Positions 1-64,000 of a stretch of DNA of 64,000 bases are shown piece after piece. The notes beneath the pieces are model-generated. The model made no database searches and was not told where the DNA came from. It saw only the letters and a program-made list of their open reading frames with translations. The DNA is from Sphingobium lignivorans (GTDB lineage Bacteria; Pseudomonadota; Alphaproteobacteria; Sphingomonadales; Sphingomonadaceae): the NCBI RefSeq assembly GCF_014203955.1, contig NZ_JACHKA010000001.1, forward strand, positions 806,001 to 870,000. Reading direction: 5' to 3'. Made by a program: the position numbers and the translations under genes. How positions within the stretch are numbered: the first letter of the stretch is position 1; each line of letters starts with the position of its first letter.

Positions 1-957
1 AATCTCGAAGTGTCGGGCGGCCTGCGCTATACGCGGGACGAGAAATATTATCGCGGCACGGTGCTCAACCTGTTCCCCGCGACTCTGCCCGATCCCGACC
101 CGCTGCCCACCACCGCCATTCCGGATGGCGGGCCGCTGTTCATCTATCCGGGGCCTTATGAGCGGGCCTTCTCGGCACTCACCGGATCCGCGAGCATCCG
201 CTATTCCTGGTCCCGCGCGATCAGCACTTATGCGTCCTATGCCCGCAGCTTCAAGTCCGGCGGCTTCAACACGCGCTACAATGCCGCCCCTCCGGGCAAC
301 GTGCCGACGCCATTCGACGAGGAGACGGTCGACAGCTACGAGATCGGCGCGAAATTCGATCTTGGCGATGTCCGCCTGAGCGCGGCGGCATTCATTGCCG
401 AATATACGGATATCCAGCTGATCTTCCGGCAGGGCGTGGTGCCGCTGCTGTTCAATGCCGGCAAGGCGCGGATCAAGGGCCTGGAAGGCGAGCTCAATTA
501 TCGCTCGCGCAATTCCGGCCTGCAGCTCGACCTGTCGGGCAGCGTGCTGGATGACCGAATCCTCAGCATCACGCCGGTGCCGGGCGCCACCGCGACCGTC
601 GCACCGGGCGACGATCTGCCGTTCACGCCCTCCTTCCAGGGCAGTTTCGGCATCGGATATGAAATTCCGATCGACCGCATGACGCTGACGCCCCGGTTCG
701 ACGGCACTTACAACACGAAGATCACCTTCATTACCGGCAGCGTCCCGGAAATCGAGCAGGGCGACTATTTCGTCGGCAATGCCTCGATCACCCTGGCCGA
801 CAAGGATCGCGGCTGGAAGCTGACCGGCGGTGTGCTCAACCTGTTCGACGAGCGCTACCTGGTCCAGGGCAACGCGTCGCTCGGCACGCTGGGCTACGCG
901 GAGAAGATCTACGCGCGGCCGAGGAACTGGTATCTTCAGGCCTCCTTCTCGTTCTGA
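1..957 (+). CDS. TonB-dependent receptor, C-terminal part (cut by window edge)
   Basis: The reading frame is open from base 1 and ends at TGA 955-957, so the true start lies outside the window. The visible 318 residues are the second half of an outer-membrane beta-barrel. Aromatic strand motifs such as SYARSFKSGGFNTRY and SYEIGAKFD are typical of TonB-dependent receptors, and the protein ends in a C-terminal aromatic strand (WYLQASFSF) as expected for BamA-dependent insertion. The family imports siderophores, sugars or other bulky ligands with TonB/ExbBD energy. The plug domain and TonB box are not visible, so the ligand cannot be named. A strong hairpin follows the stop codon. Confidence 0.9.
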   Translation, partial: NLEVSGGLRYTRDEKYYRGTVLNLFPATLPDPDPLPTTAIPDGGPLFIYPGPYERAFSALTGSASIRYSWSRAISTYASYARSFKSGGFNTRYNAAPPGNVPTPFDEETVDSYEIGAKFDLGDVRLSAAAFIAEYTDIQLIFRQGVVPLLFNAGKARIKGLEGELNYRSRNSGLQLDLSGSVLDDRILSITPVPGATATVAPGDDLPFTPSFQGSFGIGYEIPIDRMTLTPRFDGTYNTKITFITGSVPEIEQGDYFVGNASITLADKDRGWKLTGGVLNLFDERYLVQGNASLGTLGYAEKIYARPRNWYLQASFSF

Positions 958-967
958 GCGAGGAACA

Positions 968-995
968 CGAGGCGGGGGCGCCTGTCCCCGCCTCG
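968..995 (+). terminator. Hairpin after the TonB receptor
   Basis: A perfect 10-bp stem (CGAGGCGGGG / CCCCGCCTCG) with an 8-nt loop lies 11 bases after the receptor stop codon. It lacks a good T-run, as is common for terminators in GC-rich alphaproteobacteria. Function is inferred from position and stem strength. Confidence 0.6.
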
Positions 996-1203
996 CTTGA
1001 AGGAAGAAGCGGTCTTCAGGCCGCGATCATGATCCGGATTTCTGTGGTCGCGCCTTCGCGTCGGGGAGATTGCCACTGCGCGCCATTCGCATGACCATGC
1101 GTGAGCGGGCGTGGCTTTGCAGGCGTGGCTGGTGCATTGTTTCCGGGGGCGTTGGTCGATCCAGCCCTGATGGCGCCGGTGACGGCCGGTGGAGGGAGCG
1201 CGC

Positions 1204-1896
1204 ATGAGGCCACATAAGGAACAGCATCTCGTCTCGCGCATCGGCTGGCTACGTGCGGCGGTGTTGGGCGCGAACGACGGCATCGTCTCCACGGCGAGCC
1301 TCATCCTCGGCGTTGCTGCTTCCGGCGCGGATCGCCCGGCCTTGCTGATTGCCGGCGCTGCAGGGCTGGTGGCCGGTGCGATGTCGATGGCGGCCGGGGA
1401 ATATGTCTCCGTCAGCTCGCAGGCCGACACCGAGCAATCCGACCTCGCGCGCGAACGGAAAGAGCTTGCCACGGCGCCCGAAGCCGAACTTTCGGAACTG
1501 GCCGACATTTACGCGGCTCGGGGCGTCGATCCCGCGACGGCACGCTCGGTGGCAGAGCAGATGATGCGTTTCGATGCCCTCAAGGCGCATGCGCGCGACG
1601 AGCTGCACATCAACGAAGTGACGACCGCCAGACCGGTCATTGCGGCTCTCACGTCGGCAGCCACCTTCACGGTGGGCGCCGCGCTGCCACTCCTGCTCGC
1701 CGCCTTGCTCCCCATGTCGATGATGGTCGCGGGCGAAGCGGCCGGATCGATCCTGTTCCTGGGCACCCTCGGCGCTGTCGGCGCCATTGCGGGCGGCGCC
1801 CGACCATTGAAACCCGTGATGCGCGTGGTCTTCTGGGGCGCGCTTGCCATGGCCATCACCGCGGGGATCGGTCGACTGGTGGGGACCGCCGTCTGA
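1204..1896 (+). CDS. VIT1/CCC1-family iron/manganese transporter
   Basis: A 230-residue integral membrane protein of the VIT1/CCC1 family, whose members move Fe2+ or Mn2+ out of the cytoplasm. The N-terminal block with LGANDGIVSTASLILGV and the following GEYVSVSSQADTE are the family signature; a charged cytoplasmic helical segment (about residues 75-135) and C-terminal membrane helices follow. I chose ATG 1204 because a strong ribosome site (GGAGGGAG, 1191-1198) sits just upstream; the in-frame GTG at 1189 would precede that site. The gene stands alone between the TonB receptor and the convergent efflux operon. Metal specificity cannot be read from sequence. Confidence 0.88.
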   Translation: MRPHKEQHLVSRIGWLRAAVLGANDGIVSTASLILGVAASGADRPALLIAGAAGLVAGAMSMAAGEYVSVSSQADTEQSDLARERKELATAPEAELSELADIYAARGVDPATARSVAEQMMRFDALKAHARDELHINEVTTARPVIAALTSAATFTVGAALPLLLAALLPMSMMVAGEAAGSILFLGTLGAVGAIAGGARPLKPVMRVVFWGALAMAITAGIGRLVGTAV

Positions 1897-1926
1897 GGAC
1901 GCGGCCTGCTGGCCCGTTCCGCTTGC

Positions 1927-3141
1927 CTAATCCATCCACAGCATGTGTGAGTCGATCCGCAGCTTGAGGATGAGGCGTGCCGCGGCGGCGCGCGCGGTGA
2001 GTTCCTGCGCGCGGGCTTCATTCGCCTGCCGGTCGGCGTAGAGGCGATCGGCGAGATCGATCGCGCCCAGTTGCTGGCCCCGCGCGGCCAGCGCGGCGCT
2101 CTGCTCGGCGCGCGAGACGGCGTCGCGGCTGGCCTCCCAGGCGGTGTGGCGCGCGCGATATTCGGCGACGTCGGCCGCGGCATCGCCGATGATCTCGCGC
2201 TCGACGGCGGTGAGTTCGGATTGGGCTGCGGAGGCCTGGGCTTCGGCGCGGCGCGCAACGGCGCGGCGGTGGCCGCCACCCAGAGGGAGGGAGACGAAAA
2301 GGCCTGCGCCGCGTTCCTCGCCGCCCCGTTCGCTGAACAGGCGGACGCCGAGCGAGGGATCGGCGATGCGATCGGCCCGGGCACGCTGGGCAAGCACGGA
2401 CTCGCGCGCCGCTTCCCCGCTGGCGGCGGCAATTTCGTGGCTGCGTTCGACGATCAGCATCTGCAGCTCGCTAAGCTCCTCGGCCGATGCGACCGGCGCC
2501 AGGATGCTGGGGGGCTCGATCGGCAGAGGCAGGTCCGGGAAGCGGCTGGCGAGCAGTGCGCGTGCCCGGTCGCGCATGGCTGCCGCATCGCCGCGCTGTG
2601 CCTGGGCAAGCGCCAGCGCCGCTTCGGCCTGCTGGAGATCGAGCTCGGCAGCGTCCCGCGCGCGCACGCGCCTGCGCGTGCCGTCCACCAGCGCCTGCTG
2701 GGTCTGCACCAGCGCATCGGCATTGCGATGCAGCTCCGTGGCCAGCAGCCAGTCGTACCACAAGCTGCCCAGCGTCAACGCCGCATGATGGCGCACATCC
2801 TCCATCCGGTCCTGGGCGATCTCGACGCCGAGCGCGCCCGCGCGCCTGTCCAGCGCCGCCTTGCCGGGCAGGCGGAAGGGCCGGCTGATCGTGGCGTCAT
2901 ATTCGGCGAAGCGATCGCCCTGCTCGATGGAGCGGCGCGAGGCGGTGCCTTGCGCCGTGATCTCGTGCGGCCCGATGCGCATCGCGTCGCCTTCCGCCCG
3001 CGCCGCCGCGACCCGGGCGACAGCGGCCTCGACGGTCGGCTGGGCATCGAGCGCGCGCGCGGCGAGTTCGGCTGGCGGCAGGTCGCTCTGCGCGAGCGCC
3101 GGCATCGTCGCGCCGGCCAGCAGGAGCCACGCCCATCTCAT
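1927..3141 (-). CDS. Outer membrane efflux channel, TolC/CzcC family
   Basis: A 404-residue TolC-superfamily protein with an N-terminal signal peptide (MRWAWLLLAGATMPALAQS) and two long Ala/Arg/Glu-rich alpha-helical repeats that form the periplasmic tunnel. It is the last gene of the RND efflux operon, so it is the likely outer-membrane exit duct of the pump, equivalent to CzcC/CusC. Its start codon overlaps the stop of the DUF3240 gene by four bases (ATGA), showing translational coupling. Sequence divergence in this family is high; the role rests on fold-level features plus operon position. Confidence 0.9.
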   Translation of the reverse strand: MRWAWLLLAGATMPALAQSDLPPAELAARALDAQPTVEAAVARVAAARAEGDAMRIGPHEITAQGTASRRSIEQGDRFAEYDATISRPFRLPGKAALDRRAGALGVEIAQDRMEDVRHHAALTLGSLWYDWLLATELHRNADALVQTQQALVDGTRRRVRARDAAELDLQQAEAALALAQAQRGDAAAMRDRARALLASRFPDLPLPIEPPSILAPVASAEELSELQMLIVERSHEIAAASGEAARESVLAQRARADRIADPSLGVRLFSERGGEERGAGLFVSLPLGGGHRRAVARRAEAQASAAQSELTAVEREIIGDAAADVAEYRARHTAWEASRDAVSRAEQSAALAARGQQLGAIDLADRLYADRQANEARAQELTARAAAARLILKLRIDSHMLWMD

Positions 3142-3437
3142 TCCACACGTCCTCCATCGAGCATCGCCACGGTGCGCCAGCGGAACGGCAGCCGACGCCG
3201 CGCGCGGCTCGCCGTCGCGACAGCTTCGGCCACCTGTCCGGCCATGATTTCCACCTCCACCGCCATGCGGAGCAGCGTGCCCGCGACCCGCTCGCCCGTG
3301 CCGGCATCGCCGAAATCCCGGCCGAGCACATCTTCGCGGCGCAGGTGGACGGGCGCGTCCAGCGCGTCTCGCAGGGCGGCGGCGATCGTCTGGCCGTCGC
3401 TCGCTGCGCAGAAGATGGTCAGCACCAGCCGGCTCAT
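3138..3437 (-). CDS. DUF3240 family protein in the RND efflux operon
   Basis: A 99-residue protein without signal peptide or membrane helix. It matches the general pattern of DUF3240 proteins, small (about 100 residues) alpha/beta proteins found almost only beside CzcA/CusA-type pumps. Both ends overlap neighbours by ATGA: its ATG overlaps the pump stop, and its stop overlaps the start of the channel gene. It is therefore made together with them. Its fold recalls small ferredoxin-like or PII-like regulators, so a regulatory or metal-sensing role is plausible, but the biochemical function is unknown. Confidence 0.75.
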   Translation of the reverse strand: MSRLVLTIFCAASDGQTIAAALRDALDAPVHLRREDVLGRDFGDAGTGERVAGTLLRMAVEVEIMAGQVAEAVATASRARRRLPFRWRTVAMLDGGRVE

Positions 3438-6400
3438 GCCTGCGCCTCCTTGCGGCTTTCGCCGAAGCGTTCGTAGAGGATGGGCAGCAGCACCAGAGTG
3501 AGCAGCGTCGAGGTGAACAGCCCGCCGATCACCACGATGGCGAGCGGCCGCTGGATCTCCGATCCCGGTCCGGTCGCGAACAGCAGCGGCACGAGGCCGA
3601 AGGCCGTGATGCTCGCCGTCATCATCACCGGGCGCAGGCGCCGCTCCGCCCCGGTGCGCACGGCCTGCGCCATCGGCAACCCTTCCTCGCGCAGCTGGCG
3701 GAAATAGGCGACCAGGACCAGTCCGTTGAGCACTGCGATGCCGAGCAGCGCGATGAACCCGACCGAGGCCGGCACGGAAAGATACTCGCCCGTCATCCAC
3801 AGGGCGATGATCCCGCCCACGGCGGCGAAGGGAATGTTGGCGAGGATCAGCAGCGATCCGCGCAGTGACTTGAGCGTCACGTAGAGCACGCAGAAGATCA
3901 GCAGCAGTGCGAGCGGAATGACCAGCATCAGCCGCGCCGAGGCGCGCTGCTGGTTCTCGAACTGGCCGCCCCAGACGAGCCGATAGCCGGCGGGCAGTGC
4001 GACTTCGGCCGCGACCCTGGTCCGCGCCTCGTCGACATAGCCGACGAGATCGCGCCCGGAGACGAACGCCTGCACCAGCGCATAGCGCGAGCCGCTCTCG
4101 TGATCGAGGCGTATCGGCCCCTCCACGCGCTCGATGCGGGCAAGATCGCTGACCCGCGCCAGCTCGCCCGAGGGCGTCGTCACCTGCAGGTCGGCAAAGC
4201 TCATGGGATCGCTGCGCACGTCTTCCGCGCCGCGGATCACCACCGGCACGCGCTTCTGTCCTTCCGCGACCACGCCGGCGGGCAGGCCCTCCAGCTGTGC
4301 CCGCAAGCTGTCCTGCAGCATGTCGACGGGCATGGCAGCGCGCCCGGCGGCGGCACGATCGATGTCGAGCTGGAGATAGTCGATAGTCTCGTTGGCAACG
4401 GTCAGCACTTCGGAGGCGCCGCGCGTGGACTGGAGCACGCGCTGTATTCTGCCGGCCAGCTCCGCCAGCGTGGCGAGGTCCGGCCCGAAGATCTTAACCG
4501 CGAGGTCGCCGCGCGCGCCGGTGAGCATCTCGGCGACGCGCATCTCGATCGGCTGGGTGAAGCTCGGGTCGAAACCGGGCATGCCTTCCAGCGTCTTGCG
4601 CATCTCCTCCACGACGAACGCGCGATCGCCGCGCCACTCGGACGAAGGCCGGAGCGTCACGAACAGGTCGGTCTCGTTGAGCCCCATCGGATCGAGCCCG
4701 ATCTCGTCGGTACCGGTACGCGAGATGACGCCGGTCACTTCCGGCACTTTCGCCATCAGCTCCGCCTCGATCCGCGTGGTCAGCGCCAGCGAGCGGTCGA
4801 GACCGACGGTCGGCAGCTTGGTGACCTGGATCACCACCGATCCCTCGTCCATCGTCGGCATGAAGGTCTTGCCGACTGAACCATAAGCCAGCCCTGCGAG
4901 CACCAGCCCGGCGGCCGCCAGCCCGTAGACCAGCTTCTTGCGCGCGAAGGCGCCGCCGAGCAGCGCGGCATAGCGCGGCGAGAGCTTGCGCATGATCCAG
5001 GGCTCGCCATGATGACCCGCCTTGAGGCCAAAGGAAGCCAGCACCGGCACCAGCGTGAGCGCGAGCAGCAGTGACCCGGCGAGCGCGAACATGATGGTGA
5101 GCGCGACCGGCGCGAACAGCTTGCCTTCCAGTCCCTGCAGCGAGAGCAGGGGCAGGAAGACCAGCGCGATGATGACGAGCCCGGCCGAGACCGGCACGAT
5201 GACTTCGGCGGTCGCGCGGAACACGACATGAAGGCGCGGAACTGCCTCGTCCTTCGCGTGATTGAGCCGGTCCACGACATTCTCGACGACGACCACGGCG
5301 CCATCGACCAGCATGCCGATGGCGATGGCGAGGCCACCCAGGCTCATGAGGTTCGCCGAGAGCCCCATGCCGCGCATGAACAGGAAGGTGGTGAGCGCCG
5401 CCATCGGCAGCGTCGAGGCCACGATCGCTGCCGCGCGCCAGTCGCCCAGAAACAGGATGAGCAGCACGATGACGAGCACCGTCGCCTCGATCAGCGCCTT
5501 CTGCACCGTGTTCACGGCCCGGCCGATGAGGTCCGAGCGATCGTAGAAGATCGTGAGCCGGGTGCCTTTGGGCATGCTGTGCTGCAGTTCGGCCACCCGC
5601 GCATTGATCCCGTCGACCACGAGCCGGGCATCGGCGCCGCGCAGGGCGATGACGAGGCCCTGCACGGCCTCGCCCTTGCCATGCGCCGTGACGCCGCCAT
5701 AGCGCGTCAGGGACCCCGCGCCGACGCTGGCGACATCCCCCACGCGGACGATCGCGCCGTTGCGCGTGACGATCGCCATACGCTCGATGTCGGCGGCGTC
5801 GCGGATGGCGCCGACCGCACGGACGATCAGCGCTTCCTCGCCCACCGAGAGGCGGCCCGCGCCATCGTTGCGGTTGCCGCGCTCGATGGCGTTCCTGAGA
5901 TCATCGACGGAAAGGCGCGCCGCCGCCAGTGCCACCGGATCGGGCCGCACCTCATATGTGCGGACATGCCCGCCCAGCGCATTCACGTCCGCGACGCCCG
6001 GCACGGTGCGCAAAGCGGGGCGGATCGTCCAGTCCAGCAGCTCGCGTTTTTCCGTCAGCGACAGGGGGCCGTCGATCGTGAACATGAAGACGTCCGAGAG
6101 CGGCGTGGAAATGGGCGCCATGCCGCCGGTCACGCCCTCGGGCATGTCCGCCATCACCCCTGCCAGCCGCTCGCCGACCTGCTGGCGCGCCCAGTAGATG
6201 TCCGTGCCGTCGGTGAAATCGATGGTGATGTCGGCAATGGCATATTTCGCCGTCGAGCGCAGCACGGCCTGATTGGGCAGACCCAGCATCTCCAGTTCGA
6301 TGGGCGCGATTACCCGCGTCTCGACTTCCTCGGGCGTCATGCCCGGTGCCTTGAGGATGATCTTGACCTGGGTCTGGGCCATGTTCGGGTAGGCATCGAC

Positions 6401-6505
6401 CGGCAGCGAGGCATAGGCAAGGGCGCCCAGCACGCCGACGGTGAGCGTCAGCGCCAGCACGAGCAGGCGGTAGGAAAGCGACCAGGTGACCAGCGCGCGC
6501 AGCAT
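3434..6505 (-). CDS. Heavy-metal efflux RND pump, CzcA/CusA family
   Basis: A 1023-residue inner-membrane proton/metal antiporter with the standard RND plan: TM1 near residues 12-32, a large periplasmic loop, a cluster of helices at about 340-540, a second loop, and a C-terminal helix cluster. In the TM4 motif it reads AIG at 395-397, then D401-G-A and V-E408-N. CzcA-type (Zn/Co/Cd) pumps have an Asp where this protein has Ala395, as CusA does, while the later DGA...VEN part looks CzcA-like. The exported metal is therefore uncertain. Its ATG shares one base with the adaptor stop codon. Confidence 0.93.
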   Translation of the reverse strand: MLRALVTWSLSYRLLVLALTLTVGVLGALAYASLPVDAYPNMAQTQVKIILKAPGMTPEEVETRVIAPIELEMLGLPNQAVLRSTAKYAIADITIDFTDGTDIYWARQQVGERLAGVMADMPEGVTGGMAPISTPLSDVFMFTIDGPLSLTEKRELLDWTIRPALRTVPGVADVNALGGHVRTYEVRPDPVALAAARLSVDDLRNAIERGNRNDGAGRLSVGEEALIVRAVGAIRDAADIERMAIVTRNGAIVRVGDVASVGAGSLTRYGGVTAHGKGEAVQGLVIALRGADARLVVDGINARVAELQHSMPKGTRLTIFYDRSDLIGRAVNTVQKALIEATVLVIVLLILFLGDWRAAAIVASTLPMAALTTFLFMRGMGLSANLMSLGGLAIAIGMLVDGAVVVVENVVDRLNHAKDEAVPRLHVVFRATAEVIVPVSAGLVIIALVFLPLLSLQGLEGKLFAPVALTIMFALAGSLLLALTLVPVLASFGLKAGHHGEPWIMRKLSPRYAALLGGAFARKKLVYGLAAAGLVLAGLAYGSVGKTFMPTMDEGSVVIQVTKLPTVGLDRSLALTTRIEAELMAKVPEVTGVISRTGTDEIGLDPMGLNETDLFVTLRPSSEWRGDRAFVVEEMRKTLEGMPGFDPSFTQPIEMRVAEMLTGARGDLAVKIFGPDLATLAELAGRIQRVLQSTRGASEVLTVANETIDYLQLDIDRAAAGRAAMPVDMLQDSLRAQLEGLPAGVVAEGQKRVPVVIRGAEDVRSDPMSFADLQVTTPSGELARVSDLARIERVEGPIRLDHESGSRYALVQAFVSGRDLVGYVDEARTRVAAEVALPAGYRLVWGGQFENQQRASARLMLVIPLALLLIFCVLYVTLKSLRGSLLILANIPFAAVGGIIALWMTGEYLSVPASVGFIALLGIAVLNGLVLVAYFRQLREEGLPMAQAVRTGAERRLRPVMMTASITAFGLVPLLFATGPGSEIQRPLAIVVIGGLFTSTLLTLVLLPILYERFGESRKEAQA

Positions 6506-7608
6506 CAGTCCTGCCCCGCAATCGCCTTGAGTTCGCTCATGCCGGCGACGGCGATCTGCTCGCCCGGCCGCAGCCCCGCGCGGATGAGCACGCGGCCGTC
6601 TGCCTGGTCGCCCACGCTCACCGCGCGCACCGCCACGCCTTGCGGCGTGCGCACGAACAGGCTGGGTTTGCCGTTCACATCCAGCACCGCGCCGGCGGGG
6701 ACGAGGAATGTGCCCGCCGGGGCCGGGGCCAGGATGGTGACAGGGAGAGCGCGTCCGGAGACGATGCCGGGCCCGGGAGGAATGCGGGCGCGCAGCGTAG
6801 CTGAGCGGGTCTGGGGATCCAGCACCGTGCCGACGCTGGTGATCTCGCCGCGTATGTCGCCGGGCAGGCGCACGCCCATGCCGGTGCGGACCTGCCCCAG
6901 CAGGCGCTCGGGCAACTGGGCGGTCAGCTCATAGCGGCTCGCAGCGTCGATCACATAGGCAGCGGTCGATTCGCTCACGGGGCTGCCGGTCTGGATGGAG
7001 GCCGTGGTGATCCGCCCCGCAATGGGCGCGGTCAGCGTATAGCTGCCTTGCCCGGGCGAACCGTTGACGAGTCGGACGATGCGCTTCTGCTCGTTCAGCT
7101 CCGCCTGCGCCTCCCGCAAGGCCGCACGCGCTTCATCGGCCCGCGCGCCTGCGATGACGCCCTCGCGGGCAAGCTGGCCCAGCCGCCGGTCGCTGGCGCG
7201 TGCCACCTCGACGCGGGCCGCGGCCTGCTCGATACCCGCGCCGAGCGTGAACAGCTCGCGCGCGGTGACCACGGCCAGCGGCTGGCCGGCACGGACCATG
7301 TCCCCTTCGACGACCAGTGTGCGCGTCACCACGCCGGGGATGACGGCTGCGACCGCAACGCGGGCATTGGGCGGCGGCGCCAGCGTCCCGGGTACGGTGG
7401 CGACGGGAATGTCATTTGCGGTCTCGGCAGCGGCGAAGCGGACACCGATCCGATCCATTTCCGCTGCGGACAAGGGAAGAATGCCGGCCGGCGCTCCGGG
7501 GCCGTCCTGCGCGGCGGCATCATTGCCGGCAGTCTCGCTCCCGTTCCCGGAACAGCCGCCCAGGGCGGCAAGCAGAGCAAGCGTCGGCAGGAGCCGGGAT
7601 CCCAGCAT
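6505..7608 (-). CDS. RND efflux periplasmic adaptor lipoprotein (CzcB-like)
   Basis: A 367-residue membrane-fusion protein that bridges the RND pump and the outer-membrane channel. The start MLGSRLLPTLALLAALGGC carries a lipobox, so Cys19 is probably the lipidated N-terminus. The lipoyl/barrel-sandwich halves flank a coiled-coil hairpin (about residues 105-160, rich in Arg/Ala/Glu), followed by beta-barrel and membrane-proximal domains. ATG 7608 has a GGGGAC ribosome site upstream. It is the first gene of the operon adaptor - pump - DUF3240 - channel. The divergent two-component genes begin 75 bp away across a shared promoter region. Confidence 0.9.
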   Translation of the reverse strand: MLGSRLLPTLALLAALGGCSGNGSETAGNDAAAQDGPGAPAGILPLSAAEMDRIGVRFAAAETANDIPVATVPGTLAPPPNARVAVAAVIPGVVTRTLVVEGDMVRAGQPLAVVTARELFTLGAGIEQAAARVEVARASDRRLGQLAREGVIAGARADEARAALREAQAELNEQKRIVRLVNGSPGQGSYTLTAPIAGRITTASIQTGSPVSESTAAYVIDAASRYELTAQLPERLLGQVRTGMGVRLPGDIRGEITSVGTVLDPQTRSATLRARIPPGPGIVSGRALPVTILAPAPAGTFLVPAGAVLDVNGKPSLFVRTPQGVAVRAVSVGDQADGRVLIRAGLRPGEQIAVAGMSELKAIAGQD

Positions 7609-7655
7609 ATGAACGTCCCCGTTTTTTCGTGCGGTGCAACATCTAGCTTCGCAAC

Positions 7656-7673
7656 CTGACAGAATGCTGTCAG
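7656..7673. promoter_or_regulatory. Perfect dyad between efflux operon and its two-component system
   Basis: A perfect inverted repeat with 7-bp arms, CTGACAG and CTGTCAG, separated by AATG, lies in the 75-bp divergent intergenic region, 11 bp before the response regulator start. The TGACA/TGTCA half-sites match those of known CusR/PcoR-type metal boxes, though here they are two bases further apart. It is probably the binding site of the adjacent OmpR-type regulator and could control both operons. Confidence 0.6.
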
Positions 7674-7683
7674 AAGCGGGGCC

Positions 7684-8337
7684 ATGCGGATCCTCCTCGT
7701 CGAAGACGAACCCGCGCTCGCGCAGCGCGTGACGGCCAATCTGGCCCGTCACGGCATGACCTGCGAATGGCTGTCGAACGCGGAGGATGCGCTCGATTTC
7801 GCGAGCGATGGTTTCACCGTTCTGGTCGTGGATGTCGGCTTGCCCGGCATGTCCGGCATCGATCTGGTCCGGGCGTTGCGCGCGCGATCGCTGGCGACGC
7901 CGATCCTTATCCTTACGGCCCGCAGCAGCTGGGAAGAGAAGGTGGAGGGGCTCAATGCCGGCGCGGACGACTTCATCGTCAAGCCGGTACGCACGGAGGA
8001 ACTGGTCGCGCGCCTCCATGCGCTGGCCCGCCGCGCCTTCGGGCACAGCGCGACGCGGATCGCTGTCGGCGCCATCGCGATCGATACGGCGAGCAGCGAG
8101 GCCTGGCTCGACGATGCACCGCTGGCGCTCACCGCCAGCGAATTCCGCCTCCTGCAGATGCTGGCCTACCGGGCCGGGCGGACGCTGACGCGGCAGACAA
8201 TCCTCGACAATCTCTACAGCCTCGCCAGCGAGCGGGACGAGAATGCGATAGAGGTGCTGGTCGGCCGCCTGCGCCGCAAGATCGGCCGCGAGCGGATCGT
8301 GACCGTGCGCGGCCTTGGCTATCGGCTGGAGGCATGA
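7684..8337 (+). CDS. OmpR/PhoB-family response regulator of the metal efflux locus
   Basis: A 217-residue transcription factor. The N-terminal receiver domain (about 1-115) has the acidic pair E7-D8, phospho-acceptor Asp50, Thr78 and Lys100, all conserved. The C-terminal winged-helix domain (about 125-217) ends in the usual GLGYRLE strand. It is divergent from the RND efflux operon and overlaps the sensor kinase gene by ATGA, so the pair is a CzcRS/CusRS-type system that likely activates the efflux genes in response to metal. The dyad at 7656-7673 is its likely target. Confidence 0.93.
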   Translation: MRILLVEDEPALAQRVTANLARHGMTCEWLSNAEDALDFASDGFTVLVVDVGLPGMSGIDLVRALRARSLATPILILTARSSWEEKVEGLNAGADDFIVKPVRTEELVARLHALARRAFGHSATRIAVGAIAIDTASSEAWLDDAPLALTASEFRLLQMLAYRAGRTLTRQTILDNLYSLASERDENAIEVLVGRLRRKIGRERIVTVRGLGYRLEA

Positions 8338-9668
8338 GCATGGGGCAGGGCCTGCGTCTGCGCGGCAGCCTGCAATTTCGCCTGATCGTCGGTTCGGCGG
8401 TGGGGGTGGTGCTGGCGGTCCTGCTGGCCGGGCTCTTCATCGGCAATCTCTACCGGATCCACACCACCGAGCGCTTCCAGAGCGAACTGGACCATCATTT
8501 GAGCGAGCTGATCGCGATGACCCGGGTGGACGCGGCCGGGATGCCGAGGATCCCCCAGCCGCTCTCCGATCCGCAGTTCAATGCGCGGCATTCGGGGCTC
8601 TACTGGCAAGTGGATGGCGGCGAGGGGCGCATTGCGCGCTCCGTCTCGCTCGGTGCGGATCGCCTTGCGGTGCATAGCGATGACAGCGCGTGGGAAACGG
8701 GCCGGGCGGGCGACCAGATGCTGCTCCAGCGCAGTGCGCGCGTGACCCTGGACGGACATGAGGTCGTCGCCACGATCGCCTCGGCGCAGGAGTTGCTGGA
8801 AGAGCAGATCAGCCATTTCTGGAGCGATCTCGCCTGGTCCATGTCCGCGGTCGGCCTGCTGCTGCTCGCTGGCGCCATCGCGCTGGTCCGCTTCGGCCTG
8901 GCGCCCGTGCGGCGGCTTGGCGAGGAAGTCGACCGCCTGCGGCATGGCGAGGTGGCGCGGCTCGACCCGGACGTGCCGACGGAATTCGCGCCGCTCGTCG
9001 AGCGCCTCAATGCCCTGCTTGCCGCGCAGGCGCAGCTCATCAGCCGCGCTCGCACACAGTCCGGCAATCTCGCGCACAATCTGCGCACCCCGCTGGCGCT
9101 GATCATGGACGAGGCCGAGCAGTTGCGCCTCGCCGGCCATGTCGAGACGGCGGACTTCCTGCTGGGGCGCAGCGCGCTGATGCAGCGCCAGATCGACTAT
9201 CACCTGACGCGCGCGGCCGCCGGCGGCACGCGCGGCGCCGGCACGCTCACGGAAGTCGCGCCCCTGCTGGACCAGATCATCACGGCCATGAAGCGCCTGC
9301 ACGCGGGCCGCGACATCGCCTTCGAGGTCGACCTGCCGCCCGGCCTGCGGCTCCCCTGCGATCGCGGCGACCTGGCGGAAATTCTTTCCAACCTCATCGA
9401 CAATGCCTGCAAATGGTGCCGCCACCGCGTCATCATCACCGGGGCGCCCGGGGGCATCGAGGTCCGCGACGACGGCAAGGGCATCGCGGCGGCCAATCTT
9501 CAGGCGGTGCTCATCCCCGGCACCCGGCTCGATCCCGAGACGCCGGGCACGGGCCTGGGACTGGCCGCGACGGCCGATCTCCTGAAATTCTCCGGAGGCG
9601 AGCTGACGCTCGGCGCGGCGAGCGAAGGCGGATTGTCCGCCAGAGTGTCCTTCGCGGAAGAGCGCTGA
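8334..9668 (+). CDS. Sensor histidine kinase of the metal efflux locus
   Basis: A 444-residue membrane kinase partner of the preceding response regulator. It has TM1 at about residues 17-38, a periplasmic sensor of about 125 residues, TM2 at about 168-188, a HAMP segment, and a kinase core. The phosphorylated His248 lies in a PhoQ-like box (NLAHNLRTPLAL). The N box (NLIDNA, 353-358), G1 (DDGKGI) and G2 (GTGLGLA) are intact. I chose ATG 8334 because it forms an ATGA overlap with the regulator. The sensor contains several His residues (H43, H54, H55, H86) that could bind metal, but this is speculation. Confidence 0.92.
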   Translation: MSMGQGLRLRGSLQFRLIVGSAVGVVLAVLLAGLFIGNLYRIHTTERFQSELDHHLSELIAMTRVDAAGMPRIPQPLSDPQFNARHSGLYWQVDGGEGRIARSVSLGADRLAVHSDDSAWETGRAGDQMLLQRSARVTLDGHEVVATIASAQELLEEQISHFWSDLAWSMSAVGLLLLAGAIALVRFGLAPVRRLGEEVDRLRHGEVARLDPDVPTEFAPLVERLNALLAAQAQLISRARTQSGNLAHNLRTPLALIMDEAEQLRLAGHVETADFLLGRSALMQRQIDYHLTRAAAGGTRGAGTLTEVAPLLDQIITAMKRLHAGRDIAFEVDLPPGLRLPCDRGDLAEILSNLIDNACKWCRHRVIITGAPGGIEVRDDGKGIAAANLQAVLIPGTRLDPETPGTGLGLAATADLLKFSGGELTLGAASEGGLSARVSFAEER

Positions 9669-9722
9669 GAGAGTCCTGGCGCGGCGGCCCTCCGGGTGCT
9701 CTCGCGCCTCGGGGGGGGCGGA

Positions 9723-10211
9723 TCAATCGGGCAGGGGCCGATCGATCCGGCCGCTGTCGAGGAGCGGGGCCGCGTCCATGCCGGCCGCATCGAGCAGCAT
9801 GGCAAGGCGCTCGGTCGCGGCGAGCAGCATCCCCTGCTCCCATGTCGGCAGGGACGCGAACCGCTGGGTGAAGCTCGTCTGCAGCGGATCGGCCACTTCC
9901 ACCAGCGCCGCCCGGCCCGCCGGCGTCACGTCCAGCAGGAACTGCCGCTTGTCCCTGTCGCTGCGGCGGCGCTGAACGAAGTCGAGGGCAACCAGCCGGT
10001 CGACAAGGGCCGTGATCGTCGCCTGGCTGAACTGAAGCGCATGCGCCACCGCACTCGGGTTGGTCTGGCCGCGCGATTCGATTTCACGCAGCACAAGCCA
10101 TTGCGAGGGCGTGAGGCCCGTCGCCAGCGCCAGCTCCCGGTTTCCGATTTCCGTGGTGCGCAGCACACGACGCAAGGCGCGCAGCGTGAGCGTTGCAAGA
10201 TCCGTATCCAA
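9723..10211 (-). CDS. ectR: MarR-family regulator, probable ectoine repressor EctR
   Basis: A 162-residue MarR-type winged-helix protein: N-terminal dimerisation helices, recognition helix region around SAVAHALQFSQATITALVDRL, a beta-wing with RRRSDRDKRQFLLDVTPAG, and C-terminal dimerisation helices. It is transcribed divergently from ectA. MarR-type EctR proteins repress ect operons in several halotolerant bacteria and usually occupy exactly this position. The symbol is given on family plus position; the operator has not been shown. The HK and ectR genes converge with only 54 bases between them. Confidence 0.82.
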   Translation of the reverse strand: MDTDLATLTLRALRRVLRTTEIGNRELALATGLTPSQWLVLREIESRGQTNPSAVAHALQFSQATITALVDRLVALDFVQRRRSDRDKRQFLLDVTPAGRAALVEVADPLQTSFTQRFASLPTWEQGMLLAATERLAMLLDAAGMDAAPLLDSGRIDRPLPD

Positions 10212-10407
10212 GCGACCTTCCTTATTGCGATGCCTGCCAGACTAGGTCGGCAGAGCCGCCCGCGGCAAGCCTTGACGCTGTCGTCTCCGGCATGCCGCTC
10301 CTGGGGGGCTACGGAATGGTCCCGAGGAAGAAATAAAATTGCTTCATTAAACGAATGATTTTTGGGAGCTATTCCGGCTTTCGAAGGTTCTCAGGGTCCG
10401 AGATGGG

Positions 10408-10437
10408 TTGAAAATGGAGCATATACAGATATATAAA
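10408..10437 (+). promoter_or_regulatory. Candidate ect operon promoter with overlapping pseudo-palindrome
   Basis: TTGAAA at 10408-10413 is followed, after 16-18 bases, by an AT-rich -10 region (TATATA at 10430 or TATAAA at 10432). An imperfect palindrome, ATATAC-AG-ATATAT (10421-10434), overlaps the -10 box, which is where a MarR-type repressor such as EctR would bind. The predicted leader before ectA is about 65 bases. The motif stands out against the GC-rich background. It is inferred from sequence only. Confidence 0.5.
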
Positions 10438-10504
10438 GCAGCAACAGTTTGAAGCGGCGTGGACCGCCAGCAGAAAATAATTCGGGAGATAAATCATTAT
10501 CGAC

Positions 10505-11095
10505 ATGCAACCTGATGAGGCCGCGTCGCGGCCGCAGACGGCTGTGCACGGCGATCCCCGGGGTGGGGCAAGGGGCAAGGGCGAGATCGATCTGCGCCTT
10601 CCCCGAAGCACCGACGGACCTGCGATCACCGGTCTCATCGCGGCCTGTCCGCCGCTCGACCGGAATTCCGCCTACTGTAATCTTGTGCAGTGCACGCACT
10701 TTGCCGACAGCTGCGTCGTTGCCGAGCGCGACGGCGACATCGTCGGCTGGGTATCCGGGCACCGTCCGCCATCCGATCCCGCCAGCTTCTTCGTCTGGCA
10801 GGTGGCGGTGGGCGCGCAGGCCCGGGGTCTCGGCCTGGCCGGCCGCATGATCGAGGCCTTGCTCGATCGCCCCCAGGCGGCGGGCGTCACCAGCCTCATC
10901 ACCACCGTCACTGCCGACAACCGCGCCTCATGGGCGCTGTTCGAAAGCCTTTCCCGCCGATGGAGCGCGCCACTCGAGAAGAGCGTGCTGTTCGATCGCG
11001 ACATTCATTTCGCCGGTGCGCACGCCACTGAATGGCAGGCGCGCATTGGCCCCCTGCCGCAGCGAGAGCGGCCGCAAACCCGCCAGGAGCTTTGA
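10505..11095 (+). CDS. ectA: L-2,4-diaminobutyrate N-gamma-acetyltransferase EctA
   Basis: A 196-residue GNAT-fold enzyme that acetylates L-2,4-diaminobutyrate with acetyl-CoA, the second step of ectoine synthesis. The EctA signature is clear: LDRNSAYCNLVQCTHFADSCVV split over about 52-72, then GWVSGHRPP, then FVWQVAV and the acetyl-CoA-binding stretch around ARGLGLAGRM. About 28 N-terminal residues precede the conserved domain. The start is uncertain: ATG 10505 lacks a close ribosome site (GGGAGA is 17 bases away). It is followed after 4 bases by ectB. Confidence 0.93.
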   Translation: MQPDEAASRPQTAVHGDPRGGARGKGEIDLRLPRSTDGPAITGLIAACPPLDRNSAYCNLVQCTHFADSCVVAERDGDIVGWVSGHRPPSDPASFFVWQVAVGAQARGLGLAGRMIEALLDRPQAAGVTSLITTVTADNRASWALFESLSRRWSAPLEKSVLFDRDIHFAGAHATEWQARIGPLPQRERPQTRQEL

Positions 11096-11099
11096 GATC

Positions 11100-12407
11100 A
11101 TGACCATCACTCTTCCCGAGCCGACCAAGGCCATTCCCGACCGGGCGATCTATGAGCGGCGTGAGTCCGGCGTGCGCAGCTATGCCCGCTCCATGCCGCG
11201 CCAGTTCAACCGGGCCGAGCATGTGTGGTTGCACGACAATCAGGGCGGCCGTTATCTCGACTTCCTGTCAGGCTGCTCGACGCTGAACTATGGCCACAAC
11301 CACCCGATCCTGAAGCAGGCGCTGCTCGATTATATCACGAGCGACGGCATCGCGCATGGCCTGGACCTGCATACCGATGCCAAGGCCGATTTCCTCGAGA
11401 CGTTCGAGGCGCTGATCCTCCAGCCTCGCGGCCTCGATTATCGCGCGATGTTCACTGGCCCGACCGGCACCAACGCGGTCGAGGCGGCGATCAAGCTGGC
11501 GCGCAAGGTGACTGGTCGCGAGATGGTCATCGCCTTCACCAACGGCTTCCACGGCATGACGCTCGGTGCGCTGGCCTGCACCGGCAATGCCGCCAAGCGC
11601 GGCGGGGCAGGGGTGCCGCTCAGCCATGTCTCGCACGAGCCCTATGACGGCTATCATGGGCCGGGCGTCGACACGGCCGAGCTGCTGGAGCGCCGCCTGT
11701 CCGATCCATCGAGTGGGCTCGATGCGCCGGCCGCCATCCTCGTCGAGACGGTGCAGGGCGAGGGCGGGCTCAATGTCGCGTCCCCGGAATGGCTGCGCAG
11801 GATTGCCGAGATCGCGAAGCGCCATGGCGCCCTGCTGATCGTCGACGACATCCAGGCCGGCTGCGGGCGCACCGGCGGCTTCTTCAGCTTCGAGGACATG
11901 GGCTTCACGCCCGACATCGTCACGCTGGCGAAATCGCTCTCCGGAATGGGCCTGCCTTTCGCGCTCACCCTGTTCCGTCCGGAGCTCGACCAGTGGTCGC
12001 CGGGCGAGCACAACGGCACCTTCCGGGGCAACAATCATGCCTTCGTGACGGCCACTGCGGCGCTTCGCCACTTCTGGAGCGATGGCCACTTCCAGGAGGA
12101 TGTCCGCCGGCGCGGCGCGATGCTGGAGCGTCGCCTCGACGCCATGGCGGCCGAGCACGGCCTTTCCACGCGCGGGCGCGGCATGATGCGCGGCATCCAT
12201 GTCGGCTCGGGCGAAGTCGCCGAAGCCATCACCCGGGCCTGCTTCGCGCAGGGCCTCATCATCGAGACCAGCGGCGCGCATGACGAGATCGTCAAGGTGC
12301 TGGCGCCTCTCGTGATCGACGACGCCATTCTTTCCGCGGGCCTCGACATTCTCGAGGAGAGCCTCCGCGAGGCGTTGACCGTCACTTATGGCGTGGCCGC
12401 AGAATAA
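11100..12407 (+). CDS. ectB: Diaminobutyrate-2-oxoglutarate aminotransferase EctB
   Basis: A 435-residue class III PLP aminotransferase that converts L-aspartate semialdehyde to L-2,4-diaminobutyrate, the first committed step to ectoine. Landmarks: FTGPTGTNAVEAAIKLARK (cofactor phosphate region, about 118-136), VDDIQAGCGRTG with Asp250, and the PLP lysine Lys278 in LAKSLSG. ATG 11100 has AGGAG upstream inside the end of ectA. Length is normal for EctB. It is the second gene of the ectABCD-ask operon, which supplies the compatible solutes ectoine and hydroxyectoine under osmotic or heat stress. Confidence 0.96.
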   Translation: MTITLPEPTKAIPDRAIYERRESGVRSYARSMPRQFNRAEHVWLHDNQGGRYLDFLSGCSTLNYGHNHPILKQALLDYITSDGIAHGLDLHTDAKADFLETFEALILQPRGLDYRAMFTGPTGTNAVEAAIKLARKVTGREMVIAFTNGFHGMTLGALACTGNAAKRGGAGVPLSHVSHEPYDGYHGPGVDTAELLERRLSDPSSGLDAPAAILVETVQGEGGLNVASPEWLRRIAEIAKRHGALLIVDDIQAGCGRTGGFFSFEDMGFTPDIVTLAKSLSGMGLPFALTLFRPELDQWSPGEHNGTFRGNNHAFVTATAALRHFWSDGHFQEDVRRRGAMLERRLDAMAAEHGLSTRGRGMMRGIHVGSGEVAEAITRACFAQGLIIETSGAHDEIVKVLAPLVIDDAILSAGLDILEESLREALTVTYGVAAE

Positions 12408-12425
12408 GAAAAGGAATCCAACATC

Positions 12426-12839
12426 ATGATCGTTCGCAAGCTGAAAGACGTCCGCAAGTCGGATAAGCACGTCAAATCCAAGGGTTGGAGCAGCACCCGC
12501 CTGCTCCTCAAGGATGACGGCATGGGCTTCTCCTTCCATCTCACCACGATGTTCGCGGGCGAGGAACTGCACATGCATTACCAGAACCATCTGGAGGCGG
12601 TGCTGGTCCTCAAGGGCAACGGCACGATCGAGGATCTCGAGACCGGCATCATGCACGAGCTGGCGCCGGGCGTCATGTACGCGCTGAATGCCAATGACCG
12701 GCACGTCGTGCGGCCCGCGACCGACATCCTGTGCGCCTGCGTGTTCAATCCGCCCGTCACTGGCCGGGAAGTGCATGATGAGAATGGTGCCTATCCGGCC
12801 GATCCGCAGCTCGGGAAAGAGCCGGAACTGACCGACTGA
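12426..12839 (+). CDS. ectC: L-ectoine synthase EctC
   Basis: A 137-residue cupin-fold enzyme that cyclises N-gamma-acetyl-diaminobutyrate to ectoine. The start MIVRKLKDV and the metal-binding cupin segment [18 protein letters not shown] are hallmark EctC sequence, and length is typical. It lies 18 bp after ectB with AAAAGGAA as ribosome site. All ligands expected for the iron centre region appear present by eye. Cytoplasmic. Confidence 0.96.
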
Positions 12840-12871
12840 AGAACAAACAAGACTGAAAAGGGAGAAGTCCC

Positions 12872-13792
12872 GTGAAAGACATCTACCCCTCGCGCCACGC
12901 CAAGCAGGCGGAGTTTCTGCCGCGCCATGATCCGGTCGTCCGCAGCGACTGGACCGAAGACGCGCCGCTCAGCCGCGCGCAGACGGAACAATTTGAGCGT
13001 GACGGCTATCTCGTGCTCGAAGACATTTTCTCCGAGGAGGAAGTGGCTTTCCTGCAGCGCGAAGCTCGCAAGTTGCTTGCCGATCCGGCCGCGCTGGACG
13101 CGGAAACCGTCATCAGCGAGCCGGGCGGGAAGGAAATCCGCTCGATCTTCGAGATCCATGCCCAGAGCCGCGTGATCGAACGCCTGGCCGCCGACGCGCG
13201 GCTGGCCGAGGCGGCGCGCTTCCTGCTGGGCGACGAAGTGTATCTCCACCAGTCGCGCCTCAACTACAAGCCGGGCTTCCAAGGCAAGGAATTCTACTGG
13301 CACAGCGATTTCGAGACCTGGCACGTGGAGGATGGAATGCCGCGCATGCGCGCCCTTTCCATGTCGGTCCTGCTTGCGGAGAACACGCCCAACAACGGCC
13401 CGCTGATGCTGATCCCGGGATCGCATCGCACGTTCCTCACCTGCGTGGGCGAGACGCCGGAGGATCATTATCGCATGTCCCTCAAAAAGCAGGAATATGG
13501 CGTGCCGGACGAGGACAGTCTCGCCGAGCTGGCCTACAAGCACGGCATTGTCGCGCCGACCGGGAAGCCGGGCAGCGTGGTGATCTTCGATTGCAACGTG
13601 ATGCATGGCTCCAACGGCAACATCACGCCGTTCCCCCGCGCCAATGCCTTCCTCGTTTACAATGCGGTGAGCAACCGGCTGCAGGCGCCCTTCGGCGTCG
13701 AGAAGCCCCGGCCCGGCTTCATTGCCGCGCGCGGCGAACCGCGAGTCATCGCGCCCCGTCATGGCCGGCTGACCGAGGAGGCAATGGCATGA
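12872..13792 (+). CDS. ectD: Ectoine 5-hydroxylase EctD
   Basis: A 306-residue non-haem Fe(II)/2-oxoglutarate dioxygenase that turns ectoine into 5-hydroxyectoine. The EctD signature FYWHSDFETWHVEDGMP is present; iron ligands are His144, Asp146 and probably His245 (VMHGSNG). The start is GTG 12872 with GGGAGAAG as ribosome site. The stop overlaps the aspartokinase start as ATGA. Its presence predicts that the strain makes hydroxyectoine, the more desiccation- and heat-protective form. Confidence 0.96.
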   Translation: MKDIYPSRHAKQAEFLPRHDPVVRSDWTEDAPLSRAQTEQFERDGYLVLEDIFSEEEVAFLQREARKLLADPAALDAETVISEPGGKEIRSIFEIHAQSRVIERLAADARLAEAARFLLGDEVYLHQSRLNYKPGFQGKEFYWHSDFETWHVEDGMPRMRALSMSVLLAENTPNNGPLMLIPGSHRTFLTCVGETPEDHYRMSLKKQEYGVPDEDSLAELAYKHGIVAPTGKPGSVVIFDCNVMHGSNGNITPFPRANAFLVYNAVSNRLQAPFGVEKPRPGFIAARGEPRVIAPRHGRLTEEAMA

Positions 13793-15238
13793 GCGGCGTC
13801 CACAGCGTCGAGAAGATCGGCGGCACGTCCATGGCCGCGACGGCCACATTGCTCGACAATGTGCTGATCGCCGGCCGCAGCGGCGCGGACCTCTACAATC
13901 GCATCTTCGTCGTCTCGGGCCTATGCCGGGATGACGGACCTGCTGCTGGAGCACAAGAAGACCGGCGAGTCCGGCGTCTATGCCCGCTTCGTGGCGGATG
14001 AGGACGCGAACGGCTGGCGCCGCGCCATGGAGACGGTGCGCGACGCGATGCACGCGCGCAATGCCGAGATGTTCGCGCGGCCGGAGAGCCAGCTCGAAGC
14101 GGACCGTTTCGTCGACATGCGGATCGATGCCGCGACGCAGTGTCTGGACGACCTCGCGCGGTTGCGCAGCCATGGCCGTTTCGCGCTCAAGGAACAGCTT
14201 CTCACCGTGCGCGAACTGCTCGCGGGGCTTGGCGAGGCGCACAGCGCGCACTCGACCGCGCTGCTGCTGCGCGAGCGGGGCGTGAATGCGCGCTTCATCG
14301 ACCTGACCCTCTGGAACCAGGATGACAGGCGCGGGCTGGACGAGCGCATCGAGCAGGCTCTCGCGCCGATCGAACTCGCCACAACATTGCCGATCGTGAC
14401 CGGTTATGCCGGCTGCAGCGACGGCATGGTGCGCCGCTATGCCCGCGGTTATTCGGAAATGACCTTCTCGCGCATCGCGGTCCTCACCGGTGCGCGCGAG
14501 GCGATCATTCACAAGGAATTCCATCTTTCGAGCGCGGACCCGAAGCTGGTCGGCACGAACAAGGCGCGTAAGATCGGCCGGACCAATTATGACGTCGCGG
14601 ACCAGCTCGCCAATCTGGGCATGGAAGCCATCCATCCCGGTGCCGGCCGTGGCCTGCGGCAGACCGCCATTCCGCTGCGCGTGCGGAACACATTCGACCG
14701 GGAGGACGGCGGCACGCTGATCTCCGGCGACTATGTCTCGGAGCAGCCGAGAGTCGAGATCGTCACCGGCATCCGGCAGATGCAGGCGCTGCAGTTCTTC
14801 GAGCAGGACATGGTCGGTGTGAAGGGCTATGACGCCGCGATCCTCGAGGCGCTGACTCGCCATGGCGCGTGGATCGTCAGCAAGTCGTCCAACGCCAACA
14901 CCATCACCCATTATCTCTCGGCCGATGTGGCGACGATGAAGCGGGTGATCGCGGACCTGCAGAAGCGCTATCCCGATGCCGCGATCACGGCGCAGCCCGT
15001 GGCGATGGTTTCGGTCATCGGCAGCGATATCGCACGGCCGGGGCTGATCACCGACGCGCTTGGCGCGCTGGCTTGTGCCGGCATCGACGTCATCGCGATG
15101 CAGCACCAGATCCGCAATGTGGACGTTCAGTTCATCATCGAGGTCAGCCAGTTCGAAGGCGCCATCCGCGCGTTGCACGCCGCGCTCGTGGAAGGCGACG
15201 GGGACCGGACGGAGGAAAGCGAGCGGGCGGCCGCCTGA
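13789..15238 (+). pseudogene. ask_ect: Ectoine-specific aspartate kinase Ask_Ect, broken by a +1 frameshift
   Basis: Aspartokinase paralogue that feeds aspartyl phosphate into ectoine synthesis. The first frame starts at ATG 13789 (VEKIGGTSM, the kinase N-terminal motif; LYNRIFVVS) and runs into a stop at 13999-14001, giving only 70 residues. The rest (YAGMTDLLLEHKKTGESGVY onward, through two ACT-like segments) is in the next frame to TGA 15236-15238. Removing one G from the GGG at 13917-13919 joins both parts as VVSAYAGMTD, restoring 482 residues, the family length. No other damage is visible. It is therefore either a very recent pseudogene or a sequencing error. Confidence 0.9.
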
Positions 15239-15252
15239 CGGCGCCCCGCTGA

Positions 15253-16509
15253 ATGCCCGTGCTCGCCGCGATCGCTCCCGTCCGCAGCCTGCTGATCGCC
15301 ATCTTCATGCTGATGGCGGGCAGCGGCTTCATGGCCACTTTGCTCAGTCTGCGCCTGGAGCGCGCCGGACAAGGCACCATCCTCATCGGCGCGGTGGCGA
15401 CCGCTTATTTTGGAGGGCTGGTGCTCGGCGCGATCCGCGCCGGGCAGGTCGTCAGGCGGGTGGGCCATATCCGCGCCTTCGCGGCATTCGTGGCGATGCT
15501 CTCGGCGAGCACGCTCGCTTATGCTCTCATCGACGGACCGCTCTTCTGGGCGGGACTGCGCTTCATTGATGGCGTCTGCGTGGCCGGCGTCTTCGTCTGC
15601 CTGGAAAGCTGGCTGAACGACCGGGCGGAAGCGCGAACGCGCGGCACCATCCTCGCGGCCTATATGGTGGCGCTATATTGCGGGCAGGCGGTGGGGCAGT
15701 CCCTGCTCGGCGCGACCGGCACGCTGCCCGGCATGCCGTTCCAGATCGCGTCCATCCTCATTTCGCTGGCGATCATTCCGCTGTGCCTCACCCGCAGTTC
15801 CGCGCCGCCGCCGCTGGAGGCCAGCGCCTTCTCGATCCGCGCCCTGCTGGCGATCTCGCCGCTCGGGGCGCTCGGGGCAGCGGCGACGGGGCTGATGCTT
15901 GGCGCTTTCTATGGTCTGGCGGCCGTCCATGTGCGGCGGCTGGGTCTCGACCTGACCGAGACCGCTGCCTTCATGATGATCGTGATCCTGGGGGGCGTGG
16001 CGCTTCAGGCGCCGCTCGGGCATCTCTCCGACCGGTTCGACAGGCGGCGCGTGATCGTGCTGAGCTTTGCCGCAACGGCGTTCGTCAGCATGGCCCTGGC
16101 GCTGTGGCCCGGCGGCGGTGTGCCGTTGCTGGTGCTTGGCGCCCTGTTCGGCGGCCTGAGCTTCGCGCTCTATCCGCTCTGCGTCGCGCAGTGCAATGAC
16201 AGGCTGCTGGCCGCCGACCGGGTCGCCGCGAGCGGACGGCTGGTGCTCCTCTATTCCATCGGCGCGGCGCTCGGTCCGCTTGGCGGGGCCGTGTTCATGA
16301 GCGTGATCGGCACCGGGGGCCTGTTCCTCTTCATCGCCCTGTGCGCTTCCGCCATGCTGGTCTTTGGCCTGTGGCGCCAGGCCTTCTTCGCACCGGTGCC
16401 GGCGCCGGCGCAGCAGGATTTCCAGATCGTGCCGCGCACCACGCCCATGGCGTCGCTGCTCGACCCCAACACGCCCGATGACGCGGCACCCGCAGGACAG
16501 ACAGAATGA
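15253..16509 (+). CDS. MFS transporter, YcaD-like, in the ectoine cluster
   Basis: A 418-residue major facilitator protein with 12 predicted membrane helices. The cytoplasmic loop between helices 2 and 3 is GAIRAGQVVRRVGHIR, and DRFDRRRVIV lies between helices 8 and 9. The C-terminal 40 residues are hydrophilic. Closest in character to the YcaD-type subgroup. It begins 14 bases after ask_ect and overlaps the next transporter by ATGA, so it is part of the ect operon. Substrate unknown; export or uptake of ectoine, or a mechanosensitive-like release role, can only be guessed from position. Confidence 0.85.
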   Translation: MPVLAAIAPVRSLLIAIFMLMAGSGFMATLLSLRLERAGQGTILIGAVATAYFGGLVLGAIRAGQVVRRVGHIRAFAAFVAMLSASTLAYALIDGPLFWAGLRFIDGVCVAGVFVCLESWLNDRAEARTRGTILAAYMVALYCGQAVGQSLLGATGTLPGMPFQIASILISLAIIPLCLTRSSAPPPLEASAFSIRALLAISPLGALGAAATGLMLGAFYGLAAVHVRRLGLDLTETAAFMMIVILGGVALQAPLGHLSDRFDRRRVIVLSFAATAFVSMALALWPGGGVPLLVLGALFGGLSFALYPLCVAQCNDRLLAADRVAASGRLVLLYSIGAALGPLGGAVFMSVIGTGGLFLFIALCASAMLVFGLWRQAFFAPVPAPAQQDFQIVPRTTPMASLLDPNTPDDAAPAGQTE

Positions 16510-17888
16510 CGCAGACTGACCGCCTCCATCCCCCGATCAACGCCGTCGCGACCGAATCCACGGACCCGGCCGACCGGGCCGTGCTGCACCGCGCGATCGC
16601 CGCGTCGGCGCTGGGCAACGCCACCGAGTGGTTCGACTACGGAATCTATGCCTATGGCGTGACGTACATATCGGCCGCCCTGTTCCCCGGGGATGTGGAG
16701 GAAGCGGTGCTGTTCGCGCTGGCGACCTTCGCCATCTCCTTTCTGGTCCGTCCGCTCGGCGGATTGTTCTGGGGGCCGCTGGGCGACCGGCTGGGGCGCA
16801 AATCGGTGCTGGCGCTCACGATCCTGCTCATGTCTCTCGCCACGCTCTGCGTGGGGCTCATCCCCTCTTATGCGACGATCGGCTTCTGGGCGCCGGTGTT
16901 GCTGATCCTGCTGCGCATGGTCCAGGGCTTCTCGACCGGCGGCGAATATGGCGGGGCGGCGACCTTCATGGCCGAATATGCGCCCGATGACCGGCGCGGC
17001 TTCTATGGCAGCTTCCTCGAGGTCGGCACATTGGCGGGCTTCTCCCTGGGCGCTGTGCTGATGCTCGGCTTCTCGCTGCTGCTGGGCGACGTGGCCATGT
17101 ATGACTGGGGCTGGCGCGTGCCCTTTCTCGTCGCGGCGCCGCTCGGGCTGATCGGCCTTTATCTGCGCTCTCGTATGGAGGACACGCCTGTCTTCCGCGC
17201 GCATGAGAAGACCAGCGAGGACCTGCCCTCGCCGGGGCTGGGCACACTGATGCGCCATCACTGGCGGCCGATGCTGGTGGTGAGTGGGCTCGTCGTGGCT
17301 CTCAACGTCGTCAACTACACCCTGCTCAGCTACATGCCGACCTATCTGCAGCGGCGCATCGGCCTCTCGGGGGATGAAGCTCTCATCGTGCCGATCATCG
17401 GCATGCTGTTCATGATGATGCTCCTGCCGTTCATGGGCGGGCTTTCGGACCGGATCGGCCGGCGACCGCTCTGGCGTTTCTCGCTGATCGGGCTGCTGGT
17501 GGGTGTCGTTCCGCTCTACATTTTGATGGGGACAGGCCTGCCCGGGGCCATGCTCGCCTTCGTTCTGCTCGGCCTGCTCTATGCACCGCAGCTTGCCACC
17601 ATCTCGGCGACCTTTCCGGCGATGTTCCCCACTTATGTACGCTTCGCCGGCTTTGCGATCGCCTATAATGTCGCCACGTCCATCTTCGGCGGGACGGCCC
17701 CGGCGATCGGGAGCGGCCTCATCACGCTCACCGGCAATCCGCTGATGCCCGCCTTCTACATGATGGGGGCCTGCGCCGTCGGGCTGGTCGCGCTGCGCTT
17801 CATGCCGGAGACGGCGCGCTGTTCCCTGCATGACGATCCGTTCGCAAGTCGGGCGTCAGGCGAGGGCAGGACAGTCGCGCGCGCCTGA
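16506..17888 (+). CDS. MFS transporter of the metabolite:H+ symporter (ProP-like) family
   Basis: A 460-residue, 12-helix transporter. The start NATEWFDYGIYAYGVTYISAALFP, the loop GPLGDRLGRKSVLA and the VQGFSTGGEYGGAATFMAEYAP segment are typical of the MHS family, which includes ProP, the proton-driven osmolyte symporter for proline, glycine betaine and ectoine. It has no long C-terminal coiled coil, which in E. coli ProP contributes to osmosensing. As last gene of the ect operon it most likely takes up or recaptures ectoine/hydroxyectoine. Start ATG 16506 overlaps the preceding stop. Confidence 0.9.
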   Translation: MTQTDRLHPPINAVATESTDPADRAVLHRAIAASALGNATEWFDYGIYAYGVTYISAALFPGDVEEAVLFALATFAISFLVRPLGGLFWGPLGDRLGRKSVLALTILLMSLATLCVGLIPSYATIGFWAPVLLILLRMVQGFSTGGEYGGAATFMAEYAPDDRRGFYGSFLEVGTLAGFSLGAVLMLGFSLLLGDVAMYDWGWRVPFLVAAPLGLIGLYLRSRMEDTPVFRAHEKTSEDLPSPGLGTLMRHHWRPMLVVSGLVVALNVVNYTLLSYMPTYLQRRIGLSGDEALIVPIIGMLFMMMLLPFMGGLSDRIGRRPLWRFSLIGLLVGVVPLYILMGTGLPGAMLAFVLLGLLYAPQLATISATFPAMFPTYVRFAGFAIAYNVATSIFGGTAPAIGSGLITLTGNPLMPAFYMMGACAVGLVALRFMPETARCSLHDDPFASRASGEGRTVARA

Positions 17889-17906
17889 TGTGGCGAGGCG
17901 AGGCGG

Positions 17907-18302
17907 TCAGCGCCGCAGCCGCCAGTTCGCGACATGGCCGGCAATGAGGAGCACGCTGCCGGTGACGGTCAGCCACAATTCCCCGCCTTCCCCGACATCG
18001 GGCAGCAGCGCCAGCGCGAGGAGCAGGAGGCCGACCCCGCCGGCCAGAGCGACATGGCCGCTGCCGTGGCGGCGATAGCCAAGCCAGAATGCCAGACCAG
18101 CGCTCGGCGCGAGCAGGGCCAGCGCGACGACATGGAAAGCCTCTGATTGCGCGAACAGCAGCATGGTGCCCGGCAGAAGGAGCAACAGGGCGGGCAGGGC
18201 GAGGCAGTGAAGCAGGCAGATCAGCGAGCCGGAAATGGCCGCACTTTCAATGACATTGATCCCGGCCCGGGAAGAGCCCGTTGAAGTCCGATTAAGCGCC
18301 AT
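17907..18302 (-). CDS. MerC-domain membrane protein
   Basis: A 131-residue protein with four predicted membrane helices and the MerC domain pattern, including the cysteine pair Cys29 and Cys33 in LICLLHCLALP. MerC of mer operons takes up Hg2+, but no merA, merT, merP or merR is nearby. Stand-alone MerC-domain proteins in alphaproteobacteria are often linked to Zur-type regulation, so a zinc-related role is as likely as mercury. A 19-bp dyad lies just upstream of the start. It is convergent with the ect operon end. Confidence 0.82.
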   Translation of the reverse strand: MALNRTSTGSSRAGINVIESAAISGSLICLLHCLALPALLLLLPGTMLLFAQSEAFHVVALALLAPSAGLAFWLGYRRHGSGHVALAGGVGLLLLALALLPDVGEGGELWLTVTGSVLLIAGHVANWRLRR

Positions 18303-18324
18303 GGCATCCAGATTCCCGTTAATG

Positions 18325-18343
18325 TATGATATAACGTATCATA
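18325..18343. promoter_or_regulatory. AT-rich dyad upstream of the MerC-domain gene (Fur/Zur-like)
   Basis: A perfect inverted repeat with 7-bp arms TATGATA and TATCATA around TAACG, 23-41 bases before the merC-like start codon. It is one of the most AT-rich sequences in the window. Dyads of this size and composition are typical of Fur-superfamily regulators such as Zur, but the exact regulator is an inference. Confidence 0.5.
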
Positions 18344-18442
18344 ATAGGTACGTGCTCATGAATGTTGAAGGGGGCCAGGCATGAATATTTGCGCCTCCTT
18401 TCTCTCGGCGGTGTCGGCTGTCGCTCCGTTGGCGGCTCCGGC

Positions 18443-18487
18443 GGGAAAAGCGCTTTCGTTTTCCCTTTACCCTTGGCCCTTTACCCT
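18443..18487. repeat. Short repeats in the leader of the KaiC-like gene
   Basis: Two kinds of repeat lie 50-95 bases before the kaiC-like start. GGGAAAA (18443-18449) and TTTTCCC (18459-18465) form a 7-bp stem. An 11-base direct repeat, CCCTTTACCCT, occurs at 18463-18473 and again at 18477-18487, one and a third helical turns apart. They could be regulator sites or an RNA element; no function is known. Confidence 0.4.
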
Positions 18488-18536
18488 CGGAGCGCAGGCT
18501 GTATCAGGAGACCAGCCTATTTAGGAGATTCCCCTG

Positions 18537-19967
18537 ATGCATGAGATACCCCGTCTTGCGAGCGGGATAAGCGGACTGGACAAGGTTCTGGCCGGCGGAT
18601 TCATCACCGGGGCCTCCTATATCATCCAGGGCCGGCCGGGCGCCGGGAAGACCATCCTCTCCAACCAGATTGCCTGCGCGCATGTCGCTGGCGGCGGGCG
18701 CGTCCTCTATGTCACGCTCCTTTCGGAAAGCCACGAGCGCCTGTTCCAGTCCCTGGACTCGCTGTCCTTCTTCGATCGCGGGAAGCTGGGCAGCGAGATC
18801 ATCTATGTGAGCGTCTTCCAGACGTTGAGGGACGAAGGCCTCGACGCGGTCGTGAAGCTGCTGCGCAAGGAGACGAAGCGGCAGGATGCCACGTTGCTCG
18901 TGTTCGACGGGCTGCTCAATGCGCGCGACCGGGCGGACACTGACTTCGACGTGAAGACCTTCGTTGCCGAAGTGCAGGGACAGGCGGCCTTCGTCGGATG
19001 CACGGTTCTCTTCCTCACGAGCTCGCGCGCGAATGAGGTCTGCCCCGAGCACACGATGGTGGACGGCGTGATCGAATTGACGGACACGCTGGCCGGCGCG
19101 CGCACGGTTCGCCAGCTTCAGGTCCGCAAGTCGCGGGGCAGCAAGGCGCTTGGCGGGCTGCACAAGTTCGAGATCACGGACGAGGGCATCACTGTGTTTC
19201 CCCGGATCGAGACGCTGGTCACGCCCGAGATCGTGGATGCGCCGGTGCGGGAGGGCTGTCTCACCACTGGCATCCCGAACCTGGATGCCCTGATCGGCGG
19301 CGGCTTCCCTGTGGGTTCGGTCACGCTGCTTGCAGGTCCCACGGGCAGCGGCAAGACAACCATCGGTCTGCATTTCCTCTCGCAATCGACCGAGGAGGAG
19401 CCGGGGCTTCATTTCGGCTTTTTCGAGACGCCCCAGCGGCTACGAGCCAAGGCAAGGGCGCTGGGCTTCGCTCTGGCGGAGGAAGGCGATCCTTCGCTGA
19501 CGGTGGAGTGGACTCCGCTTGCAGACAATATCCTGGACAAGCTCGCCCACCGCCTGATCGATCGGGTACGGGCGCAGGGCGTCCGGCGGCTTTTCATCGA
19601 CGGGCTGGGTGGGTTCGAGCGTGCCGCTGTGTATCGTCCGCGGCTGGTGGAGTTTTTTGCTTCGCTCATGGATCAGTTGAGGGCGGACGGGGTTACCACG
19701 TTAGCGACATGGGAAATCCGGCAACTCCTCGGCTCCGACGTGGAGGCGCCTGCGACCGATATCTCGGCCATTCTGGACAACATGATCCTATTACGTCGTT
19801 GGGAGGAAGATCATCGCAGTATCAGGTCTGTATCCGTTCAAAAGATGCGCGATCGGCCTTTTAACCCGGCGATCTGCGCGATTGACTTCACGGAGCAGGG
19901 ACTGGTTGTCGGCGGGCCACTGAGTGATCGCCGCGCGTCCTCTCCAGTTCCTCCGAACCAAGGCTGA
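18537..19967 (+). CDS. KaiC-like double RecA-domain ATPase
   Basis: A 476-residue protein with two KaiC/RecA domains in tandem. The first has Walker A GRPGAGKT (32-39) and Walker B LLVFDG (about 120-125); the second has Walker A GPTGSGKTT (267-275) and LFIDGLG. ATG 18537 follows GGAG at 18523-18526. Unlike cyanobacterial KaiC there is no kaiA or kaiB here; instead a CheY-like receiver follows after 31 bases. KaiC homologues paired with two-component proteins occur in many alphaproteobacteria and are linked to stress responses or signalling, not necessarily to clocks. The partner kinase is not in this window. Confidence 0.9.
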   Translation: MHEIPRLASGISGLDKVLAGGFITGASYIIQGRPGAGKTILSNQIACAHVAGGGRVLYVTLLSESHERLFQSLDSLSFFDRGKLGSEIIYVSVFQTLRDEGLDAVVKLLRKETKRQDATLLVFDGLLNARDRADTDFDVKTFVAEVQGQAAFVGCTVLFLTSSRANEVCPEHTMVDGVIELTDTLAGARTVRQLQVRKSRGSKALGGLHKFEITDEGITVFPRIETLVTPEIVDAPVREGCLTTGIPNLDALIGGGFPVGSVTLLAGPTGSGKTTIGLHFLSQSTEEEPGLHFGFFETPQRLRAKARALGFALAEEGDPSLTVEWTPLADNILDKLAHRLIDRVRAQGVRRLFIDGLGGFERAAVYRPRLVEFFASLMDQLRADGVTTLATWEIRQLLGSDVEAPATDISAILDNMILLRRWEEDHRSIRSVSVQKMRDRPFNPAICAIDFTEQGLVVGGPLSDRRASSPVPPNQG

Positions 19968-19998
19968 CGGTTATAATTGGGCCCGCGGGATTCTGAAC

Positions 19999-20370
19999 AT
20001 GGCGCTTGTCCTTGTAGTCGATGACGAATTTCTGCTGGCCACGATGCTTGCCGATATTCTGGAGGACGAGGGCTATGAAGTGGAGACCGCTTCGAATGGC
20101 CAGCTTGCGCTGGCGGCCGTCCGGCAGAGAAAGCCGGATCTGGTCATTACCGACTTCATGATGCCGACCATGACGGGCCTGGAATTTGCGGAAGCCGTGC
20201 GCGCCGACGAGGCCCTGTCCGACCTGCCGATCATTCTCGTAAGCGGAGCGCAAGGTGCCATCGCGCGCGAGCATCCGCAGCTCTTCCAGGCGGTGTTTGA
20301 CAAGCCTTACGCAAATCGCAACATCATTGAAGAGGTCGAGCGGCACGTCAAACCGACCCCGGCGGGATAG
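19999..20370 (+). CDS. Single-domain response regulator next to the KaiC-like ATPase
   Basis: A 123-residue CheY-like receiver with the acidic pair D8-D9, phospho-acceptor Asp52 (TDFMMP) and the conserved Lys in FDKPY. It has no output domain, so it must act by protein contact, most likely with the KaiC-like protein encoded just before it. ATG 19999 was chosen because the receiver fold begins there; an upstream GTG at 19924 would add a 25-residue non-conserved tail overlapping the kaiC-like gene. Confidence 0.9.
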   Translation: MALVLVVDDEFLLATMLADILEDEGYEVETASNGQLALAAVRQRKPDLVITDFMMPTMTGLEFAEAVRADEALSDLPIILVSGAQGAIAREHPQLFQAVFDKPYANRNIIEEVERHVKPTPAG

Positions 20371-20510
20371 CAGCGCCGCCACCGCTTGAGAGCGGGGCCG
20401 ATCGGCCGCTACATTTTCAGACGCCCCGCAACCGGTCCGCTTCCTGCCTGCTCAGGGCAGAAGTTCGCGGTGCCCCGCCGCATCGCTGGCCCTTTAAGCG
20501 GGCAGAATCT

Positions 20511-20522
20511 GCAATCGATTGT
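20511..20522. promoter_or_regulatory. LacI-type operator 1, upstream of the hydrolase pair
   Basis: GCAATCGATTGT contains a perfect 10-bp palindrome CAATCGATTG. It is one base from the perfect 12-bp site at 27547-27558 and lies 60 bases before the first hydrolase start. The central C-G step flanked by mirrored AT bases is the usual shape of a LacI-family operator. Confidence 0.65.
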
Positions 20523-20581
20523 AGACAAGAGCGCGTCTCCATGGAAAGCGGGGAACGGATCGGAAAGCCAAGAGGGCGGAC

Positions 20582-21598
20582 ATGACGGGAGCGGATTTGG
20601 ACGGGCCGGGTATCGACCGCAGGCGAGTCATGGCGGGCTCGCTTGCCGCGCTGGCCAGCATAGTGGCACTCGCGGAGCCGGCCCGGGCTGCTCCTGCCTC
20701 CGCGAGGCCGAATCCCGCTCGTCCGATTCCGGCGCAATGGAATGCCGCGCCGACCATGCAGCTTTGGCCGGATGGTCCGCCCACAGGCGGCTTCGCTCCC
20801 ATTCCGCTGCCGATACCCGAGGCACCGCCGGTCTTCCTTCACAATGTCGCCGAGCCTTATCTGAAAGTGTTCCGGCCGGCGCGTTCGAATGGCCGCGCGG
20901 TTCTGGCCATGCCGGGCGGCGCCTATATCTTCGTCTCGATTGACAATGAGGGTGCGGAACTTGCCCAAGCCCTGACGGCGCGCGGTTATACCGTGTTCGT
21001 GCTGGTTTATCGTCTGCCTGGCGAGGGCTGGGCGGGTCGCGCCGACGTGCCGTTGCAGGATGCCCAGCGCGCCATGCGGCTGATCCGCGCCAGCGCCCGG
21101 GACCATGACTATGATCCGGCCCGGATTGCGGCGATCGGCTTCTCCGCCGGCGGGCATCTAGCCGCTTCGCTCGCCACCGATTTCGCGGAGCCATTGTTTG
21201 CACCGCGCGATGCGCTGGACCGGCTCGATGCCCGCCCGTTCGTGACCGGCCTCATCTATCCGGTCATCAGCATGAGCGCGCCGATCACGCATGCCGATTC
21301 GGCGCTGCGGCTGCTGGGGCCAAAGCCCGGCGACGCGCTGGTCGCCCGCCGCTCGCCCGCCGCGCATGTCGGCCCGGATACGCCGCCCACCTTCATCATG
21401 CATGCGCTCGATGATCCGGCCGTGCCCCCGGAAAACAGCTTCGAGATGCTGCAGGCCCTGCGCGTGGCGCAGCGGCCTGTCGAGGCGCATTTCTTCGAGG
21501 AAGGCGGCCATGGTTTCGGTCTCGGCGATCCGGCCTTGCCGGCGCATGGCTGGCTGGACCTGTGGACGGCTTTTGTGGACCGGCATGCGGCCGCCTGA
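20582..21598 (+). CDS. Exported alpha/beta hydrolase 1 (BD-FAE/acetyl-esterase-like)
   Basis: A 338-residue alpha/beta hydrolase. A twin-arginine-like signal (DRRRVMAGSLAALA, residues 12-25) and an AxA site near residue 36 predict export. The oxyanion segment MPGGAYIF, nucleophile Ser188 in GFSAGGH, Asp277/278 and His310 form a complete catalytic set. Enzymes with this pattern (xylan-esterase-like) remove acetyl or other acyl groups from sugars. It is the first gene of a two-hydrolase operon preceded by LacI-type operator 1, which places it in the sugar locus regulon. Substrate is inferred. Confidence 0.87.
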   Translation: MTGADLDGPGIDRRRVMAGSLAALASIVALAEPARAAPASARPNPARPIPAQWNAAPTMQLWPDGPPTGGFAPIPLPIPEAPPVFLHNVAEPYLKVFRPARSNGRAVLAMPGGAYIFVSIDNEGAELAQALTARGYTVFVLVYRLPGEGWAGRADVPLQDAQRAMRLIRASARDHDYDPARIAAIGFSAGGHLAASLATDFAEPLFAPRDALDRLDARPFVTGLIYPVISMSAPITHADSALRLLGPKPGDALVARRSPAAHVGPDTPPTFIMHALDDPAVPPENSFEMLQALRVAQRPVEAHFFEEGGHGFGLGDPALPAHGWLDLWTAFVDRHAAA

Positions 21599-21626
21599 GC
21601 GAGCCGGAATTGGGAGTGCGAGTGAG

Positions 21627-22676
21627 ATGAGAAACATGAACAGGCGCGATCTCGGCCGGCTGGGCGCGGCCGCTTTGGTCACCATGATGGCCGGACGCAT
21701 GGGCCAGGCAGCCCAATTGCCCTCCGACGATCCGCTCGCCTATCTCGACCCCGAACTTTTGCCGGCGGCGCGAGAAGTCATTGCACAGAATGAGGGGCTG
21801 ACGTGGACGAAGGAGGCGCTCGCGCGGATCCGGGCCGGGACGCCGCCAGCGCCGCCGCACCTGCCCGACGTGCCGGTACAGCAGCTTCGCCTGCCCGTGG
21901 GGCCGGGCCAGCCCGACGTGCCCGTCTTCATCATCAATGCCCGGCCGGGGACGCGCCGCCCGGGCATCCTGCACATGCATGGCGGCGGCTACATCCTCGG
22001 CAGCGCCGGGCTCGAAGTGGCCTATGAGCAGGCGCTGGCGCGCGAGCTGGATTGCGTGATCGTCACGGTGGATTACCGGCTGGCGCCGGAAACGACCTAT
22101 CTCGGCTCGGTCGAGGACAATTACGCCGCGCTGCGATGGATGTACCATGAGGCCGCGAGGCTGGGGCTGGACCCTGCGCGGATCGTCGCCATGGGCGAGA
22201 GCGCCGGCGGTGGTCATGCGGCGCGCCTTGCCATCACCGCGCGTGACCGGGGCGAGGTGCCGCTGGCAGGGCAGATGCTCATCTATCCGATGCTGGACGA
22301 TCGCACGGGGAGCAGCGTCCACCTGCCGCCCTTCATTGGCGCGTTCGGCTGGACCGGGCAGGCCAATCGCTTCGGCTGGACGAGTTTCCTCGGCATGGAG
22401 CCGGGCGGACCGGACGTGCCGGCAGCCGGCGTGCCCGCACGAGTCACCGATCTGTCCGACCTGCCGCCTGCGTTCGTCGCGGTGGGCGGCGTCGACCTCT
22501 TCGTGCGGGAGGACATCGACTATGCACGTCGCCTGACGGAGGCCGGCGTGCCGACCGACCTGCTGGTCGTGCCCGGTGCGTTCCATGCCTTCGATCGCGT
22601 GGCGCCGGAGGCCAAGGTCTCGCAGCGCTTCACGGCCTGGAAGATGGACGCCCTGCGCCGGGCTTTCGGCGCCTGA
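21627..22676 (+). CDS. Exported alpha/beta hydrolase 2 (HSL family)
   Basis: A 349-residue esterase of the hormone-sensitive-lipase family with the oxyanion motif HGGG (118-121), nucleophile Ser192 in GESAGGG, and likely Asp290 and His320. The N-terminus MRNMNRRDLGRLGAAALVTMMA is a Tat-like signal. It starts 28 bases after the first hydrolase and is probably co-transcribed from the operator-controlled promoter. Family members hydrolyse short acyl esters, including acylated small molecules. The following ROK kinase gene converges with it. Confidence 0.88.
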   Translation: MRNMNRRDLGRLGAAALVTMMAGRMGQAAQLPSDDPLAYLDPELLPAAREVIAQNEGLTWTKEALARIRAGTPPAPPHLPDVPVQQLRLPVGPGQPDVPVFIINARPGTRRPGILHMHGGGYILGSAGLEVAYEQALARELDCVIVTVDYRLAPETTYLGSVEDNYAALRWMYHEAARLGLDPARIVAMGESAGGGHAARLAITARDRGEVPLAGQMLIYPMLDDRTGSSVHLPPFIGAFGWTGQANRFGWTSFLGMEPGGPDVPAAGVPARVTDLSDLPPAFVAVGGVDLFVREDIDYARRLTEAGVPTDLLVVPGAFHAFDRVAPEAKVSQRFTAWKMDALRRAFGA

Positions 22677-22709
22677 GCGGTGGGTCGGCCGGGGCGTGGC
22701 TTGGCTCGA

Positions 22710-23639
22710 TTATCCCGCAGCCGAGGGCGCCCCGCGCTCATCTAAGCAGGCTGCCTGCGCGAGCGCGATGCAGCCCAGGGGGCCGGCCTGATCGCCCAGA
22801 TGCGCGGGGCCGATCATGGCCGTGGCCGACCGGGTATCGAACGCCGGCAGATAGCCCTGCAGCAGATCGAGCGCCCGCGCCCGGATCCGCGGGAACAGAA
22901 AGCCCCGGCGGACCGCGACGCCGCCGCCGAACAGGATCGCCTGCGCTGCGGTGGTCAACAGCAGCATGGCGGAAATCTCGGCCAGATCGGAGGCGACATG
23001 CTCCCAGAGCGCATCGTCGTCGTCCACCGTCTCCATCGGACGGCCGAAGCGGGCGGCCAGAGCAGGGCCGGATACGAGGCCTTCCACGCAATCGCCATGG
23101 AAAGGGCAGGTGCCCGCGAAACGATCCCCCGCTGCGCGTCGCGCGCGAACATGGCCGATCTCGGGATGCAGGGCGCCATGGACCGGCCGCCCGCCAATCA
23201 GCAGGCCGCCACCCACGCCGGTGCCGATGGTGATGTAGCAGAGGCTGTCGAGCTCGGCGCCGCCGCCCCAGCGATATTCCGCCAGCGCCGCGCCATTGAC
23301 GTCGGTGTCGATCGCCCATGGGCAATCGATGCCCCGCGTCAGCCCGCCAGCGACATCGGCATGTGTCCACCCATGCTTGGGGGTCGGGAGCATATGGCCG
23401 AAATCCGGTGCTGTCCGGTCAAGGCGGATCGGGCCGAAGGACGCGATGCCGATGCCATCCAGCGGCGCCTCGGCATGCCAGGCGATCAGTTGGCCATGGG
23501 CGCGGGCCAGCGTTTCGGCGGGCGTGGTCGTCGGGATGGTCTCGCGCGCGATGATCGCGTCGCCATGGGCAAGCACGGCGATCGTCTTGGTGCCGCCGAG
23601 TTCGACACCGCCAAAACGGCCTCCGTCACGCCGGGTCAT
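22710..23639 (-). CDS. ROK-family fructokinase
   Basis: A 309-residue sugar kinase of the ROK family: ATP-binding GGVELGGTK near the N-terminus, a GTGVGGG loop, and the zinc/His motif region EIGHVR...CPFHGDCVEGLVSGPA that is typical of ROK fructokinases (ScrK/Mak type). It phosphorylates fructose released from sucrose or fructans to fructose-6-phosphate in the cytoplasm. Its ATG 23639 overlaps the stop of the GH68 gene (ATGA), which supports fructose as substrate. It is the last gene of the minus-strand operon. Confidence 0.9.
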   Translation of the reverse strand: MTRRDGGRFGGVELGGTKTIAVLAHGDAIIARETIPTTTPAETLARAHGQLIAWHAEAPLDGIGIASFGPIRLDRTAPDFGHMLPTPKHGWTHADVAGGLTRGIDCPWAIDTDVNGAALAEYRWGGGAELDSLCYITIGTGVGGGLLIGGRPVHGALHPEIGHVRARRAAGDRFAGTCPFHGDCVEGLVSGPALAARFGRPMETVDDDDALWEHVASDLAEISAMLLLTTAAQAILFGGGVAVRRGFLFPRIRARALDLLQGYLPAFDTRSATAMIGPAHLGDQAGPLGCIALAQAACLDERGAPSAAG

Positions 23640-24775
23640 GGCGCTGCCCGCAGGCGGGCCCGCTCGCCATCGAGTGCGAGCGCGAGGAAGGGCGCGAAGG
23701 TGCCCCCGAAGCGCCGGGTGTCGGCATGATCGGCGCCATGCCCCCAATCATCCACGAAGCTGGTGACGCGCAGATCGGGCAGCACGAGCCAGCTATAGGC
23801 CTGTCGCGGCGCTTCCGGGGGATTGGCAATCACGAGGCCGGTGCCGTTGAGGGGCCGCCACTCGCCCTCCAGCCGGTCCGAGACCATGCCGTAGAGGCCG
23901 GTGGGGCCGACCGGCCCGGCCGGATCGAACACATGCGACTGGGTGGACCAGAAGAGATAATAGAGGCCGGCATGGTGGATGACATGCGGGCGTTCAAGCT
24001 CATTGTTAAGGCCGTCCGCGCTGATCACCGGGGGCACGATTCGCCACGGGTCATCGGGGCCTCCCGCGCCGCGCGCCGCGCCGATCACGCCGTTGAAAGC
24101 GGATGCCGAGCCAGCCCGCGAACCGGTGAAGAAAAGCCAGGCCTCGCCCGTCGCGGGATCCCGAAAGAAGCCGGGGTCGCGGAATGCCTTGATGGTGCCG
24201 ATGCCGCCGCCGCCGCTCAGCGGGTCCATGTAGAGGCGCTCGTCCAGCGCCACGCTTTCGCGCAGGTCACGCCAGTCGGTCAGACGTGGAGCGTCGGCAT
24301 TCTCGGCGAGCCTTGCCCTTGCCTGGAACAGGCGTTGCCCGAAGGTCGGTTGCGCCTCGCCGCGCGTGCCGGCGGCCGTGAAATAGAGCGTCAGTCCGCC
24401 ACCATCGGCATCCATGATCGCCGAGCCGGACCATTCCCGGCTGCCCGGCGCAAAGCCTTCCGGCATGGCCGGTCCGAGGCTGCGCCAGCCGGATGCCTGC
24501 CGCAGGAGAAGATGGATCCGCGCATGAGCATGCCTGTCGTCGGGATTTTCGAACCAGGGCGCGCCCAGCGCCATCCACAAGCTGGCGCCATCCGCGAAGC
24601 GATGGATGGACCCATCGTCGTTCTGGACGGGCCAGGCATCCCACAAGCCAAGCTCCGGCAGCGCGTCCGCGAGATCGGCTGCTCCGATCAGGGGCGCGGC
24701 AAAAGACGCGAGGGGGCCAATAGCCGCGACATGATCGGCGCTCCAGAGAGTGCCGGCCGTTTGACCGGAAGGCAT
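23636..24775 (-). CDS. GH68 family enzyme (levansucrase/beta-fructofuranosidase)
   Basis: About 379 residues with the five-bladed propeller signatures of glycoside hydrolase family 68. Nucleophile Asp46 is in LWDAWP, the transition-state stabiliser Asp200 in FRDP, and acid/base Glu261 in NELERPH; EWSGSA is also conserved. GH68 enzymes split sucrose and either build levan or release fructose. No signal peptide is visible, as in Zymomonas GH68 enzymes, so location is uncertain. The start is not firm: ATG 24775 is the first plausible codon, without a clear ribosome site. An upstream ATG at 24952 lies beyond the operator and is unlikely. Translationally coupled to the fructokinase. Confidence 0.92.
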   Translation of the reverse strand: MPSGQTAGTLWSADHVAAIGPLASFAAPLIGAADLADALPELGLWDAWPVQNDDGSIHRFADGASLWMALGAPWFENPDDRHAHARIHLLLRQASGWRSLGPAMPEGFAPGSREWSGSAIMDADGGGLTLYFTAAGTRGEAQPTFGQRLFQARARLAENADAPRLTDWRDLRESVALDERLYMDPLSGGGGIGTIKAFRDPGFFRDPATGEAWLFFTGSRAGSASAFNGVIGAARGAGGPDDPWRIVPPVISADGLNNELERPHVIHHAGLYYLFWSTQSHVFDPAGPVGPTGLYGMVSDRLEGEWRPLNGTGLVIANPPEAPRQAYSWLVLPDLRVTSFVDDWGHGADHADTRRFGGTFAPFLALALDGERARLRAAP

Positions 24776-24933
24776 GGCGGACGTGTCAGGCAAGATCGAT
24801 ACCCCTGTCGGAGAGCGAGGAAAGGCGGGCCGGCAAGGGCAGGGCGGCGCCGGAAGACGGCGTGCCGCTTCCGCAAGCCTTTCGGCATTCCGGGCTCCCC
24901 TGCATCGATCCGAGGGGTTGATACACGGACAGC

Positions 24934-24945
24934 GAAATCGATTGC
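24934..24945. promoter_or_regulatory. LacI-type operator 2, upstream of the GH68-fructokinase operon
   Basis: GAAATCGATTGC differs by one base from the perfect palindromic site at 27547-27558. It lies between the LacI regulator gene and the GH68 gene, upstream of the latter on the minus strand. Confidence 0.6.
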
Positions 24946-25009
24946 AAAGCAAATTTTGCGCGCATGTAGTGGGTCTTGCGGATGCAATGCCGGACGTCGC
25001 CGTGAGCGC

Positions 25010-26030
25010 TCAGCTCGTCCCGCGGACGACCAGTTCGGGGTTGAGGACGATCGAGCCGGTCTGCTTGCCGTCGATGCGGCGGAACAGGCAATCGATCATC
25101 TGCCCCGCGCCGGTCTGGATATCCTGCCGGATGGTGGTGAGCGGCGGGACGGTGCTGCGGGCAATCGGCAGATCGTCGAAGCCGACGACCCGCACGTCGC
25201 CGGGCACCGACGTGCCGCGCGACGCGAGGATCTGGATGGCGGTCTGCGCGATCATGTCGGAGGCTGCGAAAATGCCGTCCGGCATGCGCTCGACGCTGTC
25301 CAGATAAGCCGCGATATCGCCGGCGCTCAATTCGCTGGCGAGGTGGATGGTGACTTCCGCCAGCTCGACCGGCGCGCCGGCCCGCGCGCACCGCTGCCTT
25401 GGCGCCCTCGAGGCGCTGCGCGATCTCAATCGCCTGCGTGTTGCCCAGAAAGACGATGTTACGGCTGCCCCTCGCGATGAGATGCTCCGTCGCCATGCGG
25501 CCGCCCAGGAAATTGTCCGTCCCGACGGAGCAATGCACCTGGCCCCGCGTGAAGGCGCCCCAGGCGACCATCGGCAGATAAGTGCGGGCAGCTGCATCGA
25601 GCACGGCCGACTGGTCGGACTGCCCGATGATGATGAAGCCATCGACCCGCGCCTTGGCGATCATGGTTTCCAGCCAGTTCGGCTTGTCCGGGATCACGCG
25701 GGACAGAACCAGGTCGAAATCGCGCTCGGTCAGTTCGTCGGCGAGGCAACCGATCATCGTCATGAAGAACGGGTCGGAGATATGCTGCGCGCGCTCGTGG
25801 CCGAGCGGGATCACGACACCGATCGCGCCGCTGCGCCGGGTCCGCAGATTGCGCGCCAGCGCGCTGGGCTGGAAACCGTGCTGCTGCGCCAGCTTGCGGA
25901 TGCGTTCGGCCGTCTCGTTGCTGACGACGGTCTTGGCCGCCAGCGCCCGCGACACGGTGGCGGCGGATACGCCGGCCAGTTCCGCCAGATCGTAGATCGT
26001 CCGGATCTGTTTTGGCTTCACCGCTGTCAC
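25010..26030 (-). pseudogene. LacI-family regulator of the sugar locus, broken by a +1 frameshift
   Basis: The start ATG 26030 gives a LacI helix-turn-helix (IYDLAELAGVSAATVSRALA, residues 12-31), hinge helix and the first sugar-binding lobe up to EGAKAAVRA. The second lobe (GAPVELAEVTIHL to the C-terminus ELVVRGTS, stop at 25010) is in another frame. Removing one base of the CCC at 25381-25383 (a G on the coding strand) gives KAAVRAAGAPVEL and a 339-residue protein, the normal LacI length. If the shift is real the regulator would lose ligand binding and dimerisation. Located directly after the MFS permease gene; four LacI-type operators occur around it. Confidence 0.9.
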
Positions 26031-26076
26031 GCCCTTTCCTGTTCCGGCAACCTGAATAGAAGATCGCGTTTCGATT

Positions 26077-27330
26077 TCAGCACGGATTTTCCGGCGCGCG
26101 CGAATAATCCGCCTGGTTGCGTGCCAGCAGCCGGGCGGCGAATGGCGCGCGCCGCCAGTTCCACAGGCAGAGCCCGGTCAGCACCGTGGCGAACAGCGCC
26201 CCCAGAAGGATGCTGTAGCCGCTGTCGCCCAGCCAGTCGCCCAGCAGGGCCATGGCCAGCGGCGCAAGCACGGCGCTCACGCAGGTGTAGAAGAGCAGCA
26301 GTCCGGCGATGGAGCCGTGCCGGCTCTTCTCGTAGCAACTGATGCCGGTGGAATTGATGGTGGGATAGAGCACGGACATGAACAGGCCTGTCGCGGGCAG
26401 GGCGAAGACGGCGATCTCGGGGCCGCCCGCCAGCGCCATCCAGAACAGCACGGTCATGCCGAAGGTGCAGACAAGCAGGACGACGCTCCAGTCGAGGCGG
26501 GACAGCAGCCAGGCACCGAGAAACCGGCCCAGCGCGCGCAGCACGAAGAAGACCGAGACGGCATAGAGGGCAAGCCACGGGAAGGGCCCGGAATAGCCTG
26601 CCAGATAGGTGGGCACCCAGACATAGATGGCTGCTTCCGCGCCGACATAGAGCATGAGGGCGATGCTGAAGAACCAGGCCGTCGGCTCCCCCATCATGCG
26701 CATGGCATCGCGCGGGTCCGCCGGCTGTGCCTGCTCGCGAACCGGCGCCGGAAAGCGCGCCAGCGCAATGCCGATCAGCAGTGCCGCGCAGAGCATCGCG
26801 GCGATCAGGTAAATCCATTTCCAGCTGGTCTGCTGCTGGAGGAGGAAGGCGACCAGCGCCGGGCCGACGATCGCGCCGACTCCGAAAAAGCCCTCGACCA
26901 GATTCATCGTCGCGGCATGCTCGCGGGTGGAGCTTGTCAGATCGCCGATCAGTGCGAGCGCGCCCGATTTGAAAATGCCGATGCCAAGGCCCGAAAAGAA
27001 CAGCAAGACGACGAAAAACGCCATGCTGTGCCCCGCTGCGAACAGGCCCGAGCCCACGCCGAACAGCATCAGCCCCAGCAGGATGGTCCACTTGCGCCCG
27101 ATCCGGTCGGCGAGGAAACCCAGCGATATGGCGGCAACGCCGATGCCCGACATGGTGGCATATTGGAACGAGCCGCCGGCGGTCAGGCCGAGATCGAACT
27201 CGCGAATCACTTCCGGGATCACCGTGCCGACCGCATCGGTCGTCATCGCGAACATCGCGAACATGAGGAAGATGAGGAGCTTGAGGAGATGGTTGGCCGG
27301 CCGATCGGCCCGACTGACTGCATTCGGCAT
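26077..27330 (-). CDS. MFS sugar permease of the GH68 locus
   Basis: A 417-residue, 12-helix major facilitator transporter. The loop FLADRIGRKWTILLG after helix 2 is the MFS motif A; helices 7-12 follow a short cytoplasmic loop with ADPRDAMRM. I chose ATG 27330 because the hydrophobic domain begins about 16 residues later; upstream in-frame codons encode a non-conserved Arg-rich stretch. It is the first gene of the minus-strand sugar operon, next to lacI and facing the TonB receptor. It probably carries the released sugar across the inner membrane. Substrate (sucrose, fructose or an ester) is inferred from context. Confidence 0.88.
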   Translation of the reverse strand: MPNAVSRADRPANHLLKLLIFLMFAMFAMTTDAVGTVIPEVIREFDLGLTAGGSFQYATMSGIGVAAISLGFLADRIGRKWTILLGLMLFGVGSGLFAAGHSMAFFVVLLFFSGLGIGIFKSGALALIGDLTSSTREHAATMNLVEGFFGVGAIVGPALVAFLLQQQTSWKWIYLIAAMLCAALLIGIALARFPAPVREQAQPADPRDAMRMMGEPTAWFFSIALMLYVGAEAAIYVWVPTYLAGYSGPFPWLALYAVSVFFVLRALGRFLGAWLLSRLDWSVVLLVCTFGMTVLFWMALAGGPEIAVFALPATGLFMSVLYPTINSTGISCYEKSRHGSIAGLLLFYTCVSAVLAPLAMALLGDWLGDSGYSILLGALFATVLTGLCLWNWRRAPFAARLLARNQADYSRAPENPC

Positions 27331-27414
27331 GAATCTCCCCTTCGTTCTTTCTATCTGGCCCTGTCCGCGCAGGGCGTGGCCGCGGGATGAATGTCGGTGC
27401 ATGGGTTCCGGAAC

Positions 27415-27426
27415 GCAATCGGTTGT
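27415..27426. promoter_or_regulatory. LacI-type operator 3, upstream of the MFS permease
   Basis: GCAATCGGTTGT matches the perfect site at 27547-27558 at ten of twelve positions. It lies 85 bases upstream of the MFS start on the minus strand and 120 bases from operator 4, a spacing that would permit looping between the two. Confidence 0.5.
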
Positions 27427-27546
27427 GATTGGCCGATCCCATGCGCCGGCTGGCGCCTGTGACATTTTTGCAAGCGAAGGTCAAAGCATAGCACTTCTGT
27501 TGATTCTACACATTGTGCTGCAGCAAGATCTTCGCTAGACGGCGAC

Positions 27547-27558
27547 GCAATCGATTGC
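27547..27558. promoter_or_regulatory. LacI-type operator 4, perfect palindrome upstream of the TonB receptor
   Basis: GCAATCGATTGC is a perfect 12-bp palindrome and the best copy of the motif in the window. It lies 212 bases before the TTG start of the TonB receptor in the divergent promoter region. Confidence 0.7.
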
Positions 27559-27769
27559 ATAACATCGATGGAATGACAGTGCGAGAGGGTGGGCCGGAAT
27601 CATGGCACTTTTCCTCCGCCAGGCATCGAGAGCAGCTCGCAAACGCATGTGGGCGAACTCTCTTTCGTGCATCCATCGCACCCGGTTGAAAGCGGCCAGA
27701 GCCGTCGACCGGGTTTTCGGTCCGTGCATCGAGGGTCCGGAAGGTGACCGAGTCTTTGGGAGTTGGCAG

Positions 27770-30127
27770 TTGAAACGCAGTAATCTCTTCATCGCATGCA
27801 GCATCCTCGCGCTTGCGACCCCGGCATTCGCGCAGGATAACAGCGCGCCCGACGAGCCCTATGATGGCGGCGAGATCATCGTGACCGCGCAGAAGAGCGC
27901 GGAAAGCCTCACCAAGGCGCCGATCGCCGTGTCGGTCGTGCAGCAGGATGCGCTGGACCGTCAGGGTCTTTCGAGCGCCGACGCGCTGGTGACCACCGCG
28001 CCGAACCTGCAGCTCAGCCAGAACGGTTTCTCGATCCGCGGCATCGGCAGCAACAACAGCTTCAGCGGCTATTCGACGGTCGCGACGCAGATCGACGGCA
28101 TCTACGATCCCTCCGCGCAGGTGCTGCAGCTCGGCCTCTTCGACATCGGGGCGGTGGAAGTGCTGCGCGGCCCGCAGGGCACGGTCTACGGCCGCAACGC
28201 CACGGCCGGCGTGGTCAACATCAACACGGCCGACCCGGGCTTCCGCTTCGCCGCGGAAGGCGACATCCAGTATGCCAGCCGCAACCAGATGCGCGTGCGC
28301 GCCGCAGTCGACCTGCCTGTCACCGACACGCTGGCTATCCGCGTCGCGGGCTTCCGCCTCGCGGATGACGGGCTCGATCCGTATCTGGGCGCCGGCGAGG
28401 CATGGGGCAAGACTGACCTCTCGGCTGTGCGCGTCACGGCCCTCTGGGAGCCCACCTCGACGGTCAGCTGGCGGGTTTCGCTGAACTATGGCGAGAACCA
28501 GGGCACCATCCCGCTCAGCTATATGCGCAGCTACAATTACTATCCCGACGCCGACATGGCCTATACGGGCACGGACATCCGCAACGGGCTCTTCGGGCCG
28601 GGCGTCACGGTCTATGACAAGCAGTACAATCCCGGCGTCGAGGATGTCACCGACAACCGGATCAACACCAAATATTATGCCGCCCGCTCGCGCCTGAGCT
28701 GGGATGTGACGCCCAATCTCACCGCCACCTGGCTGGCGGGCTACTCGATGCTCAAGGACAATGGCGTCACGGCTTCCACCGGCGTGTTCGAGCAGCGCGC
28801 CGTCGATGCCAAGACCGAGACCTGGTCGCACGAGCTCGATCTCAATTACGAGATCGGCCGTTTCTCCATGGTCGCAGGCGCCTACATCTATCAGGACAAG
28901 AAGCCGTCCGGCAGCGCCCTGATCCATGCCGGCAACACGGCGCCCTATCCGTTCAACAGCGTCTTCAACATGTTCGGCGCCAAGGTCGTTGGCGAGGGCT
29001 TCAACATCTCCACGATCGATGCCGTGGATGTGGTGAACTACAATTCCAACGTCGGCAGCAAGTCACAGGCGCTGTTCGGTCAGGCCAAATATGAGCTGCT
29101 CGACGGCCTGAACATCACGGGCGGCGTGCGCGCCACGTGGGATCAGGTGCTGAGCCGCAACACGCAGCTGGTCTGCGCCGGCGGCACGGTGACGCTCGAG
29201 ACGATGAACCCGACCACATGCCCGGTCGGCGATCCCATCGCCTTCACCGACGACACCGATCGCCCCGAGGCGAAGTACAGCAAGGTCAACTGGAGAGCCG
29301 GGCTCGATTATCAAATCACGCCGCAGCTCATGGCCTATGGCACGGTGAGCACCGGCTATCGCAGCGGTGGCCTTCAGTCGAGTTCCAACCCGGTCGCTTT
29401 CCGGTCCTACGAGCCCGAGACGGTGACCAATTACGAGGCCGGCATCCGCGCCGACCTCTTCGATCGCCGCCTGTTCCTGGGCCTCACGGCCTATCAGATG
29501 GATTACAACAACCTGCAGGTGGCCTCGATCATCGTCGATCCCATCCAGGGGCCGATCCCGGTTTCGACCAACGCGGCCAAGGCGCGCATCCGTGGCGTCG
29601 AGCTGGAAACGCGCTTCTCGCCGACGCGCAACGACCACTTCTCCGGCTATGTGTCGTTCCTCGACACCAATTTCCTGTCCTTCCCCAATGGCCAGGACAA
29701 TCTCTATTCGGCCGACACGATGTACAACATCTTCGGCCCGATCCTCGGCTTCTCGTCGATCCCGTCCCAGACGGCGGACTTCTCGGGGAACGAGCTGCCC
29801 AATGCGCCGCGCTGGAGCGGACGGGTGAGCTATGCGCATGATTTCTACATCGGTGACGGCAAGCTGACGCCGGCTGTGGACTTCTACGTGCAGTCGCGGA
29901 CCTTCGCGGACATTGGCAACTATGCGCAGAGCCGCAACGGGTCCTACACCAAGACCGACCTCAACCTCACTTATGTGTTCCCGGGCGAGAATCTGACGCT
30001 GACCGCCTTCGTGAACAATCTCGAGGATGAGCGGATCGCCCAGAATGTGACGACGGTCTGGAGCTCCACGGTGGTGAACTACAGCGCGCCGCGCACGATC
30101 GGCGGGCGTGTCGGCTTCCGGTTCTGA
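27770..30127 (+). CDS. TonB-dependent receptor of the sugar locus
   Basis: A 785-residue outer-membrane receptor: signal peptide (KRSNLFIACSILALATPAFA, residues 2-21), TonB box EIIVTAQK, plug domain with SIRGIGSNN and EVLRGPQGTVYGRNATAGVVNI, and a 22-strand barrel ending in VGFRF. I chose TTG 27770 because it gives a standard signal peptide and has GGGAG at 27758-27762; the upstream ATG 27602 would bury the signal peptide 57 residues in. It is divergent from the permease and carries operator 4 upstream, so it is the likely outer-membrane importer for the locus substrate. TonB uptake suggests a ligand too large for porins. Confidence 0.92.
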   Translation: MKRSNLFIACSILALATPAFAQDNSAPDEPYDGGEIIVTAQKSAESLTKAPIAVSVVQQDALDRQGLSSADALVTTAPNLQLSQNGFSIRGIGSNNSFSGYSTVATQIDGIYDPSAQVLQLGLFDIGAVEVLRGPQGTVYGRNATAGVVNINTADPGFRFAAEGDIQYASRNQMRVRAAVDLPVTDTLAIRVAGFRLADDGLDPYLGAGEAWGKTDLSAVRVTALWEPTSTVSWRVSLNYGENQGTIPLSYMRSYNYYPDADMAYTGTDIRNGLFGPGVTVYDKQYNPGVEDVTDNRINTKYYAARSRLSWDVTPNLTATWLAGYSMLKDNGVTASTGVFEQRAVDAKTETWSHELDLNYEIGRFSMVAGAYIYQDKKPSGSALIHAGNTAPYPFNSVFNMFGAKVVGEGFNISTIDAVDVVNYNSNVGSKSQALFGQAKYELLDGLNITGGVRATWDQVLSRNTQLVCAGGTVTLETMNPTTCPVGDPIAFTDDTDRPEAKYSKVNWRAGLDYQITPQLMAYGTVSTGYRSGGLQSSSNPVAFRSYEPETVTNYEAGIRADLFDRRLFLGLTAYQMDYNNLQVASIIVDPIQGPIPVSTNAAKARIRGVELETRFSPTRNDHFSGYVSFLDTNFLSFPNGQDNLYSADTMYNIFGPILGFSSIPSQTADFSGNELPNAPRWSGRVSYAHDFYIGDGKLTPAVDFYVQSRTFADIGNYAQSRNGSYTKTDLNLTYVFPGENLTLTAFVNNLEDERIAQNVTTVWSSTVVNYSAPRTIGGRVGFRF

Positions 30128-30262
30128 GCCGATAAAAAATCAACGGGGCGGGCGGGTCTCTCGCTCGCCCCGGTTGCTTCACGGCGCGAAGCCGTCTGTA
30201 AAGGGGACAATCTCCGGCGACAGACCGGATGAAGCCGATCGCTGCCGGCGAGAGTTGTGGAG

Positions 30263-31873
30263 ATGAAGATCATGCGCACCCGACGACTGAAGTCTGCCGC
30301 CCTGCTGATGGCATCCGCTGCTGCCCTTTGCGCGATGCCCGCTCAGGCGAAGGATACCGCCGCGCCGCCCGCCGCCGCCCGGTGCGAAGCGCTGGCCGGG
30401 CAGTCCTTCGGCCCGGACGTCAAGATCCTCTCGGCGCGCCACGTCGCCGCAACGCCGCCCAGCGACCAGCTGAATGCCCATGGCTGGCGCCTCTCCTCCG
30501 CGCTCCCGGGACACTGCCGGGTCGATGGCATCATCAATGAGCGGCAGGGCGCCGGCGGCAAGACCTATGGCATCCGCTACGCGATCGCGATGCCGGACGA
30601 CTGGCAGGGCCGCTTCCTCCTGCAGGGCGGTGGCGGACTGAATGGTTCGGTGCTGGAGCCGACGGGCCCGGTCGCGGCCAATGGCGTGCCAGCGCTGGCG
30701 CGCGGCTTTGCCGTCATCAGCCATGACAGCGGCCATGAAGGCGCGGTGTTCGACAACAGTTTCATGGCCGACCAGCGGGCCGCGCTGGATTTTGCCGAGA
30801 CTTCGGTCCGCACGGCCACGCTGCTGGGCAAGAAGGTGACCACCGCTTATTATGGCCGGGACATCGCGCACAGCTATATGGCGGGCTGCTCGACCGGCGG
30901 CCGCGAGGCCATGCTGGCTTCCCAGCGCTATCCCGAGCTGTTCGACGGCATCATTGCCGGTGCCCCGGCCATGCGCACGGGGGATTCCAATCTCGCCATC
31001 GACTATTCGCATGTCCTGTTTAATCAGGTCGCCTCGAAGGGTGCGGACGGCAAGCCGGACGTCTCCGCCCTGTTCAGCGATGCGGTGCGCCAGACCATCC
31101 TCCACGGGCTGCTGGCCCAGTGCGATGGGCTCGACGGCCTCAAGGACGGCATGATCGAGAATGTCGCGCAATGCCGCTTCGATCCCGCGAAGCTGGTCTG
31201 CAAGCCGGGCCAGAGCAAGGACTGCATCAGCGCGGGTCTGGCGGGCGCGCTCAAGGTGGGGTTCGCGGGGCCGCGCGACAAGGCTGGCTATCCCCTCTAC
31301 ACGGCGATGCCTTTCGATACCGGCATTGTCGTGAAGCCGATGGGTTATCTGCCTACCGGTGCCCCCGGCCCGTTCGGCCCGCCCAGTACGGATACCGCCA
31401 TTGATCTCGATGCGCGCATCCAGGCCATCCGCAACGATCCCGTGCAGCGCCTGACCGACACGAACTACTGGACCAATCTCGGAACATTCCTCGATCGCGG
31501 CGGGAAGATGCTCTTCTTCCACGGCGTTTCGGACTTCTGGTTCTCGGCGCAGGCGACCTGGGACTATTATGAGCGCGCGGCCGAGACGAACGGCAAGGCA
31601 TTCACGAATGCCACGCGCTTCTACATGGTGCCGGGCATGCTGCATTGTCAGGGCGGCAATGCCTTCGACCAGTTCGACATGCTTGGCGCGCTGGTCGACT
31701 GGGTGGAAGAGGGCAAGGCGCCCGAGGCCATTGTCGCCGCGCGGAAGGACCAGCCGGAGGAAACCCGGCCGCTCTGTCCCTATCCCGGCCATGCCCGCTA
31801 TGTGGGCGGCGACGCGAAGAAGGCGAGCGCCTTTGCCTGCACGCCGGCACAGGACGGCCCGGCGGGCGATTGA
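30263..31873 (+). CDS. Tannase/feruloyl esterase family protein
   Basis: A 536-residue secreted esterase of the tannase/feruloyl-esterase family, which cleaves galloyl or hydroxycinnamoyl esters. A signal peptide ends near AMPAQA. The CS-D-HC catalytic pattern is complete: Cys209-Ser210 in GCSTGG, Asp424 in GVSDFW, and His461-Cys462 in MLHCQGG, in which the Cys pair would form the disulfide next to the triad. ATG 30263 and ATG 30272 are both possible starts. It lies 135 bases after the TonB receptor on the same strand and may be co-transcribed. This adds an ester-cleaving step to the sugar locus. Confidence 0.9.
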   Translation: MKIMRTRRLKSAALLMASAAALCAMPAQAKDTAAPPAAARCEALAGQSFGPDVKILSARHVAATPPSDQLNAHGWRLSSALPGHCRVDGIINERQGAGGKTYGIRYAIAMPDDWQGRFLLQGGGGLNGSVLEPTGPVAANGVPALARGFAVISHDSGHEGAVFDNSFMADQRAALDFAETSVRTATLLGKKVTTAYYGRDIAHSYMAGCSTGGREAMLASQRYPELFDGIIAGAPAMRTGDSNLAIDYSHVLFNQVASKGADGKPDVSALFSDAVRQTILHGLLAQCDGLDGLKDGMIENVAQCRFDPAKLVCKPGQSKDCISAGLAGALKVGFAGPRDKAGYPLYTAMPFDTGIVVKPMGYLPTGAPGPFGPPSTDTAIDLDARIQAIRNDPVQRLTDTNYWTNLGTFLDRGGKMLFFHGVSDFWFSAQATWDYYERAAETNGKAFTNATRFYMVPGMLHCQGGNAFDQFDMLGALVDWVEEGKAPEAIVAARKDQPEETRPLCPYPGHARYVGGDAKKASAFACTPAQDGPAGD

Positions 31874-31961
31874 GGCCGGCAGCGGGGGCGTTCTCGCCGG
31901 ACGGGGCCCACGCTGATTATCGAGGCTGCGGCCTTGTCCGTCCTGCGTCTGCGCAGGCAGG

Positions 31962-31990
31962 GGGAGCGCGATCGGAAGGACCGCGCTCCC
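31962..31990. terminator. Bidirectional hairpin between convergent genes
   Basis: A 9-bp perfect stem (GGGAGCGCG / CGCGCTCCC) with an 11-nt loop lies between the convergent tannase-like and DUF885 genes. It has no T-run. It likely terminates both transcripts. Confidence 0.55.
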
Positions 31991-32001
31991 ATTCTTGCGG
32001 A

Positions 32002-33840
32002 TCAGCTTGCCTTGGTGGCAGCGATCCAGTCGTCGATCTTCTTCTCGAGCACGGTCATGGGCAGCGAGCCCGTCATGAGAACCTGGGCATGGAATGCCTT
32101 GGCATCGAACTTCGGCCCCAGCTCGTCCTGCGCCTTCTTCTTGAGCCGCTGGATGGTCAGCGCGCCGATCTTGTAGGCAAGGGCCTGGCTGGGGATGGCG
32201 ATGTAGCGCTCCACTTCCGCCGTGGCGTCCGTCTTGCCCATCGAGCTGTTGTCCAGCATGTACTGGATCGCCTGCTCGCGGGTCCATCCCTTGGCATGGA
32301 TGCCGCTGTCGACGACCAGCCGCATCGCGCGGAGCATCTCGTCGTCATAATGACCCATGCGCTGATAGGGGTCCTCAAACAGGCCGAAGTCGAAGCCCAG
32401 CGTCTCCGCATAGAGGGCCCAGCCCTCGACATAGGCCGTGTTGCCTCCGAAGCGCATGAAGGCGGGGAGACCTTCATTCTCCTGCGCGAGGCTGAGCTGG
32501 AAATGATGCCCCGGTGCGCCTTCGTGCAGATAGAGCGTGGTCATGCCCGGCAGGCTGCGCGAGGGCAGGTCGTAGGCATTGAAGTAGAACACGCCCGGCC
32601 GCGAGCCATCGGGTGTCCCGTTCTCATAGGAGCCGCCCGCCTCGAACTTCTCGCGAAACTCGGGATAGGGCCGGATTTCCAGCGGCGCCTTGGGCAGGGT
32701 CGAGAACTGGCTTCCCACTTTCTGGTCCACCACTTTCCCGATGCGATAGAATTCCTCCGTCATCCATTCGCGCGACTTGGGATGGAATTCCGGCGAATCC
32801 CGCAAATGCGCGAAGAACTGCTGGAGCGTCCCCTTGAAGCCCACTTCCTCGCGCACCGCCTCCATGTTCTTCTGGATGCGGGCGACCTCGGAGAGGCCGA
32901 GCTGGTGGACATAGTCGGCGGTGAGGGGGAGGGTGGTCGTGCCGCGGATCAGCTCGGCATAGAGCAGGTCGCCACCCTTCATGGTGCTGAGCCCGACCGT
33001 CTCCCGGGCGACGGGCAGATATTCGGTGGCCAGGAAATCCCGCATCCGCTTCTGCGCCGGATTGATGCCGTTCACGATGATGTCGCGATAGGCAGCAGTG
33101 AGGCGGGTCTTGTCCGCGTCGGAGATGCCTTCAGGGAAGTTGAGCACGGGCTGGTAGAAAGGCGATTCCTCGACACTCTGCGCGGCCAGATTGTCGAACT
33201 GCTGGATCACATTGTTGATCGTGAGCCTGGTTTCCACCACGCCGCTGGCCATGCCTTGCCGGAAGCGCTCGATGGCGCGGTCCGTGAGCGCGATATAGTC
33301 CTTGTGGCGCTTGAGATTGTTCTCGTGATCCTCGAGCGTCTTGAACGGTGCGGCGCCCTTGCCCGACGCGAAGGTCGGATAGAAGGTGTGGAAGCCGCTG
33401 AAGTGATTGACGGGCCGGACGATCGTCAGGGCCAGGATCTCGGGGCGGAGTCCCCTCAGCGCCTCGTCGGTCTGCCATTCGAACACGTCATAGGCGATCT
33501 GGTTCTGCGCGGTCAGTCTGGACCGGTCGATGGTTTTCAGGGCTGCCAGATCCTGCTCGGCCGCCTTGCGTTCGGCATCGATATAGGCGTCCGTCAGATA
33601 ATCCCCCAGCCGGTCCGCATAGCGCAGGTCGCCGCGGAAGATGGCGTTGATGGGATTGCGCTTCAGATTGGCTTCGTCCGAAGCGGCGAACAAGGCGAAG
33701 AGCTTCTGGTCTTCGCTCTGGGCGGATTGCGTCGCGGGCGCGGCGCCATGGCCTTCATGCTGGGCCAGGGCCGGCGCGGCGAGCATCGCCGTTCCGAGCA
33801 GAAGGGCAATCGCCCGGGTGGTTCGCGAGGCGCGAGACAT
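32002..33840 (-). CDS. DUF885 family putative metallopeptidase, exported
   Basis: A 612-residue protein with signal peptide (MSRASRTTRAIALLLGTAMLAAPALAQ) and a His-rich stretch just after cleavage. DUF885 proteins are mostly helical and carry HEGxPGHH, seen here as HEGAPGHHFQ, with a downstream Glu in YVEGWALYAE; this resembles the zinc site of M3/M32-like peptidases. It is probably a periplasmic peptidase or ester hydrolase. Substrate unknown. It converges with the sugar locus and has no operator-like site, so I do not count it in the regulon. Confidence 0.85.
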   Translation of the reverse strand: MSRASRTTRAIALLLGTAMLAAPALAQHEGHGAAPATQSAQSEDQKLFALFAASDEANLKRNPINAIFRGDLRYADRLGDYLTDAYIDAERKAAEQDLAALKTIDRSRLTAQNQIAYDVFEWQTDEALRGLRPEILALTIVRPVNHFSGFHTFYPTFASGKGAAPFKTLEDHENNLKRHKDYIALTDRAIERFRQGMASGVVETRLTINNVIQQFDNLAAQSVEESPFYQPVLNFPEGISDADKTRLTAAYRDIIVNGINPAQKRMRDFLATEYLPVARETVGLSTMKGGDLLYAELIRGTTTLPLTADYVHQLGLSEVARIQKNMEAVREEVGFKGTLQQFFAHLRDSPEFHPKSREWMTEEFYRIGKVVDQKVGSQFSTLPKAPLEIRPYPEFREKFEAGGSYENGTPDGSRPGVFYFNAYDLPSRSLPGMTTLYLHEGAPGHHFQLSLAQENEGLPAFMRFGGNTAYVEGWALYAETLGFDFGLFEDPYQRMGHYDDEMLRAMRLVVDSGIHAKGWTREQAIQYMLDNSSMGKTDATAEVERYIAIPSQALAYKIGALTIQRLKKKAQDELGPKFDAKAFHAQVLMTGSLPMTVLEKKIDDWIAATKAS

Positions 33841-33947
33841 GCATCATCCTTTCGATCTGAGAGCGATCATCGCTGATCGTGTGTTGCGTGCCTAACACTG
33901 TGCGTGCGGCCTCGCAATCTGCCCGGAACATGGATGTGTGCATGAGG

Positions 33948-33981
33948 GCAGGCCCCCTCCGTCGATGCGGAAGGGGCCTGC
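33948..33981 (-). terminator. Hairpin after RcnB-like gene 1
   Basis: A 14-bp stem with one mismatch (GCAGGCCCCCTCCG against CGGAAGGGGCCTGC) and a 6-nt loop lies 10 bases downstream of the RcnB-like gene stop on the minus strand. No T-run follows. Confidence 0.55.
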
Positions 33982-33990
33982 GCAGGAGGA

Positions 33991-34425
33991 TCAGCGGAAG
34001 GCGTTGTGGACGACCTTCACAACGCGTCCGGTCTTGATGTTGACGAGCAGCGCATCGTTATAGTGGCGCACCCAGCGCTGGTTCACGCCCGGCTTGGCCC
34101 AGCGGAAGCGGCCATAATCCGAGACGACATAGGCGCGGCCATAATAAGCCGGCTGGATGCGCGCGCCGGGCTGGAACCGCTGGTAGCGGAAGGTGGCGCG
34201 CCAGGGATGGGCGCGATTATAGTCCCGGACCTCGCGTGCATAGTCCCAGCGGGCGTCCCGAACATCGCGCTTGGCCTCGCGCAGGTCCTGCCGGGCATCG
34301 TGCACCTTGCGCGCGTCCTTCTGCGCCTGATGGCGCTCCTGCTGATAATGGCTGGCCGGCTGCGCCATGGCGGTGGCCGGCAGGAGGGCCAGGGTGGCGA
34401 GGCCGGCAAGGATCAGTTTCTTCAT
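33991..34425 (-). CDS. RcnB-like periplasmic protein 1
   Basis: A 144-residue protein: signal peptide (MKKLILAGLATLALLPATAMAQ), a charged helical middle rich in Arg/Asp/Lys (residues about 28-70), and a C-terminal RcnB-type domain ending WVRHYNDALLVNIKTGRVV. E. coli RcnB is a periplasmic protein needed for nickel/cobalt homeostasis. In alphaproteobacteria the domain is common and not proven to bind metal. AAGGAG precedes ATG 34425. A longer paralogue lies 1 kb away on the same strand. Confidence 0.82.
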   Translation of the reverse strand: MKKLILAGLATLALLPATAMAQPASHYQQERHQAQKDARKVHDARQDLREAKRDVRDARWDYAREVRDYNRAHPWRATFRYQRFQPGARIQPAYYGRAYVVSDYGRFRWAKPGVNQRWVRHYNDALLVNIKTGRVVKVVHNAFR

Positions 34426-34532
34426 GGCATGACACTCCTTGTATCTTTGCCGGGCGCGGCGTGGATGCCGTGAGGAGGAGGAGCAGAACCGCCGCCGCAC
34501 CCGACATGGCTCTTATGGAGCCGGAGCGCTGA

Positions 34533-34553
34533 ACAGCGCGGGAACGGCGCTGT
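34533..34553. terminator. Possible hairpin after the prolyl-hydroxylase-like gene
   Basis: A perfect 7-bp stem ACAGCGC/GCGCTGT with a 7-nt loop lies 58 bases downstream of the gene on the minus strand and upstream of RcnB-like gene 1. It could be a weak terminator or regulatory site. Confidence 0.3.
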
Positions 34554-34610
34554 CAGCTTTCGCTCATAAGTGTCTCAAATTGTCTGCAGGCGCAGGGGGC
34601 GGAGGCGAGT

Positions 34611-35300
34611 TCAGGGCTTGCTGTGCGGTTCCCAGCGCCGCTCGCGATACCAGCGAGTCACGACATATTTGACGCCCCGGCTCACGGGTAGCGCCGCGTG
34701 GAGCGTGTCATGGTTGGGCGACCCGTCCGCATTCATGTTGTTCCACATCAGCAGCGTGCCCGTGCGTGGCGGCACGGTAAGGCCGAGGCGCGGGAAGTGC
34801 GTTTCGCCGCCCTCCTCGACGTCGCAGAGATAGGCCATCGCCGTCCAGCAGCGCTGCCCGCCGCTCACGCGCATGGCGGGCCAGTAATGCACATTGCCGG
34901 GGAAATAATCGCAGTGGAGATGATATTGCTGGGTCTGCTCGTAGCGCTGGCCCTGGAGCAGCTCTCCATGGTCGCCTTCCATCCCCATCAGCGCATCGAT
35001 GCGTTTCGTGATGGCGATGATGAACGGATCGTAGATGTCGAGGTTACAACTGCTGCTGGTGCGGTAGCCGGAGTCGGTGCCCGAAAACAGCTTGGATGGC
35101 TTGCAGCCCGCGTCGATCTTGTCGATCAGCTTCGCGCATTCCGCAGGCGACACCAGGCCGTGGCGCAGGAACATCTCGGCTTTGTCGGTGGGCAGGCGGC
35201 TGACCATGGGATTGCGCGAGAGGCGCTGGCGAGTCCGCTCGCCAATCTCCGCCCGTGCCTGCGATGGAACGTCTGCGTCATCGAGCCATGTCTGCGTCAT
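34611..35300 (-). CDS. 2OG-Fe(II) oxygenase, prolyl 4-hydroxylase-like
   Basis: A 229-residue dioxygenase of the P4H family. The double-stranded beta-helix carries H-x-D (HLHCDYF), a distal His (HDTLHAALPV) and the 2-oxoglutarate-binding Lys/Arg region (GVKYVVTRWYRER). The N-terminal 45 residues are helical. No signal peptide is seen, so it is cytoplasmic. Bacterial P4H proteins hydroxylate proline in specific proteins. ATG 35300 has AGGAG eight bases upstream. It is flanked by two RcnB-like genes on the same strand; whether it acts on them is unknown. Confidence 0.85.
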   Translation of the reverse strand: MTQTWLDDADVPSQARAEIGERTRQRLSRNPMVSRLPTDKAEMFLRHGLVSPAECAKLIDKIDAGCKPSKLFSGTDSGYRTSSSCNLDIYDPFIIAITKRIDALMGMEGDHGELLQGQRYEQTQQYHLHCDYFPGNVHYWPAMRVSGGQRCWTAMAYLCDVEEGGETHFPRLGLTVPPRTGTLLMWNNMNADGSPNHDTLHAALPVSRGVKYVVTRWYRERRWEPHSKP

Positions 35301-35460
35301 GAGGGAGGCTCCTGCCATCGGTCGAACGCTGGGGCAAGAGCGCAGAGCAGCGTCGAGAGGCAGGACGTGCAGCGAAAAAGGACCGACTCTCGCCGTTTGG
35401 AGAGCCGGTCCAGTCTTTCCTGAAGGCCGATCAGGAAGTCGTCCCGGGAAGCGGTGGCGC

Positions 35461-36465
35461 TTACCAGAAGAAGTTGTGGATCACGTCGACGACATAGCCA
35501 TCGCGGATGTCCACGAGCAGGGCATCGTCATAATAGCGGACCCAGCGGAGCGAGCCGTAGGCGGGCGGCAGGCGATAATAATAAGGGTCGTTGATCCAGT
35601 AGCTGGACGAAAACAGCATGTTGCTCAGGTAGAAACCGATCGAGAACGACCGGTAGCCATAGCTCCAGCCATAAGGCGCGCGGTAGGCCGGCAGCCTGTA
35701 GATCGTGCGGTGGCGCACTCGATAGCTGTTCCAGTCATAGCGCCTGTCGTTGCGCCAGCGATTGTCCCAGCGCCGCTGATCCGACCATCGCTCGCGTTCG
35801 TTCAGCCGGCGCTGCTCGTTCCAGCCCCGCTGGCGCGACCAGTCGTCCCGGTCGCGTGACCAGCCCTCGCGGTTCCGGGCATCGTCGCGGTTCCGAGCAT
35901 CGTCGCGGCGGCGATCATCCCGCTGCCAGTCGGCGCGTCGCCGGTCATCGCCATTACGCGACCAGGTCCCGTCGTTCCGCCCGCGATTATCGCGTGCTTC
36001 CTCGCCGGGGCGCCGATCACCGCGGCGCGGTCCGTCGTTCTGGCTGCGGTCATCATTGCCGCGGCTCCAGTTGGGCCGCGGTCGATTGGCGGGGGGAACA
36101 GTCGCTCCCGGGCCGGGTTCGACAGGCGTCAGGCGACGCTGGTCGGGCCAGTTGGTCACTTCCGGGCGTCCGACCCGGTTATCCCGATCATTGCCCCTTC
36201 GCTGGCCGTTGTCGCCCTGCGCCCGCGAAGGCGGAACCCGCGTGGTCGTGACTGCCGAAGGGGGACGCTGCTGCCGGACAGAGGGTGCGGCCGAAGGAGC
36301 GGACTGCCGCCGTTCGGTTCGGGGTGTGGGTTGGGGGCGCGCGGACATATTGCCTTCGACAGCCACGCGCGGGCGATTGCGCCCTTCGTTCGGCTGGGCG
36401 AGAGCCGGCGCGGTGGTGCCCAGCACGGTGGTCACCATCAAACCCAGGGAAAGCATCCGTCTCAT
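35461..36465 (-). CDS. RcnB-like protein 2 with long Arg/Asp/Trp-rich region
   Basis: A 334-residue exported protein (signal peptide MRRMLSLGLMVTTVLGTTAPALAQ). Residues about 30-150 are Pro/Arg/Gln-rich and disordered; 150-235 are repeats of Arg, Asp, Asn and Trp (for example RDDARNRD); the C-terminus is an RcnB-type domain ending WVRYYDDALLVDIRDGYVV, clearly paralogous to the end of RcnB-like protein 1. AGGAAG precedes ATG 36465. The extreme charge suggests binding to a polyanion or envelope polymer, or metal buffering. This is a guess. Confidence 0.8.
   Translation of the reverse strand: MRRMLSLGLMVTTVLGTTAPALAQPNEGRNRPRVAVEGNMSARPQPTPRTERRQSAPSAAPSVRQQRPPSAVTTTRVPPSRAQGDNGQRRGNDRDNRVGRPEVTNWPDQRRLTPVEPGPGATVPPANRPRPNWSRGNDDRSQNDGPRRGDRRPGEEARDNRGRNDGTWSRNGDDRRRADWQRDDRRRDDARNRDDARNREGWSRDRDDWSRQRGWNEQRRLNERERWSDQRRWDNRWRNDRRYDWNSYRVRHRTIYRLPAYRAPYGWSYGYRSFSIGFYLSNMLFSSSYWINDPYYYRLPPAYGSLRWVRYYDDALLVDIRDGYVVDVIHNFFW
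35868..35903. repeat. 18-bp tandem repeat inside RcnB-like gene 2
   Basis: Two adjacent 18-base units (35868-35885 and 35886-35903) differ at one position and encode repeated Asp-Ala-Arg-Asn-Arg-Asp. They show how the charged region has grown by unit duplication. Confidence 0.7.
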
Positions 36466-36590
36466 CAGGACTTCCTCAAAAACAGGCGAATCGTCGCCAT
36501 TGAGGACGTTATGCAGCCGGGGGGCTGTCCCGGTGCTGAACATCTGTGTCAGCCAGCCGCAAGCTTGCCCCAAAGCGGGACCGGCGCGAT

Positions 36591-37145
36591 CTATGGCTCC
36601 TTGCTGTCTGCCGGCGGGGTGAGGCCGGGAACGCGCCGGGCTGCGTCATCGGGCGCGATGCCGGGAGCGGGCGCGGCGGCCACGCGTTCCTCACCGCGCA
36701 TGATCCGCCCGGCCTGCCGAATGGCTTCCCGGATGCGGGGATAGGTGCCGCAACGACAGATGTTGGTCATTGCCGCCTCGATCTCGGCGTCGGTCGGATT
36801 GCTGTTGCGCTTGAGCAGCACGGACGCGGTCATGATCATGCCGGACTGGCAATAGCCGCACTGGGGCACGTTCTGGGCCGCCCAGGCCTGCTGGAGCGGG
36901 TGGCTGCGATCCGGCGAAAGGCCCTCGATGGTCGTGACGAAACGCCCCTCGATCGCCGCGATGGTGACCTGGCAGGCGCGGATGGCCTGCCCGTCCACAT
37001 CGACCGTGCAGGCGCCGCAGTCGCCCGTGCCGCAGCCATATTTGGTGCCCGTGAGGTTCGAGGCATCGCGCAGCGCCCAGAGCAGCGGGGTCTGCGAGTC
37101 CATGCGGTACTGCACCGGGCGATCGTTGACGGTAAACTTGGTCAT
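36591..37145 (-). CDS. 2Fe-2S subunit of a xanthine-oxidase-family dehydrogenase (orphan)
   Basis: A 184-residue small subunit with two [2Fe-2S] clusters: the plant-type cluster CGTGDCGACTV with a later Cys (IRAC), and the helical-domain cluster CGYCQSGM...CRCG. This is the pattern of isoquinoline 1-oxidoreductase/aldehyde dehydrogenase alpha subunits. They need a large molybdopterin subunit, which is normally the next gene. Here the downstream gene is an RcnB-like protein and no molybdopterin subunit is in the window. It could pair with a large subunit elsewhere or be a remnant. Confidence 0.92.
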   Translation of the reverse strand: MTKFTVNDRPVQYRMDSQTPLLWALRDASNLTGTKYGCGTGDCGACTVDVDGQAIRACQVTIAAIEGRFVTTIEGLSPDRSHPLQQAWAAQNVPQCGYCQSGMIMTASVLLKRNSNPTDAEIEAAMTNICRCGTYPRIREAIRQAGRIMRGEERVAAAPAPGIAPDDAARRVPGLTPPADSKEP

Positions 37146-37268
37146 GGCAGGTGAACGGCCCTTAAAGCAGTTTCACGTCGGATGGGAGCACCTCGCGGTT
37201 GGAAAATGCGAGGCGCCCCTGCCGCCACGGCCTTGAACGCTTATAGCCTGACGCTCGCCTGTCTCAGC

Positions 37269-38027
37269 TCAGTCGCGCCAGCTGGGGTCGATCCGGTCGA
37301 TGATGCGCACATAGGCGCCGAATTCGGCCACGCCGCGCTGCTCGGGCGGGGTGGCCAGGAAGACATCGCGCTGGTGGACGGCAATCACCGCATCGGGCAC
37401 GCGCAGCGGTGTGCCGGCGCTGCGCGTCGCCATCTGGATCTGGCAGGCCCGCTCGATGACATAATAGTTCACGAATGCCGCCGGCAGGGTTGGTGCCATC
37501 ACCAGCAGGCCGTGATTGCGCAGGATCATGAAGCGCTTGTCGCCCAGATTCTCGATCAGCCGCGCGCCTTCCTCCTCCCGGACAGTGACGCCCTCGAAAT
37601 CATGATAAGCGACTTGCCCGGCAAGCAGGCCGGAATAGAAATCGGTCGGCTGGAGACCCTCGGCCGTGGAGGCGATCGCCATGCCGGCGGTCGTATGCGT
37701 GTGGATGATGCAATGGGCATCGGGCACATGGCGGTGAAAGACGCTGTGCTGCACGAAGCCGGCGCGATTGACGGGATAGGGGCTCTCGCCGAGCTTGTTG
37801 CCGTCGATATCGATCTTGACGAGATTGGACGCCGTCACTTCGGAATAATGAAGGCCGAAGGGATTGATGAGGAAAGCGTGGTCCTCGCCCGGGACCCGCA
37901 GTGATATGTGATTGTAGATCAGTTCGTCCCAGCCCAGATGGGCGAAGATGCGGTAGCAGGCGGCGAGCTGCTGGCGGGCCTGCCATTCGGCATCGGTGAG
38001 CGCGGGTGGTCTCAGCGCGGTGGCCAT
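37269..38027 (-). CDS. Class II aldolase/adducin family protein
   Basis: A 252-residue protein of the class II aldolase fold. The zinc ligands are seen in HTHTTAG and a later ILRNHGLLV. Family members cleave sugar phosphates or act as decarboxylases/epimerases (FucA, AraD type), but many are of unknown function. ATG 38027 follows AGGAGAG with good spacing, which decides against ATG 38048. It stands alone between the 2Fe-2S subunit and the divergent nucleotidase. Confidence 0.88.
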   Translation of the reverse strand: MATALRPPALTDAEWQARQQLAACYRIFAHLGWDELIYNHISLRVPGEDHAFLINPFGLHYSEVTASNLVKIDIDGNKLGESPYPVNRAGFVQHSVFHRHVPDAHCIIHTHTTAGMAIASTAEGLQPTDFYSGLLAGQVAYHDFEGVTVREEEGARLIENLGDKRFMILRNHGLLVMAPTLPAAFVNYYVIERACQIQMATRSAGTPLRVPDAVIAVHQRDVFLATPPEQRGVAEFGAYVRIIDRIDPSWRD

Positions 38028-38193
38028 GACTTTCTCTCCTTGCGACATGTTCCTGCCCTTCGCTGGCGAGGGCTTGCGGCAGTCATGCGCGCGAGGGTGG
38101 AAAATGTCGAGGTGGCCGCAGAGGACGCCTTCTTCCGTCCACGCGATCTGCTATGGGGCGCCGCACGGTATCCCGAATGAATGAGGTTGCAGG

Positions 38194-39921
38194 ATGATCG
38201 GTCGGCTTGGCGCTCCATTGGCTCTGCTGTTGCTGGCGGCCTGTGCGCAGATCGACAGTGGCGATCTCGGACGGCCGGGCGCGAGTCCGGCGGATGTGAC
38301 GACGCTTCAGGTGATCGCCTTCAATGACTTTCACGGCCATATTGTGCCGGACGACCAGAGCGTCGTGCCTCCGGACGGCGCGGTCGATGCGCCGCGAGTC
38401 AAGGCCGGCGGCGCTGTGCATTTTGCCGAGGCGGTCGCACGGCTGCGGGCGGAAAACAGCAACAGCGCAGTTGTGTCCGCTGGCGATCTCATCAGCGCGT
38501 CACCGCTGATTTCCGGGCATTTTCTGGATGAACCGACAATCCGGGTGATGAACGACATCGCCATCGACTTCAATGCGCTGGGCAATCACGAATTCGACCG
38601 CGGGCAGGACGAGATCCGTCGCATGCAATCGGGCGGTTGTGCGGGCTATACCGTCCTGGAGCCCTGCCGCGTCATGCCGGACTTTCCCGGTGCGCGTTTC
38701 GGCTTCCTTGCCGCCAATACCCACCAGACTGACGGAACGACTCTTTTTGCGCCTTACGGCATCAAGCGTTTCGATATCGGCGGAAAGACGGTGCGCATTG
38801 CCTTTGTCGGCATGACGCTCAAGGGCACGCCGGAGATCGTGTCACCCCGCTCCGTCGCCGGCCTGCGCTTCGCGGACGAGGCGGAGACGGCGAACGCCCT
38901 GATCCCCAGGCTGCGCGCGGAAGGGGCGGACATCCTCGCGATCCTCGTCCACGAAGGCGGCGTCATGGCGCCCGAGGGCGACAGGAGCGACTGCAATGGC
39001 CTGACCGGCGCGTTGAAGCCGATTCTCGAAAGGCTGGACCCGGCGTTCGATCTGGTGATTTCCGGCCACACGCATCAGGCTTATGTCTGTTCCTATGCGC
39101 AGGTCGATCCGACTCGGCCCTTTCTTGTCACCAGCGCCGGACAATATGGCACGCTGCTGACCCGAATCACGCTCAGCTACGATCTCAGTGCCCGTCACCT
39201 CGTCTCCAAGCAGGCGGAGAATCTGGTCGTGCAGCAAAGCGGCGAGGCTGCCGCGCACCAGCCGGACATCGCGGCATTGGTGAGTCGCTATCAGGCGGCT
39301 GCGGCAGACGTGACCGGCCGCGTCGTGGGACGGGTTGCCGGGCCGCTGGAAAAGACGGCCGATGCCACTGGCCAGAGCACCCTTGGCAATTTGATTGCCG
39401 ATGCGCAGCGTGCTGCCATGGCCGCGCCGGCCTCCGGCGGCGCGCAGATCGCGTTCATGAATCCCGGCGGCATTCGCGGTTCGATCACGCCAGGGCCGGA
39501 CGGCACCGTGCTTTTCGGCGATCTCTACCGGGTCCAGCCCTTCGGCAACACGCTGGTCGTGAAGGCGCTGACCGGCGCGCAAATCCGGGAAGCGCTGGAA
39601 TTCCAGTTCCTGCGCGCCGAAAGCCCAAGCATTCTCTCGGTTTCGAAAGGATTTTCCTTTGCTTTCGACCTGCGCCGTCCGGCTGGGCAGCGCATCGTGG
39701 AGGCGACACTGGACGGGGTGCCCCTCAATGACGGGACGACCTATCGCGTCGCGATGAGCAACTTCCTGGGGCAGGGGGGCGATGGCTTCACGATGTTCGC
39801 CAACGCGCCGCTTGTCGTGGAAGGTCCGCTCGATGTCGCTGCGCTGGAGGCCTATGTCGCGTCCCGCCCAGGCATGGCCGTCCCCGCGCTCGACCGCATC
39901 CGCAACCTGTCACCGCAATGA
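38194..39921 (+). CDS. 5'-nucleotidase/cyclic phosphodiesterase lipoprotein (UshA-like)
   Basis: A 575-residue periplasmic metallophosphatase. The lipobox LLLAAC makes Cys17 the probable lipid anchor. The two-metal site is visible as DFHGH, GNHEFDRG and SGHTHQ; the C-terminal 5'-nucleotidase domain carries the NPGGIRGSI substrate motif and FLGQGGDGFTMF. It removes phosphate from extracytoplasmic nucleotides for scavenging. Monocistronic, ended by a hairpin at 39935-39958. Confidence 0.93.
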   Translation: MIGRLGAPLALLLLAACAQIDSGDLGRPGASPADVTTLQVIAFNDFHGHIVPDDQSVVPPDGAVDAPRVKAGGAVHFAEAVARLRAENSNSAVVSAGDLISASPLISGHFLDEPTIRVMNDIAIDFNALGNHEFDRGQDEIRRMQSGGCAGYTVLEPCRVMPDFPGARFGFLAANTHQTDGTTLFAPYGIKRFDIGGKTVRIAFVGMTLKGTPEIVSPRSVAGLRFADEAETANALIPRLRAEGADILAILVHEGGVMAPEGDRSDCNGLTGALKPILERLDPAFDLVISGHTHQAYVCSYAQVDPTRPFLVTSAGQYGTLLTRITLSYDLSARHLVSKQAENLVVQQSGEAAAHQPDIAALVSRYQAAAADVTGRVVGRVAGPLEKTADATGQSTLGNLIADAQRAAMAAPASGGAQIAFMNPGGIRGSITPGPDGTVLFGDLYRVQPFGNTLVVKALTGAQIREALEFQFLRAESPSILSVSKGFSFAFDLRRPAGQRIVEATLDGVPLNDGTTYRVAMSNFLGQGGDGFTMFANAPLVVEGPLDVAALEAYVASRPGMAVPALDRIRNLSPQ

Positions 39922-39934
39922 GGCGGCCGGGAGC

Positions 39935-39958
39935 GAAAGGCGGTTCCCCGCGCCTTTC
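39935..39958 (+). terminator. Hairpin after the nucleotidase gene
   Basis: A perfect 8-bp stem (GAAAGGCG / CGCCTTTC) with an 8-nt loop lies 14 bases after the nucleotidase stop. Confidence 0.55.
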
Positions 39959-39963
39959 CGGTC

Positions 39964-39992
39964 TTGATCCGGTAACCTCTCCCTGATATGGG
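39964..39992 (+). promoter_or_regulatory. Possible rpsU promoter
   Basis: TTGATC at 39964-39969 is followed 17 bases later by TATGGG (39987-39992). It lies about 115 bases before rpsU and after the preceding terminator. Weak match; placed by position. Confidence 0.3.
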
Positions 39993-40107
39993 GCGGGCCG
40001 AGCCGCCGTGACTGATTGTCGCGGCGCGTGTTGTTTTTGGTGTCCGCGTGTGTGCGTTCGGTGACCGAGCCGCGCGGAGCAGCATGGAATTGGAGACTGA
40101 CGAGCTT

Positions 40108-40314
40108 ATGCAAATCATCGTGCGCGACAACAACGTCGATCAGGCGCTGCGGGCGCTCAAGAAGAAGCTGCAGCGTGAAGGCGTGTATCGTGAGATGAAG
40201 CTGCGTCGTCACTATGAGAAGCCGTCCGAGAAGCGCGCGCGTGAGAAGGCTGCTGCCGTGCGTCGTGCCCGCAAGCTCGAGCGCAAGCGCGCCGAGCGCG
40301 ACGGCGCGCGTTAA
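40108..40314 (+). CDS. rpsU: 30S ribosomal protein S21
   Basis: A 68-residue, very basic protein with the S21 sequence ([25 protein letters not shown], then [28 protein letters not shown]). It sits near the 16S 3' end and helps mRNA binding at initiation. ATG 40108 begins the conserved sequence; upstream in-frame codons are not conserved. Monocistronic, with hairpins before and after it. Confidence 0.97.
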
Positions 40315-40321
40315 GACGCTC

Positions 40322-40342
40322 TGCCGGCCGACGGGGCCGGCA
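40322..40342 (+). terminator. Hairpin after rpsU
   Basis: An 8-bp perfect stem TGCCGGCC/GGCCGGCA with a 5-nt loop begins 8 bases after the rpsU stop codon. Confidence 0.5.
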
Positions 40343-40380
40343 CGGGATGAATCTGCGAACAACATACAAGGTAGGCGGCC

Positions 40381-40932
40381 ATGTCGGTGACGGCGGTTCC
40401 ATTGCGACCCATCCAGCGCGGGTCCGTCCGCCGTTTCTGGCTCGCCGCCATTCTGGTCCTTGCGCTGGCCTTCGTGCTGGCCTGGGCCGGAAGCCAGCAG
40501 TTCGGCCGCACTGAAAGCGGCCTTCGCTACCAGATCACGCAGCAAGGCACCGGCGGCAGCCCCACGCGCGAGGATTTCGCGCTGGTGGCCTATAAGGGCA
40601 TGCTGCCTGATGGCACGGTGTTCGACGAGAATCCGGGCGCACCGATGGAGCTGGCCTCCACCGTGCCGGGCTTCTCCGAGGCCGTGACTCTGCTCAAGAA
40701 AGGCGGAAGCCTGCGGGTGTGGATTCCGGCCGAGCTCGGCTATGGCGCCAACCCGCCCCCGGGAGGCGCTATTCCTCCGGACAGCCCGCTGCAGTTCGAT
40801 ATCCGCCTGATCGAGTTCAAGACGCGCGCGGAAATCATGGAAACGCAGCGCATGATGCAGATGCAGCAGATGATGCAGCAGCAGATGGGTGGACCGCCGC
40901 CCGAGGCGATGGAGCAGGGCGGGCAGCCCTGA
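40381..40932 (+). CDS. FKBP-type peptidyl-prolyl isomerase, membrane-anchored
   Basis: A 183-residue protein: cytoplasmic N-terminus, one membrane helix (about residues 19-37), an FKBP domain (about 50-142) with the DGTVFDEN and LGYG...PP...I landmarks, and a Met/Gln-rich tail (MMQMQQMMQQQMGG). It probably speeds prolyl isomerisation in exported proteins in the periplasm. The tail could bind metal through methionines, but this is untested. It is followed by a clear terminator. Confidence 0.9.
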   Translation: MSVTAVPLRPIQRGSVRRFWLAAILVLALAFVLAWAGSQQFGRTESGLRYQITQQGTGGSPTREDFALVAYKGMLPDGTVFDENPGAPMELASTVPGFSEAVTLLKKGGSLRVWIPAELGYGANPPPGGAIPPDSPLQFDIRLIEFKTRAEIMETQRMMQMQQMMQQQMGGPPPEAMEQGGQP

Positions 40933-40944
40933 CAAGCTGACTTT

Positions 40945-40968
40945 GCCGGCCCGTCATGGGCCGGCTTT
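40945..40968 (+). terminator. Rho-independent terminator after the FKBP gene
   Basis: A perfect 8-bp stem GCCGGCCC/GGGCCGGC with loop GTCAT is followed by TTT. It is 12 bases after the FKBP stop codon. Confidence 0.7.
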
Positions 40969-41176
40969 CCAGTCCTGACTTGCCTGTGCCTCGGCGGATG
41001 TGGCCATGCCACGCTGTGCAGCGAAGCCGCTCCTGCCCTGAAGACCCGCCAGACATTTTGCGAAAATGAGGTGACGTCGGGTCGGGGCCGGGTCAGCGCC
41101 CTTCTGTCGGGCCGGTCCCGTTGTCGCGGATCGGTCTGCCTTGTTCGTGCCGTTTCGTGCGGACAGCGGTCCCGGC

Positions 41177-42295
41177 TCAGGACTGCTGCTGCCTGGCCAT
41201 GCGGCGTTTGGCGCGTTCCTCCAGGAAGACTTTCATCACCGCGAGAATCGGGTCCGCCAGGGCCAGCCCGAGCACGCCGAACAGCGTGCCGAACAGGATC
41301 TGCGCGCCCAGCACGATGGCCGGGGCGATATCCACGGCGCGGCGGGCCACTGTGGGCGTGATGAGATAGCTCTCGACCGTCTGCACGGCGAAATAGATGC
41401 CGATCGCGAAGAGGCCGTGCTGCACGTCCACGGAAAAGCCGACCAGCGTGATGAGCACGCCTGAAAGGATGGCGCCGATATTAGGCAGGAAAGCAAGCAT
41501 GAAGGTGAGCACGCCGAGCAGGGTCGCCATCGGGATGCCCACGAGCGTCAGCAGGATGCCGGTGAGCACGCCCGTGACGGCCATGCCGACCAGCCGCCCA
41601 GCCATCAGCCGGCGCAGGGTGAAGCCAAGCTTGTCGATCAGGGCATGGGCCTCGTCGCGTTTGTCGACCGGCACGAACCACGCGATGCCGCGCGAATAGA
41701 AGCGCGACTCCGCCGCCAGGAAAATGGCGAGCACGCCCATCATGATGAGGCTGGACATCAGTCCCGCGGCACTGCTGAGCGCGGCAGTCACGCGGCCGAG
41801 CGATCCCATGAGCTGCTCGCCGGCCTGCCGCATGTCTGAAAAGCCGATGTCGATGCCGTGCCCGGCGAGCCATGCCGATATTCGCGCGACCTGCGATTCG
41901 ATGAGGGGCGGCAATTGCGCAGCCTGTTGTGCGACCTGGGTCCCCGTCAGCCAGACAGTCCAGGACACAAAGGCTGCGATTCCCACCATCAGGATCGCGA
42001 GCCGCCAGCCGCGCCCGATCGGCAGCACCCGGCCAAGCAGGCGAGTGCCGCCGTCCAGCATGACCGCGATAACGATCGCGCCCATGATGTAGAGCAGGGG
42101 CTGGATCAGGAGAACGACGAGCGCTGCGCCCCCGACGACGCCGACCCAGATGAGGGCGCGTTTGATTTCTCGCCAGAATTCAACGCTGTGGGCATCGGCC
42201 GGGCCGGGGCGTTCATCGGCCCCGCCTTGCGGCTTGCTGTCCTTGGGGGCCGGCGCGGCATCCGATTGTCTGCCGCTCGCGCCTGACCCGGTCAT
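41177..42295 (-). CDS. AI-2E family transporter (PerM-like)
   Basis: A 372-residue membrane protein of the AI-2 exporter/PerM family with about eight helices and the long periplasmic segment between helices 3 and 4 (GTQVAQQAAQLPPLIESQV). The conserved C-terminal block FLPNIGAILSG...QTVESYLITPTVARRAVDIAP is typical. The first 45 residues are hydrophilic. ATG 42295 overlaps the lepB stop (ATGA), making it the last gene of the pyrE-pdxJ-acpS-lepB operon. Family members export autoinducer-2 or act as ion transporters; which applies here is unknown. Confidence 0.9.
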   Translation of the reverse strand: MTGSGASGRQSDAAPAPKDSKPQGGADERPGPADAHSVEFWREIKRALIWVGVVGGAALVVLLIQPLLYIMGAIVIAVMLDGGTRLLGRVLPIGRGWRLAILMVGIAAFVSWTVWLTGTQVAQQAAQLPPLIESQVARISAWLAGHGIDIGFSDMRQAGEQLMGSLGRVTAALSSAAGLMSSLIMMGVLAIFLAAESRFYSRGIAWFVPVDKRDEAHALIDKLGFTLRRLMAGRLVGMAVTGVLTGILLTLVGIPMATLLGVLTFMLAFLPNIGAILSGVLITLVGFSVDVQHGLFAIGIYFAVQTVESYLITPTVARRAVDIAPAIVLGAQILFGTLFGVLGLALADPILAVMKVFLEERAKRRMARQQQS

Positions 42296-43236
42296 TGAGC
42301 GGGCGTTTCCGCATGTTCGGGACGCAGCGAGGTGCCCGCGCGACCGCCCCGGAAGCTGCTGAACCATGTTGCGGGATTGAGGGTCGTGGTTCCATCGAGC
42401 GAGAAGGTGATGAATTCAGCGCGTCCGCCGATCGTTTCCCACGGGATCGGGCCGCCAAGCCCCTGCTGCTCCAGGCTCACGCGGCTGTCCGCGCTGTTGT
42501 CCCGGTTGTCGCCCATCAGGAACACATGGCCCTCGGGGATGCGAACCGGCCCATACCAGTCGATCTCGCGCGGGCCGGTGTCCACGATCGTGTAACTGGC
42601 GCCATTGGGCAGCGTCTCGCGCTTGACCGGCAGAACGCAAACGGTCGAGCCATCCGGTTCGACCTGCAGGGCACCGGGCAGCTGGCGGGGGTCGCAGGGT
42701 GAATTGGCATCCACCGCCAGCCTGAGCGGGGTCAGCCATTCCTGCTTCACGGGCGTGCCATTGAGGATGACGATGCCTTCTCGCACTTCCAGCGTGTCGC
42801 CGGGAAGGCCGATGACCCGCTTGATATAATCCTCGTTGCTGTGCCGGGGCGTCGCGATCACGATGTCGCCGCGCTCGGGCATCTTGCCCCAGATGCGGCC
42901 CTCCATGAAGGGCAGAGTGATGCCCCATGGCTCGGGCGGCGAACGCAGCACCACGTTACGGAAGATCGCCACGGGATTGGGGATGGTCGGCGAAACGTAG
43001 GACCAGCCATAGGCATATTTGGAGACGACGAGACGGTCGCCCACCAGCAGGCCCGGCATCATCGACTCGGAAGGAATATAGAAAGGCTTGGCGATGAAGC
43101 TGTGGAAGCCCAGCACGGCGAGCAGAAGCAGCGTGATGCTCTTCACCTCGGCCCACCAGTCGGTGCCCTTGCTCTCCTTGCCTGTTCTGCCGGCCCGGAT
43201 GCTCCTGGTCGGTTTGATCGATGCGTCGTCCGTCAC
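42292..43236 (-). CDS. lepB: Signal peptidase I
   Basis: A 314-residue leader peptidase. One N-terminal membrane helix (about 33-47), catalytic Ser58 in IPSESMMPG, general base Lys139 in [11 protein letters not shown], and the [11 protein letters not shown] box are all present. It cleaves signal peptides of secreted proteins on the periplasmic face. I chose GTG 43236, which forms a GTGA overlap with the acpS stop, over the upstream ATG 43275 inside acpS. Confidence 0.95.
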
Positions 43237-43634
43237 GGAAACCGAGCCTCCAATATGACGAACGCCTGCGCCCAAGGGTGATCGTCGGTCAATGTCACAT
43301 GAACAAATAGGCTGGCGCCCGGCGGGGTCAAGGCATCGAGACGCGCTCTCGCGCCACCCGTCAGCGCCAGCGTGGGCGCGCCGGATGGCAGGTTGACCAC
43401 GCCGATGTCCTTCATGAACACGCCGGCCTTGAAGCCTGTGCCCACCGCTTTCGAGAAAGCTTCCTTCGCGGCGAAGCGCTTGGCCAGCGTCGCGGCTTTG
43501 GTGAAGGGCCGGCGGTTCGCCTTGGCGCGCTCGACGTCCGTGAACACGCGCGCTTCGAATTTCTCGCCGAAGCGGTCCAGAGACGCCTGGATTCGCTCGA
43601 TATTGCAGAGATCGGAGCCAAGGCCGATGATCAT
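43233..43634 (-). CDS. acpS: Holo-[acyl-carrier-protein] synthase
   Basis: A 133-residue phosphopantetheinyl transferase that activates acyl carrier protein with coenzyme [16 protein letters not shown] gives the Mg-binding Asp8, and [11 protein letters not shown] gives the second acidic ligand. ATG 43634 begins the conserved sequence and has GAGGAC upstream. It sits 10 bases after pdxJ; the pdxJ-acpS-lepB order is common in proteobacteria. Confidence 0.96.
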
Positions 43635-43644
43635 GGGAGCGTCC

Positions 43645-44376
43645 TCATCCGCGCGCCGCATCCATTTGCCGGCGCATTTCAGCCACGCTTTCGTGCAGGC
43701 CGAGGAAAATCGCTTCGCCGATCAGGAAATGGCCGATGTTGAGCTCGGCGATCTGCGGAATGGCAGCGATTGGCCCGACATTGTCATAAGTGAGGCCATG
43801 GCCGGCATGGGGCTCGATGCCGTTCTTGGCGGCCAGGGCGGCCATGTCGGCGATGCGGCGCAATTCCGCTGTGCGTTCTGTGCCTTCGACCTCGCAATAA
43901 CGGCCGGTATGCAGCTCGACGACAGGCGCGCGCAGGCGCAGCGCCGCCTCGATCTGACGTGGATCCGCCTCGATGAACAGCGACACCCGGCAGCCGGCCT
44001 CGCGCAGCCGGTCGATCATCGGCGCCAGATGATTGTGCAGTCCCGCCGCGTCGAGTCCACCCTCGGTCGTTCGTTCCTCGCGCCGCTCGGGCACGAGACA
44101 CACGGCATGCGGCCGGTGGCGCAGCGCGATCGCCAGCATTTCCTCCGTCGCGGCCATCTCGAAATTGAACGGGATGTCCAGTTCGGCCGAGAGGCGGGCG
44201 ATGTCCTCATCGGTGATGTGTCGCCTGTCCTCGCGCAGATGCGCGGTGATGCCGTCCGCACCGGCGGCCTGCGCCGCCAGCGCTGCGCGCACCGGGTCAG
44301 GATAGCGGGTTCCGCGCGCGTTCCGGATTGTCGCGACATGGTCGATATTGACGCCAAGGCGCAGATGGTCGGTCAT
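43645..44376 (-). CDS. pdxJ: Pyridoxine 5'-phosphate synthase
   Basis: A 243-residue TIM-barrel enzyme that joins 1-deoxyxylulose-5-phosphate and 3-amino-2-oxopropyl phosphate to make pyridoxine 5'-phosphate. [40 protein letters not shown], and the phosphate loop [14 protein letters not shown] match the family along the full length. Its ATG overlaps the stop of the preceding small gene. Confidence 0.97.
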
Positions 44377-44558
44377 GGGCAGACTACTTTCGAGAGGATG
44401 TCATATGCGAATCCCCCATTTGCCCGAGGATCGCCGAAACCGCTGAAAAGCGCGCCATCGAGCCGGCCAGGAATTGAGGCCGATTCGGCGAGCCAATATA
44501 TAAAGCCGGGCAGGGCCGCCGCCACCGCGATGAGTAGCAGGGCCCCGGCCCGGATCAC
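44373..44558 (-). CDS. Small membrane protein between pyrE and pdxJ
   Basis: A 61-residue protein starting at GTG 44558. It has one hydrophobic helix (about residues 4-23), then a polar segment with [14 protein letters not shown], and a Cys near the end. The start overlaps the pyrE stop (GTGA) and the stop overlaps the pdxJ start (ATGA). This double coupling makes it very likely a real gene and not a chance frame. I do not recognise the family. Confidence 0.65.
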
Positions 44559-45133
44559 TGCCGGCTGCCGGGCTTCGTCGCTGGGATCGCCGCCAGTTCC
44601 GGCGGCACTTCGTCCGGTTCGTAGACCGGGAAGTTGAGGCTCACCAGATTGAAGAAAGGCACGCCCAGATTGGCTTCGCCCGCCGAGCGATCCACCAGCG
44701 CGGCCTCCGCGATCACTTCGCCCCCCGCTGCGCGCACGGCGTCCATGGCCTGCCGCGAGGAGAGGCCCGTCGTGACGACGTCTTCCACCATCAGCACTTT
44801 CTGGCCCGGCGCGAGCGCGAAGCCGCGGCGGAAGACGAAGGTGCCTTCCGGGCGCTCCAGGAACAAGGCATCGCAGTTCAGCGCGCGGCCCATCTCATGG
44901 CCGATGATGACGCCGCCCATGGCCGGCGAAACGACCACATCCACGGCGGAGCGAATGTCGCGCGGCAGCTTCTGGGCCAGCGCGATGGCGAGGCGTGCGG
45001 CGCGCTCCGGGTTCATGAGCACGCGCGCGCATTGCAGATAGCTGGCGCTGTGCTTGCCCGAGGAAAGCAGGAAATGCCCCTGCAGCAGGGCATCGGCCGC
45101 CCGGAACTCGGCGAGCACTTCTGATTCTGTCAT
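44555..45133 (-). CDS. pyrE: Orotate phosphoribosyltransferase
   Basis: A 192-residue type I phosphoribosyltransferase that makes orotidine monophosphate in pyrimidine synthesis. The PRPP loop VLMVEDVVTTGLSS, the flexible loop FRRGFALAPGQK and the N-terminal LLSSGKHSASY match PyrE. It is the first gene of the pyrE - small ORF - pdxJ - acpS - lepB - AI-2E operon and is divergent from the cytochrome oxidase operon. Confidence 0.95.
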   Translation of the reverse strand: MTESEVLAEFRAADALLQGHFLLSSGKHSASYLQCARVLMNPERAARLAIALAQKLPRDIRSAVDVVVSPAMGGVIIGHEMGRALNCDALFLERPEGTFVFRRGFALAPGQKVLMVEDVVTTGLSSRQAMDAVRAAGGEVIAEAALVDRSAGEANLGVPFFNLVSLNFPVYEPDEVPPELAAIPATKPGSRQ

Positions 45134-45322
45134 TGGTCCATGGGCCTTCTTTATGTGCGCGGGGCAGATAGCGGCGGATGCGCGGACAATCAACGTCTCC
45201 CGCTGCCATTTGAGTGCTTGAGGCATCGGGAATGCCTGCGTATATGGCCCGGTGATGAAAGAGGGGGGCCGTTGTTTCCGCCTGGGAACCAGCGGCCTGA
45301 AAACGTAAGGCAGGTCGACCGC

Positions 45323-46315
45323 ATGAACATAAGAATCAAGGGCTTCATGATGGCGATGGCCATGGGACTGAGCGCGCTTGCGCCGTCCGCGGCTATGGCG
45401 CAGGCTGAAGCGGCTCCGGTCGCGGCGGCTCCGGCTCCGGAGACGCCCGCAACCACTGGTGAGGCAGCGGCGACCGCCGCGGCCCCGGCTTTCGACCATG
45501 CTAGGCCCGTCGAGGGCGTCGGCATGCCCAAGCCGGGCGAAACCTATTTCCAGGAGCAGGTGACGCCGACCGGCCGTTATGCCTGGTGGATGCACTCTTA
45601 TGTGCTGATGCCGGTGATCACGATCATTTCGCTGTTCGTGCTCGGCCTTCTGCTCTGGGTGATGGTGCGCTATCGCCGCGCCGCGAACCCCGACGCCTCG
45701 CGCACCTCGCACAATACGCTGATCGAGATCATCTGGACGGTCGTCCCGGTGCTCATCCTGGTCGGCATCGCCATTCCCTCGATCGACCTGCTCGCCAAGC
45801 AGTTCAAGCCCGCGCCTGCCGATGCGGTCACCGTCAAGGTCACCGGCTATCAGTGGTACTGGGGCTATGAATATCCCGACAACGGGATCGGCGAATATGT
45901 CTCGAACATGCTGACCGACGAGCAGGCGCTCGAGCGCGGCGAGCCGCGTCTGCTGGGCGTGGATAACCGTATCGTCCTGCCCGTCGGCGTACCGGTCAAG
46001 CTCATCATCACGGGCGCCGACGTCATTCACAGCTTCTCCATTCCGGCCTTCTGGGTGAAGGAGGATGCCGTGCCCGGCCGCCTCAACGAGAAGACCTTCA
46101 CGATCGAGAAGGAAGGCGTCTATTACGGCGTGTGTTCCGAGCTGTGCGGCGCGCGTCACGGCTTCATGCCGATCGCCGTCGAGGCCGTGAGCCCCGAACG
46201 ATTCGCGCAGTGGGTCAGGTCGCAGGGCGGCACGATGCCCGGCGAAGAGGCCGCCGCCGAACCCGCCGCCGCCAACGCTGCCGCGCCCGCCCCGGCGCCC
46301 GCTACCGCTTCCTGA
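45323..46315 (+). CDS. ctaC: Cytochrome c oxidase subunit II
   Basis: A 330-residue CuA subunit. A cleavable signal peptide (to about SAAMAQA) and an Ala/Pro-rich linker precede two membrane helices (about 95-118 and 135-157). The cupredoxin domain has the aromatic cluster YQWYWGYEYP and the CuA ligands in HSFSIPAF...CSELCGARHGFM. It takes electrons from cytochrome c. The C-terminus is another Ala/Pro-rich tail. First gene of the aa3 oxidase operon; ATG 45323. Confidence 0.96.
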   Translation: MNIRIKGFMMAMAMGLSALAPSAAMAQAEAAPVAAAPAPETPATTGEAAATAAAPAFDHARPVEGVGMPKPGETYFQEQVTPTGRYAWWMHSYVLMPVITIISLFVLGLLLWVMVRYRRAANPDASRTSHNTLIEIIWTVVPVLILVGIAIPSIDLLAKQFKPAPADAVTVKVTGYQWYWGYEYPDNGIGEYVSNMLTDEQALERGEPRLLGVDNRIVLPVGVPVKLIITGADVIHSFSIPAFWVKEDAVPGRLNEKTFTIEKEGVYYGVCSELCGARHGFMPIAVEAVSPERFAQWVRSQGGTMPGEEAAAEPAAANAAAPAPAPATAS

Positions 46316-46320
46316 GGTAA

Positions 46321-47997
<1,677 letters not shown>

Positions 47998-48013
47998 GGG
48001 ACGCGAACCTGTC

Positions 48014-48032
48014 CCCGGCAAGGCTCGCCGGG
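48014..48032 (+). terminator. Weak hairpin after ctaD
   Basis: A 6-bp stem CCCGGC/GCCGGG with a 7-nt loop lies in the 166-base gap between ctaD and ctaB. It may attenuate rather than end transcription, since the operon continues with assembly genes. Confidence 0.35.
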
Positions 48033-48163
48033 TGACAGTGCGGATGAAATGAATGGGGGCGAGGGCGCGCAGGTGTCCTCGCTGCACCGTTGAAACACTA
48101 TGGAAAACTGAGCCAGAGGTTTAGGTTTTGGCGAGCAAGGCAACTCTTCCCCCGGGCGACGCG

Positions 48164-49063
48164 ATGACGGCATCGGTTCCCCTGCCGGCCGAGTGGCGCG
48201 ATTTCGTCGCGCTGACCAAGCCGCGCGTGATGACGCTGGTCGTCTTCACCGGCCTGTGCGGGCTGCTCGTCGCGCCGGGCACCCTCCCGCCGGCGCTGGC
48301 GTTCACGGCGATCCTGTGCATCGCGCTCGGCGCGGGTGCCGCGGGTGCGCTAAACCAGTGGTACGAGGCGGACCGGGACGCGCGGATGAAGCGCACGGCC
48401 GGGCGTCCTCTCCCTGCCGGGCGGATGAGCCGTGAAAGCGCGCTCCACTTCGGCGTGGGACTGTCCTTCTTCTCGGTGCTGCTGATGGGCGTGGCGACCA
48501 ACTGGTTCGCCGCTGCCGTCCTCGCCGTTTCCATCCTCTTCTATGTCTTCATCTACACCATCTGGCTGAAACCGCGCACCGCGCAGAACATCGTCATCGG
48601 CGGCGCGGCCGGCGCCTTCCCGCCGCTGATCGGCTGGGCAGCGGTAACCGGAGACATCGCGGCGCTGCCGATCGCGCTCTTCGCGCTCATCTTCTTCTGG
48701 ACGCCGCCGCATTTCTGGTCGCTCGCCCTGTTCGTGCGGATGGACTATGCCAATGCCGGCATCCCGATGCTGCCGGTGGTGGCGGGCGAAACGGCGACCC
48801 GGCGGCAGATCCTGCTCTACACGGCGATCATGGCTGTCGCCGCGCTCGCGCCCGTTCTGCTGCGGCTGACCGGCCTGATCTACGGGCTCACGGCGCTGGT
48901 GGCGACCGGCATCTTCGCCGCCATGGCGCTGCAGGTTTCCCTGCGGCGAGAGACCGATCCGGCGCGCATGGGGCCGGAGAAGCGGCTGTTCAAATATTCC
49001 GTGCTGTATCTCTTCCTGCTGTTCGCGGCGGTGGTTGTCGATCACTGGGTGCGCGGCGCATGA
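48164..49063 (+). CDS. ctaB: Protohaem IX farnesyltransferase (haem O synthase)
   Basis: A 299-residue UbiA-superfamily membrane enzyme that adds a farnesyl group to haem b, giving haem O for the oxidase. [23 protein letters not shown] and the Mg-prenyl site [23 protein letters not shown] are diagnostic. I chose ATG 48164 ([14 protein letters not shown]) over a TTG at 48128 because conservation begins there. Its stop overlaps the next small gene by ATGA. Confidence 0.94.
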
Positions 49064-49185
49064 CTCCGGAAGAGCAGAAGCTGATCCAGGAGCGTCAGCG
49101 GGCGCGGGCCCGCGTCATGGCGCTGGTGCTGGGCGCGCTTGCGATCCTGTTCTTCGCGATCACTATCGCCAAGATGTCGAACTGA
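49060..49185 (+). CDS. 41-residue single-pass membrane protein of the oxidase operon
   Basis: A short gene, ATG 49060 to TGA 49185, overlapping the ctaB stop by ATGA and ending 7 bases before ctaG. The product is a charged N-terminal helix ([19 protein letters not shown]) followed by one membrane helix (about 20-37). Small proteins of this plan occur between ctaB and ctaG in many alphaproteobacteria and may aid oxidase assembly. Function not known. Confidence 0.75.
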
Positions 49186-49192
49186 GGCGCCG

Positions 49193-49765
49193 ATGACGAG
49201 CATCACAGGGCAGCATTCGGGCAACCGGCGCACCGCGGTCATCGCGGGGCTGATCGCGCTGGCCATGCTCGGGCTCGGTTTCGCGTCGGTCCCGCTTTAC
49301 CGGCTTTTCTGTCAGGTCACCGGCTATGGCGGCACGACGCAGCGCGTCACGCAGGATCAGGCCGTTGCCCAGAAGATCGAGACTCAGGGCCGCCAGCTTT
49401 CGATTCGCTTCGATTCCAATGTGAGCAGTGGCCTTCCCTGGGATTTCTATCCCGAGAAGCGCCGCCTCAACGTGGGCGTCGGCGGCAAGTCGATGGCCAT
49501 CTTCATCGCGAAGAACCGGTCGGACAAGCCGGTGAAGGGCCGGGCGGTGTTTAACGTCACGCCGGAGCAGGCGGGGCGGTTCTTCTCGAAGATCGAATGC
49601 TTCTGCTTCACCGAGCAGACGCTGCAGCCGGGACAGCAGGTCCGCATGCCCGTGCTGTTCTATGTCGACAAGGAATTCCTGGACGATCCGGACAACAAGG
49701 ATGTCCAGGAAATCACGTTGAGCTACACTTTCTATCCGGTTGAGAAGCCGGGCAACGAGAGCTAA
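49193..49765 (+). CDS. ctaG: Cytochrome c oxidase assembly protein CtaG/Cox11
   Basis: A 190-residue copper chaperone that delivers CuB to subunit I. One N-terminal membrane helix (about 13-33) anchors a periplasmic immunoglobulin-like domain with the copper-binding CFCF in IECFCFTEQ, and [10 protein letters not shown] near the end. [14 protein letters not shown] after the helix is a Cox11 hallmark. ATG 49193. Confidence 0.96.
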
Positions 49766-49806
49766 ACAGGCGCGCGAACAGAGCGCTCAGATACGGGGAA
49801 CATCAT

Positions 49807-50637
49807 ATGGCCGGCGCCAAGAATCACGATTATCATATTCTGCCACCCAGTTTCTGGCCGTTCATGGGCTCCATGTCGGCGCTCGTGATGGCGATGGGCG
49901 CTGTCGCCTGGATGCACCCGGACGCTCTGGGCGGCTGGGGCGGCACCGGCTTCCTGCTCGGTCTCCTCGGCGTGCTCGCCACGATGTTCTTCTGGTGGGC
50001 GGATGTCATTAAGGAAGCACATGCCGGCGACCATACGCCGGTGGTCCAGCTTCACCTGCGCTACGGCATGATCCTGTTCATCGCCTCGGAAGTGATGTTC
50101 TTCCTCGGCTGGTTCTGGGCATTCTTCGATTTCTCGCTGTTCCCGACCGAGCTGCCGCCGATCAACGGGCTGTTCCCGTCCGAGGGCATCGAGGTGCTGA
50201 GCGCGTTCGAACTGCCGCTGCTCAACACGCTGATCCTGCTCTGCTCGGGCACCACGATCACCTGGGCGCACCATGCGATCATCCATGGCGATCGCGACAG
50301 CTTCAAGAAGGGCCTGTGGCTCACGATCCTGCTGGGTGTGCTCTTCACCTGCATCCAGGCTTATGAATATATGCATGCGCCTTTCGCGTTCGGTGAGACG
50401 CCTTATGGTTCGGCCTTCTACATGGCGACCGGTTTCCATGGCTTCCACGTGCTCGTCGGCACGATCTTCCTGATCGTCTGCCTCGTGCGCGCCTACAAGG
50501 GCCACTTCACGCCCCGCCAGCATTTCGGCTTCGAAGCCGCTGCCTGGTACTGGCATTTCGTCGACGTCGTCTGGCTGTTCCTCTTCATCGCCGTCTATGT
50601 CTGGGGCGGCTGGGGCGCGCCGGTCTACGCCGGCTGA
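49807..50637 (+). CDS. ctaE: Cytochrome c oxidase subunit III
   Basis: A 276-residue, seven-helix subunit of the aa3 oxidase. [27 protein letters not shown] and the Glu/His-containing [10 protein letters not shown] and [16 protein letters not shown] are strongly conserved. It stabilises the catalytic core and lipid/O2 path. 41 bases after ctaG. Confidence 0.97.
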
Positions 50638-50639
50638 CC

Positions 50640-51050
50640 ATGACAACAAGCGCTGACCAGACCGCGCGGGCGACACCGCTCGTTCGCGCGGCCCTGGCGG
50701 CGCGCTGCCCCCGCTGCGACGTGGGGCCATTGTTCGACGGTTGGGTGCGGTTCGCGCCCCGATGCCGGGCCTGCGGGCTGGACATAAACCAGTTCAATGT
50801 CGGTGACGGTCCGGCGGCTTTTCTCATCCTCATCGTCGGCGGCCTCGTGACCGCGCTGGCGCTGTTCCTCCAGCTGGCGGCGAGCCCGCCCTTCTGGGTG
50901 CATATCCTGCTCTGGGTCCCGCTGACGACTGTCCTGGTCGTGCTGTGCCTGCGGGCCTCCAAGGCGGCCCTGCTCATCCTCGAATATCGCAATCAGGCGC
51001 GGGAAGGGCGCCTTGCCGCCCAGCCGACGGTGCCGGACGAGACGACATGA
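50640..51050 (+). CDS. DUF983 membrane protein of the oxidase operon
   Basis: A 136-residue protein starting two bases after ctaE. A zinc-ribbon-like motif with two Cys pairs (CPRCDVG and CRACGLD, about 22-45) precedes two membrane helices. DUF983 genes usually sit between ctaE and SURF1 in alphaproteobacteria. The role is presumed to be in oxidase assembly but is not established. Its stop overlaps the next gene by ATGA. Confidence 0.85.
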   Translation: MTTSADQTARATPLVRAALAARCPRCDVGPLFDGWVRFAPRCRACGLDINQFNVGDGPAAFLILIVGGLVTALALFLQLAASPPFWVHILLWVPLTTVLVVLCLRASKAALLILEYRNQAREGRLAAQPTVPDETT

Positions 51051-51712
51051 TCCGGCCCGTTCCGCTGGTCCCGACGATCATCGTGGCGCTGGCCATCGCG
51101 CTGATGATCGCGCTGGGCCTGTGGCAGCTCGATCGCGCCCACGAGAAGGAAGCCGCCATAGCCATCTGGCAGCGGAACATGGCGCTGCCCGCCACGGCCT
51201 ATCCGGTTGCCAATCCCGTGGACGAAAGCCTCCTGTTCCGGCGCCTCTCCGCCCATTGCCTGCGCGTGGTGGACTGGCGCGTGATTGGCGGACGCTCGCG
51301 GGATGGCCGGCCGGGCTGGAGACATGTGGCCTATTGCGCCACGGGAGCGGAAGGCCCTGGACTGGTGGTTGATGTCGGCGTGAGCCTCGCGCCCGATGCC
51401 CGCGTCGCCTGGACCGGCGGTCCCGTGCAGGGCCTCGCGACCCACGAGCCGGACAGCACGCCCTGGCTCGACCGGCTGGCGCGCCGCTCCGCGCCGCTGC
51501 GCCTCATGATCGTGGCCGAAACGCCTGCGCCGGGACTCGTCGCGTCCGCGCCGCCCGATCCGGCCTCGGTTCCGAATAATCATCGCTCCTACATGGTGCA
51601 GTGGTGGCTGTTCGCGCTCGTGGCGGCCGTCATTTATGGGCTCGCGCTGCGCAAGCGCTGGCGCGGGCGCTCGCAGGGCGCGGTTTCATCCCCGCCGCCG
51701 CCGGGGTCCTGA
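51047..51712 (+). CDS. SURF1 family oxidase assembly protein
   Basis: A 221-residue protein with the SURF1 plan: an N-terminal membrane helix (about 6-24) with LGLWQLDRAHEKE after it, a periplasmic domain, and a C-terminal helix (about 185-203) preceded by NNHRSYMVQWW. SURF1 helps insert haem a into subunit I. It is shorter than many homologues. ATG 51047 overlaps the DUF983 stop. Confidence 0.92.
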   Translation: MIRPVPLVPTIIVALAIALMIALGLWQLDRAHEKEAAIAIWQRNMALPATAYPVANPVDESLLFRRLSAHCLRVVDWRVIGGRSRDGRPGWRHVAYCATGAEGPGLVVDVGVSLAPDARVAWTGGPVQGLATHEPDSTPWLDRLARRSAPLRLMIVAETPAPGLVASAPPDPASVPNNHRSYMVQWWLFALVAAVIYGLALRKRWRGRSQGAVSSPPPPGS

Positions 51713-51819
51713 ACGTCCGTCAGCCGCGTGCGAACGGCGGCATTTGCGAAGCCCCCTTATCCTGCCATGTGTCCGGGCGAGTTGCAGGGCGCGCAACTCA
51801 AGGCTAAGAGCGCCCCGTC

Positions 51820-53223
51820 ATGCAGTATGTGAGCACCAGGGGGCGCGCGGACGCGCTGGATTTCGAAGGCGCGACCCTGGCGGGGCTCGCGAGCGACGGC
51901 GGGCTCTATCTGCCCGAGCGCTGGCCGACCTTCACGGCGGAGGACCTCTCCGCCATGCGCGGGCTCTCTTATGTGGAAACGGCGGTGCGAGTCATCCTGC
52001 CTTTCGTGGGGGATAGCCTCAGCGAGGATGAACTGCGCGATCTGTGCACCCAGGCTTATGGCCGCTTCGCGCATGCCGCCGTCACGCCGCTCGTCCAGCT
52101 CGACCATGGTCACTGGCTGCTGGAGCTGTTTCACGGCCCGACGCTGGCGTTCAAGGATGTCGCGCTTCAGCTGCTGGGGCTGCTGTTCGAGAAGTTCCTG
52201 AGCCGCCGCGAGACTCATCTCACGATCATCGGCGCCACCTCCGGCGACACCGGCTCGGCAGCGATCGATGCTGTCGCGGGGCGCGCCGGGATCGACATCT
52301 TCATGCTGCACCCGGCCGGTCGCGTGTCGGACGTGCAGCGGCGGCAGATGACGACGGTGCTGGCGCCCAACGTCCATAACATCGCCATCGAGGGCAGTTT
52401 CGATGATGCGCAGGCGCTGGTGAAGCGCGCGTTCAACGATCCCGATTTCTCGTCCCGCTATGATCTGTCGGCGGTCAACAGCATCAACTGGGCGCGGCTG
52501 GTCGCGCAGGTGGTCTATTATATCTATGCCGGCGTCCGCCTCGGCGCGCCGGATCGCTCGGTGGCCTTCGCCGTGCCGACGGGCAATTTCGGCGACGTGT
52601 TCGCGGGCTATGTCGCCTCGCGCATGGGCCTGCCGATCGAGCGGCTGGTCGTCGCCACCAACGTCAACGACATCCTTCACCGCGCGCTGTCCGAAGGCGA
52701 TTACAGCCAGGGCACGGTCGTCCCCACCGCGACGCCGAGCATGGATATCCAGGTCTCGTCCAATTTCGAACGGCTGCTGTTCGACCTGAACGGCCGGGAC
52801 GGCGCGGCGCTGGCCGAGCAGATGAAGGGCTTCGAGCAGACAAGGGCCATGCGCCTCACCAATGCGCAGCGCGACGGGGCGGCTGCCCTGTTCTCCTCCG
52901 CGCGGATCGATGCGGACGGCATGTCCCGGGCCATGCGCTGGGCCTATGACGCGGCCGGGCAGATCATCGATCCGCATAGCGCGATCGGCCTTGCTGCCGC
53001 CCACACTGCGGCAGTGGACCCATCCGTGCCCATGGTGACGCTGGCAACGGCGCACCCCGCCAAGTTCCGCGATGCCGTCGAGCGCGCGACAGGTGTTCGG
53101 CCGGGGCTGCCGTCCCGCACGGGCGACCTGTTCGGACGCGAGGAGCGCTACGTGACGCTGCCGGCGACCTTCGAGGCCGTGACCTACTATATCGCCGGGC
53201 ACGCCGTGAAGCGGGGCAGCTGA
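51820..53223 (+). CDS. thrC: Threonine synthase
   Basis: A 467-residue PLP enzyme converting O-phosphohomoserine to threonine. The N-terminal STRG and GLASDGGLYLPE, PLP Lys112 in GPTLAFKDVALQ, and GATSGDTGSAAI (phosphate-binding) are clear, and length matches the long threonine synthase class. It follows the oxidase operon on the same strand after about 107 bases, a frequent order in sphingomonads. Confidence 0.96.
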   Translation: MQYVSTRGRADALDFEGATLAGLASDGGLYLPERWPTFTAEDLSAMRGLSYVETAVRVILPFVGDSLSEDELRDLCTQAYGRFAHAAVTPLVQLDHGHWLLELFHGPTLAFKDVALQLLGLLFEKFLSRRETHLTIIGATSGDTGSAAIDAVAGRAGIDIFMLHPAGRVSDVQRRQMTTVLAPNVHNIAIEGSFDDAQALVKRAFNDPDFSSRYDLSAVNSINWARLVAQVVYYIYAGVRLGAPDRSVAFAVPTGNFGDVFAGYVASRMGLPIERLVVATNVNDILHRALSEGDYSQGTVVPTATPSMDIQVSSNFERLLFDLNGRDGAALAEQMKGFEQTRAMRLTNAQRDGAAALFSSARIDADGMSRAMRWAYDAAGQIIDPHSAIGLAAAHTAAVDPSVPMVTLATAHPAKFRDAVERATGVRPGLPSRTGDLFGREERYVTLPATFEAVTYYIAGHAVKRGS

Positions 53224-53370
53224 GATCAGCGCTCCGCGCGCCGGATCGATGAGGGGAAGGCGGCGCCACGGGGCCTCACGTCCCCGCCATCGGCGTGCGG
53301 AAGACCTGCTCGCCGCTTTCCGGCCTTTGCGGGCTGGCGATCGCACGACAGAATGAGGCATCGAGACGCC

Positions 53371-54243
53371 ATGCAACTCCAGACCCTCATAGGCGAGCCC
53401 TGGCCCGATTACGGCCTTGTGGATTCAGGCGCGGGCCGCAAGCTGGAGCGCTACGGGCGCTATCGCTTCATCCGCCCCGAGCCGCAGGCGATGTGGCAGC
53501 CCGCCACCGCGGACTGGGCGGCGGACGCGAGCTTCATTCCCGCATCGGATGAGGATGGCGGTGGTCGCTGGCATTTTGAGCGGCCCGTCCCGCGCGAGGG
53601 CTGGCCGCTCGTCTGGAACGAGGTGCGCTTTCAGGCGAGCTGCACGCCCTTCCGCCATCTCGGCTTCTTTCCGGACATGGCACCGGTGTGGCAATGGGGA
53701 CGGGCGCAACTCGCCGGACTCGCAGAGCCGCAGTTCCTCAATCTGTTCGGCTATACCGGCGTCGGCACGCTGTCATTCTCGGCAGCCGGTGCGCAGTGCG
53801 TGCATGTCGATGCCTCCAAGAAATCCGTAGCGCAGGCGCGCGCCAATGCCGGCCTGTCCGGCATGGAGGCCAATCCGGTCCGCTGGATCGTGGAGGATGC
53901 GGCCCGCTTCGTTGCGCGCGAAGTGCGGCGGGGTCGGCGCTATGACGGCATCCTGCTCGATCCGCCCAAATATGGCCGCGGGCCGGATGGCGAGATCTGG
54001 CGGCTCGAAGAGGATCTGCCCGGTCTCATCGCGGATTGCCGGCGACTGCTCGATGGCGAAAGCCGTTTCCTTTTCCTCACTGTCTATGCCGTGCGCATGT
54101 CCGCGCTGGCGATCGGCGAGCTGCTGCGCGCGCATCTGGCGGATCTCCCCGGTCGCATCGAATGCGGCGAACTGGCAGTGCGCGAGGAAGCACGCGGGCT
54201 GCTGCTGCCCACGGCCATCTGGGCGCGCTGGTCGCGGGATTGA
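53371..54243 (+). CDS. Class I SAM-dependent RNA methyltransferase (RlmI-like)
   Basis: A 290-residue Rossmann-fold methyltransferase. The AdoMet site is NLFGYTGVGTLSFSAAGA, followed by VHVDASKKSV and the ILLDPPKYGRG catalytic loop, as in the COG1092 group that methylates cytosine-5 or guanine of 23S rRNA. It lacks the N-terminal PUA domain of RlmI. ATG 53371 was preferred to 53353 because conserved sequence begins there. Exact target unknown. Confidence 0.87.
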   Translation: MQLQTLIGEPWPDYGLVDSGAGRKLERYGRYRFIRPEPQAMWQPATADWAADASFIPASDEDGGGRWHFERPVPREGWPLVWNEVRFQASCTPFRHLGFFPDMAPVWQWGRAQLAGLAEPQFLNLFGYTGVGTLSFSAAGAQCVHVDASKKSVAQARANAGLSGMEANPVRWIVEDAARFVAREVRRGRRYDGILLDPPKYGRGPDGEIWRLEEDLPGLIADCRRLLDGESRFLFLTVYAVRMSALAIGELLRAHLADLPGRIECGELAVREEARGLLLPTAIWARWSRD

Positions 54244-54264
54244 GCCGCAGCGCCGCCGCCGGCC

Positions 54265-54906
54265 CTATTCCCGTCCGGCCCGCAGCGCCGCGCCGCCAGC
54301 GACGGGCGCGGCCGCGCACAACAGCAGCGAGCAGGCAGCGACGAGCTTGAGCGCGCCGACGCCGCCGGACTGAAGCGCGCCGGCGCCGAAGGTGAGGATC
54401 GGGACGGCGAGCGGCAGCACCAGCAGCCCGGTGAGCGCCCCGCTGCCGCGCAGGCCCGCCGTCAGCGCCGCCACGAGAAGCGCAAGCGCGGCGAGGCCGG
54501 GCGTGCCGACCGCCAGTCCCAGCATCACGATGCCCAGCATCTCCGGCTCCAGCTTGAGCAAGGCGCCGGCGGGAAGCGCTGCGAGTAGCAGCGGCGGTCC
54601 AAAACTCAGCCAGTGCGCGATGCCCTTGGCGAAGAGGATCGTGCCTTCGCCCGCGCCGCGCAGCACGAGCTGATCGATGACGCCGCTTTCGCGATCCGGC
54701 TCGATCAGCCGGTCGATGGGCAGCAGGCTGGCGAGCAAGGCGGCGATCCAGAGCAGGCCGCCGCCCGTCCGCGCGAGCACCGTGGCATCCGGCCCGACTG
54801 CGAAGGGAAAGAGCGCCGCGATGAGCAGCAGGAACGCGAGCGGAAGCCATATGCCGCCGCTGCGGAAGGCGCGGGCGAGATCACGCCGGACGATCGCGCC
54901 GATCAT
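54265..54906 (-). CDS. ccmB: Haem exporter membrane protein CcmB
   Basis: A 213-residue, six-helix ABC permease subunit for cytochrome c maturation. [12 protein letters not shown] near the start and [16 protein letters not shown] in the first cytoplasmic loop are CcmB hallmarks. It works with CcmA to release holo-CcmE. Its ATG overlaps the ccmA stop (ATGA). ccmC and ccmD, which often follow, are not here; a convergent methyltransferase gene follows instead. Confidence 0.93.
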
Positions 54907-55526
54907 GCCGGCATGTCCTCTTCCATGTTGCCCATCTCGTCCGCCGGTCGCTGGAGATGGATGGTGACATCCTGCGCCCATGCCAGCGGCAGGTGGGACG
55001 CGGCGAGGACGATCCCGCCCGCCGCGCGGTGCCGATCCACAAGGCCGCCAAGGGCAGCGGCGGAAGCCGTGTCGAGACCGTTGGCGGGCTCGTCGAGCAG
55101 CCAGACCGGCGCGCCGCTGACGAGCGTGCGGGCCAGCGCAGCGCGCTTGCGCTGGCCGGTCGAGAGCATCCGCACCGGCACGTCTGCAAGGTGCGGGATG
55201 TCGAGATCGTCGAGCGCGGCCGCGATGCGCGTGACCGGCACCTCATCGATCCGCGCCCAGAAGGCCAGGGCGTCCTGCACGGTCCTGTCGCGGTCCAGCG
55301 CGACGAGTTCATCGGTGAGCGCGACGGCGCCTTCGCACTGGACCGTGCCTGCGAAGGGGCGCAGCAGCCCCGCCACGATGCGCAGCAGGCTGGATTTGCC
55401 GATCCCGTTGGGCCCCGCGATCTGGGCGCTGTCCCCCGGCCCGAGCGCGAGATCGACGCCGGTGAACAGCAATCGCCCGCCGCGCAGGCAGGCCAGGCCG
55501 CGAATGGAAAGGGCCGCGCCGCTCAT
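54903..55526 (-). CDS. ccmA: Haem exporter ATPase CcmA
   Basis: A 207-residue ABC ATPase. Walker [10 protein letters not shown], signature LSTGQRKR and Walker [13 protein letters not shown] are intact, and the CcmA-typical [11 protein letters not shown] is near the start. ATG 55526 gives the expected length. It energises the CcmABCDE haem-handling machinery needed for c-type cytochromes such as the electron donor of the aa3 oxidase. Confidence 0.94.
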
Positions 55527-55583
55527 CGCTTGACCGCGCAAGGGCGACTGGTCGAGAAGGGGCGCCAGATCAAGGAGAGTGTC

Positions 55584-55883
55584 ATGCCACGCATCGCCCG
55601 CCTCACGAACGAAGAGCGCGCCGCCGCGCTGGCCACGCTGCCCCAGTGGCGCCTCGCAGATGATGCCAGCGGGATCAGCCGCAGCTTCAATTTCCCGGAC
55701 TTCGTGACGGCATTCGGGTTCATGAGCCGGGTCGCCCTGCTGGCCGAGCGCGCCGATCATCACCCGGAATGGTCGAATGTCTATGGCCGCGTCGATATCC
55801 GCCTGACCACGCATGATGCCGATGGCCTGAGCCAGCGGGATATCGCGCTGGCGCGGGAGATCGAGGTGCTGCTCGCCGTCTAG
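55584..55883 (+). CDS. phhB: Pterin-4a-carbinolamine dehydratase
   Basis: A 99-residue protein of the PCD/DCoH family that regenerates tetrahydropterin after aromatic amino acid hydroxylation. The active-site motif is present as [29 protein letters not shown] split over about 54-82, with the paired His residues. AAGGAGAG precedes ATG 55584. It is divergent from ccmA with 57 bases between. Confidence 0.94.
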
Positions 55884-55891
55884 GCATCGCC

Positions 55892-56506
55892 CTAGAGCAC
55901 TTTGGTATTGTAGTGATGCCAGGCCATCAGCGCCATCGCGCTGCGGTGCGGCCGCCAGGGTTCGGCGAGGCTGCGCGTCAGCTTCTCGTCGGGGCGCTCG
56001 CCAAGGCCGAGGATCTGCCCGACGGCGATCTGCACAGCAAGATCGCCCGCCGGCCAGATATCCTTCCGCCCCTCCGCGAACAGCAGGTAGATCTCCGCCG
56101 ACCAGCGGCCGATCCCCTTGATCCGCACCAGCTCCGCAATGGCTTCCTCGTCATCGTGCGGCAGGGCATGCAGGTCGAGTGCGCCGCTCGTCACCAGCTC
56201 GGCAAGGCTGCGAGCATAGCCCTGCTTTTGGCGCGAAAGGCCGCAGGCGCGCAATGTGTCGAAGTCGCTGGCCAGCAGCGCTTCGGGCGCACAGCCGGCG
56301 CCCAGCGCGGTTTCGAGTTTGGTCCAGACCGACGCGGCGGCCGCGACGCTCACCTGCTGGCCGACGATCGTCCGCAGCAGCGTCTCATAGCCCGGGACGC
56401 GTTGCCGGGGCGGGGGATAGCCGAGCCGCCCGATCAATGCCCCGATCGCGGGATGCCCGGCGGCGATCGTGTCCAGGGATGAGCGCAGGGCCGTTTCGTC
56501 GAGCAT
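55892..56506 (-). CDS. DNA-3-methyladenine glycosylase (AlkA-like, HhH-GPD)
   Basis: A 204-residue base-excision repair enzyme of the HhH-GPD superfamily. The helix-hairpin-helix [16 protein letters not shown] and the following catalytic-Asp segment WPAGDLAVQ are present; [11 protein letters not shown] is the usual N-terminal core. It removes alkylated purines from DNA. It is the short form without the AlkA N-terminal domain. ATG 56506 is preferred to a TTG at 56518. Confidence 0.92.
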
Positions 56507-56601
56507 CGCTTGTTCCAAACATCCGCGCCGGCGCGCATGTGCCGGTTGATTTCTCGCTTTCCGCCCCTCATAGCGAGCCCGACCACGGATTGGAGAGAAA
56601 A

Positions 56602-56919
56602 ATGGCGCAGCTGAAGGTCGTGACGCGGGATGGCAGTCTTCATGAGTTCGAGGCCCCTGACGGCTACACGGTCATGGAAGCCATTCGCGATCAGGGCATC
56701 GATGAATTGCTGGCCATCTGCGGCGGTTGCTGCTCCTGCGCAACCTGCCATGTCTTCGTGGAAGAGGCATTTCTCGACAAGCTCCCGCCGCTGAAGGGCG
56801 ACGAGGACGATCTGCTCGACAGCTCCGATCATCGCCAGGCGAACAGCCGCCTGTCCTGCCAGCTTCCCATCGGCCCGGAGCTGGGCGGCATGACCGTCAC
56901 CATCGCCCCGGAGGATTGA
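56602..56919 (+). CDS. 2Fe-2S ferredoxin, adrenodoxin/putidaredoxin type
   Basis: A 105-residue ferredoxin. Ligand cysteines appear in [13 protein letters not shown] and in the C-terminal SCQLPI, giving the C-x5-C-x2-C...C pattern. This group donates electrons to cytochrome P450s or serves iron-sulfur cluster assembly. TTGGAGAG precedes ATG 56602. No P450 or ferredoxin reductase is nearby, so the partner is unknown. Confidence 0.94.
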
Positions 56920-56958
56920 CTCGGGGCCATGAGGGCTGGGCGGCCCTTGCCGGCCGGT

Positions 56959-57408
56959 TCAGTCCATCCGCGTCCAGACCTGTGATTTGCAGCCCACTCT
57001 CCCGAGCAGGCATCCCGTCGCGCGCATGGTCCGCTCATCCACGGTGGTGATCGTGCCGGAGAAGGTCTTGCGCAGATCGGGCACGAAGACCTTGCCGCGC
57101 CAGGTGGTCTCGTCTTCGCGCACGAAGCCGCTGAACAGTTGGGCGCCCACGAGCTGCTCCGTGCCGCCCTTGCGCGCATCCGCCTGCGCCTTGTCATTGG
57201 CCCACACCACGGTGCCGCACATCGCCGGCGCGCAGGGATGGACCTTCACGCGGACACTGCGCTGCGGGTTGGTCCATATCCCGTAGGAGGCTCTCTCCGG
57301 CTGGGTCCCGCCCGCTTCGAGCGGAGCAAGGGCGACAAGGCCGGCCATGAGGCAGCCTGCGGCGATGCGGAGCCTGCGCTGCGCGCCTCGGTTGCGGAGC
57401 AGGCCCAT
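56959..57408 (-). CDS. DUF2147 family exported protein
   Basis: A 149-residue secreted protein with an N-terminal signal sequence (about 1-32) and a DUF2147 domain: GIWTNPQRSVRVKVHPC, MCGTVVWAND and the closing CLLGRVGCKSQVWTR. Lipocalin-like small beta-barrel is expected. Function of the family is not known. Four Cys residues could form two disulfides. It lies one base after the lipoprotein gene that precedes it on the minus strand. Confidence 0.87.
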   Translation of the reverse strand: MGLLRNRGAQRRLRIAAGCLMAGLVALAPLEAGGTQPERASYGIWTNPQRSVRVKVHPCAPAMCGTVVWANDKAQADARKGGTEQLVGAQLFSGFVREDETTWRGKVFVPDLRKTFSGTITTVDERTMRATGCLLGRVGCKSQVWTRMD

Positions 57409-57409
57409 G

Positions 57410-58201
57410 TCAGGGCAGGGGCCTTAGGCGCAGCACCGCCATTGGTGCATCACGCGTGCCGGGATTGACCGGCCATACCAGTCGCTTCGTTCCATCGGGC
57501 ATTGTCTCGACCCCATCTTCCTGATTCTGGCTCACGATGTCCGCGTCGGTGGTGAGCGTGAAGCGTCCATCCAGCATCGATCCGGGCCGCTCGCTCGCGC
57601 CCGGGGCGCCCATGCCCGTCATGGAGCCGGGGCCGGACTGATCATTCGCAAAGCCGGGCGCCTTGATGCGCACGCGGTCCTTGCCGCGCAGTTCCACGGC
57701 GACGAACGGAATGAGGACTTCTCCGTCCGGATTGAACGGAAAGACGAAGGCATGGTCGAGCCGCCCGCTGATCCGGTAATCCACCGCAAGCTTGCGGCCC
57801 CCGATGTAGCGGGCCGACCGAAAGCCATATTCCTGCGAAAGCGCCTCGGCGAGCCTGCCGAGCTGCGCGGCCTCTTCCTTGCTGTCCGCCGTCGCCAGGG
57901 CAAAGTCGGCCTCCGCCTCGTTCTGGGCGGAGGTCATCGATGCCAGCGCCGTATCGCCGTGCTTCGCGTTCCACGACCCGATCTCGCCGGTCCCTGCCGG
58001 CTCTTCGCTCTCCAGGTCAGGCGTGCCGGAGCGGAGCAACTGCACTTCGCCCACATAAGTGAAGGTGAAGCTGCGGTCGGCCCGGATATCCAGCGTGGAG
58101 ACGAATTTCGCGGGGACGAGCAGGCAACTCGTCAGCAGTAGCGGCGCGGCCAGCAGCACGGGCCAACGCAGCCATCTCGCCATGCCCATTGCCACGCCCA
58201 T
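57410..58201 (-). CDS. Putative lipoprotein of unknown function
   Basis: A 263-residue protein with a lipobox (LLLTSC, Cys about 26), so probably lipid-anchored. After it come a beta-rich part (STLDIRADRSFTFTYVGEVQL), an Ala/Glu helical part (about 85-120) and more strands. GAGGA precedes ATG 58201. It is coupled to the DUF2147 gene with one base between. I do not recognise the family. Confidence 0.75.
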   Translation of the reverse strand: MGVAMGMARWLRWPVLLAAPLLLTSCLLVPAKFVSTLDIRADRSFTFTYVGEVQLLRSGTPDLESEEPAGTGEIGSWNAKHGDTALASMTSAQNEAEADFALATADSKEEAAQLGRLAEALSQEYGFRSARYIGGRKLAVDYRISGRLDHAFVFPFNPDGEVLIPFVAVELRGKDRVRIKAPGFANDQSGPGSMTGMGAPGASERPGSMLDGRFTLTTDADIVSQNQEDGVETMPDGTKRLVWPVNPGTRDAPMAVLRLRPLP

Positions 58202-58238
58202 CTGCTGCGTTCCTCCTCGCGGCCCGGCGCGGCAAGGC

Positions 58239-58991
58239 CTACCGCGTCATGCAGGCATATAGCGCGATGGCCGCCGCGTTGGAAACGTTGAGACTCTCCA
58301 TGCGCGGGCTGATCGGCAGCTTCGCCAGCATGTCGCAATGATTGATGCTGTTGAGCCGCAGGCCTTCGCCTTCCGCGCCGAGTACCAGCGCGACCCGATT
58401 CGCGCCTTCGAGCGCCTTGCCCAGCGTTTCCGTTGCCTCGCCGTCCAGCGCGATTCGCCAGTATCCGGCCTCCGCAATCTCATCGAGCGCACGGGCGAGA
58501 TTGACCACGCGCACCCAAGGCACGATCTCCAGCGCCCCGGCCGCCGCGCGCGCGATCACGCCGGATTCGGGCGGGGCATGCCTGTCCTGCGTGACGATGC
58601 CGAGCGCGTCGAACGCGGCGGCCGAGCGCAGGATCGCGCCGACATTGTGGGGATCGGTGACCTGATCGAGCACCAATATGGGGCGCCGCGCGGCGTCATC
58701 CGCTGCGCCGTCCTCCAGCAGATCGCCCAGCCAGATGTCTTCCAGCGGCTCGACTTCCGCGACGATCCCCTGATGCGGCGCGTCATTGGGCACCATGCGG
58801 CCCAGATCCGCCACGTCCGAATAGACGATGGGCAGGACGGGCGGCAGTTCCAGCGCGCCAATGGCTTCGCGCGTGCCCCATATCTTGCGGATGACCCGTG
58901 CGGGATTGGCGAGCGCTGCCGTGACGGCGTGACGCCCGTAAAGGCGGGGATAGCCGCCCTTTGGTTTACCTGTGCGATGACCTCTCTTCAT
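58239..58991 (-). CDS. rlmB: 23S rRNA (guanosine-2'-O-)-methyltransferase RlmB
   Basis: A 250-residue SpoU/TrmH-type knotted methyltransferase. Motif 1 VLDQVTDPHNVGAILRSAAAF, motif 2 ALVLGAEGEGL and motif 3 LPISPRMESLNVSNAAAIALYA are complete. The N-terminal domain (YGRHAVTAALANP) is the RNA-binding part. It methylates G2251 of 23S rRNA. The basic N-terminus starting MKRGHRTGKPKGG fits ATG 58991. The tRNA-Tyr gene is divergent from it. Confidence 0.93.
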   Translation of the reverse strand: MKRGHRTGKPKGGYPRLYGRHAVTAALANPARVIRKIWGTREAIGALELPPVLPIVYSDVADLGRMVPNDAPHQGIVAEVEPLEDIWLGDLLEDGAADDAARRPILVLDQVTDPHNVGAILRSAAAFDALGIVTQDRHAPPESGVIARAAAGALEIVPWVRVVNLARALDEIAEAGYWRIALDGEATETLGKALEGANRVALVLGAEGEGLRLNSINHCDMLAKLPISPRMESLNVSNAAAIALYACMTR

Positions 58992-59097
58992 TCGCAGCGC
59001 TTTTCCACAGCGTGGCATTGACAGGCAAGGCCCCATTCGTCATTGAGCGCCCCTCCCGTCCGTTCGGCGATGCATGCCGGGCGGATAAGGCGCCTTT

Positions 59098-59183
59098 GGA
59101 AGGGTGGCCGAGTGGTTAAAGGCAGCAGACTGTAAATCTGCCCGCGTGAGCGTACGCTGGTTCGAATCCAGCCCCTTCCACCA
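59098..59183 (+). tRNA. tRNA-Tyr (anticodon GUA), class II
   Basis: An 86-nt class II tRNA. The acceptor stem GGAAGGG (59098-59104) pairs with CCCTTCC (59173-59179), followed by discriminator A and encoded CCA (59181-59183). The D-arm is GCCGAGTGGTTAAAGGC, the anticodon loop holds GTA in ACTGTAAAT, there is a long variable arm, and the T-loop is TTCGAAT. The G-U-A anticodon and long variable arm identify tRNA-Tyr. No integrase or duplicated 3' end was seen next to it. Confidence 0.97.
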
Positions 59184-59257
59184 AAAATTTGACATCCCCT
59201 TGCCCGGCCGTGTTCATATCTTGCTGGGGCAGGGCAAGACGGGAGAGTCCACAAATC

Positions 59258-60701
59258 GTGCTGCAGCCAGGCGAGAATTGCTGGCGGATCGAGCAGGCGG
59301 ACCGCTTTGCTCTCATCGTCGATGCCGCCGATTATTTCGAGGCGGCGCGCGCGGCGATGATGACCGCGCGCAAGAGCATTTTCCTCATCGGCTGGGATTT
59401 CGACACCCGCATCCGCTTTGGCAGCAGGGACGACGAGGGGCCGGAGAAACTCGGCGATTTCTTCCTGTGGCTCGCGAAGCGGAGCCCCGACCTCGAGATA
59501 CGCGTGCTGCGATGGGATACCGGGGCGTTCAAGGCGATGTTCCGGGGAAGCACGCTAGCGACTATCCTGCGCTGGAAAGCGCATCCCCGTATCACGCTGA
59601 AGCTCGACGGCGCTCACCCGATCGCGGCCTCGCATCACCAGAAGGTCGTGGTCATCGACGATTGCCTGGCCTTCTGCGGCGGCATCGACATGACGATCGG
59701 GCGATGGGATCGACGGGCGCATGAAGATGACGACCCTGAGAGGCAGGCGCCCAACGGCAAGCCCTATGGTCCCTGGCACGACGCGACCAGCGCCCTGGAT
59801 GGCGCCGCCGCACGTGCGATGGGGCAGCTCGCGCGGGACCGCTGGCAAGCCGCGACGGGCGAAACGCTGGAGCCGGTCGACGCGGGGCGGGATTGCTGGC
59901 CGTCCGGCCTTGAGCCCACTTTCAAGAATGTCAGGCTCGGTATCGCGCGCACCCGGCCCGAAATGGCGGACGTCACGCCGATCCACGAGATCGAGCAGGC
60001 CTATCTCGACCTGATCGCGCGGGCGAAAAAGTGGATATACGCCGAAAGCCAGTATTTCGCGTCCCGCAAGATCGCGCGCGCCATCGCGCAGCGGCTGGCC
60101 GAGGAGGATGGCCCGGAAGTCGTCGTCATCAATCCCGTTTCGGCGGACGGATGGCTCGAGCCGCTCGCCATGGACACAGCGCGCGCCCGGCTGGTGGAAG
60201 CGCTCCGGCGTCTGGACCGGCACGGGCCGCTTCCGCGTCTATCATCCCGTCTCAGCAGGCGGGCAGCCAATCTATGTCCATGCCAAGGTGATGGTGGTGG
60301 ACGATTGCTGCCTGCGCGTCGGCTCGTCCAATTTCAACAATCGTTCGCTGCGGCTGGACACCGAGTGCGATGTGGTGCTGTCGGCCGACGAGGCGGGGAA
60401 TGAAGGCATTTCGGCCACGATCGCGGCGATCCGCAATGATCTGATCGCCGAACATCTGGATGTGGATGCCGGGGACGTGGCCGCTCGCCTGAAGGCGGAA
60501 GGGTCGCTCATCCGTGCGATCGAGGCGCTGCGCCAGGATGGGCGAACGCTCGTCGATTACGAGCTTCCCGAACTGAGCGCCACGGAGGAGTGGCTCGCCG
60601 ACAACGAGATCCTCGATCCGGAAGGGCCGGACGCCATGTTCGAGGCGTTGAGCCAACGGAGCCTGTTCAAGGGATGGCGCCTGCCCTGGCGGAAGCGATG
60701 A
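59258..60701 (+). pseudogene. Phospholipase D/cardiolipin synthase-like gene, broken by a +1 frameshift
   Basis: GTG 59258 with GGGAGAG upstream begins a PLD-family protein. HKD motif 1 is HHQKVVVIDD (about residue 127). The frame is lost near residue 322, after VEALRRLDRHG; the continuation RFRVYHPV...HAKVMVVDD with HKD motif 2 and SSNFNNRS is in the next frame and ends at 60701. Removing one G from GGG 60224-60226 restores a 480-residue enzyme. As written, translation stops at 60403 and lacks the second HKD, so the product would be inactive. No other damage is visible. Confidence 0.9.
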
Positions 60702-60740
60702 CGGCGCCCGGGGCAGGCCCGGAGGCAGCGGCCCGGTTCG

Positions 60741-60902
60741 TCAGCCGACCGCGAGGCCGGCCTTGGGCGGCAGTTCGTTCATGCGCGCCAGCTCCGCGAT
60801 GTAGCGTTCGATCTCGGAGCGGTCCTGCGGGTTGTTGAGCGACGCCAGCAATCTCTGGGCGCGCTCCAGCTCCGCGCGGATATGTGACATGCCTTCGGTC
60901 AT
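60741..60902 (-). CDS. Small hypothetical protein (53 residues)
   Basis: ATG 60902 to TGA 60741. The product, MTEGMSHIRAELERAQRLLA then SLNNPQDRSEIERYIAELARM, is a soluble, charged two-helix hairpin. GGAAAG lies upstream. Codon use follows the GC-rich pattern of neighbouring genes. It is convergent with the phospholipase D-like gene and upstream of no other gene. I do not recognise it. Confidence 0.55.
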   Translation of the reverse strand: MTEGMSHIRAELERAQRLLASLNNPQDRSEIERYIAELARMNELPPKAGLAVG

Positions 60903-61021
60903 GCGTGAACTGTCTTTCCCTCGTGGCGATCGGGCTGAAAGCGCAAAACGCGCGCCATTGCAGCAGCGCTGTGGTCAACCGCTCCGCTTCCACGACAGGA
61001 CGATGCGGCAGGCTCTTTCCC

Positions 61022-62653
61022 TCAGGGGTAGCGGGAAAATTCCTGCTCCTGCGATGTCATGAATTCCAGCAATGCCGGTTTTCCCGCCTCCGTCGCGGCG
61101 ATGGCGCGTCGGATCGCCGGCACGATCTCCTCCACGGCGCTGATTCGCTCGCCATGGCCCCCCAGCGCGGTCGCGAACTGCGCGTAGTTGCCGGAGATGT
61201 CGGTGGAGCGGAACCGGTCCGTCGCCATCGGCATCACCTTGAGCTCCATCGCCATGGAGGCATTGTTGAGCAGGATGGACAGGATCGGCAGCCGCTCGCG
61301 CACCGCCGTCTCGAAATCCATGCCCGTGAAGCCGATGGCGGCATCGCCCCACACGTTGATGCACAATTTGTCCGGGCAGGCGAGCTTGGCGCCCATCGCG
61401 AGACCCAGGCCGTAGCCAAGCTGCGTGGTCTTGCCCCAGCCCAGGAAGCTGTGCGGCGCGCGTGTCTTCCAGAAAGGCGAGAGCTGGTCGCGCGGACTGC
61501 CGGCATCATGCGTGATGATGGTGTTGGCGACGTCGACCGTGTTCTGGAGATCCCAGAGTACGCGATAGGGCGTGATCGGCACCTGATCGCTGGTGAGCTT
61601 CGGCATCCACTTCGCGAGCCAGGCATCGTCCAGCTTGCGAATCTCGGCCGTGACGGCGCTCATGTCGCGCGGCGCGCCACCGGTGAGGGCCCTGCAGGCC
61701 GCGATGAGCGCGCTCAGCGTCAGCTTCGCGTCGCCGATGAGCGCGACATCGGTCTCGACCGCGCGATTGAGCTCGACCGGATCGAGCGTGGCGTGAAGCA
61801 CCGTCTTGCCCGTTGGCATGCGGATGCCGAAGGCCGTGCTGGTAAAGGAGCAGCCCACCCCCAGGATCACATCGGCTTCATCGAGGAAATGGCGCACCGC
61901 ATGCGGCATCGCCGCCCCGCCGGAGCCGAGCGCCAGCGGATGCGTCTCATCGAAGCTGCTCTTGCCGGGCAGGCTGGTGCAGACCGGGATGGCGAGCAGC
62001 TCGGCCAGTTCCTTCAGTTCGGCATAAGCACCGGACCAGTGAATGCCTTGTCCCGCATAGAGCACAGGGCGCTTCGCTGCGCACAGCAGGCTCGCGGCGC
62101 GGGCAATGCTCTCGCCGTCCGGCGCGAAGCGGCTGCGCAGTACCGGCTGATAAGCGACCTGCGCGCCATCCTGTTCGAGGACATCGAAAGGCAGTTCCAC
62201 CAGTGCCGGGCCGCCGCGTCCGTTGCGCAGGGCCGTGAAGGCGCGGCGCATCACCGCATTGACGTGCGAGGGAAAATTCAGCGGCTCGGCCGACTTGGTG
62301 ATCTGCGCCATGTTGCGCACGCTGTTGAAGTTGCGCCCGACATGCGCCGTGGCCGTGGGATATCCGCCGGGCAGGACGAGGATGGGTACCGATTCGCCAT
62401 AGGCCTGCGCCACGCCGGCATAGGCCACTTCCGCGCCCGGCCCGTGCTGGCAGCAGAAGACGCCGATCTTCTCGCCCCGCGTCAGGCGCGAATAGGCGTC
62501 GGCCATGTGGAGGCCAATGCGCTCCTGCCGGGGAATGATGGTACGGATATTCGCCTGCGCCGCCGCTTCGAGAAGGGCATTGCGCGGATAGCCGAACAGG
62601 ACGTCCACGCCTTCCAGCTTGAGGATCTCGACGATGGCATCGCAGGTCTTCAT
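61022..62653 (-). CDS. Thiamine-diphosphate-dependent enzyme, acetolactate-synthase-like
   Basis: A 543-residue ThDP enzyme with the three domains of the pyruvate oxidase/acetolactate synthase family. The catalytic Glu is in IPRQERIGLHMAD (about 43-55), and the ThDP/Mg motif runs from WGDAAIGFTGMDFETAV to LNNAS. It lacks obvious oxalyl-CoA or benzaldehyde lyase markers I could assign. CCQHGPGAEVAYAGVAQAY is typical. Substrate unknown. A MarR regulator gene lies upstream on the same strand and may control it. Confidence 0.87.
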   Translation of the reverse strand: MKTCDAIVEILKLEGVDVLFGYPRNALLEAAAQANIRTIIPRQERIGLHMADAYSRLTRGEKIGVFCCQHGPGAEVAYAGVAQAYGESVPILVLPGGYPTATAHVGRNFNSVRNMAQITKSAEPLNFPSHVNAVMRRAFTALRNGRGGPALVELPFDVLEQDGAQVAYQPVLRSRFAPDGESIARAASLLCAAKRPVLYAGQGIHWSGAYAELKELAELLAIPVCTSLPGKSSFDETHPLALGSGGAAMPHAVRHFLDEADVILGVGCSFTSTAFGIRMPTGKTVLHATLDPVELNRAVETDVALIGDAKLTLSALIAACRALTGGAPRDMSAVTAEIRKLDDAWLAKWMPKLTSDQVPITPYRVLWDLQNTVDVANTIITHDAGSPRDQLSPFWKTRAPHSFLGWGKTTQLGYGLGLAMGAKLACPDKLCINVWGDAAIGFTGMDFETAVRERLPILSILLNNASMAMELKVMPMATDRFRSTDISGNYAQFATALGGHGERISAVEEIVPAIRRAIAATEAGKPALLEFMTSQEQEFSRYP

Positions 62654-62816
62654 TCATACTCTCCCGGGCCGGCATTCGGCAGGACCGGCCTCTTATGGGC
62701 CGGAAACGCCAGCAACAGCCTGTCCTAGGGTCAAGCCGCGCGCGGCGCTAGAGGCGAGTGGACATGCTCAACCCGGATGCCGCGCAGTGAAAGTGACGGT
62801 GCGCCCTCTCCTAGGG

Positions 62817-63347
62817 CTAATCGTCGGCCGGCAGGGCGAGCCCGCCCTCGATCCGTTCGAGCAGGACGGAGAGGAAGCCGACGCTGGCGCGGACATCGTC
62901 CAGCGGGATGTCCGCCAGCAACTGGCTGCGCAGCTTGCTGGTCAGGTTCAGCATGTCTGCCAGCGCGTCGAATCCGGCCGGCGTGAGCTTCATGTGCTTG
63001 TTGCGCCGGTCGGTGGGATCGGGGAGGCGCTCCACCAGACCGTCCGCCTCCAGCATGTCGAGCGTGCGCGTGAGCGTGGGCCCCTCGATGCCGATCCGCT
63101 TGGCGATCTGGATCTGCGTGGCGCGCGGCGGCGCATAGGCGATGGCGGCCATCGCCTCCATGCGCGAGGCGCTGTGGCCCAGCGCCCGCAGTTGCTCGTC
63201 GATCAGGGAGCGCCAGCGCCGGCCGGCCAGCACGATCGACATCGTGAGGCCAAGCTCGGGCGGCGGATAGTCTTCCCGGGCGGGAAGCGTCGATCCGAAC
63301 GGATTGCCTGCATCATTCACTGCTTCGGCTGTCGCGCCGTCCGCCAC
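62817..63347 (-). CDS. MarR-family transcriptional regulator
   Basis: A 176-residue MarR protein with an extra 30-residue N-terminus. The winged helix spans about 75-125 (IQIAKRIGIEGPTLTRTLDMLEADGLVERLPDPTDRRNKHMKLTPAG). Its neighbour downstream is the ThDP-dependent enzyme, 163 bases away on the same strand. A short dyad (63416-63432) lies in the upstream region shared with glgP. Confidence 0.9.
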   Translation of the reverse strand: MADGATAEAVNDAGNPFGSTLPAREDYPPPELGLTMSIVLAGRRWRSLIDEQLRALGHSASRMEAMAAIAYAPPRATQIQIAKRIGIEGPTLTRTLDMLEADGLVERLPDPTDRRNKHMKLTPAGFDALADMLNLTSKLRSQLLADIPLDDVRASVGFLSVLLERIEGGLALPADD

Positions 63348-63415
63348 GTCCCGATCCTTTCATGAGAAGCCGGACGGTCGGCCTTGATTTTGTCCGGATC
63401 GATGACGTTAGTTCC

Positions 63416-63432
63416 TGAATGATTTCAATTCA
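63416..63432. promoter_or_regulatory. Short AT-rich dyad between marR and glgP
   Basis: TGAAT and ATTCA arms (5 bp each) flank a 7-base spacer in an AT-rich island, 69 bases upstream of the MarR gene and 177 bases before glgP. Could be a MarR autoregulation site. Weak evidence. Confidence 0.25.
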
Positions 63433-63608
63433 ACTGTCCTTCGCGTCGCCCTGGCGCGCGATGCCACATGCGTCCGCCCTCACCCCGCCGCGACGATGGC
63501 ATACGCTCCGCGATTTCCTGAAACGAGCAGTGGCGGAGGACGCGATGCCTTGATATCCCTCGCGCGTGCCGCACTGCGGCATGCACAATGGGGAAGGGAA
63601 AGCACCGC

Positions 63609-64000
63609 ATGGCAACCATCGAATCCGCGACCGAAAAAGGCCTCCAGGCGCGGATCGTCGATGCGCTGGTCCATCGGATCGGGAAGGATGCGCAGGCGGC
63701 GCTGCCCCATGACTGGCTCGCCGCCACTATCTATGCCTTGCGGGACGACATCATCGAGCGATGGATGATCTCGTCCAAGGCGGCGCATGCTGCAGGTGCG
63801 AAAAGAGTCTATTATCTCAGCCTCGAGTTCCTCATCGGACGCCTGCTGCGCGACGCGCTGAGCAATCTGGGCGTCTCGGAGGAAGTGCGGGCGGCGCTGG
63901 CCGAGCATGGCGTCGACCTTGACGAGATCGAGGAGATCGAGCCCGATGCGGCATTGGGCAATGGCGGCCTGGGCCGGCTTGCCGCCTGCTTCATGGAAAG
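63609..64000 (+). CDS. glgP: Glycogen/maltodextrin phosphorylase, N-terminal part (cut by window edge)
   Basis: The first 130 residues of a GT35 phosphorylase, which releases glucose-1-phosphate from glycogen. [15 protein letters not shown] and [19 protein letters not shown] are highly conserved phosphorylase motifs. ATG 63609 starts the protein; the frame is open to the window end. The catalytic and PLP regions are outside the window. Confidence 0.94.

Follow-up and report, generated by a model that had tools for sequence, protein, structure and literature searches.

The occurrence of predicted exported esterases within a putatively LacI-controlled sugar locus of Sphingobium lignivorans raises the question of whether the natural substrate of the locus is sucrose or an esterified form of it. 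The window analysed is a stretch of 64,000 nucleotides (contig NZ_JACHKA010000001.1, positions 806,001 to 870,000) from a strain that is a close relative of Sphingobium SYK-6, and the locus occupies positions 20511-31873. Pfam and NCBIfam matches confirmed all of the genes named there by the initial annotation (two esterases, a ROK kinase, a GH68 enzyme, a LacI regulator, an MFS permease, a TonB receptor and a tannase-type enzyme), and operator-like sites were found at 20511, 24934, 27415 and 27547, before the four transcription units to which it had assigned an operator. The features are as follows.

20511-20522, no strand: operator-like palindrome GCAATCGATTGT, preceding EstA-EstB
20582-21598, plus strand: EstA, predicted exported alpha/beta hydrolase of the PaeX/acetyl-xylan-esterase type with a Tat-like N-terminus
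21636-22676, plus strand: EstB, hormone-sensitive-lipase-type esterase, predicted to be exported (Tat-like)
22710-23639, minus strand: ROK fructokinase, ScrK-like (NCBIfam score under cut-off)
23636-24793, minus strand: GH68 enzyme (Pfam); the ATG at 24775 may be an alternative start
24934-24945, no strand: operator-like site GAAATCGATTGC, preceding GH68-ROK
25010-26030, minus strand: LacI-family regulator (family match)
26077-27333, minus strand: MFS permease (family match), not a GPH-type sucrose symporter
27415-27426, no strand: operator-like site GCAATCGGTTGT, preceding MFS-LacI
27547-27558, no strand: exact operator palindrome GCAATCGATTGC, preceding the TonB receptor and divergent to MFS
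27602-30127, plus strand: TonB-dependent receptor (family match); true start perhaps near 27771
30257-31873, plus strand: tannase-family enzyme (PF07519), predicted to be exported

As judged by family matches, a TonB-dependent receptor and an inner-membrane transporter lie in one locus. EstA contains a GFSAGG motif with Asp and His residues that were invariant in a 19-sequence alignment; it scored under the NCBIfam cut-offs for the PaeX/acetyl-xylan-esterase type, and 6a6o and 7dwc were the structures nearest to its predicted model (pLDDT 81.5). The SAGGG motif, Asp and His of EstB were invariant in a 21-sequence alignment. The tannase-family enzyme matched PF07519 with 316 bits (cut-off 29.8), and its nearest solved relatives are MHETase and feruloyl esterase B. 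The GH68 enzyme contains WD, RDP and ER motifs, and alignment to levansucrase 7bj4 revealed a conserved catalytic Asp nucleophile, RDP Asp and acid/base Glu, roles that we take to be those of SacB. The enzyme has no evident signal peptide and is presumed to be cytoplasmic. The LacI regulator was present as a family match but is not intact in the assembly, its frame being broken near 25383; SYK-6 has an open frame with one base fewer at this point, and the frameshift could reflect either a genuine mutation or a fault in the assembly.

The initial annotation had named a lack of joint conservation of the esterases with GH68 as one result that would refute its reading, and the reading survived this comparison. 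From 140 loci, 136 with a usable GH68 gene were retained and 13 near-copies were dropped to leave 123 distinct loci, the window GH68 protein being represented in the tree by that of SYK-6 (L092). Thirty-four of the 123 loci (hereafter esterase loci) contained 2-7 genes of nine acyl-hydrolase families, as detected with models that were built from these same loci, which favors matches there. The remaining 89 plain GH68 loci contained zero or one such gene (one in 8 loci), and 3 of 19 control regions contained one. EstB was present in 30 of the 34 esterase loci, the tannase family in 23, EstA in 20 and family C8 in 19; a ceramidase-fold protein was present in 19, and no family occurred in all 34. 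Ceramidase-fold, GDSL, carboxylesterase and CocE-like enzymes were also seen in other loci. Esterase, GH68, MFS and LacI genes recurred jointly with their order shuffled between relatives, and 303 of the 326 genes inside 35 esterase loci matched models of recurring families. Eleven GH68 loci of the same tree clade carried only zero or one esterase gene. Convergence among GH68 active sites was considered and rejected: no residue change above the thresholds was common to all three esterase clades, and the residues in which the main clade differs seem to follow phylogeny. The contexts of EstB or EstA homologues away from GH68 (L173-L182) had nothing labeled as GH68, esterase battery or symporter; the exception among them is L177 (genome G063, with the same genus label as G134), which has the operator ahead of EstB and a ROK gene after it.

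Each of the four operator-like sites in the window lies in the gap ahead of a transcription unit. None of them belongs to the tannase gene, which begins 130 bases after the receptor gene. The number of sites in the window was not significant (8 matches with at most 2 mismatches vs. 6.1 expected), and the whole 4.2-Mb genome contains the exact 12-mer at a single place; a chance operator was ruled out by placement and conservation, not by this count. In the 34 esterase loci, 90 of 93 exact sites of the operator core CAATCGATTG were intergenic, where about 11% of the sequence is non-coding according to a home-made gene caller that trims some starts, and the core was not found in the 380 kb of the 19 control regions, for which round coordinates had been chosen by hand. 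An operator with at most one mismatch and at most 500 bases upstream preceded EstA or EstB in 20 of 29 loci of relatives (15 of 23 distinct) and GH68 in 26 of 29 (20 of 23 distinct), the 29 loci comprising 23 distinct ones because the genome set and named contigs overlap (e.g., L032 is L092). The core stands ahead of esterase and sucrose genes in several genera and is absent from the three esterase loci of the Sphingobium L127 type, as well as from four of six third-clade loci. Ten genomes contained 60 core sites, 27 of them off-locus, and 19 of these 27 were inspected. Six of the 19 form triplets in genomes G069 and G193 between a ceramidase-fold gene and a receptor gene, the same ceramidase-fold gene being preceded by the triplet in both. 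In G102, one site stands ahead of a receptor gene. Among the remaining 12 sites, 7 fall within called genes and 5 have no adjoining match to a locus family except for a receptor near one (G115).

The transporter also differed with the presence of esterases. Among the 298 family genomes, 10 had the window-type MFS permease (E 1e-80), and each of these 10 was GH68-positive. The GPH sucrose symporter was detected in 49 of the 67 genomes with GH68 but not in any of the 10 with the MFS permease, the search at E 1e-60 having matched 57 others of the 298. The symporter was present in 72 of the 89 plain GH68 loci and in 0 of the 34 esterase loci, 26 of which had the window-type permease. In one genome, which had no GH68 match, esterases lie beside an amylosucrase-type enzyme (amylosucrase/sucrose-hydrolase match, PDB E about 1e-130), a kinase, a symporter, a LacI gene and the operator (locus L172). 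This locus pairs esterases with an ordinary symporter, so the permease exchange is not obligatory.

An ordinary sucrose locus whose esterases adjoin by chance or common inheritance is very improbable. EstA-type paralogs are common (93 of 298 family genomes at E 1e-40), and loci with esterases cluster on the GH68 tree, so that they are not independent; against this, the tree requires three changes of the esterase label, gene content is kept while gene orders shuffle, operators stand ahead of esterase genes, and the off-locus ceramidase-fold gene retains its operator in two genomes. A more serious alternative, though still an unlikely one, is that sucrose acts as a cue, the LacI regulon sensing plant sucrose and inducing general esterases for acetyl-xylan, pectin, cutin and hydroxycinnamoyl esters that have no action on sucrose esters. 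Of the 89 plain GH68 loci, 48 have the same operator core, so the esterase locus may simply respond to sucrose; in addition, EstA resembles the pectin acetylesterase PaeX (under the cut-off) and acetyl-xylan esterases, and the tannase-family enzyme resembles feruloyl esterases and MHETase. However, no enzyme for polysaccharides, such as a xylanase or pectinase, was seen among the 23 unassigned genes of the 35 loci (mostly by eye from sequence starts, with family searches for L172_03, L172_07 and L172_08), the permease is exchanged in esterase loci, and in L172 the esterases accompany an amylosucrase-type enzyme.

There is a small chance that the substrate is some other acylated fructosyl or glucosyl sugar, such as an oligofructan ester or an acylated glycolipid of microbial origin, and not a sucrose ester from plants. 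Fructan-active enzymes belong to GH68, the MFS permease is unlike the symporter of plain loci, and the ceramidase-fold protein of many esterase loci fits such a substrate; however, the described amylosucrase-type enzymes act on sucrose, and it is an enzyme of this type that substitutes for GH68 in L172.

The explanation that we favor, and consider probable, is that a sucrose carbohydrate-utilization locus was rebuilt for acylated sucrose, with stripping in the periplasm and splitting inside the cell. The TonB receptor would carry sucrose esters, probably plant-derived, across the outer membrane, and the exported EstA, EstB and tannase-family enzyme would strip acyl groups in the periplasm, a task that ceramidase-fold, GDSL, carboxylesterase and CocE-like enzymes may share elsewhere. 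The MFS permease would take up sucrose or partly acylated sucrose, GH68 would cleave the imported sugar and the ROK kinase would phosphorylate fructose. A LacI repressor on GCAATCGATTGC, released by sucrose or a sucrose product, would switch the units together. What the comparison establishes is the gene content, the conservation of the operator, the co-conservation of the genes, the exchange of the permease and one enzyme replacement; the substrate, direction of flow, effector and enzyme activities are our proposals. The esterified-sucrose reading of the initial annotation gained support in its genomic half, namely co-conservation in shuffled orders, an operator common to several genera and the amylosucrase-type replacement in L172. 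Its chemical half, in which an acyl or phenylpropanoid sucrose would lose its ester groups in the periplasm before being split, is our inference, the phenylpropanoid version being suggested by the tannase/feruloyl-esterase/MHETase family match.

Many plants use acylated sucroses as surface and defense compounds. Phenylpropanoid sucrose esters occur in several plant families, according to parts of a published account (PMC7830900). The open-licence literature searched yielded no description of bacterial use of acylsugars, acylsucroses or sucrose esters and nothing relevant on sphingomonad sucrose loci with esterases. We tentatively suggest, at slightly less than an even chance, that sphingomonads have a dedicated, modular catabolism of plant acylsucroses (trichome acylsucroses, hydroxycinnamoyl and acetyl sucrose esters), in which variable exported acyl hydrolases are placed under a sucrose LacI regulator, a permease that replaces the symporter may import partly acylated sucrose, and GH68 and amylosucrase are interchangeable for the splitting step. 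The recurring locus and operator supply specific genes that can be tested in SYK-6, a strain in which gene deletions have already been made (PMC6874591, in part), and the locus supplies candidate esterases for acylated sugars.

The predicted LacI control has a counterpart in the ScrR, CscR and SuxR regulons, in which LacI-family proteins govern the uptake and splitting of sucrose, as far as the main text of PMC4052901 describes them; that text contains no word beginning 'sphingo' or 'esterase'. Among the closest relatives of the esterase loci are the 89 plain sphingomonad GH68 loci for sucrose or raffinose (the latter being galactosyl-sucrose), which resemble them in having GH68, mostly with ROK, LacI and a TonB receptor, and differ from them in the GPH symporter, the near lack of esterase genes and a GH36 alpha-galactosidase (27 of 89 loci, 17 of these 27 with the operator). 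The sux carbohydrate-utilization (CUT) locus of Xanthomonas campestris comprises, in the portion of its description drawn on here, the TonB receptor suxA, amylosucrase suxB, permease suxC and LacI-type repressor suxR (PMC1790865). A TonB receptor, an inner-membrane permease, a predicted sucrose-splitting enzyme and a LacI-family regulator gene are common to that locus and the window. In contrast to sux as described there, GH68 and a ROK kinase replace amylosucrase (except in L172), and the predicted regulon includes several exported acyl hydrolases and another MFS permease, the standard in our permease comparison being the GPH type of plain sphingomonad loci rather than SuxC itself.

All genes that the initial annotation had named between 20582 and 31873 of the window were found by sequence and family matches: two esterases (EstA and EstB), a ROK kinase, a GH68 enzyme, a LacI regulator, an MFS permease, a TonB receptor and a tannase-family protein (Tan). 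The shared operator it had described was likewise seen as four operator-like sites, upstream of EstA-EstB, GH68-ROK, MFS-LacI and the TonB receptor. The LacI gene is present, but its reading frame is broken in the window assembly by one extra base near 25383 relative to Sphingobium sp. SYK-6, where the frame is open. The frameshift may be a real mutation or an assembly error and, if not the latter, the regulon could become constitutive. The N-termini of EstA and EstB are Tat-like, and in their alignments (19 and 21 sequences, respectively) the Ser, Asp and His that would fit a catalytic triad are invariant. The nearest solved folds to EstA are 6a6o and 7dwc, and the nearest solved structures to Tan are MHETase and feruloyl esterase B. 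The WD, RDP and ER motifs of the GH68 enzyme are retained in an alignment with a structurally solved levansucrase; the enzyme is presumed to be cytoplasmic because the frame as read has no signal peptide. The genome is a single contig of 4.2 Mb, and SYK-6 (NC_015976.1) is the closest relative found (95% full-length identity of GH68). Since four other searched genomes with the same genus label gave no GH68 match at E 1e-10, the locus appears to be accessory. A DUF885 gene (PF05960; window 32002-33840) adjoins the locus and was present only in the SYK-6 loci (L032, L092) among 140 GH68 loci.

Among 298 Sphingomonadaceae genomes, GH68 was matched in 67 (E 1e-10) and the locus-type MFS permease in 10 (E 1e-80), all 10 with GH68. 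These 10 genomes also supply the best 10 EstB matches, all at coordinates no more than about 7.5 kb from GH68, as well as the best 7 EstA matches; weaker EstA-type paralogues are widespread (93/298 genomes at E 1e-40), and EstB was matched at E 1e-60 in 54/298. Around the 140 GH68 loci (60 from family genomes and 80 from contigs, in overlapping sets) the gene set recurs, with its order rearranged, in Sphingomonas, Altererythrobacter, Croceibacterium, Altericroceibacterium, Aurantiacibacter and others. Removal of 13 near-copies from 136 usable loci left 123. The expectation that esterases and GH68 travel together was borne out: 34 of the 123 (esterase loci) hold two to seven genes of nine acyl-hydrolase families, whose models were built from esterase loci and so favour counts there, versus a single gene in 3 of 19 hand-placed control regions. 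The other 89 (plain loci) hold none or one (one gene in 8), and no esterase was recognised, mostly by eye, among their 22 commonest gene clusters. A quick GH68 tree accounts for the esterase label with 3 changes, compared with a mean of 30.1 after shuffling (0/500 shuffles as low). Against this, 11 loci of the window's own clade hold none or one esterase (Sphingobium 7, Sphingopyxis 3, an unclassified proteobacterium 1).

Recurring families other than EstA, EstB and Tan were a second HSL-type esterase (C9), two GDSL types, carboxylesterase B, a CocE-like type (Peptidase_S15/PepX_C), DUF3237 and C8. DUF3237, with 19 genes in 15/34 esterase loci (L040, L093, L097, L127, L133 and others), is possibly linked to an acyl or aromatic part. 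The C8 proteins (about 448 aa; example gene L098:12013-13353) had no Pfam or NCBIfam match for their representative and are predicted to adopt a neutral-ceramidase-like fold. The four best PDB matches of the AlphaFold model, of moderate confidence (mean pLDDT 72; 204/447 residues below 70), were neutral ceramidases (2zws: E 2.6e-19, TM 0.68 by query length, 17% identity). Across 16 C8 sequences, His, Glu and Tyr are invariant at what we take to be the places of the ceramidase zinc ligands. C8 occurs in 9/298 family genomes; in 7 of these an esterase locus is present, and the copies in the other 2 are distant. A gene near one esterase locus (L038:3148-4623) presumably resembles a carotenoid/lignostilbene oxygenase.

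Gene families in the 34 esterase loci: loci holding the family, and exact operator core within 450 bases of the called start
EstB: loci 30/34; core 10/33
TAN (Tan family): loci 23/34; core 2/24, genes mostly follow others
EstA: loci 20/34; core 9/23
C8: loci 19/34; core 13/19
C9: loci 15/34; core 1/15, genes mostly follow others
GDSL11: loci 14/34; core 5/14
GDSL12: loci 8/34
Carboxylesterase B: loci 4/34
CocE-like: loci 2/34
GH68: core 19/34
MFS: core 9/28
LacI: core 9/30
TonB receptors: core 26/52
ROK: core 0/27, genes mostly follow others
Unassigned genes: core 7/187

The core CAATCGATTG, with at most one mismatch and within 500 bases upstream, preceded EstA or EstB in 20/29 loci, GH68 in 26/29 and both in 20/29 (distinct loci: 15/23, 20/23 and 15/23). 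Exact sites were intergenic in 90 of 93 cases and occurred at least once in 26/34 esterase loci (main clade 24/25, third clade 2/6), in none of three Sphingobium loci of the L127 type and nowhere in 380 kb of control sequence. The 10 MFS-bearing genomes contain 60 core sites, 27 of them off-locus; the reversed pattern gives 2. Among 19 off-locus sites inspected, two triplets (genomes G069 and G193) occupy the gap that separates a divergent C8 gene from a gene for a TonB receptor. No other C8 copies were found in those genomes, and the operator thus predicts the same enzyme beyond the locus. The regulator is probably an ordinary sucrose-type LacI, since 48/89 plain loci share the core (98/107 sites intergenic).

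The two locus types differ in permease. A sucrose symporter of the GPH type (similar to TIGR01301 but below its cut-off) was detected in 72/89 plain and 0/34 esterase loci, and the window-type MFS (at least 200 bits) in 26/34 esterase and 0/89 plain loci; both are absent from 8 esterase and 17 plain loci. By genome, the 67 with GH68 divide into 49 with the symporter, 10 with the MFS and 8 lacking both; no genome among them combines the two (Fisher p 1.8e-7, for genomes that are not independent). Novosphingobium sediminicola DSM 27057 (L133/L152) and Novosphingobium sp. SG751A (L135/L164) each hold one esterase and one plain locus, which speaks for distinct roles of the two locus types.

Plain loci carry a GH36 alpha-galactosidase (27/89), GalT (13/89) or GalK (12/89), by Pfam matches of one representative each; none of the three was found in the 34 esterase loci. 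The operator core is present in 17/27 GH36-bearing plain loci. Raffinose is galactosyl-sucrose, and these plain loci look like raffinose-family utilisation loci. L170, L157 and L171 are examples, and many such loci have the same core. By analogy, the loci resemble sucrose modules fitted with swappable tools for removing decorations, alpha-galactosidase for galactosyl and esterases for acyl groups. A tryptophan-halogenase family gene (PF04820; L167:14430-15941 and relatives) lies near plain GH68 in 28/89 loci and in 0/34 esterase loci.

Genome G134 has no GH68 match. Its locus L172 combines a tannase-family gene, two receptors, ROK, two EstB, EstA, C9, a PF00756 esterase, a GPH symporter, LacI and the operator with a 589-aa enzyme that matches amylosucrase and Xanthomonas sucrose-hydrolase structures (E about 1e-130). 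Because the esterases are paired there with an amylosucrase-type enzyme, they seem, in this one genome, to be associated with the splitting of sucrose and not with GH68 as such; the locus also shows that esterases can accompany the ordinary symporter. With L172 included, 303/326 genes inside 35 esterase loci match recurring-family models (at least 60 bits). A partial parallel, L177:8458-10510 in G063 (also without a GH68 match), joins the operator, EstB and then ROK into a single unit.

In the proposed mechanism, the substrate would be taken up through the TonB receptor, de-acylated in the periplasm, imported by the MFS permease and split in the cytoplasm, with fructose then phosphorylated; sucrose or a product of it would release LacI. 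Acetyl and short acyl groups would suit EstA and EstB, and hydroxycinnamoyl or galloyl groups would suit Tan. Phenylpropanoid sucrose esters bear cinnamoyl, coumaroyl, feruloyl, caffeoyl or sinapoyl groups, as PMC7830900 states. According to PMC6874591, SYK-6 was incubated in minimal medium with 10 mM sucrose plus glutamate, proline and methionine, which is compatible with sucrose use but falls short of demonstrating it. No description of bacterial acylsugar, acylsucrose or sucrose-ester use, or of sphingomonad sucrose loci with esterases, was found in open-licence papers, which is weak evidence of absence because the search covered such papers only. Among described systems, the closest is the sux CUT locus of Xanthomonas (PMC1790865).
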